The translations under genes and the position numbers were made by a program. Positions 1-37,977 of a stretch of 37,977 nucleotides of DNA are shown here, one piece after another; within the stretch, counting starts at the first letter, position 1, and every line of letters starts with the position of its first letter. Under the pieces are notes generated by a model. That model did no database searches and had not been told where the DNA came from. It was given only the letters and a program-made list of their open reading frames with translations. Location of the stretch: IMG/VR virus record IMGVR_UViG_3300030688_000065, positions 1 to 37,977 of that record; one strand, given 5' to 3'. Source of the DNA: a virus.

Positions 1-68
1 TTAGCATGTTGACACTTCTGAAGCAGTATGAGACAACCTAACACCCACCAACAAAGAGGACGCAGCCC

Positions 69-443
69 ATGGATGATCTGGTCGAAAAATACATCGAGCT
101 GCGCGACGGCAAGGCCAAGATCGCGGCGAAGTACAAGGAGGACGTGGCCAAGATCGACGTCATCCTCGACAAGATCGAGGCTTACATCCTGGAAACCTTT
201 ACGGAGCAGGGTATCGACAGCGCGAAGACGCCGAAGGGGACCGCCTACAAAAGTGTTAGGTCCTCCGCGACAGTCGCCGACTGGGATGCTACACTCGACT
301 TCATCAAGACCAACGACCTGTGGAACCTCCTCAAGCATGACGTCGCCAAAAAGGCCGTTGAGGAATACCGCGACGAACACAACGATCTGCCGCCCGGCCT
401 TAACTGGCGGGAAGAAATTGTCATCAACGTACGGAGGTCCTAG
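69..443 (+). CDS. Conserved phage protein of unknown function (124 aa)
   Basis: The ORF encodes a small, charged, mostly helical protein. Its N-terminal half (about residues 1-50) is rich in Lys, Glu and Asp and looks coiled-coil-like; the C-terminal end carries a PPGLNW segment followed by VRRS. I recognise this layout (charged helix, central SDWD-like segment, PPG near the end) as a common phage protein found beside replication genes, but I know of no established function. The ATG follows an AGAGGA ribosome-binding site with good spacing. The stop codon directly abuts the next gene's ATG, so the two are probably co-translated. The gene starts the plus-strand replication block. Confidence 0.8.
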   Translation: MDDLVEKYIELRDGKAKIAAKYKEDVAKIDVILDKIEAYILETFTEQGIDSAKTPKGTAYKSVRSSATVADWDATLDFIKTNDLWNLLKHDVAKKAVEEYRDEHNDLPPGLNWREEIVINVRRS

Positions 444-1568
444 ATGGGCGATCTGATGCTATTCGACGAGAACGATACCTCCAACGTCCCGGCGCACATC
501 CGCTCCATGATGGGTCAGGTCAGCAACAGCGACCTGACGGCCGGCGTCACCTCCAGCTTCCCCATCCTCTCCTACAAGGGCAAGTCCTGGCACATCTCGC
601 AGGGCGGGACGCGCACCCTGATCGCCGACGACCAGGGCGAACCGCGGCCATCGATCGAGGTTGTCATCCTCAAGTCGAACCCGCACATTTCCAAAATCTT
701 TTACGAGGGCGGCTACGTCGAAGGCTCGGACGAGCGGCCGACATGCTACTCCAATGACGGCATCACGCCGGCGATGGACGCCGCGGTCAAGCAGGCCAAC
801 AAGTGCGCCATCTGTCCGCGCAACCAGTGGGGCTCGCGCACGACCGAGAGCGGCGCCAAGGGCAAGGAGTGCTCCGACAGCCGCCGCCTGGCGGTGGCCC
901 CGTCCGGCGAGATCGACAACCCCATGCTGCTGCGGGTGCCAGCCGCCACGCTGAAGGAGCTGATGGCCTACGCCTCCATGCTCGACCGGCGCAAGACCCC
1001 CTACGCCGCGGTCGTGACCAAGATCGGCTTCGATCACTCGGTCGCGTTCCCCAAGCTGACGTTCAAGCCCATCCGGTGGCTCGACCCGTCCGAGATCGCC
1101 ACCGTCGCCGCGACCATCGCCGGCCCGCTGGTGGCAGCCATCACGGCGGACAACGGCGAGAGCGACACCGAGGTCGATGAGATCGCCGGCGAGCGCCCGG
1201 CCAACATCGACCAGGTGCTGACGCCCGCTCGGGCCAAAGCCCTGGCGAGCGAGGCTGAAGTCCTGGCCGCGGTGTCGACACCGAAGCCGGCCGAGGTCGT
1301 GAAGCCGAAGCCTCAGGCGTTCGCCCCGGAGGTCGTCAAAGCCGCCCAGGCGGCGCTGGTGGCCGAGACGACCAAGACCGCGGCGCCGGTCGTGAGCGAC
1401 GCCGACGCCAAACGCGCAGCGCTCATGGCGCAGCTGGCCGAGCTGGATAAGCCCGCCGAAGTCGCTGAGCCGGTTGCCGAGGTGAAGCCGAAGCGTGACC
1501 ACGCCAAGCTGCTCACCGAGGCCACCGCCTCGCTCGACGACGTCCTCGGCATCCTGGACGACGAATAG
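444..1568 (+). CDS. Cysteine-containing phage replication-region protein, possibly nucleic-acid binding (374 aa)
   Basis: The protein has a folded N-terminal part (about 1-240) with a cysteine cluster, including CAICP and GKEC, that could bind zinc. A long low-complexity Ala/Pro/Lys/Glu tail (about 250-350) and an acidic C-terminus (DDVLGILDDE) follow. An acidic C-terminal tip after a flexible linker is typical of single-stranded DNA-binding proteins, so that role is a reasonable inference, but I do not recognise an OB fold. Residues 16-34 carry PAHI followed by SNSDLTAG, which recurs in the primase downstream. The start is preceded by GGAGG, and the ATG abuts the previous stop codon. Confidence 0.8.
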   Translation: MGDLMLFDENDTSNVPAHIRSMMGQVSNSDLTAGVTSSFPILSYKGKSWHISQGGTRTLIADDQGEPRPSIEVVILKSNPHISKIFYEGGYVEGSDERPTCYSNDGITPAMDAAVKQANKCAICPRNQWGSRTTESGAKGKECSDSRRLAVAPSGEIDNPMLLRVPAATLKELMAYASMLDRRKTPYAAVVTKIGFDHSVAFPKLTFKPIRWLDPSEIATVAATIAGPLVAAITADNGESDTEVDEIAGERPANIDQVLTPARAKALASEAEVLAAVSTPKPAEVVKPKPQAFAPEVVKAAQAALVAETTKTAAPVVSDADAKRAALMAQLAELDKPAEVAEPVAEVKPKRDHAKLLTEATASLDDVLGILDDE

Positions 1569-1574
1569 ACCCTG

Positions 1575-1600
1575 AGCCCGCCATCGTCAGGTGGCGGGCT
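1575..1600 (+). other. Intergenic RNA hairpin
   Basis: AGCCCGCCA at 1575-1583 pairs perfectly with TGGCGGGCT at 1592-1600 around an 8-nt loop. It lies between the 374-aa gene and the HTH gene. No T-run follows, so it is not a standard terminator. It may be a processing site or a weak attenuator. Confidence 0.55.
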
Positions 1601-1621
1601 GCCCATACTCCTGAGGTTACC

Positions 1622-1900
1622 ATGTTCACTATCGCACGCGACCACGCCAGACTGCTGCCGTCCGATCTGGCTAAGCTGCTAGGCGTAAGCCGCTGCACTG
1701 TTAGCTTCTGGTACAGCGGCAAGTCTTCGCCGCACAGCATGATCAGGGCGAAGGTGGACAAGCTGCTTGACGGCATCAGTCGGGCGGTAGAAGCTGGCGA
1801 CTTACCGGTTCCGCACGACGTCAAGCGTCGAGAGCGTGGGCTCTACATCACCCAACACCTAGTCAAGCACCTGAGCGCGCCGCTGAAGGCTGCCGCCTAA
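1622..1900 (+). CDS. Small helix-turn-helix DNA-binding protein (92 aa)
   Basis: Residues about 11-37 (LPSDLAKLLGVSRCTVSFW and the following GKSSPH) match the pattern of an XRE/Cro-type helix-turn-helix: a first helix, the GVS turn, and a recognition helix with an exposed Trp. The remaining 50 residues are helical and basic. The likely role is a regulator or replication accessory protein of the phage. The ATG is preceded by TGAGG. The gene sits between the cysteine protein and the primase-helicase. A 72-bp gap follows, containing a short CTAACCAGGTTAG inverted repeat near 1895-1908 that could be a binding site. Confidence 0.75.
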   Translation: MFTIARDHARLLPSDLAKLLGVSRCTVSFWYSGKSSPHSMIRAKVDKLLDGISRAVEAGDLPVPHDVKRRERGLYITQHLVKHLSAPLKAAA

Positions 1901-1973
1901 CCAGGTTAGCTGCGAGTTTCGACACCCCTACGCAGCGCTAAAAAATGGTGTCGCCTCCCGACGCGGGGCGCCA

Positions 1974-4946
1974 GTGGACACGGAACAGTTTTTCAATCTC
2001 GTCCTAGCGGACGAGGGCTACATCTGTGTCGCTACGCTGAGCCCCGCGGACGGCGGCAGGATGCGCCACCGGTTTGTAGCCGGGCCTCAGGCCGCGGCGA
2101 GAGCGGTGGCCACTCACGACATAGACCCGACGCAGGTCTTCTTCGGCTGCGCCAACTACCTAACAAACCGGCGGGTTGACGGCGATCCGACCCAAGGACG
2201 GCGCAAGGGCGATAACGTCCAAGCGGTCAGGTCTTTCTGGATGGACCTCGACGTCGAGCCGCCCGTCCCTGACCCCGACAAACCCAAGCCCTACAAGACG
2301 GCGCGCGAGGCGATGATCGCCCTGGCCGGCTTTGAGACCGCGCTAGGCCTGCCCCCCTCCCTGGTGCTCAGGAGCGGCTACGGGCTGCATGCCTACTGGC
2401 CCATGTCCGCGGACATGGCGCCCGGTGCTTGGAAGGTCGTGGCGACCATGCTCAAGGCCGCGGCGCTGCGCCAGGGGCTTCACGCTGATCCTAGCCGCAC
2501 CGCCGATATCGCCAGCGTGCTGCGGCCGCTCGGGGCTACCCACCGCAAGAGCGGCGATCGTGAGGTCAAGCTGATCCGCGCCGCCGGCCAGACCGACGTC
2601 GATGACTTCCGCTACGCTCTGGAGAACTACCTAGGCATCGATGCCGAGGCTGACGGCGAGCTGCCGCCCATGCCGGCGCACATCCAACTCTCATCCAACT
2701 CGGACCTGACGGGAGGCATGACGCATGCCCCGTCCTTCGCTGACCGCATCGCCGACCAGTGCGCGGTCATGGAGCTGATCCGTGACACGCGCGGCAAGGT
2801 CGATCAGCCCACCTGGTATCACGGCCTGCAGCTGCTCAACCGTTGCGAGGACGGCAAGGAGAAGGCCCACGACTGGTCCAAGGGTGACAGTCGCTATGAT
2901 GCTAGGCAGGTCGACGACATCCTCGCCCGCGTCGCGCCGCACGGCCCTACCCTCTGCGCGAAGTTCGCCGAGCACCAGCTGAAGCTTTGCGCGAGCTGCC
3001 CGCACTCCGGCAAGATCAAGTCGCCCATCGTCCTAGGTGTCGCCCCATCGGTCCCGGCCGTCATCACGACGACCAGGGTCGCTGACCCCTTCGGCACCGC
3101 GACCGCCGAGGAGGTTCCCGTGAGCCTGCCGCCCGGCTACGAGTGGAACCGCAGCCCACCGAGCGCGAAGTACGAGAGCCTGTGCCTGAAGATCAAGGGT
3201 GAGGATGACAAGCCGGATACACTGGTGTCGATCTGCGATGCCCTGTTCTACCCGGTCAACCGGCTCGCCGCTGTCGGCGGCGCCATGATGGAGATCGAGA
3301 AGGTCGACCCTCGGTCGGCGGCGAAGACCCGCTTCGTGGTCGAGACCTCCGTCATCGCCAGGGGCTCCGACGCCCTGGCATCCATCCTCGGCAAGCACGA
3401 GATCATCGCGAGGCCCAACATGCATCCCAAGGTTCACGGCTACCTCACCAGCTGGGTCACGCAGCTGGCCCGCGAACAGGACGCCGGCGTCAGCTGCGGC
3501 CACTTCGGCTGGCATGACGATAAGTTCCTAGTCGGAACGACCATGCTGACGCCAGGGGGCGGGAGCCGGTCGGCGCTCACACATGGCTGGGCCACCGTCC
3601 TCGCCCCCTACATGGAGCCCAAGGGCGACCTGGAGGTGTGGAAGGACATCATGGAGCAGGCCTACAACGCCCGCGGCGAGGAGGCCTTCCAGTTCTCCCT
3701 GCTCTGCGGGTTCGCCGCCCCGCTCTGGGCGATGTTCCGCGAGTACGGCGGCATCACCGTCTATGCCCACAGCCCCGGCTCCGGCGTCGGCAAGACGACC
3801 GCTCAGCAGGCGGCGCTGTCGATCTGGGGCGACTGGCAGGAGCTGCAGATGGCGCACACCAAGACGACCGAGTTCGCCTTGAACTGCAGCCTCGGGGCCT
3901 TCCACAACCTGCCTGCGCTCTACGACGAGCTGACCAACATGACCAACCAGGCCGCCAGCGAACTGGTGTTCAGCATCACGTCAGGCAAGGCCAAGCTCCG
4001 GGGTACGTCGGACGGCAATCGAAGCTCTACCGCAGAGAACTGGCAGACTATCCTGATGGCCAGCGGCAATATGACTCTGTCGGATAAGTTGAGCCAGCAC
4101 CGCGGCAATGCTGAGGCAGAGCTTGTTCGAATGTTCGAGTTCACTATTGCTTCCAGTAAGCACCTAACACCCAACCAGGCTGCCAGTCTTTTCCCTAAGA
4201 TGTCTCAGAACTACGGGGTTGCTGGTCCAGTGTTCGCAAGATACATCGTCGATAACTACGAGGATGTTAGGGCACTGCTGCTCAAGGTGCGGGCCTCGCT
4301 GACTGAAACCTACGCGATGAAGTCGCCCGAACGCTTCTGGTCGGCGCTATTCGCCTGTGTCCTGACTGCGCAGATCATCTGCCGTCAGTTAGGACTTGTT
4401 AACTTTCCCGTGGCGCCAATGCGAGATTGGATCGCCCTGCAGCTGGAACATAACCGCTCAGGCCGCGACGGATCGATCAGCACACCGATCGATCTGCTGG
4501 GTACAATGCTCAGTGATTTGTGGCCCGGTATTCTTGCTACTTATGGTGAGGGTGATCGCAGGAACAAAAAAGGCGATAAGGCCGCCCCAGCTACGCTGGT
4601 TAAAGACGCGCCTCGTGGGCAACTCACCGGCCGCTCTATTACCGCCCGGCCTGACTATCCTGAGCGTGACAAGCTCATACTCAGCATCAGTTCCATTAAG
4701 CAGTGGTGTAACAAGAACGGCGTCTCATCGACTGCTATGTTCGACGAACTTGTTGCTAAGGGCTGGGCCTCGAAGGATCAGCCGCGCTACTCGCTCGGGA
4801 GAGGAGTTCCAGAATATAAGGGCGTGACAAGCCAGGTTAAGTGCTGGATATTGGACCCGGATCGGATGGGCCTGGACACCTCGGCTGCCACGGCGACCGT
4901 GTCCAATTTGAAAGTGGCAGGGGGAAAGCACATTGCAAGAGTGTGA
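1974..4946 (+). CDS. Primase-helicase fusion: AEP-like primase plus P-loop ATPase (990 aa)
   Basis: The N-terminal domain looks like an archaeo-eukaryotic/RepB-type primase: WMDLDVE supplies Asp91 and Asp93 as the metal-binding DxD, SGYGLHAYW has the expected His139, and LRPLGATHRKSG fits the third motif. A cysteine-rich segment (CAKFAEHQLKLCASCPHSG) follows and may bind zinc. The C-terminal half is an ATPase with Walker A GSGVGKTT (602-609) and a Walker B-like ALYDE (648-652), resembling DUF927-type helicases. The protein should prime and unwind DNA at the phage fork. The start is GTG; the earlier ATG at 1945 is out of frame. Base composition drops sharply after about nt 4010, which suggests a mosaic gene. 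Confidence 0.85.
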   Translation: MDTEQFFNLVLADEGYICVATLSPADGGRMRHRFVAGPQAAARAVATHDIDPTQVFFGCANYLTNRRVDGDPTQGRRKGDNVQAVRSFWMDLDVEPPVPDPDKPKPYKTAREAMIALAGFETALGLPPSLVLRSGYGLHAYWPMSADMAPGAWKVVATMLKAAALRQGLHADPSRTADIASVLRPLGATHRKSGDREVKLIRAAGQTDVDDFRYALENYLGIDAEADGELPPMPAHIQLSSNSDLTGGMTHAPSFADRIADQCAVMELIRDTRGKVDQPTWYHGLQLLNRCEDGKEKAHDWSKGDSRYDARQVDDILARVAPHGPTLCAKFAEHQLKLCASCPHSGKIKSPIVLGVAPSVPAVITTTRVADPFGTATAEEVPVSLPPGYEWNRSPPSAKYESLCLKIKGEDDKPDTLVSICDALFYPVNRLAAVGGAMMEIEKVDPRSAAKTRFVVETSVIARGSDALASILGKHEIIARPNMHPKVHGYLTSWVTQLAREQDAGVSCGHFGWHDDKFLVGTTMLTPGGGSRSALTHGWATVLAPYMEPKGDLEVWKDIMEQAYNARGEEAFQFSLLCGFAAPLWAMFREYGGITVYAHSPGSGVGKTTAQQAALSIWGDWQELQMAHTKTTEFALNCSLGAFHNLPALYDELTNMTNQAASELVFSITSGKAKLRGTSDGNRSSTAENWQTILMASGNMTLSDKLSQHRGNAEAELVRMFEFTIASSKHLTPNQAASLFPKMSQNYGVAGPVFARYIVDNYEDVRALLLKVRASLTETYAMKSPERFWSALFACVLTAQIICRQLGLVNFPVAPMRDWIALQLEHNRSGRDGSISTPIDLLGTMLSDLWPGILATYGEGDRRNKKGDKAAPATLVKDAPRGQLTGRSITARPDYPERDKLILSISSIKQWCNKNGVSSTAMFDELVAKGWASKDQPRYSLGRGVPEYKGVTSQVKCWILDPDRMGLDTSAATATVSNLKVAGGKHIARV

Positions 4947-5097
4947 TATTGTCGAAGCTGACGCAGAGATACTGGAGGTCCTACAGTGCTATGACGGTGA
5001 GGTTCCAAGCCCCACCGCCGCTGCGATAGCTGCAGGGCGCGCTAAGGTACTAACACTTGACGACGACGAACTAACCGAGTTAGCCTCTGCGGCATGA
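4933..5097 (+). CDS. Short acidic ORF overlapping the primase end (54 aa)
   Basis: A TTG-initiated frame overlaps the primase stop by 14 bp and runs to TGA at 5095-5097. It is preceded by a good AGGGGG ribosome-binding site inside the primase 3' end. The predicted peptide begins MQECDIVEADAEILEVLQC and ends in an acidic helix (TLDDDELTELASAA). An N-terminal segment followed by PSPTAAAIAAGRAK suggests a small helical, possibly DNA-contacting protein, but I recognise no family. Translational coupling to the primase is likely. Confidence 0.5.
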   Translation: MQECDIVEADAEILEVLQCYDGEVPSPTAAAIAAGRAKVLTLDDDELTELASAA

Positions 5098-5140
5098 GGT
5101 CTTAGACCTCTAGCTCTCGGCATCTCGATCGAGCGACCAG

Positions 5141-5175
5141 ACCCCCGGTGGCCACGCGTCACCGGGGGTTCTTTA
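5141..5175 (+). terminator. Intrinsic terminator at the end of the plus-strand replication block
   Basis: ACCCCCGGTG (5141-5150) pairs perfectly with CACCGGGGGT (5160-5169) around a 9-nt loop, followed by TTCTTT. It lies between the converging 54-aa ORF and the minus-strand 2008-aa gene. The T-rich tail is only on the plus strand, so it mainly ends plus-strand transcription. Confidence 0.85.
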
Positions 5176-8100
5176 TTGTGGCGGGGGTGTGCCGTCCGAG
5201 CTGTACTCGTTGATCAGGCCGCGCTGCTTGGGTGACAGGCTGATGCCGTTGTTCAGGCGGATACTGGCAAGGCGGCGCTGCTGAACCGAGCGGACCATCT
5301 CGCTGCCGTTGATCGTCTCGCTGTACAGCCCCTTGGAGCGCTGCTCGGCGTTGTAGGCGTTGATCTTGTCGCGCATCGCCTGGACCTGCGTCGGGTCGCT
5401 GGAGCTGTCGAGCGACACGTCGGTGAACTCCTTGAGCAGCACCTTGCGCCTGGCGTCCAGCTCGGCCTTGGCGTCCTGCACCGTGGCGCGGTTAGCGTAG
5501 GCGGTCTCTATCTTCTGCGGCGTGAAGCCCATGGCCTGCGCCACCAGGTCCATCGTCGACAGCTCGCCGGGCTTGACGACCGGGTTGTTCGAGGACGTGG
5601 TCACGCCATCCATGCTGAAGCGCACGGTGCGGCTGACGTCGCGCATGACCTTAGGCATCAGCTCCTCGCTGGCCTTCCAGTTGTCACCCTGGCCGTGGTC
5701 GATCGCCGCCTGGCTGATGTTCACCATGAGGCTGCCGGCCGGGCCGCCGACGAGCGAGCCGAAATACTGGAGCAGGCTGTTACGGTCGATCGCGCCGTCC
5801 GCGGCGTTGCCGCTGACCAGGAGGTCGCCCATGCCTAGGCGGTCGGTGACGTCGCCGGGGAGTACGTCGCGGATGCCTGGCGCGTAGAGCAGCCCGCGGG
5901 CCGCCACGTCGCCGGCGTCCTTGCCGAGGTGCTGCTCCAACATGGTGCGGAACCGATCGTCGGCGTCGTACGGGTCGTTCTTGTCGCCCACGAGCTTGTG
6001 GTAGACGTTGGTCGCCGTCGCCACCAGGCCGGCCATGGGGAAGCCCATCAGGCCGGTGAGCAGGGTGTGGGTGCCGACGATGCCGGCCAGCGTCTTGCGG
6101 GCGACCCACTGCTCGTCTCCGCTTAGGTTCTTATCGAACGACGCGCCGGCGTTCTTGGCCAGGGCGTAGATCATCGCCTGCTGGTACTTCTGGAACTGGA
6201 ACATCAGCTTGCCCATGGGCGTGACGCCCGGCTGCATGACGTAGGACATGTTCTCACGGCTGTAGTCGACGTGGCTGTCCAGGGTGATCTGGTTGGCGAA
6301 CTTCATCGCCGCGACTTCCTGCTTGGTGTGGCCCGCCAGCCAGGGCTGATCCTTCAGCATCATCTGGTAGCGCTCGTCGCTGAGCTGCGCCTCGAACTTC
6401 GGGTTGTCCTTGGCCATGCGGATGGACGCTAGCAGCGTGGCCACCCGGTTGGCCTTCTCGGTGTAGTGGGGCAAGAAGCTAGCCGTACGCATCACCCGCC
6501 CGCCGATGTCGGCCGCCAGGCTCGACTTGTCGCCGGCGCCGAGGAACTGATCCGAGTGGGTCGAGGTGATGGTCGCGTGCTCCATGGCGAAGCGGATCGC
6601 GGCCTTCTCCAGCGGCGTGTTGCCCCACGTGGCTTCCTTGCCCTCGTTCAGGTTGCCGATGTGGGTGGTCACTTCGCCGAAGGCCTTGCCCAGCTCCCAG
6701 GCCACCCGGCCTGGGTTGAAGTGGGCGGCCAGCATCGGCATCGTCACCAGCGGCGTCTGCATGAGGTGCGACATCATGAACGACGGCGAGCAGCCGAGGA
6801 ACCAGGCGTAGGACGCGTTGGTCAGGAACGTCTGCACCGGCTGCTCGGAGTATTTGGCCAGGGCGCCGAAGTGCTTGTTGAGCTGCTGGCTGACCTCATC
6901 AAGCTTGGTCGTATCGGTGCCGGCAGGCATCGCCTTGATGCGGTTCTCGATGTCGGCCAGACCCTGGCGCAGCTTCTCGCCGGTCTCCATGGCCGCCAGG
7001 AAGCCGCTGTTGCGGCGCGAGGCGATCGAGAAGACCCGCATGGCGTCGGTGTTGTAGCCGGCCACGCCCTTGCGCTGCATGATGTTCCGCAGGGCGCTGC
7101 CCTCGGGCCGCATCGAGCCGGCGATCTCATGCGCCATGCGCTGCAGGCCGGCGTTGCCCGCCGCGCGCTCAGGGTGGGCGGCGGAGTCAGCGGCCCACGC
7201 CGCGTCGAGGCGGCTCATCAGCGCGGTGGCTGGGCCGTGGACGGCGGGCTGGTATTGCTTGGAGCGCATCTTGCTGACGGTGTAGCCGGCCGCCTCCATC
7301 TCGCGAGCGACGGCGTTCTGCTCCTCGCGGCTCTCGTGCTGGGTGACGGCGTAGTTCTCCTGCGACGAGACCTCGTGCGCGGCCTGGGCCGTCTTGTAGT
7401 TCTCGTGGGCGACCTTCGCCTCCTCAGGCGTCATGGACGTGTCGGCCAGCGCCGCCTTGGCGCTCTCGACCCTGGCCTTCGAGGCATGGAACTCAGGCTT
7501 GGTCGCGACGTTCGTGAAGTCGCCGATCCGCATGTTGGTGAAGTATGCGACGCGGCTGAGGGACTTCTTCAGCGCCGCAATGTCGCGGGCCTTGGACGCG
7601 GCATCACCGTCGCCGGCCATCCCCGTGTCGCTCATGATCTTGATGTAGGCGTCCTTCTGGTGCTCCAGGTGATCCTGGGCAGCGGCGAAGACAGCCTTAG
7701 CTTCCGGCGACAGAGCGTTGAACTTGTCCGCCTCAGGGCCGGTGGCGCCCTTGACCCTGACGTCCACGCCGGCATCGTTGGCAGCGAACAGCGCCTTGCC
7801 TAGCGCGTCCCTGTCACCCTTGGATAGCTTGGCCCAGCCGGCCTGGACGTGTGCACCCTCGGCCACCCGGTCGGACTTGACCTGGCTGGCCTGGTTGAGG
7901 TTGTCCGCCAGGCGGTCTGCGATGGCGCCGATGGGGGTCTTGGCCACGCCCTCCGCGATCTGATGGAAGGTGCTGAGGTTCAACATGACGCGGCGGCCCT
8001 TGCCCGTCAGTCCGTCGTAGGCGTCGGCCGCCGTGACGTGCATGGGGTCGGTCTTGTCTTCGTCCAGCATCTTGCGGGCCTTGGCCTCTGCACCGCCGGC

Positions 8101-11100
8101 GGAGGTTGGCTCACGCATCTCACGGCTGCCGATCTCGCCCGACTTGACCTTCCCGATGATGTCATCCGCAGACGCGCCTGATTTCGTGAGCGCAGCCTTT
8201 ACCGCCGCAAAGAGCTTCTGGATGCGCTGCACCATACGGCCCACGAAGGTGGTCGGGGTCGGCTGGTCGTACGACCTGCGGAACATTTCCGCTACGCGTT
8301 CTTCCGCGAGGGCCTCGCCCGACAGGTCCGGGTATGCGGCGTCCACCGCGGCGGACTCGGGGTCAGCTGCCGCAGCAGCCTCTAGCGTCTTCCACTCCTC
8401 AGCACTGAACATGCCAGCGTCGCGCATGGCGTGGATCATCTCGTGATGCAGGGTGCCCACTGCGTCCGCATCAGAGTGGCTCATGGAGAGGCTGATCTGA
8501 TGCAGTAGGCCGCCCTTGAATGACCCGTATGCGTTGTCGCGCAGGCTCGGAGCGAGGCGCAGGCTGACGTGGTGCAGACCCACTTTGTCCAGCTCGGCGC
8601 GCAGCGCGGGTATTAGCGCGTCAGCGCGAGCCTTCATCGCCGCCGTGGCGATCGGACTGACATGATCTTCGCCGGCGGGCAGCTGGCTCACACGCAGCTT
8701 GCCGGCCGCGTCTACCTTGTCGACCCTCGCGCTGATCCGGCCCGGCGACATCTGCCGGTCGGCGATCTGGTTGCTGATCCGCTGGTGGGTGTCGGTGTCC
8801 ATCACGCCAGAAGTGTGCAGGTCGTTGACCCGCTCCTTGAGTGAGGCGTAGGTCGGGGTCCTCACCACGGCTGCAGCCGCGCGATCGGGTGCGGCTAGGA
8901 CGGCGCCGTTGGGGGCGCGCACCTGCTTGGGCTCAGCCTGCTTGAAGTCGGCCGTGCCGGAGGTGCCCTCCTTCGCCTGGGTGAAGTGGTCGATGCGGTC
9001 GTTCAGCTCGGCCGCCGGCATCATCTTGCCGTCCGTACCGACCTGCTCCTGCAGCGCCTTGAACTGCGCGCGTTCCTTCGCGGAGATCACCTTGTCCCGG
9101 AACAGCTGGTCGATCTTGTCGCTCATCTGAGCGTCGGTCGGGCCAGCTGGCTCCGGGGCTTCGGCGTCTACAGACCCTTCGCGAACGGGTTCTTGGCCTG
9201 CTTGGGCGTCTTCTCCGCCGGGTTCCTGGGGGCCGCTACCTTCTTCGGGGGCGGCGGGGCTTTGCTCCCCTTGGCCAGCTGGTTGTACTTCGGCATCACT
9301 GGGGGTTTGGTCGCCATGGGGTTCTCCTTGTGCGGGTTCAGGCTGAGCCTGCTCGGCCGCGGCTTTGCCCTTCTCGAAGTCAGCGATGCGCTGAGCCTCT
9401 TGCGGGCGAATGGTGTCGTCGTGACCCTTGGTCCGCAGCTGATCTAGGAAGCTAGCGGTAGGGGTGTGGCTGTCGGGGTTATCGAGTACGCCACTGAGCA
9501 ACGCGTCGCGGTGGCCCTGCTCGTAGGCGTCACCCGGCGTGGTGTCAGGCGCCAGGTGCGGCGTTTCTGGGTCGGGTGTTCCGGTGATCGGGCCGGCATC
9601 CACCGGCGCGGCTGGCTCGGCCGCCGGTCCAACAGGGCCTGGGGTCGGGTCCATCGAGGGCGCGGCGGCATGGGCCGGCACGATGGGCGCCGGTGGGGCC
9701 TTGGCGTCCTGCTGCTTCTTGAACTCGGAGACCTCCTTGACCGCGGCGGCCACGATGTTGGCCTCGCGCTGGCGGCCGGCGAACTCATCGGCAGTGACGC
9801 GGGCCAGGTGCGGCTGGACGACGTCGGCCGCTCCCTGCACATCACCGGTCGCAAACTTGGCGGCCAGGTTCAGTGACAGATTATTGGTCAGCTGGTTGAT
9901 CGCACCCGGCGATCCGTCAGCCTTGGGGTTCGCCAGGCGGAGGCGCTGCAGGATGTCGGCGCGGCTGAAGTTGAGGTCGGGCTGGGGCGCGGCGATGTTG
10001 CCGCTCACATCCGCGATCATCGGTTTGGTCTGGTCGGTCAGCGCGGCGTACGGCTGGGGCGGCTCAGGCGGCGTACGGGTGCTGCCGACACCGACCGGCT
10101 CGGGCGGCGTGGGTGCGGGGAGCAGGTGCGTGACCGGGCCGGCGGCCGGGATCGGCGGGCTCTGGTCGGTTAGCGCGAGGGGGGCGGCGGGGGGCGAAGG
10201 TGGCGCACGGTTCGGCCCCTGCCCCACATCCGGCACGTCGGTGAACTCGGCGTCGATCGGCGCGTTGGGGTCCGCCAGCAGTGGCTGAGGGGCGGGCGCG
10301 GGCTGATCGATCGGGGTCTCGCCGACCTGATCTGTTAGCATCTTCGGCGGGGCCTGAGTGGCGGCGTCAGGATGTAGGCTTTCCGGCGAGTGGATTTGGT
10401 CTGGCGTCGCGGCCGGCAACGCCAGCAAGTTAGAGCCGGACTGCACGTGAGCCGAGGTGTCGTCGGTGGGTTGCTCCGCGTCGGCGATGCCGCCTGACGG
10501 GTCAGCTGTCGGGCGGCCGATGACGTCGGTGTGGCCGACGCTCAGCGCCTCGCCCAGCGCGGTCTTCTTGTTGAACAGCGCACCCTGCGCGGCCGACAGC
10601 GCTACCTTGGTCGGGTCGATCTTACCGTCCTGCGCATACTCCTGCCCGGCCTCCAGGCTGCCCTGGATGGCCGCGCCGCCGAGGACCGTCCCGGCAGCCT
10701 TCGCCGCGGTGCTGCCGCCCTTGAGCAGGTCGAACACTTCGCCGCTGGGGCGTAGGAGGGCCGCCTGCGGCAGGGCGCCGCCGATGAACGTTGCGATGGG
10801 GTGCTCGGCCTCGTCCGCGGCCTGCTGGTCCGGCGATTGGCCTAGGGCGGCGGCCAGGTCTGGGGCGGCCTTGAACACCTCGTTCTGGGCGTAGCTGGTC
10901 AGAGCGCTGCCGCCTAGCGCGCCGATAATACCGCCCCCGATGCCGCCGATGGCTGCGCCGATGGGTCCGCCAACGAGCGCGCCGGCGGCCGCTCCGACTG
11001 GTGCAAGGGTCTCCGCTCCCGCGAACCCGCCTGCTGTAGGCAGTGCGCTGCGGCCCCCTGCCCGTAGAGCGGCGCCGTCCGCTGACGACTGATCGGGCGG

Positions 11101-11199
11101 GATGTAGTTGCTATCCGATCCGGGGACTACCGCCCGCGAGGTCGGGGCGTCTGGGATGAAGTCTCGCGAGCCGTCAGCCTTCAGCGGTCCTACGGCCAT
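5173..11199 (-). CDS. Giant polyvalent internal virion-type protein with HExxH metallopeptidase site (2008 aa)
   Basis: Layout seen in the sequence: a Gly/Ala-rich hydrophobic stretch with glycine-zipper spacing at about 55-100; a long Pro/Ala-rich disordered region at about 220-720; a zincin-like site HEMIH at 919-923 with a downstream EERVAE at 966-971 that could supply the third ligand; long helical regions; and a C-terminal region with hydrophobic helices (about 1460-1500 and 1705-1735). Such fused multi-domain proteins are known in phages as large polyvalent proteins, thought to be injected with the DNA. Position at the end of the late block fits an ejected internal protein that cuts host proteins or aids DNA entry. 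The ATG directly follows the previous gene's TAG. Confidence 0.85.
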   Translation of the reverse strand: MAVGPLKADGSRDFIPDAPTSRAVVPGSDSNYIPPDQSSADGAALRAGGRSALPTAGGFAGAETLAPVGAAAGALVGGPIGAAIGGIGGGIIGALGGSALTSYAQNEVFKAAPDLAAALGQSPDQQAADEAEHPIATFIGGALPQAALLRPSGEVFDLLKGGSTAAKAAGTVLGGAAIQGSLEAGQEYAQDGKIDPTKVALSAAQGALFNKKTALGEALSVGHTDVIGRPTADPSGGIADAEQPTDDTSAHVQSGSNLLALPAATPDQIHSPESLHPDAATQAPPKMLTDQVGETPIDQPAPAPQPLLADPNAPIDAEFTDVPDVGQGPNRAPPSPPAAPLALTDQSPPIPAAGPVTHLLPAPTPPEPVGVGSTRTPPEPPQPYAALTDQTKPMIADVSGNIAAPQPDLNFSRADILQRLRLANPKADGSPGAINQLTNNLSLNLAAKFATGDVQGAADVVQPHLARVTADEFAGRQREANIVAAAVKEVSEFKKQQDAKAPPAPIVPAHAAAPSMDPTPGPVGPAAEPAAPVDAGPITGTPDPETPHLAPDTTPGDAYEQGHRDALLSGVLDNPDSHTPTASFLDQLRTKGHDDTIRPQEAQRIADFEKGKAAAEQAQPEPAQGEPHGDQTPSDAEVQPAGQGEQSPAAPEEGSGPQEPGGEDAQAGQEPVREGSVDAEAPEPAGPTDAQMSDKIDQLFRDKVISAKERAQFKALQEQVGTDGKMMPAAELNDRIDHFTQAKEGTSGTADFKQAEPKQVRAPNGAVLAAPDRAAAAVVRTPTYASLKERVNDLHTSGVMDTDTHQRISNQIADRQMSPGRISARVDKVDAAGKLRVSQLPAGEDHVSPIATAAMKARADALIPALRAELDKVGLHHVSLRLAPSLRDNAYGSFKGGLLHQISLSMSHSDADAVGTLHHEMIHAMRDAGMFSAEEWKTLEAAAAADPESAAVDAAYPDLSGEALAEERVAEMFRRSYDQPTPTTFVGRMVQRIQKLFAAVKAALTKSGASADDIIGKVKSGEIGSREMREPTSAGGAEAKARKMLDEDKTDPMHVTAADAYDGLTGKGRRVMLNLSTFHQIAEGVAKTPIGAIADRLADNLNQASQVKSDRVAEGAHVQAGWAKLSKGDRDALGKALFAANDAGVDVRVKGATGPEADKFNALSPEAKAVFAAAQDHLEHQKDAYIKIMSDTGMAGDGDAASKARDIAALKKSLSRVAYFTNMRIGDFTNVATKPEFHASKARVESAKAALADTSMTPEEAKVAHENYKTAQAAHEVSSQENYAVTQHESREEQNAVAREMEAAGYTVSKMRSKQYQPAVHGPATALMSRLDAAWAADSAAHPERAAGNAGLQRMAHEIAGSMRPEGSALRNIMQRKGVAGYNTDAMRVFSIASRRNSGFLAAMETGEKLRQGLADIENRIKAMPAGTDTTKLDEVSQQLNKHFGALAKYSEQPVQTFLTNASYAWFLGCSPSFMMSHLMQTPLVTMPMLAAHFNPGRVAWELGKAFGEVTTHIGNLNEGKEATWGNTPLEKAAIRFAMEHATITSTHSDQFLGAGDKSSLAADIGGRVMRTASFLPHYTEKANRVATLLASIRMAKDNPKFEAQLSDERYQMMLKDQPWLAGHTKQEVAAMKFANQITLDSHVDYSRENMSYVMQPGVTPMGKLMFQFQKYQQAMIYALAKNAGASFDKNLSGDEQWVARKTLAGIVGTHTLLTGLMGFPMAGLVATATNVYHKLVGDKNDPYDADDRFRTMLEQHLGKDAGDVAARGLLYAPGIRDVLPGDVTDRLGMGDLLVSGNAADGAIDRNSLLQYFGSLVGGPAGSLMVNISQAAIDHGQGDNWKASEELMPKVMRDVSRTVRFSMDGVTTSSNNPVVKPGELSTMDLVAQAMGFTPQKIETAYANRATVQDAKAELDARRKVLLKEFTDVSLDSSSDPTQVQAMRDKINAYNAEQRSKGLYSETINGSEMVRSVQQRRLASIRLNNGISLSPKQRGLINEYSSDGTPPPQ

Positions 11200-13380
11200 C
11201 TACTGCAACGTCATTCTAGGGCTAACGGCGTAGCTATCGTCGGCCGGATTTGTGGAGGGCTGAGGCAGAGCGCTGGGCTTCGGCTTGACGAGGTCACGGT
11301 ATTTCAGAACCAGGCCGGTCGCGTCGGGGGAGAAGCCTAGCTCGGGGTGGCCGGCGATCGAGTAGCCGAAGTGCGGGCTGCCGAACTCGTCGACCTCCTT
11401 GCCGTAGGTCAACGGCACCTTCTGCTTGTTCGCCTGGGCGATGGCCGCCGGGACGACCTGCTGTTGGCCCAGCTCGTACTCCTGGCCGTCCTGCCCCATC
11501 GTCGAGCGGACGCCGTTGCCGTAGGTTATCAAGGTCGCCGGCATGTTGTTGAGGTTATAGGTCGATGTGGTCGGCGCCAGCTGGCCCTGCAGCGCGCTGA
11601 GGTGGCGCTGGGCAGCCTCGCGGTCGTTCGGGTTCAGGCTGGTGTCGCCCAGCTTCAGGCTCGTCGCCTTGATGTCAGCTCGGGTCTGGTTGTCCTGCAG
11701 GTCCGCCGCGGTCTTGGCGGCGAGCGCGGCGGACTGGGTGTTCTGCAGGTTGGCTGTGGACGTGGGGATGCCGGCATCGACCTCCGCCTTCCCCGTGGCG
11801 GCGCGTTGGGAGGCTTCGCCAGCTTGGGCGCGCGTCAGCACGTTGTCCGCCACGATCTTGTCGTGAGCGTCCATGGCCGCCCCGTAGGTGGCCGGGTTGC
11901 CGATCATCTGAGCAGCCTTGGACTTCATGTCCGCCAGGCTACTGAAGTCGTCGCCGCCGATCGGCTTCTTGGTGTCGTTGTCCAGGTAGGTCACGTGGAC
12001 CTTCCCATCGGACATCACGTTCACCTGGGTGTGCATCTGGTTGGAGACGTAGCGGCTGTAGAAGTTCTCCGCGTCCCGCGCCGTGCTGACGTGGCTGACG
12101 GCTTCGAGCGCGGCGTTGCGGCGCGCTTCGATCTCGCCGGCGTTGATCTTCTGGCTCGCAAGCTTGCGGTCCTGGATCGCGGCCAGCGTCTGCCGACCCT
12201 GGTCAGCAAGCTCGGGGATGCCGGACTGGATCGCCACGTTGGCGGCAGCGATGGCCTTAGCGTCGGCATTGTCCTGCGCCGTGGCTAGGCGGGGGTTGGT
12301 TGTGACCATCTGGCCGGAGCCGTCCGGCGAGTCATAGATCGTCGGCTTGCCTGACGTGCCTCCTGTGTAGGCGACCGTCGCGGCCGGCTGGGCGTCCGCT
12401 GGGTTGCCGGTGCCGGGCGTCGCAGTGCCGCCGGGCGTCGTGATCGGCTGGTTCATGAAGTGACCGACGCGCGCATCGTAGGCGGAGATGAACTGACCCA
12501 CTGTCGGGTTCGACGGGATCGGCTCGCCCTTGTTGTGCGGCCAGTTCTTCTGGATCGACTCCGTCGCCCTGGCTTTGCTCACGCCAGCGTCCACCAGGGT
12601 GTCGATCGCGCTCGCGTTGCGGTCAGCTGACAGCAGCGCCGGGCCGCCGGCCGCGCCCTGCTGGTGGTAGATGTAGAGTTCGCTGGCAGTCGGCCGGCGG
12701 CCGAGTACGCCGGGCAGCACTCGCGCGCCCTTGGCGTAGCTGGCCAGTCCGGCGTCGATCTGCTGGCCGGGGTCCTTGATGTTCGTGCCGCCCATCGCCT
12801 TGAAGGTGTCGGGGTGGAACTGCATCAGGCCGGTCGACGAGCCGTTGTTCGCCGTGTTCGGGTTCAAGCCGCTCTCGACCATGCCCCCAGCAACGACCGC
12901 CTCGGCCAGCTGAGGCGAGATGCCTCGGTTGTTCGCGTGAGCCCTGATCTCGTCAGCCATGCCGCCGGTGGCTAGGGCCTTGGGGTAACCCTGGTCGGGC
13001 GCTGGGGTTGGAGTGGGCGTCGGCGTTGGTGCGGGCGTCTCGATCGGCGACGGGGTCGGTGCGGGCGGCGGAGGCGGGACGGAGTTGCCTTCCGTGTCCG
13101 TAGTCGCGGTGCCAGTCGCCGGCGTGGGGAGCGCGGCGGGAGTAGCCGGCGCCACGACTAGCGACTGGTTGGTGTTCAGCGCAGATGGCTGGGCGGGGTC
13201 GCCACCGGCGGCGGACGCAGCAGCGTCCATGTCGGCCTGGATTTTCGCGGAGCGCGCCGCCTGCTCATGGATGTCCAGCGCCGCCTGGTTCAGGCGCGCT
13301 TGGGTCTGCATGGTCTGATAGGTGTTGGTGGCGCCATCCGCGATGCCGCCGAGCACTAGGCCTAGGTTGTTATTGGCCAT
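11200..13380 (-). CDS. Internal virion protein with lytic transglycosylase domain (726 aa)
   Basis: After an N-terminal module (1-60) shared with the 109-aa neighbour comes a Pro/Thr-rich linker (about 100-135). A soluble lytic transglycosylase-like domain follows (about 140-300): GGMVESGLNPNTANNG has the probable catalytic Glu169, followed by STGLMQFHPDTF, the usual GLMQ signature. The rest is helical and Ala/Gln-rich, as in ejected core proteins. The likely role is local peptidoglycan opening during DNA entry. The gene abuts the 2008-aa gene and is separated by 3 bp from the 109-aa gene upstream. Confidence 0.85.
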   Translation of the reverse strand: MANNNLGLVLGGIADGATNTYQTMQTQARLNQAALDIHEQAARSAKIQADMDAAASAAGGDPAQPSALNTNQSLVVAPATPAALPTPATGTATTDTEGNSVPPPPPAPTPSPIETPAPTPTPTPTPAPDQGYPKALATGGMADEIRAHANNRGISPQLAEAVVAGGMVESGLNPNTANNGSSTGLMQFHPDTFKAMGGTNIKDPGQQIDAGLASYAKGARVLPGVLGRRPTASELYIYHQQGAAGGPALLSADRNASAIDTLVDAGVSKARATESIQKNWPHNKGEPIPSNPTVGQFISAYDARVGHFMNQPITTPGGTATPGTGNPADAQPAATVAYTGGTSGKPTIYDSPDGSGQMVTTNPRLATAQDNADAKAIAAANVAIQSGIPELADQGRQTLAAIQDRKLASQKINAGEIEARRNAALEAVSHVSTARDAENFYSRYVSNQMHTQVNVMSDGKVHVTYLDNDTKKPIGGDDFSSLADMKSKAAQMIGNPATYGAAMDAHDKIVADNVLTRAQAGEASQRAATGKAEVDAGIPTSTANLQNTQSAALAAKTAADLQDNQTRADIKATSLKLGDTSLNPNDREAAQRHLSALQGQLAPTTSTYNLNNMPATLITYGNGVRSTMGQDGQEYELGQQQVVPAAIAQANKQKVPLTYGKEVDEFGSPHFGYSIAGHPELGFSPDATGLVLKYRDLVKPKPSALPQPSTNPADDSYAVSPRMTLQ

Positions 13381-13383
13381 GGT

Positions 13384-13713
13384 CTACTGGTTCCCTGTGG
13401 GGAGCGCGGTCGGACCCGGCGTCGGAACGGCGATCGGTCCAGGCGTGAGCGTCGATGACGGGTTGGCGGCGGTCCACTCGCCGAGCGGCATAGCTGAGCC
13501 GTCCAGGGAGCCGACCGGGTGGCCGGTCGGAGTATTCCCGACGCGCGCGGCAGCCGCAGCCATATCGTTTTGGACCTTCTGGTTGCGGGCCTGCTGCGCG
13601 TGCGTGTCGGCCTCGGCCGTGTTCGCGCGCTGCTGCTCCTGCATGGTGGTGTAGGTATCGGTCGCGCCCTTGGCGACGCCGCCCAGCACGAGGCCCCAGT
13701 TGTTGTTGCCCAT
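13384..13713 (-). CDS. Stand-alone copy of the internal-protein N-terminal module (109 aa)
   Basis: Residues 1-60 (MGNNNWGLVLGGVAKGATDT and onward) align without gaps with the start of the 726-aa protein (MANNNLGLVLGGIADGATNT), including TYxTMQ and the helical repeat after it. The remaining 50 residues are Pro/Thr-rich, like the linker of the larger protein, ending PTGNQ. It therefore looks like a truncated tandem duplicate that ends before the transglycosylase domain. The ATG is preceded by AGGGG. Its function is unknown; it may co-assemble with the larger protein. Confidence 0.75.
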   Translation of the reverse strand: MGNNNWGLVLGGVAKGATDTYTTMQEQQRANTAEADTHAQQARNQKVQNDMAAAAARVGNTPTGHPVGSLDGSAMPLGEWTAANPSSTLTPGPIAVPTPGPTALPTGNQ

Positions 13714-13719
13714 TTGCCC

Positions 13720-14784
13720 CTACCTCAGCATCGAATAGAAGACGGCCTTGTAGCCGTTCGCCATCGTGATCACGGCGGCCGGGATCACCTGCTCGACTTC
13801 ATCAGCCATGACGCCGACCTGCGACCGGCCGCCCTCGATGTAGTCGAACGAGTAGATGCCGAGGCCGCTCGGCAGGCTGCCGATCTGGCGGATGTTCTTC
13901 TTCAGGCGACGGTCGCTGACGCCGGGCAACGACATCGCCAGGGTGCCGAGGCTGCCTAGAGCGGTCCCCAGCCCTGACGCGCCGGCGGACTGCGACGCGA
14001 TGTCGGCCGCACCGAGCCTGGAGTATGCGTCTAGGTTGTTACCGTAGGCGCTGTTAGCCAGGGCGTAGCCGGTATTCTGCACGCTTGCCGAGTTGTTGGC
14101 ACTCGCTGTGTCGGTGGCCAGCGCGGACGTGGCCGAGTTGCTGCTCGTTCCCGCGGCGTCGGTGGCCGACACGGTGTTAGCTACGCCTGTGTTCGCGAAC
14201 GACGCCGCGCCGGCCGTGAGGTTCATCCCCATCTGCTGGGCGTTGTATCGGGCTTGGGTCTCCGCGCTGGCTTCGGCCGCGGTGTTCTGGATCGAAGCGT
14301 CGCTGCGCTCGGCCGTCGCCGCGCCGGAGTTCGGGCTGATGCCGAGCGACTGGTTCTGGCGCGCCAGGGTGCCGGCGTTGGAGGCTTCGGAGGTGCGCAT
14401 GTCGCCAAGCGCGGCCTGGGCCTGGATTTGCTGCTGGTCGGCCGATGAGTAGTTGTTGACCATGTTGTAGTAGTTGGTCGCCGCGGGGAGCCCGTACTGG
14501 GTTTCCTCGGTGGCCTGCTCCGCCGCGACGGGCTCGTCGATGTTGAACAGCTGGGTCTGCTGGGCGGCCGTCGTGTTAGCTTGTGCGGTCTCAGCTGCCA
14601 GGGCCGGCTCTACGACCGTCGTCTCATAGTTCTGGTCGAAGTTCTGCGCCTGCTGGGCGGTGGCGGCTTCCTGCGCGGCGGCGGTGCCGACCTGCGGGTC
14701 GTAGGCAGAGGTGTCGCCCTTGCTGCCGCACTGGCTCAGCCGGCTGCGCGCACTGCGGCGACCATATGAGCCTCGTTCAGACAT
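13720..14784 (-). CDS. Virion protein with C-terminal S74-like auto-processing motif (354 aa)
   Basis: Most of the protein (about 30-285) is Ala/Thr/Asn/Gln-rich and looks helical, as in internal or tail proteins. Near the end, SDRRLKKNIRQIG begins at Ser290 and is followed by YSFDYIEGG and VGVMADEVEQVIPAAV. This matches the intramolecular chaperone/peptidase S74 signature (SDxRLKxNI ... VGVxAxEVExVxPxAV), in which cleavage occurs before the serine. Only 65 residues follow the site, short for the family, so it may be a minimal or degenerate version. The start overlaps the GNAT gene's stop by 8 bp. Confidence 0.75.
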   Translation of the reverse strand: MSERGSYGRRSARSRLSQCGSKGDTSAYDPQVGTAAAQEAATAQQAQNFDQNYETTVVEPALAAETAQANTTAAQQTQLFNIDEPVAAEQATEETQYGLPAATNYYNMVNNYSSADQQQIQAQAALGDMRTSEASNAGTLARQNQSLGISPNSGAATAERSDASIQNTAAEASAETQARYNAQQMGMNLTAGAASFANTGVANTVSATDAAGTSSNSATSALATDTASANNSASVQNTGYALANSAYGNNLDAYSRLGAADIASQSAGASGLGTALGSLGTLAMSLPGVSDRRLKKNIRQIGSLPSGLGIYSFDYIEGGRSQVGVMADEVEQVIPAAVITMANGYKAVFYSMLR

Positions 14785-15196
14785 ACCGGCAATCCTGGCG
14801 CTTCATGGTGTATATGAGGACGTCGACACCGCTCTGCCCTGCGCCTTCGAGAGTTGCCTCGTGCTTAAATCCGAGGTGCTCATCGAACCGGCGAGCTGCC
14901 GTGTTGTTAGCTTCTACCCAGCCACTAACACGTTGTAGCCCTTGTTGCACGAAAGGATAGTGAAAAGTCCACTTGAGGAAGTCGCGGGTCATCCACCGCG
15001 CGCCGGGCTTGGCCGCCACGTGCATGAAGCAGTTGGTGCCGGTGAACCAGTCGTAGCACACCGCGGCCTGCACCTCGTTGTCGCGCACCAGGCAGATGCC
15101 CTTCTGGTTGGGCGTCCGGCTGATGCTGAACTGCTTGAGGCAGAAGACGAACGCGCGGTCGCGGTCGGAGATCGTGTCGTAGACTGGTCGGCTCAC
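14777..15196 (-). CDS. GNAT-family N-acetyltransferase (139 aa)
   Basis: The C-terminal half carries VEANNTAARRFDEHLGF, the usual end of a GNAT fold (N-x-x-A-x-x-F-x-x-x-L-G-F), followed by a beta strand and VLIYTM. The N-terminal half has FCLKQFSISR and a central strand-rich part. It probably transfers an acetyl group from acetyl-CoA to a protein or small molecule; the target is unknown. I chose the GTG at 15196, which overlaps the previous gene's TGA as GTGA. The open frame extends further upstream, but that extension is Arg/Pro-rich shadow sequence. Its place among virion genes suggests a virion or host-envelope target. Confidence 0.8.
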   Translation of the reverse strand: MSRPVYDTISDRDRAFVFCLKQFSISRTPNQKGICLVRDNEVQAAVCYDWFTGTNCFMHVAAKPGARWMTRDFLKWTFHYPFVQQGLQRVSGWVEANNTAARRFDEHLGFKHEATLEGAGQSGVDVLIYTMKRQDCRYV

Positions 15197-15489
15197 TTGG
15201 TGACTGCCAGGCTGCTGTCGCAGGCGACCCACTTCGTCCTGTCGGAATAGATCATCACGCCGGTCCCGTTGCCCGCACTCTCGCCCACCTTGCGGCCGTC
15301 GTAGGCATAGGCGATGCCGCCTATGTTGGCCGGCGGGAGCGCTGCGACGCTGTAAGATGTTAGGATGTACGGCTGCGGTCCGCCCCGCTGGCCGGTCAGT
15401 AGTTCCAACGACAGCTTGACCTGCGTCAGGAAATTGACCAGCGGCGGCGGTCCCGGTGGGACGTGCGGGATGCCTGGGAAAGTCGTCAT
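15193..15489 (-). CDS. Small phage structural-region protein (98 aa)
   Basis: The N-terminus (about 1-35) is Pro-rich, followed by a short helix. The C-terminal half reads ALPPANIGGIAYAYDG and later GVMIYSDRTKWV. This resembles a short beta domain seen at the ends of many phage structural proteins (LPxANxGxxxYVxD ... xFSDGxxW). The start overlaps the 614-aa gene's stop and the end overlaps the GNAT start, so translation is coupled on both sides. Its precise role is unknown. Confidence 0.7.
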   Translation of the reverse strand: MTTFPGIPHVPPGPPPLVNFLTQVKLSLELLTGQRGGPQPYILTSYSVAALPPANIGGIAYAYDGRKVGESAGNGTGVMIYSDRTKWVACDSSLAVTK

Positions 15490-17330
15490 GTGAATAGCGC
15501 CGGGATGCCGGTGGACTCCGACCAGGCCTTCGGGTCGAGGTCGCGCACGCTGGTCGCCATCTCGACGGACCTGACCGTAATGGAGCCAACGACGGTGAAG
15601 TAGATTTCGCGGGCCTTGAACGGCGGCAGGCGGACCGGATCGAGCGAGGTGAACGATAGTCCGCAGATCAGCGTGTTGTCGCCGTAGATGAACACCTGCA
15701 GGTTCAGAGCGCTAGCGGGTGTCAAGAGGTTCGACTGCAAGCTCCCATTGACCTGCAGGATGTCGATGCGCTCGCTGTTGAGCGTGCCTAGGCAGTTGCC
15801 TGCAAACGCCGCGGTGTTGGCTGCCGTGACGGCGGCCTCCATCGCCAGGTAGGCGGCATTGGCCGTGATGAGCGTGTAGTCGGCGTCGACCTTGATCGCC
15901 GACATGGCAATCGCCTGCGGGTTCATGAACCGCTTGCTCGTCCATGTCATCTGCAGCGGCGTCAGCGTATTCGCGTCCACCTGGTAGATGTTGTTGTCGG
16001 CCGTGCTGACGATGAAGAACTCGCCGGTCACGATGTCGGCGAACGCCGCGCGGGCGTTCATCGTTAGGAACGACAGGGCGGGCACGTCGGTGGGGTCGAG
16101 CACCATTGCCGGGTTGGCGCTCGACGTGCCCGTGAAGACGCCGAAGTATTTCCCGTCGTAGGCGATGCCCTTCATGCTGCCGGGGTTCAGCGCCTGCCAT
16201 TCCTGGCGGCGGAACAGCCCGGTCGAGATGATAGCTGCGCCGCCGGCGCCGATACTCACCAGGCCATTGGGGCTGGGGTACAGCACGCCAAGCGCGTTGC
16301 TGATGATGCCGGCCTTGCTCAGGCACGGCTCAGCTAGGGGCAGCTGCTGGACGCTCATCTGGCTAGGGGTCAAGCCTGATACGACATAGGGGTAGTTGGT
16401 CGTCATGACGACAATGTTGCCGGACATCACCGACAGCCCGACGATCGCGTACGGGAACGAGATTTCGTTCGCGACCGGCCATGCGTGCGGATAGTAGGGC
16501 ACCGACATGTAGAGGGTATTGCCGACGAAGCCGGCCAGTGACCCCTGCCCCATGCTGACGAGGCCGAGCAGCCCGGTGGGCGGGGGCAGCCAGCCTAGCG
16601 TCGGAAGCACTCCGCCGAGCTGCGCGACAGTCAGTGAGTCCACGTAGGACGTGGTTGCCAGGGGCAGGTAGGTAACGAACTCGTAGGTGCTCGTGCTGGC
16701 GCCGGCCACAGAGCGGTAGATGTTGCGGCCCTGCCAGTTGTAGTGGCCGGTCGGCGGGGCCGTGAACCCGTTCAGGGTGACGCTTGCGCCGGAGTCTACG
16801 TTCGCGATGGCGCAAGCCGGCGACGGCGCGCTCTCCTCTGTGACCGAGCCGAACTGGTTCACATAGGTGTAGACGTAAGTGTAGAAGTTAATGGGGCTCG
16901 CGCTGGATGACGGCGTGGCGACAAGCGCCGCGGTAGGCGCTGGGCAACCCATCTCATAGTAGGCTGATGGGTACGGCGCGGCGCCATTCGCCAATGCCCA
17001 GTTGGTCTTCTTCGGGCCTCCGATACCGGCCGGGTCGCCGGTGTAGTATAGCCTGAAGTCGCTGACGTCCGCGATCGGGCCAGGCACCGCATCGACGACC
17101 GCTGCCCATACCATCCAGAGCGAGCTGGCTGATCCGTACAGGCGGTAGATCGTCTGTATGTTAGACGGGCCGGACACGGTCGAGTAGGTCAAGAGCTGAC
17201 CGTTCCACACCTTCATGGTGCCGGAATACAGCTTCACATTCTGGGCGACCTGCGCCTGCGTGGGCGTGAGGAGCGTGGGTTCGGTGCGGGGGTACTCACC
17301 GTCAAACCCCATGACCCGCAGGGCAGGCAT
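15486..17330 (-). CDS. Tail hub / nozzle-like structural protein (614 aa)
   Basis: The protein is beta-rich from end to end, with repeated motifs such as GNTLYMSVPYYPHAWP, GIAYDGKYFGVF and STADNNIYQVD that look like propeller blades. The start MPALRVMGFDGEYPRTEP and the following LLTPTQAQVAQNVKLYSG are typical of phage proteins that begin with a request for a list of positions in the tail hub. By length and gene order (after adaptor and fibre genes, before internal proteins) it is a good candidate for the tail nozzle or head-stabilising protein. Assignment is by pattern only. Confidence 0.65.
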   Translation of the reverse strand: MPALRVMGFDGEYPRTEPTLLTPTQAQVAQNVKLYSGTMKVWNGQLLTYSTVSGPSNIQTIYRLYGSASSLWMVWAAVVDAVPGPIADVSDFRLYYTGDPAGIGGPKKTNWALANGAAPYPSAYYEMGCPAPTAALVATPSSSASPINFYTYVYTYVNQFGSVTEESAPSPACAIANVDSGASVTLNGFTAPPTGHYNWQGRNIYRSVAGASTSTYEFVTYLPLATTSYVDSLTVAQLGGVLPTLGWLPPPTGLLGLVSMGQGSLAGFVGNTLYMSVPYYPHAWPVANEISFPYAIVGLSVMSGNIVVMTTNYPYVVSGLTPSQMSVQQLPLAEPCLSKAGIISNALGVLYPSPNGLVSIGAGGAAIISTGLFRRQEWQALNPGSMKGIAYDGKYFGVFTGTSSANPAMVLDPTDVPALSFLTMNARAAFADIVTGEFFIVSTADNNIYQVDANTLTPLQMTWTSKRFMNPQAIAMSAIKVDADYTLITANAAYLAMEAAVTAANTAAFAGNCLGTLNSERIDILQVNGSLQSNLLTPASALNLQVFIYGDNTLICGLSFTSLDPVRLPPFKAREIYFTVVGSITVRSVEMATSVRDLDPKAWSESTGIPALFT

Positions 17331-17333
17331 AGG

Positions 17334-17702
17334 TTAGTCCGCGAGCAGGGTCTGCAGCGAGGCGTTCGGGTCGTTGGCGTCGAGCGTGACAACCGGCTCC
17401 GCAATTCCGGCATCCACCGCTTCCGCGGTAGCTTCGGTGGGCTGTTCCTGCAGCGCCTCGCCGGCCTCGGGTCCAGGCTCGGCTTCTTCCGCGGCGACGT
17501 CAGCCGCGATGGCCTGGATGTCAATCACCGGGTCGGCCGAGTTCGAGATCGCCGTGCCTAGCTCGGTCAGCTCGAAGGCGCCGGTGTTGTTGTCGCGCGC
17601 GCCGAGCGAGACGTGAGCGCCGTCGATGAAGGCAATCAGCTCACCGTTGGAGATGAAGTAGGCATTGGTCTGGGCGATCAGTTGGTCGCAGGACAAGGGC
17701 AT
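17334..17702 (-). CDS. Hypothetical acidic protein (122 aa)
   Basis: The N-terminal 60 residues form a compact-looking segment (MPLSCDQLIAQTNAYFISNG, then AFIDGAHVSLGARDN). The C-terminal half is strongly acidic and Ala/Glu-rich (AADVAAEEAEPGPEAGE) and probably flexible. I do not recognise a family. The ATG has an AGGAG six bases upstream. It is followed by the 614-aa gene after 3 bp, so it is likely a minor structural or assembly protein. Confidence 0.65.
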   Translation of the reverse strand: MPLSCDQLIAQTNAYFISNGELIAFIDGAHVSLGARDNNTGAFELTELGTAISNSADPVIDIQAIAADVAAEEAEPGPEAGEALQEQPTEATAEAVDAGIAEPVVTLDANDPNASLQTLLAD

Positions 17703-17710
17703 GTTGGCTC

Positions 17711-17902
17711 CTAGGATTGGGGGCTCTTGCCGCCGTAGGGACCATCGAGCTGACTGGCCGCGATGTTCCCGTCACGCGGCATCGCCGAGTTCTCGGGTTT
17801 GGGCCGCGCCAGGATCGGCGGCACGGGGCCGTGGGTGTACGTGATCACCGGCGCCGGATCGGGCGTGTTGGTGTCTTGAGCGCCGGTGAGAACGGTAGCC
17901 AT
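17711..17902 (-). CDS. Small protein with C-terminal DGPYGGKSPQS motif (63 aa)
   Basis: A short Pro-rich protein (PDPAPVITYTHGPVPPILAR), probably without much fold. Its last 16 residues (IAASQLDGPYGGKSPQS) match the end of the 67-aa protein encoded at 18603-18806. The ATG follows a GGAGG. It lies directly before the 122-aa gene. Function unknown; the shared tail suggests a common partner. Confidence 0.6.
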   Translation of the reverse strand: MATVLTGAQDTNTPDPAPVITYTHGPVPPILARPKPENSAMPRDGNIAASQLDGPYGGKSPQS

Positions 17903-17920
17903 GGTGAAGGGCCTCCGGCC

Positions 17921-18568
17921 CTAGTTCATCGCGTTGATTTCGAGGAGCTGCAGGATCATGTCGGCCGCGGCGCCGGTGGTGTAGGACGAGCCGGTCACGA
18001 CGATGCTGATCGGCGCGTTCTCCGCGAGCGTCAGCATCTGCGCGGGGTTCACGCCACCGTGCAGCGCGCCGAGGATCGGCGAGCCCTGGGAATACTGGGT
18101 GTTGGAGCCGGCCGCACCGTACTTGAACAGGTCGAGCACCGCGTTCCAGCCGACCGCGCTGTTGGGGGTCGTGCCGTTGACCCACACGCCGCTGTCAACC
18201 ACGGGGGTGCCGGCGGTGACGTGGCCGCCCGAGATCGCGCCGTTGGCGGCGACAGTCTGGCCGGTCATGGTCGGGTTGACGAAAATCTTGAACCGCTTGT
18301 TGTTGGTCGTCGCGCCGGTCATGCCCTGCGCGTTGATCAGAAGGCCGCGGCCGGCCACGTCTAGGCAGCCTGCCGGGAGCACCCAGCCGCCGAGGATGTC
18401 GTCGGTGGTGTCGGCGGCATTCGAGCCCAGCGGGTTGCCGACCGCGCGATAGATGTTGCCCTCCTCGAACATCGGAACCTGCATGCCGCCGCCGCCAAAC
18501 GTGTCGGGGCCTCCGAACAGGAGGGTGGTGTCAGCGAGGGTGCCCGCTACCGTGCCGGGGTTGGACAT
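17921..18568 (-). CDS. Putative virion structural protein (215 aa)
   Basis: Gly/Thr/Ala-rich and beta-predicted, with few charged residues: MSNPGTVAGTLADTTLLFGG, later GWVLPAGCLDVAGRG and PISIVVTGSSYTTGAAAD. This composition is usual for capsid decoration or tail-spike-like proteins. I do not recognise a family. It is flanked on both sides by the two small proteins that share the DGPYGGK tail, so the three may act together. The ribosome-binding site is a GGAG 11 bases upstream. Confidence 0.6.
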   Translation of the reverse strand: MSNPGTVAGTLADTTLLFGGPDTFGGGGMQVPMFEEGNIYRAVGNPLGSNAADTTDDILGGWVLPAGCLDVAGRGLLINAQGMTGATTNNKRFKIFVNPTMTGQTVAANGAISGGHVTAGTPVVDSGVWVNGTTPNSAVGWNAVLDLFKYGAAGSNTQYSQGSPILGALHGGVNPAQMLTLAENAPISIVVTGSSYTTGAAADMILQLLEINAMN

Positions 18569-18602
18569 GGGTATCTATCTCCGAAGTCGGGGTGCGCGAG
18601 CT

Positions 18603-18806
18603 TTAGCTCTGGGGCTTCTTGCCGCCGTAGGGGCCGTCGAACATGGACGCGGCCGGGTCGGAACCCTTCTTCGGCATATTGGGCGGCCGGGTCATCTCAC
18701 CGATCTCGGGGCGAAACTGCGGCGTGGTGTCGGTGCTGCCATGCTTCATCGCGTAGATGTCGACCGGCTTCATGGCCTTGGCGTGATATGCGGGGGCGTC
18801 GGCCAT
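18603..18806 (-). CDS. Small protein with C-terminal DGPYGGKKPQS motif (67 aa)
   Basis: Basic and Pro/Met-rich (AYHAKAMKPVDIYAMKHG, then RPPNMPKKGSDPAASMF), ending in DGPYGGKKPQS. This tail matches the 63-aa protein at 17711-17902; the rest is unlike it. AGGAG lies 7 bases before the ATG. The gene is preceded by two TGCTAAC elements. No known family. Confidence 0.6.
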   Translation of the reverse strand: MADAPAYHAKAMKPVDIYAMKHGSTDTTPQFRPEIGEMTRPPNMPKKGSDPAASMFDGPYGGKKPQS

Positions 18807-18843
18807 GTCAGGCTCCTGGAAGGTTCGGGAGACCGTATCGCGC

Positions 18844-19125
18844 TTATGCTAACAGCGCAAGCGGATATGCTAACGCGGCAGACGGCTTACAGATCGCGTC
18901 GCGCTTCTGATTGAATATCTTAGCGCCGGCGATCGTGGGCCGCGTGTCATGCAGTCGGTCGAACTTAATGTCCGGGAACGTGGCGCAGAAGTCGCTCGGG
19001 ATCGGCTGAGCGGCAGTCTCCTCAGTCAACGCTGTTTGGGTCCGGGTCTCGCAGGCTGCCAGGATCGCTGAGGATGCGATCAGTAGCAGCAGCGCCGGCA
19101 GCATCTGCCTTGGCAATTTCAGCAT
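18844..19125 (-). CDS. Outer-membrane lipoprotein, o-spanin-like (93 aa)
   Basis: The chosen ATG at 19125 has GGAG eight bases upstream and gives a classic lipoprotein signal: a basic start (MLKLPRQ), a hydrophobic run (PALLLLIASS), and a lipobox ILAAC with Cys25. The mature part is about 69 residues, with two further cysteines (SDFCATFPD and DAICKPS). It overlaps the 79-aa gene by 104 bp in another frame, the hallmark of Rz/Rz1 spanin pairs, and sits near the endolysin. Spanins fuse inner and outer membranes at lysis. It is longer and less Pro-rich than typical Rz1, so the call is moderate. Confidence 0.65.
   Translation of the reverse strand: MLKLPRQMLPALLLLIASSAILAACETRTQTALTEETAAQPIPSDFCATFPDIKFDRLHDTRPTIAGAKIFNQKRDAICKPSAALAYPLALLA
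18847..18874 (-). promoter_or_regulatory. Two TGCTAAC elements 21 bp apart
   Basis: TGCTAAC occurs at 18847-18853 and 18868-18874, exactly 21 bp apart, 40 bp upstream of the 67-aa gene. They lie in the last codons of the lipoprotein gene (reading LAYPLALLA). The same element recurs at several gene gaps. Two-helical-turn spacing suggests paired protein binding on one face of the DNA. Confidence 0.45.
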
Positions 19126-19261
19126 TGGCTTTCTCCATGGTGCCGAGGTTCGTCTCGGCCGTAGCTGCCTGTGCAGCAGCTCGGGCCTCTGGAGACGGCG
19201 GCTTGGGTGTCCCTCGCCATAGGCCAAAGGCCCAGGCGAGGATTTGAAGGAGCGCGCTCAC
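19022..19261 (-). CDS. Small membrane-anchored protein, i-spanin-like (79 aa)
   Basis: The N-terminus (MSALLQILAWAFGLWRG) is a short hydrophobic anchor. A helical Ala/Glu-rich segment follows (about 25-60), then a conserved-looking end LSDPGSLRDPDPNSVD. The overlapping lipoprotein frame downstream supports a role as the inner-membrane partner of a spanin pair. At 79 residues it is short for Rz. The start is GTG at 19261, 5 bp after the previous stop. Confidence 0.55.
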   Translation of the reverse strand: MSALLQILAWAFGLWRGTPKPPSPEARAAAQAATAETNLGTMEKANAEIAKADAAGAAATDRILSDPGSLRDPDPNSVD

Positions 19262-19265
19262 TGGC

Positions 19266-19697
19266 TCAGCTGCCGGCGGGAGCCGTCACCTGTGGGGCGG
19301 GAGGCGTCACCTGGGGGGCGGGCGTGGGTGTCGCCAGGGCGGCCTTGGCCTTCAGGGTCCAGGCGTTAGCTTCGGCGACGGCTGCCGCGGCGACTTTGTC
19401 GATAGTGTCATTCATCAGGCCGTTGAACGGCGTGCTGATGCCCTTGGTGTAGGTGGCCAGGGCGGCGTCAAGGCCGGCTTCCAGGGTGGTGGTCACCGGG
19501 CCGATCGCGCCGGTGAACGCGGTGTCGACCTCTTGGACGGCGACCGTCGCGGCCGTCTTGGCATCGGACACGACGGCCGCGACCGCGGTGGTCAGGGTCG
19601 GGTCACCGGTGATGAGCTTTTCACCCCACGTGACGAACTGGCTCCAGGCTTGCGCTTGGGTGATCTTGCCTGCGCGCAGGTCGGTGAGGATGCTCAT
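19266..19697 (-). CDS. Hypothetical lysis-region protein (143 aa)
   Basis: Mostly Ala/Thr-rich helices (AWSQFVTWGEKLITGDPTLT, then AAVVSDAKTAATVAVQEVD), with a Pro/Val/Thr tail containing a near repeat (PQVTPPAPQVTAPAGS). No clear membrane segment. GGAG lies 8 bases before the ATG. It sits between the HNH gene and the spanin-like pair. I do not recognise it. Confidence 0.6.
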   Translation of the reverse strand: MSILTDLRAGKITQAQAWSQFVTWGEKLITGDPTLTTAVAAVVSDAKTAATVAVQEVDTAFTGAIGPVTTTLEAGLDAALATYTKGISTPFNGLMNDTIDKVAAAAVAEANAWTLKAKAALATPTPAPQVTPPAPQVTAPAGS

Positions 19698-19726
19698 GAT
19701 GTTTCTCCGCGGGCCAGCGCCCGGTG

Positions 19727-19740
19727 TTGATATGCTAACA
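19727..19740 (-). promoter_or_regulatory. TTGATATGCTAACA element
   Basis: This 14-mer is repeated exactly at 22221-22234. It lies between the HNH gene and the 143-aa gene. On the minus strand it reads TGTTAGCATATCAA and could include a -10-like box, but no clear -35 is placed correctly here. Confidence 0.4.
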
Positions 19741-19742
19741 CC

Positions 19743-20177
19743 TTAGCTCTCGGCGGCCGTGTTAGCAATAGCCTTGATCCACGTTAGGAACTCCTGATCG
19801 CTCATCGTGTTCCTCATGCGGTTCACGGCCCACGTCACCAGGCGTACGTTGCCGACGACGTACTCGCTACCGTGGTCCAGCCGGTCGATGGATACCTTGG
19901 CCAGGTCCCCCTGCCTTCGGGTGAGCTTGACGCCCGACAGCGCGCACAGGCCCCTCTGCTCGACGATCATCTCGACGCAGTCATCGGCTGTAAGTGTGAC
20001 AAGGTTTCCGCGCCGCCTGCGCGCCCCTCTTAGGATCAGTTCGAAACACTGGCGCCAGTTGCGCTCGGAACGGACGACGCTCTGCTTTGCGCGGCAGATG
20101 TTGCAGGTCCTCCGCTTCTCGAAGGCCGTTGGCGGCTGGGCCTCACCGCACCGCCTGCAAACCTTGGTGTCGGTCAC
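19743..20177 (-). CDS. HNH endonuclease, possibly homing (144 aa)
   Basis: An N-terminal zinc-knuckle (CRRCGEAQP and CNICRAK) is followed by a basic linker and the HNH-like core: CALSGVKLT, SIDRLDHGSEYVVGNVRLVT and WAVNRMRN. The pattern of Asp-Arg-Leu-Asp-His followed by Asn-Val and Asn-Arg-Met matches free-standing phage HNH nucleases. The usual second CxxC near the core is replaced by CALSG. It starts with GTG, 5 bp after the endolysin stop, and separates endolysin from spanins, consistent with insertion of a homing nuclease. Confidence 0.8.
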   Translation of the reverse strand: MTDTKVCRRCGEAQPPTAFEKRRTCNICRAKQSVVRSERNWRQCFELILRGARRRRGNLVTLTADDCVEMIVEQRGLCALSGVKLTRRQGDLAKVSIDRLDHGSEYVVGNVRLVTWAVNRMRNTMSDQEFLTWIKAIANTAAES

Positions 20178-20181
20178 GAGC

Positions 20182-20967
20182 CTACTGGGTCTTCAGCTGC
20201 TCGTCGGCCGCCCTGATGATGACGATCACCACGCCGAGGCCGGTGACGGCTAGCGCCGCGAGGTGGTTGAACTGCGGCAGCCACGCGACGCCGGGGAGAG
20301 CTTGGTCGACAATGGCTTGCGCTTGCGGCACCGTAGTGGACGCTAGCGACGCCAGGCCGAGAGCTGCGACCGCGAGCCCCGCCCACCGCGTCTTGGACTG
20401 GGCGGGCGACTTGAGCGGCATGGCGGGGGCTGGCGGCGTGACCGCGTCGCGCGTGACGGCCGAGGACGGCGGGGCGACTGGGGCCGCGTCGATGATCTTT
20501 CCGGCGGCCTCTACATCCGGGGTGTCCCAGAGGGTGACCTCGGCCACGCGGCGGTGCAGGAGGCCGGGGACCGTTGTGACGACCCCATCCTTCACGATCT
20601 TGTCGAAGCGCACTAGCTGGGTGGGGACGTCGGCCAGGTCGTTGGTCTTGATGTCCTGCCAGATCGTCCACTTCGCGTCGGCGCCGAGGTTGAACACGAA
20701 CGACAGGAGCGCGGAGAACTCGTGGTCCAGCAGGCCGTCCAGCGCCGGCTCAGGTGCGGCATCGTACAGGCGCTTGAGCGCGATATGGCTGTCAGCCTCG
20801 CAGAGGTGATCGCTCTCCTCCAGAGTAATTTGCATCCCGGCCCTGACCTCGGGTCCGGTGTGGCCCTTGCCGATGGTCCACTTGCCGCCGCTGTCCTGCA
20901 TCGCGACGAGGGGGTTGCCCTCTACGCGGCCGATGAAGTCGTAGTAAATCTGAGGGATGTCACGCAT
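20182..20967 (-). CDS. GH24 lysozyme-type endolysin with C-terminal membrane segments (261 aa)
   Basis: The N-terminal domain matches phage lysozymes: Glu16 in VEGNPLVAMQD, Asp25, and Thr31 in GGKWTIGKGHT, the E-8-D-5-T catalytic spacing of GH24. It cleaves the glycan of peptidoglycan. After a Pro/Ala linker (about 160-190) come two hydrophobic segments, WAGLAVAALGLASLAS (about 195-215) and LAALAVTGLGVVIVII (about 235-252). So the enzyme appears membrane-tethered at its C-terminus. That is unusual, and it may combine endolysin and holin-like functions. Confidence 0.85.
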   Translation of the reverse strand: MRDIPQIYYDFIGRVEGNPLVAMQDSGGKWTIGKGHTGPEVRAGMQITLEESDHLCEADSHIALKRLYDAAPEPALDGLLDHEFSALLSFVFNLGADAKWTIWQDIKTNDLADVPTQLVRFDKIVKDGVVTTVPGLLHRRVAEVTLWDTPDVEAAGKIIDAAPVAPPSSAVTRDAVTPPAPAMPLKSPAQSKTRWAGLAVAALGLASLASTTVPQAQAIVDQALPGVAWLPQFNHLAALAVTGLGVVIVIIRAADEQLKTQ

Positions 20968-20971
20968 GCTG

Positions 20972-21196
20972 CTACCCGTGTGGGATGTGGTTCTTAAGCC
21001 CGGCCCAGGCTGTCGCGCAGGCGGCGGAGACGATGGCTAGCCACTTGATCACGTTGAGTGTGCCGGTTGCCTGGTTCCAGGTTGTGTCGAGCTTGGTGAC
21101 GATCGCCACCATGGCGGCTTGGGAGTCGTTCAGTTCGCTGACCTTGGCTGTCAGGTCGGCCAACTGGGCGGCTTGGGTGCGGGTGTCGCCGGTCAT
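20972..21196 (-). CDS. Holin-like protein, XhlA type (74 aa)
   Basis: An N-terminal heptad-rich segment (LADLTAKVSELNDSQAAMV) is followed by one C-terminal membrane helix (VIKWLAIVSAACATAWAGL). This topology resembles haemolysin XhlA-type holin partners. The ATG at 21196 overlaps the tail-fibre stop as ATGA; a longer upstream frame exists but would lie inside the fibre gene. It sits 4 bp before the endolysin gene, as expected for a holin. Confidence 0.65.
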   Translation of the reverse strand: MTGDTRTQAAQLADLTAKVSELNDSQAAMVAIVTKLDTTWNQATGTLNVIKWLAIVSAACATAWAGLKNHIPHG

Positions 21197-22191
21197 ACTC
21201 CCAACGCCATCCAGTAGAAGATTCCGGCCTGGTTCTCGTGATTTGTGGCTACGAAGCCGGTGGCCGTGACGCTGGTCGCCGTCCAGTAGGAGCCTCCTAC
21301 GGTCCCAGGAACCGTCGCGCACATGACAACCGCTACGGGCGGGTTGGCGAAGGGGGTGGGGAAGGTGACGGCTTGACTACTGTTGGAGGGGATTGGCCCG
21401 ACATTGCCGCCCTGCAGGTAGGCCCCGCCGGGGAACTGGATAACGCTGCCATTGGCGGCATTATTGGACGTCAGCGACGCGGGGGTCACTGCATGGGTGG
21501 TGTCGGTGCCGGCGATCACGTTCGCGGCTGTGGCCAGCGCGGCGACGCCGGCGACTGCCGTAGTGGCTGCGGGCAGACCAGTGATCGCTCCTGTAACCGC
21601 CAGGCCGCCGGCTGCGGTTAGGAGACCGCTGAAGCTACCCGTGGTGGCGGAGACCGACCCTCCTGACTGATTGCCCGTGACGTTGCCTGCCACGTTGCCG
21701 GTCAGGTTCCCAGTGACGTTGCCGGTCAGCGTGCCTGCGATGCCTCCGGTGCAGGTCAGCGCGCCGGAGAACGACCCTGTGGTCCCTACGACCGTCCCGG
21801 TCGATGTGCCGGTGGTGTTGCCCGTCAGGTTGGCGGTTACGCCGCCCGTCACGGTCAGTGCGCCGGCGATCGTGCCCCCCGTGTCGGTGTCTAGCTTGTT
21901 AGCTAATACGGCCGCGGTGATCCTCAGGTCCAGCTTGTCGCCGGTCAGAAACGCTGAGGCGGCGGTGCCTTCCTGACCCCTGACGATCGTCAGGGTATCC
22001 GCCGATCGCCCTGTGACCTTGACGATCTCGATCGTGCCGCCAGCGTTATACAGGGTGCCTGGAAACCAGTTAGCGCCGGTGATCGCCGGGAAATTAGCGC
22101 CTTGACCCGAGCCCAGGATTACTGAGGTGGCCGTCGCCGTGATGCCTGCCGACAAAACGCCGAGGGCATTATTGGTGGTTAGGACGGCCAT
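21193..22191 (-). CDS. Tail fibre protein (332 aa)
   Basis: An N-terminal attachment-like domain (to about 100) is followed by Gly/Thr/Asn repeats (LTGNVTGNLTGNVAGNVTGN) typical of trimeric beta-helical shafts. TTGSFSG occurs twice in flanking copies, showing internal duplication. The C-terminal domain (FANPPVAVVMCATVPG, then TATSVTATGF) looks like a receptor-binding tip. The AGGT-type ribosome-binding site is weak. It lies directly before the lysis genes and beside a second, glycine-rich fibre. Confidence 0.8.
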   Translation of the reverse strand: MAVLTTNNALGVLSAGITATATSVILGSGQGANFPAITGANWFPGTLYNAGGTIEIVKVTGRSADTLTIVRGQEGTAASAFLTGDKLDLRITAAVLANKLDTDTGGTIAGALTVTGGVTANLTGNTTGTSTGTVVGTTGSFSGALTCTGGIAGTLTGNVTGNLTGNVAGNVTGNQSGGSVSATTGSFSGLLTAAGGLAVTGAITGLPAATTAVAGVAALATAANVIAGTDTTHAVTPASLTSNNAANGSVIQFPGGAYLQGGNVGPIPSNSSQAVTFPTPFANPPVAVVMCATVPGTVGGSYWTATSVTATGFVATNHENQAGIFYWMALGV

Positions 22192-22220
22192 CAGGTTACC
22201 TGGTTAGGATGTTCGGTCGC

Positions 22221-22234
22221 TTGATATGCTAACA
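22221..22234 (-). promoter_or_regulatory. TTGATATGCTAACA element and candidate minus-strand promoter
   Basis: An exact copy of the 14-mer at 19727-19740, in the 65-bp gap before the tail-fibre gene. On the minus strand, TTGCTA and TAGCAT are 17 bp apart, acceptable -35/-10 boxes. A second GTTAGCA lies at 22247-22253. Candidate promoter or binding site. Confidence 0.4.
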
Positions 22235-22256
22235 GGCCCGGCACACGTTAGCAACC

Positions 22257-23780
22257 TCAGCTAGGAGGCGTCGTCGAGGCTATTGCTGTGGCCGAATACA
22301 GTGGTGCGGTTGCGGTCGCCGCGGCCGTCGCGGCTACTGCCGATCCTGTGTATAGCGTGACTGCGGCTGATGCCGCCGGGGATGAAGTCGCCGCGGCGGC
22401 CCGTAGGCTTGGCGAGAGCACTCCGACCGCCTTGGCGCGGCCGAAGATAATGCCGGCGGCCGTCGTCAGCGTTACTATCGCCGTGAGGCGCAGCGTGGCT
22501 TGAGCGGCAAGCGCCCGGCCAAATGTTGGGCTCGGCTTCGCGGTCAGCGATAGCGCGGACCTCGCGGCCAGAGCGGTCTTGCCGGTTAGCGCTCCGCGAC
22601 CAGTGATCGAGGTGGCTGAACGGCCGAGCAGCGCTTGCAGCCCAGCAGCGGCAGTCATGGCCGACCGACCAGACAATCTGGCGGTCGCGTTGCCAGTTAG
22701 CGCTCTGCCAAATGCTGCAAGTGCGCGCGCACTGACGGCGATAGTCGATTTTGCCGACAACGCAGACGCGCCGGATAGCGCCGAAGCGGCCCTCATTGCG
22801 ATGGTCGATCGGCTCGATATCGACGCTGAGCCGGTAATGGCCGGAGCAGAGCGGGTCGCCACAGTCGAGCGCCCTGACAGCGCAGACGAACCGCTTGTGG
22901 CGGATAGTCCGGCCAAAGCCAAGATGGACGAAGCCACCAACGGAACGGCGGAAACGGCCGTATAGGTGAGGACGATGAGCCCCGCGCCACCTAAGACGGA
23001 CGCTCCAGTGTTGCTCGTGCCACCGGCGCCGCCGCCATAAGCCCCACCAACGCCGCCGGAATACGCGCCGCCGCCGCCAGACCCTGGGCCGTAAGGCGAG
23101 CCCCAGGCGGCAATTACTTCAGTGCTACCGCCACCGCCAGCACCGCCGCCGGCGCCGCCGCCGCCAGACCCATTTGAACCGGCAGACCCGCCGCCAGACC
23201 CAGCACCGCCAGCACCACCGGCCGTTCCCGCCGGACCGGTACCGCCAGCACCGCCGCTGGCGGCAGCACCGCCGCCGGCCGTAGAGGACTGAGCATCGCA
23301 TCCGCCGCCGCCGCCGCCGCCGCTACCGGTAGTAGAGCCGCTGCCGCCAGCCAAGCCAGCGCCGCTCGGACCGGCAGAGCCACCGCCGCCCCCACGGGAA
23401 CCGGTTGCGGAACCCGCACCGGCGTTGCCGCCAGAATAGGTGAAATCGCCGACACTATTGGCGGCTAAACCACCAACAGCAGCAGCGGTAGTTGAGGCAG
23501 CAGCCGAAGCCGAGGCGGCTAAAACGGTAGAAGTAGAATTGAACCACGTATTAACAGCGCTTGAACCAACTGCGCCGGGAGTTGGCGTGCCGATTTGGTA
23601 AGTAATAGAAGCGCCTGGAGTAACGGTCAGCGCGTTCTTTATCGCGTAAGCGCCCCCAGAACCGCCAGAGCGGTTAGCGGCCACGGCGCTACCGCCAGCG
23701 CCAAGACATTCAACTTTAACAGTCGTGACGCCAGCCGGAACAGTCCAGCTTGTGCCGGAGGTGAGGGCGACTACCGTCAT
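22257..23780 (-). CDS. Glycine-rich fibre/adhesin-like protein (507 aa)
   Basis: It begins with a short beta domain (TSGTSWTVPAGVTTVKVECL) common at the start of glycine-rich phage proteins. Residues about 115-270 are polyglycine interrupted by Ser, Ala and Asn, expected to form polyglycine-II helices as in some phage receptor-binding proteins. The C-terminal half is Ala/Ser/Arg/Thr-rich with repeats of the type SALSGRST and SALSAKST. It probably contributes to host recognition. The (CCG)7 run at 23302-23322 is prone to length change. Confidence 0.7.
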   Translation of the reverse strand: MTVVALTSGTSWTVPAGVTTVKVECLGAGGSAVAANRSGGSGGAYAIKNALTVTPGASITYQIGTPTPGAVGSSAVNTWFNSTSTVLAASASAAASTTAAAVGGLAANSVGDFTYSGGNAGAGSATGSRGGGGGSAGPSGAGLAGGSGSTTGSGGGGGGGCDAQSSTAGGGAAASGGAGGTGPAGTAGGAGGAGSGGGSAGSNGSGGGGAGGGAGGGGSTEVIAAWGSPYGPGSGGGGAYSGGVGGAYGGGAGGTSNTGASVLGGAGLIVLTYTAVSAVPLVASSILALAGLSATSGSSALSGRSTVATRSAPAITGSASISSRSTIAMRAASALSGASALSAKSTIAVSARALAAFGRALTGNATARLSGRSAMTAAAGLQALLGRSATSITGRGALTGKTALAARSALSLTAKPSPTFGRALAAQATLRLTAIVTLTTAAGIIFGRAKAVGVLSPSLRAAAATSSPAASAAVTLYTGSAVAATAAATATAPLYSATAIASTTPPS

Positions 23781-23800
23781 GCCTGTTCCCTACTCCGCGT

Positions 23801-24487
23801 CTAGGCCGCGCTAATGGTGAGCGCCGACGCGGCGAATGACGCCGTGATGCCGGACGGAATGGATTGCTGGACGATCTTGCGAACCATGAAATCGCCGGTC
23901 GCGGAGGTGTTGACCGCCGTGCCGCTGTTCGTGACGCTGAACGTGTCGGTCGCCGGGGAAACTACAAGCAAGACGCCGGTCAGGTTCGATTGGCTAAACG
24001 TCGGAAGCGCGCCGCCAATCTTGGCCGAAACGATGATCGGGTCGGATGCGCTGTAACCGTGGGCGTGGGCGGTGATGATACCGGGCGAAGCCGACGACAT
24101 CGTCGCGGGCAACCATGGGAAATTGCCGATGTAATCCCACGCCAGAAGATTGCCGCCGGTGGAAGCATCGAACAGGCCGAAGGCGACGACCGTGCCCCAT
24201 GACGCCGTTGACGTCGGGAAGGTGATCGTTGCGGCGTTGGTGGTGAAACCGGCCGTTACGGCGGGCTCTGAGCCGCTTGAGGCGGTCGGTGTGGCCCATG
24301 TCGCGCCGGAGGTCGCCACGCGCGCGTATGCCCCGCCAGTGACCTCGACAGCGCCAGTGACGCCAGCGTCGCTTGTCGGGGCGGTCGTGAACAGGCCAAC
24401 GTAGACCGTGGGAGTCGCTGGCATTGAGGTCTTGCCGGTAATATACGCAAGAACGTTGGCGGAGGTGTAGTCGGTCAGGCCGGGGAT
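23801..24487 (-). CDS. Conserved phage structural protein, probable ATC start (228 aa)
   Basis: The core, VYVGLFTTAPTSDAGVT followed by EVTGGAYARV and FGLFDASTGGNLLAWDYIG, matches a well-spread phage structural family (YVGLFTxxP ... GYARV ... GLFD). That family has about 20 further N-terminal residues of the type TIPGLTDYSANKVLDHLLGKT. The same frame here reads PGLTDYTSANVLAYITGKTS upstream of the first ATG (24424), so the real start is earlier. No ATG, GTG or TTG is available. An AGGAG at 24496-24500 is 8 bases before an ATC at 24487, which I take as the start. Confidence in the core is high and in the exact start is low. Confidence 0.65.
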   Translation of the reverse strand: MPGLTDYTSANVLAYITGKTSMPATPTVYVGLFTTAPTSDAGVTGAVEVTGGAYARVATSGATWATPTASSGSEPAVTAGFTTNAATITFPTSTASWGTVVAFGLFDASTGGNLLAWDYIGNFPWLPATMSSASPGIITAHAHGYSASDPIIVSAKIGGALPTFSQSNLTGVLLVVSPATDTFSVTNSGTAVNTSATGDFMVRKIVQQSIPSGITASFAASALTISAA

Positions 24488-24520
24488 GGTGGTCGCTCCT
24501 ATGGTCGAGGTGTTAGTATG

Positions 24521-24904
24521 TCAGGAAGCCAGGAGTGCTTTGACGGTGAAGCGCAGCGTGTTGTAGACCGTCTGCACGCCGCCTCCGGCGCAGGTAACCG
24601 TGATCGCTCCTGCGAATGAGCCGGCGCTGGCTGTCATTGCCGCGGTCGTCGGGAAGCTAACGCGGCCTCCGGTGCCGGGGGTTGTGTAACCCGTGGTCGT
24701 GATGGACCCGTCCGAGTTCACCGTGCCGGCCAGCAGCGTGCCTACCTCGGACGCTATGATCGTCGTCGTGCCTCGGGCGTAGAAGTTGAGCACCACAGAC
24801 GTGGCCGATGAGATGTCGACCGGCAGCTCGGTGTTCTGATCCGTAACTTGGACATAGAGAACCGGCAGCGTGTCGTTCTGCATCAAGTAGATCGTGTCGG
24901 ACAT
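24521..24904 (-). CDS. Beta-rich fibre/baseplate-like protein (127 aa)
   Basis: MSDTIYLMQNDTLPVLYVQV, then TELPVDISSATSVVLNFYAR, resembles the N-terminal domain of baseplate upper (BppU) proteins, a small beta-sandwich that attaches fibres. The ATG at 24904 overlaps the previous stop by one base (TAATG), so translation is coupled. The open frame extends upstream, but that part is shadow sequence. It probably links a fibre to the tail. Confidence 0.65.
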   Translation of the reverse strand: MSDTIYLMQNDTLPVLYVQVTDQNTELPVDISSATSVVLNFYARGTTTIIASEVGTLLAGTVNSDGSITTTGYTTPGTGGRVSFPTTAAMTASAGSFAGAITVTCAGGGVQTVYNTLRFTVKALLAS

Positions 24905-25551
24905 TAGAATATCCTCGGCGGACGCATGACGACATTGGCTCGGTTCATGCCGCGGTTGCGCTCGATCTTGGCCCTGCTTACCCCGTCTCGGAATTTGATG
25001 GCGTGCTCTGCTGCGACCTTCAGGTTGGTGTACGCCTGACCGGGGGTAGACATAAGTTTTGACAGGGCGCCGGAGCAGATCGCGTCGTACCAATACTCGT
25101 AGAGCACCTGGTCGCAGGTCAGGCTGTCCCGCGACGGTCGAAGCACAACCAGACTGGTTAGCGAGTTAGCCTCAGTGATCAGCGGAAACGGGACGACCAC
25201 GAGCGACGTCGCATCGTCTGTCTGCACGTAGTAGCGGGGGGTTCCCTGAACTGTGCGCCAGTCGATCCCGAACAGCTCCTGCAGCTGGTCGTCGCTCTTC
25301 GCGACCATGATGTAGCTGTCCCACCAGGCGTTCATGACGCGCGCAACGATAGTGTCGGTGGGGGTGTCGAGCTGGTAGGTGGCGATGTTCGCGATGCCGG
25401 TGGTGGCGTCTGGTGTGTACTGCAGCCAGTGGCTCTGATCGCAGAACTCGATCGCGGCGTTGCGGATAGCGTCGAGAGCGACGATCTCCGGCAGCCCGTT
25501 GCAGAACGGCAGCACGCCGCGGTTGAAGTTGCCGTAGGGGATATAGGTCAT
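24904..25551 (-). CDS. Connector/tail-region protein (215 aa)
   Basis: The N-terminal part ALDAIRNAAIEFCDQSHWLQ is typical of a common phage protein found directly after adaptor genes (xxDAxRxAAIEFCxxSxxW). The middle is beta-rich and the C-terminal part helical and basic (HAIKFRDGVSRAKIERNRG). The likely role is a head-tail connection or tail-tubular-like protein. Its start overlaps the 225-aa gene's stop as ATGA. Confidence 0.7.
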   Translation of the reverse strand: MTYIPYGNFNRGVLPFCNGLPEIVALDAIRNAAIEFCDQSHWLQYTPDATTGIANIATYQLDTPTDTIVARVMNAWWDSYIMVAKSDDQLQELFGIDWRTVQGTPRYYVQTDDATSLVVVPFPLITEANSLTSLVVLRPSRDSLTCDQVLYEYWYDAICSGALSKLMSTPGQAYTNLKVAAEHAIKFRDGVSRAKIERNRGMNRANVVMRPPRIF

Positions 25552-26225
25552 ACGACAGGTCCTGGCGGCGTGTTGGCGAGCGCGAGGTTAGGGTCGATCA
25601 GCTTCTCGCCGGCGGTCTTGGCATTGAGGCCGTCCGTGAACGCTGTGTAGTAGGCAGCGGCCTTGTCGACGCCGAGCGAGTACGGCGAGTTCTTCAGGCA
25701 CGTCCGGTAGATGATGTAATTCACGATGGGTGGCTCGAAGATGTCGCCGAGCGATATGGTCGAGGCCTCCGTCACCAGATCGGGTGGGCTCTTGGAGTAG
25801 CTGATCCAGAGGAAGCCGGTGCCATCCGAGGGCGGGTTCACCCAGAAGCCTAGCTTGTCGAAGGCGTCGGTGATGAAGTTCTGCACCGCGGTCACCGGCG
25901 TCGCGGTGTGCCAGTTGGGGTTGAACTGGTCCAGCAGCTTGCGCTCGACCAGCCGCACAGCCTTGCCGGGCGTGACACCGTCCGCGTTGACGTTGCGATG
26001 GCAGTCGATGAGGGTCCAGCCATCGGCAGGGATCGCCTGCTTGGTGCCGGCCGCCATCTGGATGGCAACCTCGACGTTGCTTGCCCATGGCGTGATCACT
26101 GCGATCTCGCGCTGGGCGTCGTTTAGCCAGCCGAGAAGCTCCTGGCGGGACCACTTGACGCCGTCCGTGTCGAACAGGATCGCCTGGACTTTGTTGATGA
26201 CGGCGGTGCCGGTGATCGTGCCCAT
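25548..26225 (-). CDS. Adaptor-like protein, paralogue 3 (225 aa)
   Basis: It has the same layout as the two genes upstream: WSRQELLGWLNDAQREIAV near residue 25, GTKQAIPADGWTLID near 60, a PxWH-like NPNWHTATPVT near 105, and VNPPSDGTGFLWISY near 135. I place this in the phage DUF6682-type family, thought to act at the head-tail joint. Three copies in a row are unusual. It overlaps the preceding gene by one base (TGATG). Confidence 0.75.
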   Translation of the reverse strand: MGTITGTAVINKVQAILFDTDGVKWSRQELLGWLNDAQREIAVITPWASNVEVAIQMAAGTKQAIPADGWTLIDCHRNVNADGVTPGKAVRLVERKLLDQFNPNWHTATPVTAVQNFITDAFDKLGFWVNPPSDGTGFLWISYSKSPPDLVTEASTISLGDIFEPPIVNYIIYRTCLKNSPYSLGVDKAAAYYTAFTDGLNAKTAGEKLIDPNLALANTPPGPVV

Positions 26226-26926
26226 CAGGTATCTCCCACCGAGCCCTGCAGTTGCGGCCCGGCGTTGAGCAGCGCGCCCATGCCGGACGCCAGGCGGCCG
26301 ATCACGGTGGCGTCGCCGGTGACGAACATGACGAAGGATTGAAAGTAGGACTGGGCTTGCTGGGCGGCGTCTGGGCCGTTGTAGGGCGCCGACTTACTCT
26401 TGGCTCTGAACATCATGTAGTCCAGCATCGCCGGGCTATACATGTCCATCACGCCGATCACCGACCCCTCAACCGCCAGGTCGACAGGGTCGAGCGAGTA
26501 GAGCACCTCAAGGTATCCGGTCCCATCTGAAGGCGGGTAGACGTCGAACGCGGTCTGATCGCGGACGTTGTACATCGCCGTAGTGACCGCCGTGACCGGC
26601 GTGGCGTCCTGCCAGCTGGGGTTGGTCTCGTCGAAGATGCGGCCGTCGACCCGCTTGACGGCGGTGCCGCGCACCAGGCCGTTCGTGCCCATGTTGCATA
26701 TCACGTCGAGCAGCATCCAGCCGGCCGTAGGCACGTTCTGCCGTGGGCCGGCGACCATCTGCATGGTGGCCCTGGTGCTCGCCGCTTCCGGCCGCATGGC
26801 GACCACGGCGCGCTGGGCGTCGTTTAGCCAGCCGAGAAGCTCCAGCCGTGACCACTTGACGTTGTTCACGTCGAACAGGATCGTCGCGGCCTTGTTGATG
26901 ATGGTGGTGCCGGTGATGGTGGCCAT
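26225..26926 (-). CDS. Adaptor-like protein, paralogue 2 (233 aa)
   Basis: It shares WSRLELLGWLNDAQRAVVA, GPRQNVPTAGWMLLD, NPSWQDATPVTAVT and PPSDGTGYLEVLYS with paralogue 3, and shares GTxIINKxxxILFD at the N-terminus. It differs in the C-terminal 60 residues. Likely a head-tail adaptor of the DUF6682 type. The ATG directly follows the TAG of paralogue 1. Confidence 0.75.
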   Translation of the reverse strand: MATITGTTIINKAATILFDVNNVKWSRLELLGWLNDAQRAVVAMRPEAASTRATMQMVAGPRQNVPTAGWMLLDVICNMGTNGLVRGTAVKRVDGRIFDETNPSWQDATPVTAVTTAMYNVRDQTAFDVYPPSDGTGYLEVLYSLDPVDLAVEGSVIGVMDMYSPAMLDYMMFRAKSKSAPYNGPDAAQQAQSYFQSFVMFVTGDATVIGRLASGMGALLNAGPQLQGSVGDT

Positions 26927-27586
26927 CTAGGTCCTGCCGGTCTGGGTTGCGGTGGTGAGGTCGTCAGTCATCACCGCCTTCAGGAACCCCTGGAACGCGT
27001 TCAGGTATGTGGCGGCGATCTGCTGGCCAGCCGCGTAGTCAGAGTCCTTCTGGCAGGCCCTGAACATCGTGTAGTCGAACACTGGGGTCTGGTAGATGTC
27101 TGACACTATGAGCGGCTGGGTGTCGGCGGTGAAGTCCGCGACGCCCTGGCTGTAGTTGATCTCCATGCTGCCGGTGCCGTCCGAGGGCGGTGAGACATAG
27201 AACGCGGTCGGGTCGGACGGATCGAATATGACGATCGGCGGGTTAGTGACCGCGGTCGCTGTATGCCAGGTGGGATACTGCGTATCCATCAGCTCGCGTG
27301 GGACGACCTCCAACGCGTTGCCGGGCGTGTTACGCGAGACCCCCATATTGCGGTAGGCCTTCAGGAACACGTAGCCGTTGGTCGGGATGGTTTGGCGCGT
27401 GCCGGCCACCAGGGGGATCGTCACAACGGTGGACGACGCGCGGGGGGCGGCGGCGATGATCGTGCGCTGGGCGTCGGCGATCCACTGCTGCAGCTCGGTG
27501 TCGCCCCAGCGGAGCGGCCCAGACAAGCCCAGGTCGATCATCTGGGTCCGTACCCGGCTGATGATGGCTGAGGCGAGGACGGTCAC
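26927..27586 (-). CDS. Adaptor-like protein, paralogue 1 (219 aa)
   Basis: The most divergent of the three: RWGDTELQQWIADAQRTIIA, GTRQTIPTNGYVFLK, YPTWHTATAVT and VSPPSDGTGSMEINYS occupy the same positions as in the other two. The start is GTG with GGAG 7 bases upstream. As the first copy after the capsid gene, it may be the ancestral one. Confidence 0.75.
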   Translation of the reverse strand: MTVLASAIISRVRTQMIDLGLSGPLRWGDTELQQWIADAQRTIIAAAPRASSTVVTIPLVAGTRQTIPTNGYVFLKAYRNMGVSRNTPGNALEVVPRELMDTQYPTWHTATAVTNPPIVIFDPSDPTAFYVSPPSDGTGSMEINYSQGVADFTADTQPLIVSDIYQTPVFDYTMFRACQKDSDYAAGQQIAATYLNAFQGFLKAVMTDDLTTATQTGRT

Positions 27587-27605
27587 GGGCGCTCCACATA
27601 GCTAC

Positions 27606-27633
27606 GGCGCGGATGCTATCACACATCCGCGCC
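27606..27633 (-). other. Hairpin after the capsid gene
   Basis: GGCGCGGATG (27606-27615) pairs perfectly with CATCCGCGCC (27624-27633) around an 8-nt loop. It lies between the capsid stop and the next gene. No T-run follows on either strand, so it may stabilise or process the capsid mRNA, or attenuate it. Confidence 0.6.
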
Positions 27634-27634
27634 A

Positions 27635-27656
27635 TGCTAACAGCTATTTCTGTTAG
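27635..27656 (-). promoter_or_regulatory. TGCTAACA / TGTTAG inverted pair
   Basis: TGCTAACA at 27635-27642 and TGTTAG at 27651-27656 form an inverted pair around GCTATTTC, next to the hairpin after the capsid gene. It is another member of the TGTTAGCA group seen in gene gaps. Confidence 0.4.
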
Positions 27657-27661
27657 TAAGT

Positions 27662-28633
27662 CTACTGGACGTAGGCCATCGCCAGGGCTTGCGGCAGGAT
27701 GGTCGAGTAGCCGTAGACGTTCAGGCCGCGGACCAGTGAGCCGAAGTCGTTCGGGTTCTGCAGGGCCTCGACCTTCGCGATCTGCGAAGCGAAGGTGACC
27801 GCGGTCTTCGAGCCGGCGTAGATCGCCGTGGCGCGCAGGTTGCCGCCGGTGGCGACGCCGGCCAGGTTGAAGCCGGCGGACTGGGTCGGCAGCAGGTTCG
27901 AGACGTAGATCGTGAACCGATCAATTACCCCGATCTTGCCGTTCCGCAGGATCGACTTGTCGTCGCCGGTCACGTAGGCCTGCGCCAGCGGGGACTGCAT
28001 GAGCATGTAGCGCATGTAGGGGTGGATCACGAGGAAGCGGTCCGTGTCCGGGATGTTCTGCTCATCCAGGACGGAGGCCAGCGCGGTCACCAGGGTGACG
28101 ACGTTGGTCGAGGACAGCACAATCGGCGCAGCCGCGGTGCCGAGGTTGAACGAGCCCGAGATCACGCCGGCGGTGGCGCCTTGGTTGGCGGCGGCCGGAG
28201 CGGCGTTGGTCCCGAGGCCGGCCATGTTCAGCAGTACGTCGCGGTCGATGGCGATGGCCATCTGCTTGGCGGCGTCGGTGGTGAACATGTCCATCAGCTT
28301 CGGCTGGGACTGGTAGGCGATGACGTCGGAGACGTTGACGCCGAAGTATTTCGCCAGGCTGATCTGCAGCTCGACGACCGAGGGGGTCGGGACCTGATAG
28401 TTCAGGTTCTGGCCGATGGTGTAGTTGTTGATGGTGATCGACGGGATGTTGTTGATCCAGACGGTGTCACCCATGTTCTTGATGTCACCCTCGTACGAGG
28501 TGTTCGAAATCTCGCCGAACACGGTGGTGGCATAGAACTTGGCGTTCAGCTTCCCAGACCAAATCTGGGGGATGAACGTGCCGGACGCGGCCGGCGAAGT
28601 GTTAAACGGGGTCTGTACGGCAACGACGGCCAT
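27662..28633 (-). CDS. Major capsid protein (323 aa)
   Basis: The N-terminal part FIPQIWSGKLNAKFYATTVF, then EGDIKNMGDTVWINNIP, and the later FLVIHPYMRYMLMQSPLAQA with GVIDRFTIYVSNLLP match the HK97-fold coat proteins of podoviruses. Length fits. It follows the scaffold gene, as usual. GGAG lies 8 bases before the ATG but is held in a strong hairpin, so expression may be controlled at translation. Confidence 0.92.
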   Translation of the reverse strand: MAVVAVQTPFNTSPAASGTFIPQIWSGKLNAKFYATTVFGEISNTSYEGDIKNMGDTVWINNIPSITINNYTIGQNLNYQVPTPSVVELQISLAKYFGVNVSDVIAYQSQPKLMDMFTTDAAKQMAIAIDRDVLLNMAGLGTNAAPAAANQGATAGVISGSFNLGTAAAPIVLSSTNVVTLVTALASVLDEQNIPDTDRFLVIHPYMRYMLMQSPLAQAYVTGDDKSILRNGKIGVIDRFTIYVSNLLPTQSAGFNLAGVATGGNLRATAIYAGSKTAVTFASQIAKVEALQNPNDFGSLVRGLNVYGYSTILPQALAMAYVQ

Positions 28634-28641
28634 GGGTCTTA

Positions 28642-28672
28642 CTCCGGTGAGGTTGTGAGGTCCTCACCGGAG
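28642..28672 (-). promoter_or_regulatory. Hairpin sequestering the capsid ribosome-binding site
   Basis: On the mRNA (minus strand), the 5' arm is 28672-28662 and the 3' arm is 28652-28642 (CCTCACCGGAG), an 11-bp perfect stem with a 9-nt loop. The last four bases of the 3' arm are the GGAG of the capsid gene, 8 bases from its ATG. A scaffold-capsid attenuator is an alternative reading, but no T-run follows. Confidence 0.65.
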
Positions 28673-28688
28673 CCGGGGCGCTAGCGTG

Positions 28689-29663
28689 TTAGGCTATGCG
28701 GCCTTCCGACAGGGCGAGGTCGATGTTGGCTTCGATCCGCACGGCTTCTCCGGGGTTGCCCTTGAACTCGCCTCGACCTTGAGCCCGGTAGAACTGATCG
28801 ACCTCGGCGGCCGTCCAGATGCGGGTGGAGTCGTCGGCGCGGGTAGAGGGGGTCACCGCCTTGGAGCCAGCGGGGGAGGTCTGGCGTTCGAGCTGCATCT
28901 GAGCTTCGGTCTTCGCTGGCGGGGCGACAGGAGCCGCGGGCGGCGTGCCCTTGGCGATCCAGGTGTTGAACATCAGGGCCGTGCGCTTGGCGTCGAAGTT
29001 GTCAAACGCATTCTTCAGCATCTGCTGCCTGGTCAGGCCGGACATCTCGTCCACCTCCGCCAGCCAGCCGATGAAGCCGGGCTCAACGTTCACCGTCTCG
29101 TAGGTGGGCACCAGCGTCGCTAGCTCGCCCCAATACTTCTGACGGGTAGCCGCGGCGGTCTGCGCTGCGGTGTCACCTTGCGCCGCCTTGAGCGACGCAG
29201 TCTCCGCCTCCAGGCGCTTGATCTCGGCCGCCGACTTGTTCTCCGAGGCCGCCACGAGTTCAGCGGCTTTGCGGTGGATCAGGTCGACGAGATCGCCTCC
29301 GAAGGTCTCAGTATCGCGGTCCGTCACCGGAGCCAGTGGAGCAGGCGGAGCGACAACAGGTCTCGACGCCAGCTCGGCGGCGAGGGTCACGTTGCGCGCT
29401 TTGAGGTCCTTCACCTCGGCATGCAGGCGCGGAACATCCGCGTTGAACATACCTTGGAGTGTTAGGTACTTCGCCTTCCAGTCGGTGGTATCGACGACTG
29501 GTTCCACGACGGGTGCCGGGGCGATGGGCGCGACTGCGAGCGGTTCGGACTGAGCGTCTTCGGCCGGCGGGTCCAGCGGGGCGGCGTTAGCTGCCTCTAG
29601 CTGAGCGTCGAAGGCCTCAACTTCCTCGATCTGGCGCTGCAACTGCGCTGGAAGGTCTACCAT
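28689..29663 (-). CDS. Capsid scaffolding protein (324 aa)
   Basis: Acidic and Ala/Pro/Glu-rich with coiled-coil segments (WKAKYLTLQGMFNADVPRL, then AAEIKRLEAETASLKAAQ), ending in a short helical C-terminal region. It sits directly upstream of the capsid gene, the standard place for scaffold. I chose the ATG at 29663 (MVDLPAQLQ), which has GGAG 8 bases upstream; an ATG 12 codons earlier lacks a ribosome-binding site. Confidence 0.85.
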   Translation of the reverse strand: MVDLPAQLQRQIEEVEAFDAQLEAANAAPLDPPAEDAQSEPLAVAPIAPAPVVEPVVDTTDWKAKYLTLQGMFNADVPRLHAEVKDLKARNVTLAAELASRPVVAPPAPLAPVTDRDTETFGGDLVDLIHRKAAELVAASENKSAAEIKRLEAETASLKAAQGDTAAQTAAATRQKYWGELATLVPTYETVNVEPGFIGWLAEVDEMSGLTRQQMLKNAFDNFDAKRTALMFNTWIAKGTPPAAPVAPPAKTEAQMQLERQTSPAGSKAVTPSTRADDSTRIWTAAEVDQFYRAQGRGEFKGNPGEAVRIEANIDLALSEGRIA

Positions 29664-29738
29664 GTATAGCTCCTGCTCCGACGTCGGCTCTGGCCTCATG
29701 ATCGAGGCGGGCCGGGGATGGCGGTGTGCGGTCGCGGC

Positions 29739-29981
29739 CTACTTCTGGCCGCGCATCTTCGCGAGTACGTCTGGGGCCGTGGCCACCAAATTCTGTAGTT
29801 CTCGCAGCAGTTTGGCTCGACCTTGAAGCTTCCTCGTCGCGGCGTCATCGGCTGCGGTGAAGAGTTGCTCGGCGGTCTCATCCAGTTCCGCTTGCAGGAG
29901 CCTGTTAACCTCCATCCACTCCGGCAGTCGGCTCAGTGTGCTGAGCGCCTGCATGTGGGCTTGGGTCGGTTTACAGAGCAT
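29739..29981 (-). CDS. Small helical protein between portal and scaffold (80 aa)
   Basis: Almost entirely helical: ALSTLSRLPEWMEVNRLLQA, then a Leu/Glu/Arg-rich second helix. I recognise it as a type commonly found at this place in podoviruses, without a known function. The ribosome-binding site is weak. Confidence 0.7.
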   Translation of the reverse strand: MLCKPTQAHMQALSTLSRLPEWMEVNRLLQAELDETAEQLFTAADDAATRKLQGRAKLLRELQNLVATAPDVLAKMRGQK

Positions 29982-29983
29982 GT

Positions 29984-30011
29984 GTTAGGTACTTCTCACG
30001 ATGCGTTAGCA
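29984..30011 (+). promoter_or_regulatory. GTTAGG / GTTAGCA pair, 21 bp apart
   Basis: In the gap between portal and the 80-aa gene, GTTAGG and GTTAGCA (30005-30011) have starts 21 bp apart. The orientation is opposite to the pairs at 18847 and 32170, so this does not behave like a simple oriented promoter. Confidence 0.4.
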
Positions 30012-30014
30012 TAG

Positions 30015-32159
30015 TCAACCGGGTTTCGCGATCGGTGCGAAATGGTCGGAGATGGGTGCGCCATTCGCCAGTGACTGGCCGTTGATCACGGGGGGCGCGG
30101 CCTGGGAACCGCCTGGGGGCGAGGCGCCGGGGCCGGTCGAGGGTGGCATGCCTGGGGCCGGCAGGGCTTGCTGGGGACCGCCCGCGGGGGTTCCGCCGGG
30201 GCCGCCGCCGCCTGGCGGCATGACGAGCTGCTGAGCGGCCAACACCGCGGGTGGCGGGATGATGTCGTCGGGGTCCATGTCGAGCGTCTTGACCGTCTCG
30301 CGCAGGATCGCCGCGCGGCCCTTGAGCCCGATGATCTGCATGTCGACCGGGTTCATCGTGGCGGCCAGGAACTCGTTGCGGCGGACCTGGGCAGCCTCTT
30401 GGGCCATCAGCGCGCCGGCGCCGTCCGCGATGATGTTGACGTCACCCTTCAGGTCGGCATCCGACGAGTACATCATGTTGTACATGTAGAGCCGTTCGAG
30501 GAGCGGCTTGGTGATGTTCATGTCGACGTTGGAGATCACCTGCTTGATCGACTTGCCGGCGTTGTTGATCAGCATCGACAGGCCGGACGAGGTGCGCCCT
30601 GCCCCACCGCTGGAGTCTCCGGTCATGTAGCGGGGGATGCCTGAGTATTCGTCAGCCATCTCGCTGAACTTCTCGAAGACCTGCATCAGCTCGCCGACGA
30701 AGCTCTCGGGCTGGAAGAAGTGGATGGGGGTGCCCCCGGCGCCGGCGTTGAGCGGATCGCTCTTAACCTGCCAGACCTTCCAGGGTGTTAGGGTCGAGAT
30801 GGGTTCGCCGGGCGGCAGCATGTCGACGTTGACGGCCACCTGCGGGCCGGACGCCATGCTCATGTTGTTGACGATGGCCCGCGCCGCGGCGTTCGCGACT
30901 ACCTGGCTCGGCCGCACCAGGTCAGCGACGCCGTTGCCCCACCAGTTGCCGGGGACCTCCTCGTAGGAGGCCTTGTAGTACGGCTTGCGGTGCAGGGGGT
31001 CGTAGTTGAGAACGGCCTTGATCACGACGTTGCCGATCAGCCAGACCTCGACGTGATACTCCTGGGTCGCGTCTGGCACCTGCTTGGCGTCCATGCCCCA
31101 GTCGATCAGCTTCGAGCCTGGCATCGAGCCCCAATACTGCAGGGCGTCGATCAGGCCGTCTGAGTTCTGGGCGAAGGCTAGCGTGCTCTTACCCTCGGCC
31201 GCAGCCTGCGCCACGTCGTTGGAGAACCACTCATGTAGCCCGTTGTCGGCGTAGCGGTCGAGCACCATGCGGATGGACGCATCGTCGTAGCCGTCGACGC
31301 CGATCAGCTCGTTGAGGTCCTCGCGCGAGAGCTTGTGTCGCTCGATGAGGTAGCCGTTGTTGATGGTGGTGGCGCCGGGCGACGGGTACATGCTGAACGG
31401 GCTGACCCGTTCCCACTCCATCGTCAGCTCCTCCTGGATTTGCGGCTGGAACTGGCCGCCGACCTGTACCCACTTGAGCGCAGCCTTCTTGCGGACGATC
31501 GGCCCCTTGATGATCCCGCATGGGAACGTCACCATGTCGTCGATGAACTCGTCGATGGCCCGGCCGTAGCCGCCGAGCTGCAGCTGCTCCTCCATCTTGT
31601 CGGCCATGCGTGACGCCATCTGCTGGGCGTCCTCGCGGAGCTTGTTCTCCGCGGCGTCCTTCAGCTGCTGCAAGAGCTGCTTGATCTGAAACGGCGATAG
31701 GGGCGCGCCCATGTCGATCGCCGCCTGTATGGGTGCGATGGCTGCCTGAATGATCTGCTCGACCACGTCTGGCGCCAGGTCTGGCAGCACGGTGGGCTTG
31801 ATGTCCCACGGGCGATCCTCGCCTTGGCCGGCGACAACGTCGCGTATCCAGCTGGCCGCCGAGCGGCACTTGTTGCTAGTGACGCCGGCGTACATGTCCG
31901 AGCCGCCCATCTCGTTGATGGCCTGCAGCCGCTCAGGGTCGTACTCGCTCCGGCGGGCGCGTAGGTTTTGCAGCAGGCGCTCGTCGATGGTGGACATCCG
32001 CGCGTCGCGCGCGACCTGCCAGGCCTGGCGCACGTGAGCGGCCAGCGACGAGACCAGCGGCTGGGACTGCGTCGCGTCGGCCGAGGACTTCTCCGCGTCG
32101 AGCACGACCTGCAAAGGCGCGGCGTGCAGTCCACCCGCTAGGTTGATCGCTTGAGCCAT
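30015..32159 (-). CDS. Portal protein (714 aa)
   Basis: The body carries NEMGGSDMYAGVTSNKCRS, a large helical wing region (about 140-200), WERVSPFSMYPSPGATTING-like sequence, and a long central region with EVPGNWWGNGVADLVRPSQ, as in podovirus portals. The C-terminal tail is Gly/Pro-rich. I prefer the ATG at 32159; an in-frame GTG at 32168 would add three residues. The portal forms the dodecameric DNA channel of the head. Confidence 0.9.
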   Translation of the reverse strand: MAQAINLAGGLHAAPLQVVLDAEKSSADATQSQPLVSSLAAHVRQAWQVARDARMSTIDERLLQNLRARRSEYDPERLQAINEMGGSDMYAGVTSNKCRSAASWIRDVVAGQGEDRPWDIKPTVLPDLAPDVVEQIIQAAIAPIQAAIDMGAPLSPFQIKQLLQQLKDAAENKLREDAQQMASRMADKMEEQLQLGGYGRAIDEFIDDMVTFPCGIIKGPIVRKKAALKWVQVGGQFQPQIQEELTMEWERVSPFSMYPSPGATTINNGYLIERHKLSREDLNELIGVDGYDDASIRMVLDRYADNGLHEWFSNDVAQAAAEGKSTLAFAQNSDGLIDALQYWGSMPGSKLIDWGMDAKQVPDATQEYHVEVWLIGNVVIKAVLNYDPLHRKPYYKASYEEVPGNWWGNGVADLVRPSQVVANAAARAIVNNMSMASGPQVAVNVDMLPPGEPISTLTPWKVWQVKSDPLNAGAGGTPIHFFQPESFVGELMQVFEKFSEMADEYSGIPRYMTGDSSGGAGRTSSGLSMLINNAGKSIKQVISNVDMNITKPLLERLYMYNMMYSSDADLKGDVNIIADGAGALMAQEAAQVRRNEFLAATMNPVDMQIIGLKGRAAILRETVKTLDMDPDDIIPPPAVLAAQQLVMPPGGGGPGGTPAGGPQQALPAPGMPPSTGPGASPPGGSQAAPPVINGQSLANGAPISDHFAPIAKPG

Positions 32160-32169
32160 GGATGTCACT

Positions 32170-32196
32170 TGCTAACAGATGTAGCGAACATCCTAA
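32170..32196 (-). promoter_or_regulatory. TGCTAACA / CCTAAC pair, 21 bp apart
   Basis: TGCTAACA at 32170-32177 and CCTAACG about 21 bp further on lie just upstream of the portal gene. Same spacing and orientation as the pair at 18847-18874. Confidence 0.4.
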
Positions 32197-32223
32197 CGCA
32201 GTCACCTAGCCCATGCAATGGGC

Positions 32224-32579
32224 TCAGAGCTTCCGCGCCAGCTGGTAGCCGACGCCTCTGACGCTCAGCACCGCGTCCTTGCCGATGCGCCTCCGCAGGC
32301 CGTGTACGATCGTCCTGACGATATGCACGTCGCGGTCAGCCGCGTGGTCGTTACCCGGCAGCCGCTCCTCGATCACATACATGTCTACCGCTAGCGGGTA
32401 GGCTGCCACGAGTATCTCGTACAGCGCGATCTCCTGCGGCGTCCAGCCGAGGTAGCAGTCAGGGCGGGCCTCGATTGTCTCGATGCCGACAGCTGAGCGC
32501 GCAAGCCCCTGATCGTCTGCTCCAGGTGCTTGATGTATAGCCGCGGGCGATCACGCAGTGAGCTGTCAACGCCCTCCAT
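32224..32579 (-). pseudogene. OmpR-like winged-helix gene broken by a frameshift
   Basis: Two frames join into one sensible protein. The first (from ATG 32579) reads MEGVDSSLRDRPRLYIKHLE followed by QTIRGLRAQL. After a -1 shift near a GGGG run, the second reads GIETIEARPDCYLGW, TPQEIALYEILVAAYPL and, at the end, LRRRIGKDAVLSVRGVGYQL. The latter is the full OmpR/PhoB C-terminal winged helix, ending in the typical VRGVGYxL. The second frame has no ATG, GTG or TTG at its beginning. So this is either a programmed frameshift, a broken gene or a sequencing error. ATG 32579 lies two bases after the terminase stop. Confidence 0.65.
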
Positions 32580-32581
32580 GG

Positions 32582-34027
32582 CTACGTCCATCCCAACGAT
32601 GGCGCCTTGACCATCGCCCGCCGCGGCTGCTCCAGCAGCGATCCGTGAACGCCTCCGTTGGCGTGCAGGCAGGCGTACTGCTGGGCGTCGGAGATGTGCG
32701 AGGCGTCGTTCTTCTCGGGCTGCAGCTCCACCTCCCCGCTCCGCTTGGTCTTGTAGCGGTAACCGCCGCGCATAGCGTGGATCAGAACCTTACACCCCGG
32801 ATCGATCAGCCATCCGGGGCCGCCATCGATCTGACGGCCGAGGAACACATCGACCGCGGCGATCCGCGCCACGATGCTGTTGGTCCTGGCCGAGATGACC
32901 TTGAAGCCCTCGGCGCGCAGGATGTCGAAGCATGACCGCTCGTCCGTCTGAGCCCGCTGGGTGCCCGCGGGGTCGCCTACCACGATGAGAGGTAGCATGG
33001 GGTACTTGGTGGCCAGGAGCGGCTTCAGTATCGTCTGGACGAACCTGGTCACGCCCATGCCTGATGATGTTAGGGCATCCAGAGTCAGCAGGCGCCCTTG
33101 CATGTCGAGCTGGTTAATCGTGACGGACGGGTTGAGGCCGAAATCGAACCCGATGATCAGCGGCCGTTCGACGGACTGGATCGCTTTCAGTGGCCCCTTC
33201 GCGACGTGATATGCCGCGTCGAACGACGGGAACACCGGCCGCCCGGCCAGCGACTTGCCGAACTTGGCGTTGATGTAGATGTCGATCCAGGCCTCGGTCT
33301 TACCCTGCGCCAGGGTCTCGTAGTAGTCGGACACCAGCCACTGGGTCCAGTCGGCGTCAGGGCTGAGCCCGCCAGGCTGGAAGTACGGCGTGCAGTTGTC
33401 GGGCGGGTTGGAGAGGTACTCCTCCCAGAAGGTATCCATGTCGGGCGGGTTAGACGCGCCCCAGAGCCGGTGGTTGGGCCGGCCGTCGTCGGTGACGCAT
33501 CCCCCGATGGGCTCGCCCTTGTGGTTCACGCCCCACTCAGGGCGCGGTGGCACTAGCATCTTATCGGGATACCGGCCGAGGCGGCCCTGCAGCGCGTCGA
33601 AAATCTGCGGGTTGATCTCGCGGAACTCGTCGAGCACCCCAAACGACAGCTGCAGCGACAGCAGGCGCTTGACGTCGTTGGCGTCGTCGAGCCCACGCCA
33701 CATGACCTGGCACTCGACATCGTCGAACTTGAGCAGGAAGTTGTAGTCGGTCTTGGCGTAGGAGCCGGCGATGCCGTCCGGGAACCATTTTAGGAAGTCG
33801 GGGATCGAGGTGTCACGCAGCTGCTCGCGCGTGTTCCGCACCCACACCACCCGCGATCGGCGGATGCCGTCCGTGCACGCGGCCATCTGCTTCGCGTGAT
33901 AAGCGATCTTCATAATCGCCGCAGTGGTCTTTGTGGACCCTAGTGGTCCGACCGCCAGGCTGACGAAGCTCTCGTCGACCAGGAACCCGGCCAGTGACGG
34001 CGGGGGGGAATAGATGATGTTAGCCAT
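32582..34027 (-). CDS. terL: Terminase large subunit (481 aa)
   Basis: The ATPase domain has Walker A GPLGSTKTT (27-35) and Walker B SFGVLDEF with Asp133-Glu134. The nuclease domain has GFDFG with Asp295, VVGDPAG, and a late NDASHISDAQQY. The length is somewhat short but complete. It packages DNA into the procapsid through the portal. The start overlaps the zinc-ribbon gene by 8 bp. Confidence 0.93.
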   Translation of the reverse strand: MANIIYSPPPSLAGFLVDESFVSLAVGPLGSTKTTAAIMKIAYHAKQMAACTDGIRRSRVVWVRNTREQLRDTSIPDFLKWFPDGIAGSYAKTDYNFLLKFDDVECQVMWRGLDDANDVKRLLSLQLSFGVLDEFREINPQIFDALQGRLGRYPDKMLVPPRPEWGVNHKGEPIGGCVTDDGRPNHRLWGASNPPDMDTFWEEYLSNPPDNCTPYFQPGGLSPDADWTQWLVSDYYETLAQGKTEAWIDIYINAKFGKSLAGRPVFPSFDAAYHVAKGPLKAIQSVERPLIIGFDFGLNPSVTINQLDMQGRLLTLDALTSSGMGVTRFVQTILKPLLATKYPMLPLIVVGDPAGTQRAQTDERSCFDILRAEGFKVISARTNSIVARIAAVDVFLGRQIDGGPGWLIDPGCKVLIHAMRGGYRYKTKRSGEVELQPEKNDASHISDAQQYACLHANGGVHGSLLEQPRRAMVKAPSLGWT

Positions 34028-34298
34028 TGGGCCAGCCCGAGGCCTTGCCGCAGGTCGCGCAGTGTGGCTGCGCGCGTGTCAGCGTGAACAGCTCGCCGCC
34101 ACAGCCGCAGAACCACATCTCCCGGCCTGGCGGGCTGAGCGGGAACTTCCAGGTCGCGCGCTCCAGGTCGCAGTTCGGGCAGGTTAGGTACTGGGTGCCG
34201 GTGGCGGCGACTGCCAAGAACTCATGCCGACACGCCAGGCATACCGCCTTGGCGGCGACGTGAGGCTGCTCCTTGGTGAGGTTGACGACTTCACCCAC
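34020..34298 (-). CDS. Zinc-ribbon protein (92 aa)
   Basis: Four cysteine pairs, CLAC (near 20), CPNC (near 40), CGCG (near 64) and CATC (near 81), suggest two zinc ribbons. Such small proteins often sit beside phage terminases; their role is unclear. The start is GTG at 34298; no ATG gives the full first ribbon. It overlaps both neighbours. Confidence 0.7.
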   Translation of the reverse strand: MGEVVNLTKEQPHVAAKAVCLACRHEFLAVAATGTQYLTCPNCDLERATWKFPLSPPGREMWFCGCGGELFTLTRAQPHCATCGKASGWPNG

Positions 34299-34374
34299 GG
34301 GGCCACGGCGCCTGCCAGACGAGAGCCCGGGCGAGCATGATCAGGCCGATGCCTGCACAGACTAGCGGGGGCAT
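34291..34374 (-). CDS. Possible tiny membrane peptide (27 aa)
   Basis: ATG at 34374 overlaps the previous gene's stop as TGATG. The peptide MPPLVCAGIGLIMLARALVW plus seven residues contains one hydrophobic helix. The stop overlaps the next gene. Coupling supports it, but the size makes it uncertain. Confidence 0.35.
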   Translation of the reverse strand: MPPLVCAGIGLIMLARALVWQAPWPRG

Positions 34375-34595
34375 CAGGCGGCGCTCGGGGGCGTGTCGTT
34401 GCTAGCGTCAGCCATGATGGCTTGGACTTCAGCCATCATCTGCAGCTGGTAGTCGACGGCCTCGATCTGGAGCCGGATCGGGCGGCCCTCCTCGTTAAGC
34501 TCGTGGACCCGGTCGCGCAGACCCTGCAGGGTGTCCGCCAGGTGCTGACGCCGGAGTGTTAGGGACTCGACGGTCACCAGGGACGCGATGGCCAT
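34374..34595 (-). CDS. Small coiled-coil protein (73 aa)
   Basis: Residues about 10-60 form a heptad-like helix (LRRQHLADTLQGLRDRVHEL), then a second helix with Met and Glu. It has no recognisable family. The start overlaps the 42-aa gene's stop (TGATG). Located in the packaging block. Confidence 0.6.
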   Translation of the reverse strand: MAIASLVTVESLTLRRQHLADTLQGLRDRVHELNEEGRPIRLQIEAVDYQLQMMAEVQAIMADASNDTPPSAA

Positions 34596-34723
34596 CAGTC
34601 GACTTCCTTGATCGTGATCGTCCGGCCGTCGAAGACGTGCGTGTCGCAGCTCTCGCCGTCCGCCAGGATTTTCAGGGTGGCGGAGTGCGCTGCATCCGCG
34701 GTGATCGTCACTCGGGTTGTCAT
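34595..34723 (-). CDS. Small conserved-type phage protein (42 aa)
   Basis: It reads MTTRVTITADAAHSATLKIL, then DGRTITIKEVD, a short beta-rich protein resembling small proteins seen in podovirus packaging regions. An excellent AAGGAGG lies 4 bases before the ATG. Both ends overlap neighbours (ATGA and TGATG). Function unknown. Confidence 0.65.
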   Translation of the reverse strand: MTTRVTITADAAHSATLKILADGESCDTHVFDGRTITIKEVD

Positions 34724-35187
34724 GCAGCCTCCTTGAGGGGCGGGCCGATCAGATCGGCGCTGAGCAGGAAGTCCGGCATGATGAAGCCGGGCGGCTTGGG
34801 GGGGAGTTCGTCGACCTCGGCCGTGCCGAGGTTTGAGAGTGTTAGGGTTTTAGGTTCTGGGGCTGTGGGGGTGATGTTCGGCATGCCGACAGCCACCTGG
34901 CCGTTGGGCATGTTGATCTGGATGCTGAAGCCCGTGCCGCCGCCCGCCATGCCTTGGACGTTGGCCTTGGGGTTGATGTCGCCGGTCTTCGCCAGGTGGT
35001 CGGCGATCTGCATGAACACCGACACCGGCTGCTGCGGGTCCTGGAGGATGTCCGCCATCTTCGTGAGGGCGAAGTACTCGTAGAGCATCCGCGCCTTGTC
35101 GCGGATCAGCGAGCCGTCCTTGCGGCCGCGCACGATCTCATCGGCGAGCACGTAGTCGATGTCGAGTGGGGCGACCGCGGCGGACAT
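34720..35187 (-). CDS. Possible terminase small subunit (155 aa)
   Basis: The first gene of the late block. Its N-terminal half is helical (DIDYVLADEIVRGRKDGSL, then DKARMLYEYFALTKMADIL), and the C-terminal half contains a beta segment and a Pro-rich tail. Size and place before terL fit a small terminase, but I see no clear helix-turn-helix, so this is inferred from context. No ribosome-binding site is evident. Confidence 0.5.
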   Translation of the reverse strand: MSAAVAPLDIDYVLADEIVRGRKDGSLIRDKARMLYEYFALTKMADILQDPQQPVSVFMQIADHLAKTGDINPKANVQGMAGGGTGFSIQINMPNGQVAVGMPNITPTAPEPKTLTLSNLGTAEVDELPPKPPGFIMPDFLLSADLIGPPLKEAA

Positions 35188-35194
35188 GCTGGCA

Positions 35195-35241
35195 AAGTAG
35201 CGCTACTTGCTAACACATGCAACGTGTTAGCACCCTAACAC
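35195..35241 (-). promoter_or_regulatory. Palindromes upstream of the late block
   Basis: AAGTAGCGCTACTT (35195-35208) is a perfect 14-bp palindrome. TGCTAACAC (35208-35216) and GTGTTAGCA (35224-35232) form a perfect 9-bp inverted repeat with a 7-bp centre, and CTAACAC follows at 35235-35241. They lie just upstream of the first late gene, so they are good operator or activator candidates. Confidence 0.55.
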
Positions 35242-35355
35242 ATTCCTGAAAAATAGGGGGCGCTCTATACGAAACAGGTAACAGTGCCGGCTTGATTAGT
35301 TTACGTGGGTCCATATGCCACCCCCCGGCCGACCATAACACCATTCCATCCGCCC

Positions 35356-35372
35356 ATTATTCCCGGAATAGG
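35356..35372. promoter_or_regulatory. Palindromic operator copy 1
   Basis: ATTATTCCCGGAATAGG matches the consensus ATTATTCCNGGAATAAT at all but the last two positions. It is 29 bp upstream of the candidate -35 box at 35401. Related sites occur at 36770 and 37315. Confidence 0.55.
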
Positions 35373-35400
35373 TATTCGAAACCCTGTTAGCATGGCATGC

Positions 35401-35429
35401 TTGACTTGTTAGCTTGTTTGTGGGATAAC
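35401..35429 (+). promoter_or_regulatory. Candidate promoter for the plus-strand accessory genes
   Basis: TTGACT (35401-35406) and GATAAC (35424-35429) are 17 bp apart, acceptable sigma-70 boxes. The palindrome AGCATGGCATGCT ends at the -35 box, and TGTTAGCA (35385-35392) lies just upstream. The first gene begins 84 bp later. Confidence 0.45.
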
Positions 35430-35461
35430 CAATTCGCGGCGCGAGCTATGGCTTGGCCGCG

Positions 35462-35484
35462 ACACATGACATTACGTCATGTGT
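35462..35484 (+). promoter_or_regulatory. Leader hairpin or palindrome
   Basis: ACACATGAC (35462-35470) and GTCATGTGT (35476-35484) form a perfect 9-bp inverted repeat with a 5-nt centre, in the leader before the 213-aa gene. It could act as an RNA hairpin or as a protein site. Confidence 0.45.
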
Positions 35485-35512
35485 GATCTTTGACATTTAA
35501 AGGAATACCCAG

Positions 35513-36154
35513 ATGACTACTCAATCCGTCATGCCCGTTGCTTCGCCTGAATTCATCGCGTCGCTCGGCAAAGATTACAACGCTAGCGTTGTCGCTCTCG
35601 ACAACGCCAAGGCCGCGTTGATTGAACTGTCCGGCGCTCAACTGCCTTTCTTGGTTCAGCGTCTGGACGGCATCGCCAAGGTCACTGAAGAGACTTGGGC
35701 GAGCGATTGGAAGGAAGCGCAAGAGGCCGCTTACAAGGCTTCGGGGCGCTCGAAGCAAACGGACGCGGCCAAGCTCGCCTTGAGCATGGGCTCGGCTGTC
35801 TCGCTCCTCAAGGTTGCCGTGATCGCACTCACCCATAACGTGCAACCCTTGAAGGGTGAAACGATCACAACCTACGTCAATCGCGCTCGTCCGATCTTGC
35901 AAGGGCGCGGGACGCTCAAGGGGAAGGTCAAGGAAGCGGCCGAACGCGAAAACCGCAAGGCTCCGGTCAACGCTGGCAAGGCGAAGCTAGACAGCGCCAG
36001 TGCGGCCTTTGCGCTCGCTGGCAAGGACCAAGCCTTCGCTGACAAGCTAGCGCGCGTCGCGGCCGACTATCGTGAGGAGTTCGAAGATTGGTTCGATATG
36101 CTCATGATCAAGGAAGCTCGCCGCGCGCCAGCGAGTGAGACTATCAACGCCTAA
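35513..36154 (+). CDS. Hypothetical helical protein, accessory gene 1 (213 aa)
   Basis: Mostly helical with many Lys, Glu and Ala (DNAKAALIELSGAQLPFLVQ, then ETITTYVNRARPILQGRG). The C-terminal half is basic, then acidic. I do not recognise a family. AAAGGAA lies 7 bases before the ATG. Codon use is less GC3-rich than the late genes (more TTG, CAA, GCT), so it may have another origin. Its stop codon is part of the intergenic repeat. Confidence 0.7.
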   Translation: MTTQSVMPVASPEFIASLGKDYNASVVALDNAKAALIELSGAQLPFLVQRLDGIAKVTEETWASDWKEAQEAAYKASGRSKQTDAAKLALSMGSAVSLLKVAVIALTHNVQPLKGETITTYVNRARPILQGRGTLKGKVKEAAERENRKAPVNAGKAKLDSASAAFALAGKDQAFADKLARVAADYREEFEDWFDMLMIKEARRAPASETINA

Positions 36155-36189
36155 CAACCTAGCGCCCTCGCATCATGTGCGAGGGCGCT
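36151..36189 (+). repeat. Intergenic repeat-hairpin unit 1
   Basis: CTAACAACCTAGC (36151-36163) leads into a perfect 12-bp stem AGCGCCCTCGCA / TGCGAGGGCGCT (36161-36172 and 36178-36189). The same leader and stem recur at 36410 and 36652. CCC TTA follows, not a strong T-run. Confidence 0.8.
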
Positions 36190-36210
36190 CCCTTATGTGC
36201 GAGAGACATC

Positions 36211-36408
36211 ATGGCTCAATATTGCATTCAATGCGCCGACGCGTTCGGCGTGGTAGGTTCCTACGCGTTTGAGGGCGAGACCTTTCCGCCGCCCGCGTCG
36301 CGCCAGCTAAGCCCGACCTACGCGGACACGCTCGACCTGTATCGTTGGCTGGACGCCAACGGGTGGGCGGTGCGCGGCTGGACGTTCGATCTAGTGCGCG
36401 TCGCATAG
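36211..36408 (+). CDS. Hypothetical small protein, accessory gene 2 (65 aa)
   Basis: I chose the ATG at 36211 (MAQYCIQCADAFGV), with GAGAG upstream; an in-frame ATG 36 bp earlier lies in the hairpin. The protein has CIQC, a possible zinc or redox pair, and a C-terminal half YRWLDANGWAVRGWTFDLV. No family recognised. Confidence 0.6.
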   Translation: MAQYCIQCADAFGVVGSYAFEGETFPPPASRQLSPTYADTLDLYRWLDANGWAVRGWTFDLVRVA

Positions 36409-36409
36409 C

Positions 36410-36447
36410 CTAACAACCTAGCGCCCTCGCACATGATGCGAGGGCGC
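36410..36447 (+). repeat. Intergenic repeat-hairpin unit 2
   Basis: CTAACAACCTAGC (36410-36422) is followed by an 11-bp stem GCGCCCTCGCA / TGCGAGGGCGC (36421-36431 and 36437-36447), 5-nt loop. CCTTTG follows. Nearly identical to unit 1. Confidence 0.8.
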
Positions 36448-36464
36448 GCCTTTGTGAGAGAGCC

Positions 36465-36650
36465 ATGCGCTTGAATTTAGACGGTGGAGAAACGCACCGC
36501 ATCGACGGCATCGCCGGGCGCGTTGTTCAGTCTGTGACCTGTGATCCATACGAAAAAATGGTGATCGAATTCACAGACGGTTCGCGCCTGATAATCCGCG
36601 AGGGCGGTCAAGTTGGATGGTTAGACCCATCCTTTACCGAAGGAGAATAA
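36465..36650 (+). CDS. Hypothetical small protein, accessory gene 3 (61 aa)
   Basis: A compact beta-rich protein: MRLNLDGGETHRIDGIAGRV, then MVIEFTDGSRLIIREGGQ. GAGAG lies just before the ATG, as in gene 2. It has no recognised family; the alternating strands suggest a small barrel. Confidence 0.6.
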   Translation: MRLNLDGGETHRIDGIAGRVVQSVTCDPYEKMVIEFTDGSRLIIREGGQVGWLDPSFTEGE

Positions 36651-36651
36651 T

Positions 36652-36700
36652 CTAACAACCTAGCACTATCACTCGCCCTCGCATGGAAACGTGCGAGGGC
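36652..36700 (+). repeat. Intergenic repeat-hairpin unit 3
   Basis: CTAACAACCTAGC (36652-36664) is identical to units 1 and 2. After a short insertion, GCCCTCGCA (36675-36683) pairs with TGCGAGGGC (36692-36700), followed by TTTCG. No gene follows directly, so this unit may end the transcript. Confidence 0.8.
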
Positions 36701-36769
36701 TTTCGTGTGCCTGGTCGCCGCGCCGTGGGTGTGTGAGCGCCAGCGAGAGGGTCGGCGCGCGTTCGCGAA

Positions 36770-36786
36770 ATTATTCCTGGAATAAT
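36770..36786. promoter_or_regulatory. Palindromic operator copy 2
   Basis: ATTATTCCTGGAATAAT, a perfect 17-bp palindrome with one central base. Same site as at 37315 and near-identical to 35356. Confidence 0.65.
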
Positions 36787-36895
36787 GTTACGGCATCACA
36801 CCACGCGAGGGCGCTGCGCGCGTTTTTCGCGTCGTTCGGTATGTAGTGTTTTTAGGTGTTAGCATGTTTGGTTTTTACTAATTACAAATCCCTTA

Positions 36896-36993
36896 CGCCA
36901 GAAGGGTTTGCGAGGGGTTCTATATATATATTTAGTGTAATTAGATAATTAGTAGCTGTTTTTGAGAGGCCCCCCCTTCTGGCGATTTTTTTT
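36896..36993 (+). terminator. Long-loop intrinsic terminator
   Basis: CGCCAGAAGGG (36896-36906) pairs perfectly with CCCTTCTGGCG (36974-36984), followed by A and eight T's (36986-36993). The 67-nt loop is very long for a terminator and contains one arm of the larger inverted repeat. Confidence 0.5.
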
Positions 36994-37066
36994 CTTGGCC
37001 GCCAACAAAAAAATCCATTGGCGGACAGGGGGGGTATACGTTTTGGGCTACTAATTATCTAATTAC
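36937..37066. repeat. Nested inverted repeats
   Basis: The outer arms at 36937-36956 and 37047-37066 are a perfect 20-bp inverted repeat (core TAATTAGATAATTAGTAGC). Inside, seven C's (36970-36976) face seven G's (37028-37034), and CCGCCAA (36999-37005) faces TTGGCGG (37018-37024). The three tiers are in register as one large cruciform or RNA stem. Confidence 0.8.
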
Positions 37067-37144
37067 CGAAAATCAATGGGTTACAGCGGCTATTAATAGC
37101 GGTTCGCAACTGGTTTTCGTGCCTTATTACAGCCTAGCATAGCA

Positions 37145-37165
37145 TAAAACCCTAAAACCCTAAAA
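37145..37165. repeat. AAAACCCT short tandem repeat
   Basis: TAAAACCC occurs twice, followed by TAAAA, an 8-bp unit repeated about 2.5 times. It lies in the AT-rich region before the regulator gene. Confidence 0.7.
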
Positions 37166-37246
37166 GTCTAGCCTAAGTTGAGTCCCTAGCCGGCCCACTC
37201 TAGGCCCAACTAAATACCCTCCAAGGCATTTAGCTAGTCCCTGCGA

Positions 37247-37275
37247 TTGACATACTAATGCCCTTGTGGGACTAC
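37247..37275 (+). promoter_or_regulatory. Possible promoter for the regulator gene
   Basis: A perfect TTGACA lies at 37247-37252. With a 17-bp spacer the -10 would be GACTAC, which is weak. Position fits: it is 60 bp upstream of the operator at 37315 and 100 bp upstream of the regulator ATG. Confidence 0.3.
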
Positions 37276-37314
37276 CTAACTTCCGCTGCTAATTACACCG
37301 GCAGCCCGCAAAAA

Positions 37315-37331
37315 ATTATTCCGGGAATAAT
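37315..37331. promoter_or_regulatory. Palindromic operator copy 3, upstream of regulator
   Basis: ATTATTCCGGGAATAAT, perfect; symmetry extends to 37313-37333. It ends 18 bp before the regulator ATG, and a half site AATTATTCC follows at 37359-37367. The position suggests autoregulation. Confidence 0.65.
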
Positions 37332-37350
37332 TTCAGCCAGTGGAGTTCAA

Positions 37351-37923
37351 ATGCCCGCAATTATTCCCCCGCTCAAGGTGACGCTGTCGCAGGACACTCG
37401 CGACAAGCTCGACCAGCTGGCGGTCAGCCAGGACATTCCGCTGCGCGCCGTGCTCACGACGCTGATCCGGCTGGCGCACGCTAAGCACTTCTCTGGCGAC
37501 GCTGCGCCGACAATCCCCGGTGCGCCGCCCGCCCAACCCAAGCTCACCAAACCCGCGCAGAACCGCATCGCCCGCGCCGCGCGTGAGGAGGCTACCCGCC
37601 TCACCAACGAGACGGAGCAGCTGCGTGTCGAGTGGCTGAGTGGGATCGACACCTGCCGCGAAGTGACCGGCCAGACCCGCTGCCAGTTTCTCGACCTACC
37701 CGAGGGCACGCCCATCGACGATGTTATGGACGCCGCGGTTGCATGGGGTCAGGTCAACATCGTCGAGCCTAATCTCGCCAACGAGTACCACTGGGTCCGC
37801 AACTGGCGGATCAGCCATGGCGAGAACCTGGAGCCCTGGTATCACCCCATGGTGACAACCCGTGCCGAGCCGACCCCGCAGCTGGCTGCGTTCGAGACCG
37901 ACCTCGGCGTATTGGAGGACTGA
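37351..37923 (+). CDS. Ribbon-helix-helix-like regulator (190 aa)
   Basis: Residues about 8-45 read LKVTLSQDTRDKLDQLA followed by VSQDIPLRAVLTTLIRLA, the beta strand plus two helices of CopG/Arc-type ribbon-helix-helix proteins. The C-terminal 110 residues are helical with two cysteines and have no recognised family. I chose the ATG at 37351 with GGAG 5 bases upstream; the earlier in-frame ATG at 37258 has no ribosome-binding site and would place the operator in the coding part. Probably binds the palindromes nearby. Confidence 0.65.
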   Translation: MPAIIPPLKVTLSQDTRDKLDQLAVSQDIPLRAVLTTLIRLAHAKHFSGDAAPTIPGAPPAQPKLTKPAQNRIARAAREEATRLTNETEQLRVEWLSGIDTCREVTGQTRCQFLDLPEGTPIDDVMDAAVAWGQVNIVEPNLANEYHWVRNWRISHGENLEPWYHPMVTTRAEPTPQLAAFETDLGVLED

Positions 37924-37928
37924 TCGAC

Positions 37929-37977
37929 ATGGACACCGACTTCAGCTATCGCAGCCCCTTCGCGCCATACGTGCAAG
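37929..37977 (+). CDS. Partial gene cut by window edge
   Basis: An ATG with GGAGG 10 bases upstream opens MDTDFSYRSPFAPYVQ and runs off the end. Five bases separate it from the regulator stop, so it is probably in the same operon. Too short to identify. Confidence 0.55.
   Translation, partial: MDTDFSYRSPFAPYVQ

Follow-up and report, generated by a model that had tools for sequence, protein, structure and literature searches.

Repeated leader and hairpin modules behind three small genes of an uncultured podovirus-like phage: a probable operon with read-through hairpins

Several described genetic systems combine small genes, repeats and hairpins. In integrons, small genes each have a repeat and a hairpin behind them, and in the attC site paired core boxes, RYYYAAC and GTTRRRY, flank the hairpin. 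Phage morons are added genes that come with their own promoter and terminator. Intrinsic (Rho-independent) terminators, sometimes in tandem, place a GC-rich stem at the gene end ahead of a U-tract. Strong hairpins, mostly lacking a U-run, are also found between the cistrons of bacterial operons. As an example, U-less intercistronic stem-loops in the cellulosome operon of Clostridium cellulolyticum go together with more of the upstream transcript, and the downstream gene is still transcribed (excerpts of PMC4423207). Differential decay is likewise described within several bacterial operons, including puf of Rhodobacter and malEFG (excerpts of PMC5927463). A different type of element is the stoperator of Cluster A mycobacteriophages, where many short asymmetric sites are found in the genome, some in promoters and most not (excerpts of PMC6550527).

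The window analysed here is an entire IMG/VR record of 37,977 bases. To judge from its sequence it belongs to an uncultured, tailed, podovirus-like phage, with a protein set that includes a head-tail adaptor or portal, terminase, major head protein, internal virion protein and primase/helicase. With lengths of 46-67 kb for many related records, this one is probably incomplete. Named matches are distant, the best being Rhizobium phage RHph_TM3_14A for the major capsid protein (MCP, 41%) and Pseudomonas phage Rollin for the large terminase subunit (TerL, 40.5%); Rollin has no divergent gene within the stretch examined. For comparison, 54 loci were collected via MCP and 80 via TerL. The closest record by sequence (L024) is 100% identical in both proteins. 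It stops just short of the three-gene region, its 5' end lying, by distance, at about 35.2 kb of the window, and is therefore unusable there.

The three genes are all on the plus strand: gene 1 (35513..36154, 213 aa), which is the first gene divergent from the terminase genes, gene 2 (36211..36408, 65 aa) and gene 3 (36465..36650, 61 aa). Our preferred reading, to which we give a probability of roughly 0.7, is that they form an operon in which two read-through hairpins stabilise the mRNA or terminate leakily and a third hairpin ends transcription. An earlier note on this DNA had pointed to an identical 13-mer and a stem behind each gene, and both hold up. The 13-mer CTAACAACCTAGC is present exactly at 36151-36163, 36410-36422 and 36652-36664 (plus strand) and nowhere else in the record, and none of 100 dinucleotide shuffles contained a copy. 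As the note had said, the first copy includes the stop codon of gene 1 (C-TAA-C); the second and third begin 1 base past the TAG stop of gene 2 and the TAA stop of gene 3, respectively. Hairpin 1 (36161..36189, plus strand) has a 13-bp stem as measured by script, starts 6 nt past the stop and ends in the tail CCCTTATG, which has no U-run. Hairpin 2 (36421..36447, plus strand) has an 11-bp stem 12 nt past the stop and a tail, GCCTTTGT, that is no proper U-tract. Hairpin 3 (36675..36703, plus strand) has an 11-bp stem plus TTT (TTTCGTGT), 24 nt past the stop, and is followed by TTTCGT. All three stems are GC-rich and have no mismatch. The hairpin stretches of units 1 to 3 fold at -28.2, -28.1 and -31.7 kcal/mol (z -3.9 to -5.0), and for each of them 0 of 200 shuffles were as stable as the native sequence. 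The 8 nt behind the hairpins contain 3, 4 and 5 T, and a terminator scan picks out unit 3 alone, units 1 and 2 falling short in the U-tract. The sole Rfam match was far under its gathering score.

The units are less uniform than the note supposed. The 13-mer and the CCCTCGCA arm are common to all three, but the spacer and loop of unit 3 differ from those of the others. The near-identity reported for units 1 and 2 amounts to 76% over 70 nt. Over 27 nt, hairpin 2 reproduces the core of hairpin 1 exactly in inverted (reverse-complement) form, with the loop flipped and the 13-mer not. Such exact inverse cores next to un-flipped leaders (36161-36189 and 36421-36447) may come from template switching at the palindrome. 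Both intergenic stretches are 56 nt long and contain the leader, the hairpin and the Shine-Dalgarno sequence of the next gene, by sequence GAGAG at 36201..36205 for gene 2 and GAGAGAG at 36456..36462 for gene 3 (both plus strand). The GAGAG-ATG seen earlier behind two of the units is thus present at genes 2 and 3, as an ordinary Shine-Dalgarno sequence with its start codon. Of 14 leaders tested singly against shuffles, units 1-3 and three relatives (L036, L089, L091) show a significant periodicity of 8 nt (CTAACAMC repeats); the remaining 8 do not, and no conclusion is based on it.

Similar elements exist elsewhere in the window. A fourth, diverged copy of the 13-mer, CTAACACGCTAGCGCCCC, in the leader CTAACACGCTAGC, is found at 28692-28680 on the minus strand, where it overlaps the stop of the gene at 28689-29699. 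This leader, also present in L024, sits between that gene and the major capsid gene, among structural genes, and a 12-bp U-less hairpin unlike those of units 1-3 lies ahead of the capsid gene (28641..28673, minus strand). Another U-less intercistronic hairpin (1575..1600, plus strand) stands between the genes at 444-1568 and 1622-1900. Overall, 7 of the 39 gene ends of the window combine a hairpin with a space of 20 nt or more before the next gene, against such a hairpin in 34 of 1000 random 90-mers, a control that ignored the gap condition. The five window hairpins between co-directional genes have 1, 3, 0, 3 and 4 T in the next 8 nt, and unit 3 has 5.

Neither genes 1-3 nor the protein encoded at 37351-37923 has a convincing family match, and no close protein relatives of genes 1, 2 or 3 are found in the viral_contigs collection. 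The predicted structure of the gene 1 product is all-helical at low confidence (mean pLDDT 65.7); its PADLOC and NCBIfam matches were weak and short and were treated as chance. Most of the length of gene 2 aligns with the beginning of a hypothetical protein encoded by the Brevundimonas phages Kabachok and Bambus (36% over 53 positions; E 5e-3 and 6e-2 in the collection), which suggests that gene 2 codes for a protein. A similarity of gene 2 to small ORFs of three relatives (L107, L110, L111) was not significant and was set aside. No relative of gene 3 was found. The GC3 values of genes 1, 2 and 3 are 0.71, 0.77 and 0.56, compared with 0.93, 0.87 and 0.80 for the MCP, TerL and primase genes, and gene 3 is the least certain of the three as a real gene.

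Further features lie around the three genes. A near-perfect palindrome, ATTATTCC(C/T/G)GGAATAAT, flanks the putative operon at 35355-35372, 36768-36787 and 37313-37331 and looks like a phage-specific operator. Relatives have other palindromes in like places, ATTAATCGGGATTAAT in G011 and GGTTATCCCGGGATAACC in G024, and a GGGATTA-type excess is seen in L137 and L163. The ORF at 37351-37923, which encodes 190 aa, has an N-terminus that by eye resembles a ribbon-helix-helix DNA-binding domain, and ORFs that look similar occupy the corresponding position in L082 and L131. Between the three genes and this next gene lies an AT-rich region (36860-37200) with long inverted repeats and CCCTAAAACCCTAAAA repeats, a possible origin or control region.

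In the operon that we propose, genes 1-3 would form a single small transcription unit, probably early and read away from the terminase genes, in which each cistron would be closed by a 3'-UTR module made up of a short G-poor leader at the stop codon and then a GC-rich hairpin. Because hairpins 1 and 2 have no U-tract and start only 6 and 12 nt from the stop, RNA polymerase would mostly read through them, and the next Shine-Dalgarno sequence is right behind. They would most likely be leaky terminators or stabilisers of 3' ends after RNA processing, and genes 2 and 3 would be expressed at lower levels than gene 1; the processing sites that the earlier note had offered as one of two ideas are thus possible and form part of this explanation. 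Given the footprint of a ribosome on its mRNA, a ribosome terminating at these distances would overlap or touch the 5' arms of hairpins 1 and 2, which could increase read-through as long as translation of the upstream gene continues. Hairpin 3, at 24 nt, would fold freely and, with some U's behind it, would be the real terminator. A consensus scan predicted no promoters ahead of genes 2 or 3, and the distances between hairpin and ATG (21 nt for gene 2, 17 nt for gene 3) leave too little room for one.

Units 1 and 2 have the architecture of stabilising stem-loops, being U-less, located between co-directional genes and with no downstream promoter of their own predicted. This is the likeness to the puf, malEFG and cellulosome operons; the difference is that this is a phage and that the same module recurs after three successive small genes, with a motif at the stop codon. 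Compared to intrinsic and tandem terminators, the GC-rich stem at the gene end is the same, and relatives have U-tailed and sometimes twin versions, but units 1 and 2 are missing the U-tract. Extra small genes bounded by terminator-like hairpins and variable among relatives also recall morons, from which genes 2 and 3 differ in having neither a predicted promoter of their own nor the space for one. Among the points against the operon reading, the U-tract of hairpin 3 is weak for a terminator, and the exact identity of the 13-mers exceeds the needs of a generic leader. Within the open-access library searched, on phage intercistronic hairpins, morons with terminators, stoperators, stabilising stem-loops and dispersed podovirus repeats, no account of the hairpin plan or the motif of this phage group was found.

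The relatives allow the gene ends at this place to be compared. Homologues of gene 1 were found by sequence in 2 of the 50 related records searched (G011 and G024), diverged and at the same place. Here, the gene is followed by twin U-tailed intrinsic terminators and no small gene, and in G011 the second terminator is an exact copy of the first, 60 nt further on. In other relatives this position is occupied by a gene whose sequence is either unrelated or so diverged that kinship cannot be judged, so the comparison is by place and not by orthology. Most relatives have a G-poor leader and then one or two hairpins behind the gene that points away from the terminase genes. In L165, for example, a Burkholderiaceae MAG and the sole confirmed match in the genome_contigs collection, a 242-aa gene at the like place is followed by two U-tailed hairpins. 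A fixed-rule survey covered 32 gene ends, the 3 of the window and 29 of related loci, with the ends partly chosen by eye, and found a hairpin starting within 60 nt in 28 of them (25 of the 29 in related loci). The leaders contain 15% G and 40% C, against 27% G and 26% C for the regions. A U-tract is usual where no gene comes after the hairpin, which gives these hairpins the look of intrinsic terminators, whereas it tends to be missing in relatives' hairpins that precede a ribosome site and a small ORF; the three hairpins of the window agree with this pattern. The eight hairpins with a Shine-Dalgarno sequence and an ORF behind (two of them in the window) have 2, 2, 2, 2, 3, 3, 4 and 5 T in the next 8 nt, and the remaining 20 have a median of 5.5 (one-sided p 0.026); the spacer between stop and hairpin is also shorter where an ORF follows (p 0.023), though these p values are modest, and optimistic since the statistics treat related loci (L107, L110, L111) as independent.

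The survey started from 36 TerL loci. Seven were left out for having, by eye, no clear gene at the place (L096, L088, L124, L129, L131, L132, L162), as was L027, added later, and L104, L112 and L153 were left out as repeats of L102, L111 and L152. The rule found no hairpin in L036, L102, L121 or L128, and inspection by eye shows a U-tailed hairpin, imperfect or located later, in L036 and L121. Against the trend, six hairpins in the class where nothing follows have only 1-3 T (L142, L146, L159, L126, L137, L140); for some of these, judged by eye only, the reason is that another hairpin comes next or that the record ends there. L123, whose gene end is uncertain, has 5 T despite an ORF behind it. 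The same plan as in the window is found in L157, with a gene, a U-less hairpin, two small ORFs and a U-tailed terminator. The small ORF behind the first gene is present in some relatives and absent in others, which makes gene gain at this spot plausible. The array of the window would probably have come from duplication of the single or twin terminator of the relatives, with small ORFs gained between the copies. Eight relatives (L127, L130, L137, L140, L142, L151, L152, L159) have a CTACTATCA-like motif repeated behind the terminator at this place.

The 13-mer also belongs to an asymmetric motif, ANWNSCTAACA, that was unexpectedly found genome-wide (at, for example, 19735, 22229, 27637, 32172, 35210, 35225, 35385 and 36857). 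It is unlikely, in our view, that the leaders are DNA sites of a phage regulator that block elongation or mark promoters in the manner of stoperators, with the hairpins secondary. In its favour, CTAACA occurs 41 times in the window, where 7 are expected, and 18 of the 41 are between or at the edges of genes, in a gene list that leaves 3029 intergenic bases. Within genes there are 18 sense and 5 antisense copies, whereas 200 synonymous shuffles average 4.9 and 0.9 (maxima 10 and 4), so codon use is not the explanation on either strand. An A at position -5 is found at 30 of the 41 sites (p 1e-14) and in all four leaders. It recurs in L089 (15/26), L096 (15/24), L055 (10/16) and L043 (8/10; p <= 3e-4 each), is borderline in L047, L094, L027, L036 and L126 (p 0.01-0.04), and is not raised in L091, L127, L130, L107, L117, L040, L053 and L098. 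With a profile of 16 columns, 47 sites are detected in the window and 3-5 in Markov controls, although the profile had been trained on the same sites. The motif itself is also enriched in several relatives. In its number of sites (some tens), their shortness and asymmetry and their spread along the genome, the motif resembles stoperators. In contrast, the orientation of intergenic copies is mixed, copies ahead of late genes read TGTTAGCAT on the transcribed strand (several copies in this form stand a short way before late genes and in the divergent region), the excess is on both gene strands, and some sites have hairpins attached. Furthermore, no repressor was identified, the products of genes 1-3 and of 37351-37923 being without a convincing family, and several relatives have the leader-hairpin plan without a CTAACA excess. 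It is doubtful that the 13-mers are dispersed sites of a genome-wide transcription control in this podovirus-like clade, coupled to hairpins; if they were, this would be a stoperator-like system outside actinobacterial phages.

Less probable still is the first idea of the earlier note, that the small genes are cassettes exchanged through recombination at the repeats, which would be either homologous or site-specific. Genes 2 and 3 do lie between repeats, both direct and inverted copies are present (including the 27-nt exact inverse), and the variable small ORF together with the relative of gene 2 in unrelated jumbo phages would fit such exchange. However, the searches turned up no relative in which these repeats enclose different genes. 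An exact-pattern search of viral_contigs with CTAACAACCTAGCGCCC gave no other carrier of the module and a plasmid search was likewise empty, and CTAACANNCTAGC is present in 2 of 50 related records, one of which has the same MCP-side copy as the window. The identical stretches are short, and the same type of leader stands ahead of the capsid gene amid structural genes. As for integrons, GCCTAAC in the window resembles one attC box, but the partner box is absent, as the 150 nt around each of the three copies contain no GTTRRRY, and there was no tyrosine recombinase or integrase among the proteins scanned, which are part of the ORFs of a probably partial record. No sign was found that the repeats drive gene gain. 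The opposite outcome that the note had considered, relatives with the same three genes and no hairpins, was not seen either, as the relatives have hairpins of unrelated sequence. A recent copying of the 3' end with no role of its own, which the likeness of units 1 and 2 could suggest, is very improbable, given stems free of mismatches in the window and hairpins of unrelated sequence at the like place in most related gene ends.

In the operon reading, the striking repeat is explained as gene-end punctuation. The tendency of hairpins with few U's to accompany a following small ORF also points to a possible natural series in these phages, from terminator to read-through hairpin.

Follow-up and report, generated by a model that had tools for sequence, protein, structure and literature searches.

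A candidate replication origin of facing repeats in tailed phages that encode a PrimPol-helicase

The stretch of DNA analyzed here (the window) is a complete IMG/VR record of 37,977 bases, classed as linear. A 700-bp gap separates its small early genes from the gene for a 190-aa protein (Table 1) and is the most AT-rich part of the record (43% GC at 36850-37300 versus 64.6% for the whole window). The original prediction had drawn attention to this gap on account of six copies of the heptamer CTAATTA (or TAATTAG), a perfect 20-bp inverted repeat and an adjacent AT-rich stretch, and had proposed that it serves as a replication origin or is bound by a dedicated initiator. The six heptamers were confirmed, each at its predicted position, and none occurs elsewhere in the 37,977-base window, where 0.48 are expected; none of 100 dinucleotide shuffles reached six, and shuffles of the 700-bp AT-rich gap alone gave a mean of 0.25 and a maximum of 4. 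The two arms are likewise exact reverse complements, and can be lengthened to 27 bp at 89% identity, while the longest inverted repeat among 500 shuffles of the gap was 15 bp. The orientation of the repeats is ambiguous, because their core, TAATTA, is its own complement.

The spacer between the arms contains a C7 and a G7 run; the window has just two others. Together with the arms and an inner CCGCCAA/TTGGCGG pair, they had been described as three tiers in register. This holds for the C7/G7 pair, whose axis (37002.0) nearly coincides with that of the arms (37001.5); the innermost pair (CCGCCAA at 36999, TTGGCGG at 37018) has its axis at 37011.5, i.e. 10 bp off, and is nested but out of register. 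A feature absent from the original prediction lies 4 bp from the right arm: the only exact match in the window to the consensus for IHF (taken from PMC10380432). No DnaA box (TTWTNCACA) is present in the window, an Rfam search gave nothing above threshold, and therefore no known RNA, and a blastn search of the last 3 kb of the window against phage records returned no match. Two CCCTAAAA units stand in tandem at 37141-37175; they look telomere-like by eye and number two copies only.

Table 1. Positions of the features discussed in the text, in window coordinates
Feature	Positions	Strand	Remarks
374-aa conserved early protein, acidic tail, possibly ssDNA-binding	444..1568	+	weak fold matches
990-aa AEP PrimPol fused to DUF927 (Cch/SaPIbov1 Rep-like) helicase	1974..4946	+	proposed initiator
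Non-coding intergenic gap with proposed origin	36650..37350		without convincing ORF; GC minimum of window
Operator-like palindrome ATTATTCCTGGAATAAT	36770..36786		separate from iterons
Single iteron CTAATTA	36878..36884	+	in heptamer count
TATATATATA, candidate unwinding segment	36921..36930		similar AT tracts in relatives
Left arm of perfect 20-bp inverted repeat	36937..36956	-	iterons 36938-36944 and 36946-36952, 8-bp period
90-bp spacer between arms	36957..37046		C7 36970-36976, G7 37028-37034, A/T tracts
Right arm of inverted repeat	37047..37066	+	iterons 37051-37057 and 37059-37065
IHF-type site AATCAATGGGTTA, exact WATCAANNNNTTR	37071..37083	+	
Single iteron CTAATTA	37289..37295	+	in heptamer count
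Operator-like palindrome ATTATTCCGGGAATAAT	37315..37331		immediately upstream of 190-aa gene
190-aa protein	37351..37923	+	ribbon-helix-helix-like N-terminus by eye

The iteron block is flanked by two copies of a further element that had escaped the original prediction, the operator-like palindrome ATTATTCCnGGAATAAT. It has three matches in the window versus 0.01 expected (one of them imperfect), all in intergenic gaps; the third is at 35356-35372. Many relatives have a dispersed palindrome of their own (TTAATCCCACGGGATTAA, eight times in L053; TTCTAACATGTTAGAA in L043; ATTTAATCGGATTAAAT, five times in L048), as though every phage relied on a regulator of its own acting at several sites. For the 190-aa protein encoded next to the block, searches of viral contigs gave no relatives, and it matches no family. 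On the other side of the gap, three consecutive small early genes end alike (36151-36189, 36410-36447 and 36652-36700), with CTAACAACCTAGC followed by a CGCCCTCGCA...TGCGAGGGCG hairpin; by their sequence, these shared gene-end elements are like repeated terminator cassettes.

To collect relatives, we used a TerL search, which yielded 80 loci. A repeat cluster is found 2.0-3.3 kb upstream of terL in 11/11 whole relatives that contain the region, and in the window and seven of these eleven no other octamer of the record clusters more strongly. The clustered octamer differs by phage or sub-group: AATTATCC in G002, G003 and G004, ACTAGTTG in G005 and G010, GCTTTGCA in G007, TAATAAGA in G008, ACTAGTGA in G009, TCTACTCA in G012, TACGTAAA in G011 and CCATGTCC in G001. 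The first clue to this conservation was the presence, at the same place in relatives, of inverted repeats with 15-24 bp arms. The window's own motif is also shared, since the exact 15-mer CTAATTATCTAATTA recurs inside the repeat cluster of seven related contigs. Indeed, among 80 contigs containing CTAATTATCTAATTA, at least four nearby copies are present only in these seven, all of which encode proteins of this group, and in none of the 65 unrelated contigs.

Repeats (AAAAGGTAG) and an IHF-type site are also present in the cultured Pseudomonas phage Rollin, at record positions 1-500, and repeats with an IHF-type site occur in a Burkholderiaceae prophage as well. The Rollin record (OR577172.1; L193:1-500 and the end of L233) was opened inside the repeat array, which is thus split across its ends. 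No clear repeat cluster was seen in G028, and the corresponding gap of Rhizobium phage RHph_TM3_14A (19355-20125) contains two inverted IHF-type sites and no octamer cluster. Judged from these sequence comparisons, most of them with uncultured relatives, the iteron region is a conserved element across the group, whose repeat sequences have changed. Whole relatives are about 45-63 kb long, so that about 20 kb of the window's genome is probably missing; gene order places the missing part most likely between 37977 and 1.

The typical layout consists of two to three repeats facing each other over approximately 60-155 bp. Facing repeats accompanied by IHF-type sites are found in L097, L135, L153, G022 and G029, and L097, L135, L153 and G029 show one order: two to three repeats preceded by an IHF-type site, then a spacer and the same repeats inverted, followed by a second IHF-type site. 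IHF-type sites number 22 versus 1.5 expected from region shuffles (in 16 of 24 homologous regions), and G/C runs of at least 6 number 13 versus 2.3 expected (in 10/24), the associated probabilities being approximate because the intervals were picked from the repeat clusters, several of them by eye. An exact IHF match is absent from the region in G001, G011, G007 and G008; AGAGGCCCCCCCT is common to L018 and the window.

The inverted repeat had also been taken to form a cruciform, a suggestion that the comparison does not bear out: arm sequences and spacer lengths vary among relatives, the facing sets recur, and extrusion is unnecessary. Two initiator assemblies therefore fit the recurring facing sets better. 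A single strand of the block folds, as DNA, far better than shuffles (z -9), which is a consequence of the inverted repeat and hence no evidence for cruciform use.

Another possibility is that the repeats are sites of a phage transcription regulator acting on early promoters. The block is upstream of an early gene and has operator-like palindromes on both sides, and relatives possess dispersed palindromes of their own; within the same phage, however, dispersed palindromes and clustered repeats differ in sequence. Moreover, there is one repeat cluster per genome, together with IHF-type sites and G-runs, facing multi-copy sets are atypical of operators, and no good match to a sigma-70 promoter was found inside the block. 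We therefore regard a regulatory role of the repeats as unlikely.

With the PrimPol gene as the query, at least 600 PrimPol stretches were retrieved, including phages in which the window's TerL matches nothing. A repeat cluster was present in four of the five such phages inspected (G022, G025, G029 and G030), beside exact IHF-consensus sites in three of them and a weaker one in G030; AATGTTCC is common to G029 and G025. The layout thus accompanies the PrimPol gene even where TerL is not recognizable, which ties it to the replication genes and argues against a packaging site. A cos or pac site for the small terminase had to be considered since the terS gene is about 1.7 kb from the block in the window and since lambda cosB likewise combines repeats (R sites) and an IHF site. 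Yet other genes intervene between the block and terS, and the Rollin repeats are more than 6 kb from terL, all of which makes packaging improbable. Even less probable is a parS-like partition site: heptamers around an IHF-type site do resemble P1 parS, which likewise combines repeats and IHF, but ParB_N (PF02195) was unmatched in 16 records, the window and several of these records being incomplete.

A relative was found in a single bacterial genome, a Burkholderiaceae MAG, which contains what is apparently a complete integrated member of the group (CALXQR010000002.1, ~47-109 kb; L326-L331), in the order hemH, PrimPol (47.3 kb), repeats (73.2), terL (76.1), integrase (107.7-108.9) and queC. The integrase, an arm-binding tyrosine integrase (PF13356, PF22022, PF00589), is at the end opposite PrimPol, and the repeats are internal: the nearer end is about 26 kb away, and the PrimPol gene about 23-26 kb. 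An attP with arm-type and IHF sites, which repeats, IHF sites and an inverted repeat would resemble, is hardly credible, even though a few relatives have tyrosine integrases, since the integrase and host junctions of the prophage are at least 26 kb from the repeats, so that attP is rejected for the homologous region, and since G002 and G005 (records with overlapping ends) have the repeats and no integrase.

GC skew had been put forward as a check of the origin. The cumulative curve does turn inside the region, at 37121, but the turn is confounded with gene orientation and has the reverse sign of that in most relatives. A turn at the repeats, or a few kb from them, is seen in the window and many relatives, with no fit in G007 and G010. 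Divergent transcription nearby and the reversed sign in the window make GC skew weak support for the site.

We then considered which protein might read the repeats. The best candidate is the 990-aa protein, which has the architecture of an initiator: an AEP primase, with invariant residues D91, D93 and H139, followed by a DUF927 helicase domain. By sequence it matches Cch with an E-value of 1.9e-9. Its structure model (pLDDT 84.9) aligns with S-2L PrimPol over residues 1-217 (Z 18.6, rmsd 2.5, 176 residues aligned), with SCCmec Cch over residues 384-967 (Z 32.1, rmsd 6.8, 477 aligned) and with SaPIbov1 Rep over residues 382-969 (Z 27.2, rmsd 8.4, 465 aligned). Residues 886-968 of the model form a strand-strand-helix-helix-strand-strand, winged-helix-like domain, and the structural alignment to Cch and Rep, as it reaches residue 967-969, covers a C-terminal domain of the same fold. 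SaPI Rep binds the iterons of its origin through the C-terminal domain (PMC7581432). By analogy, the 990-aa protein probably reads the repeats, and the facing sets would load two helicases. Across 16 genomes, after correction for overall relatedness, similar repeats did not go with similar C-terminal domains (partial r 0.015, permutation p 0.46); covariation therefore does not pin the repeat binder to the 990-aa protein. The homologous PrimPol-DUF927 helicase of RHph_TM3_14A (L234:17524-20607; MN988472.1 42239-45322) appears to be misannotated, its record listing it as a putative integrase.

The 374-aa protein, the other binder that had been suggested, is not supported in this role: it has an acidic tail, and its model (pLDDT 75.9) gave no significant fold match, the weak ones being mostly to ssDNA-binding proteins. 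Its gene and that of a 124-aa protein (69-443) accompany the PrimPol gene in relatives; the acidic C-terminus of the 374-aa protein resembles that of SSB proteins, and the 124-aa protein weakly resembles Mu Gam.

Known origins offer partial parallels. The closest initiators, SaPIbov1 Rep and SCCmec Cch, share with the 990-aa protein a self-loading helicase of the DUF927 family and a DNA-binding domain at the C-terminus (predicted here). Unlike them, the helicase here carries a fused AEP primase, and relatives of the window encode their own PolA-family polymerase; moreover, Rep and Cch are staphylococcal, whereas the present elements are tailed phages, about 55-63 kb in size, of apparently Gram-negative hosts, with IHF-type sites. 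The SaPI origin is directly downstream of rep, whereas here the early operon has the PrimPol gene at one end and the origin at the other; because the origin does not adjoin the helicase gene, we do not class it as a SaPI replicon. Iteron plasmid origins such as pSC101 and R6K gamma have clustered replicon-specific repeats, an AT-rich segment and IHF beside the repeats (PMC5043065). The block has in common with them a non-coding cluster of replicon-specific repeats, an AT-rich segment and an IHF-type site (predicted here). Their repeats are mostly direct and phased, however, whereas those of the block are inverted doublets with an 8-bp period, and no RepA/pi-type initiator was identified; as DnaA boxes and phased direct repeats are absent, the block is not classed as an iteron plasmid origin. 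Ori-lambda is also a phage origin in which repeats adjoin an AT-rich part (PMC5043065). Unlike in lambda, the origin proposed here is intergenic and its proposed initiator is itself a helicase and primase. In lambda, the repeats are part of gene O, whose product binds them and recruits the helicase. In the P4 alpha/ori-crr system, primase, helicase and origin binding are combined in one protein, and the helicase family and the origin layout differ from those of the window.

Altogether, the recurrence of the 15-mer in seven related contigs and of the layout across the group supports the original proposal of an origin or dedicated-initiator site. We put at roughly three in four (about 0.74) the probability, judged from sequence, that the region is a replication origin for a self-loading PrimPol-helicase reading TAATTA repeats. 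In such an origin, the 990-aa protein would bind the TAATTA repeats via its C-terminal winged-helix-like domain, and the doublets facing each other over 90 bp would allow two helicase assemblies to load head to head. At 37071-37083, IHF or a similar protein of the host may bind and bend the DNA and so aid opening of the AT-rich part. Priming of the opened strands would then fall to the N-terminal primase domain, with the G/C runs as possible start sites, and copying would proceed from the site in one or both directions with a phage PolA-family polymerase, as seen in relatives. It is possible, if rather doubtful, that a large group of tailed phages shares these features, with a one-protein initiator made of PrimPol fused to an MCM-like self-loading helicase, a two-sided, IHF-aided origin, primase starts at G/C runs and fast replacement of the repeats within a layout that is kept.

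A literature search found no described origin for this phage group. What is new here is the two-sided layout and a single protein that unites helicase and primase with, probably, recognition of the origin; for a wide phage group, that of the PrimPol stretches, the analysis indicates where replication may start and which protein may initiate it. An origin recognized by a single primase-helicase would, if true, be a compact and testable model of how MCM-like helicases are loaded, and the cultured members of the group, Pseudomonas phage Rollin and Rhizobium phage RHph_TM3_14A, make this model testable.
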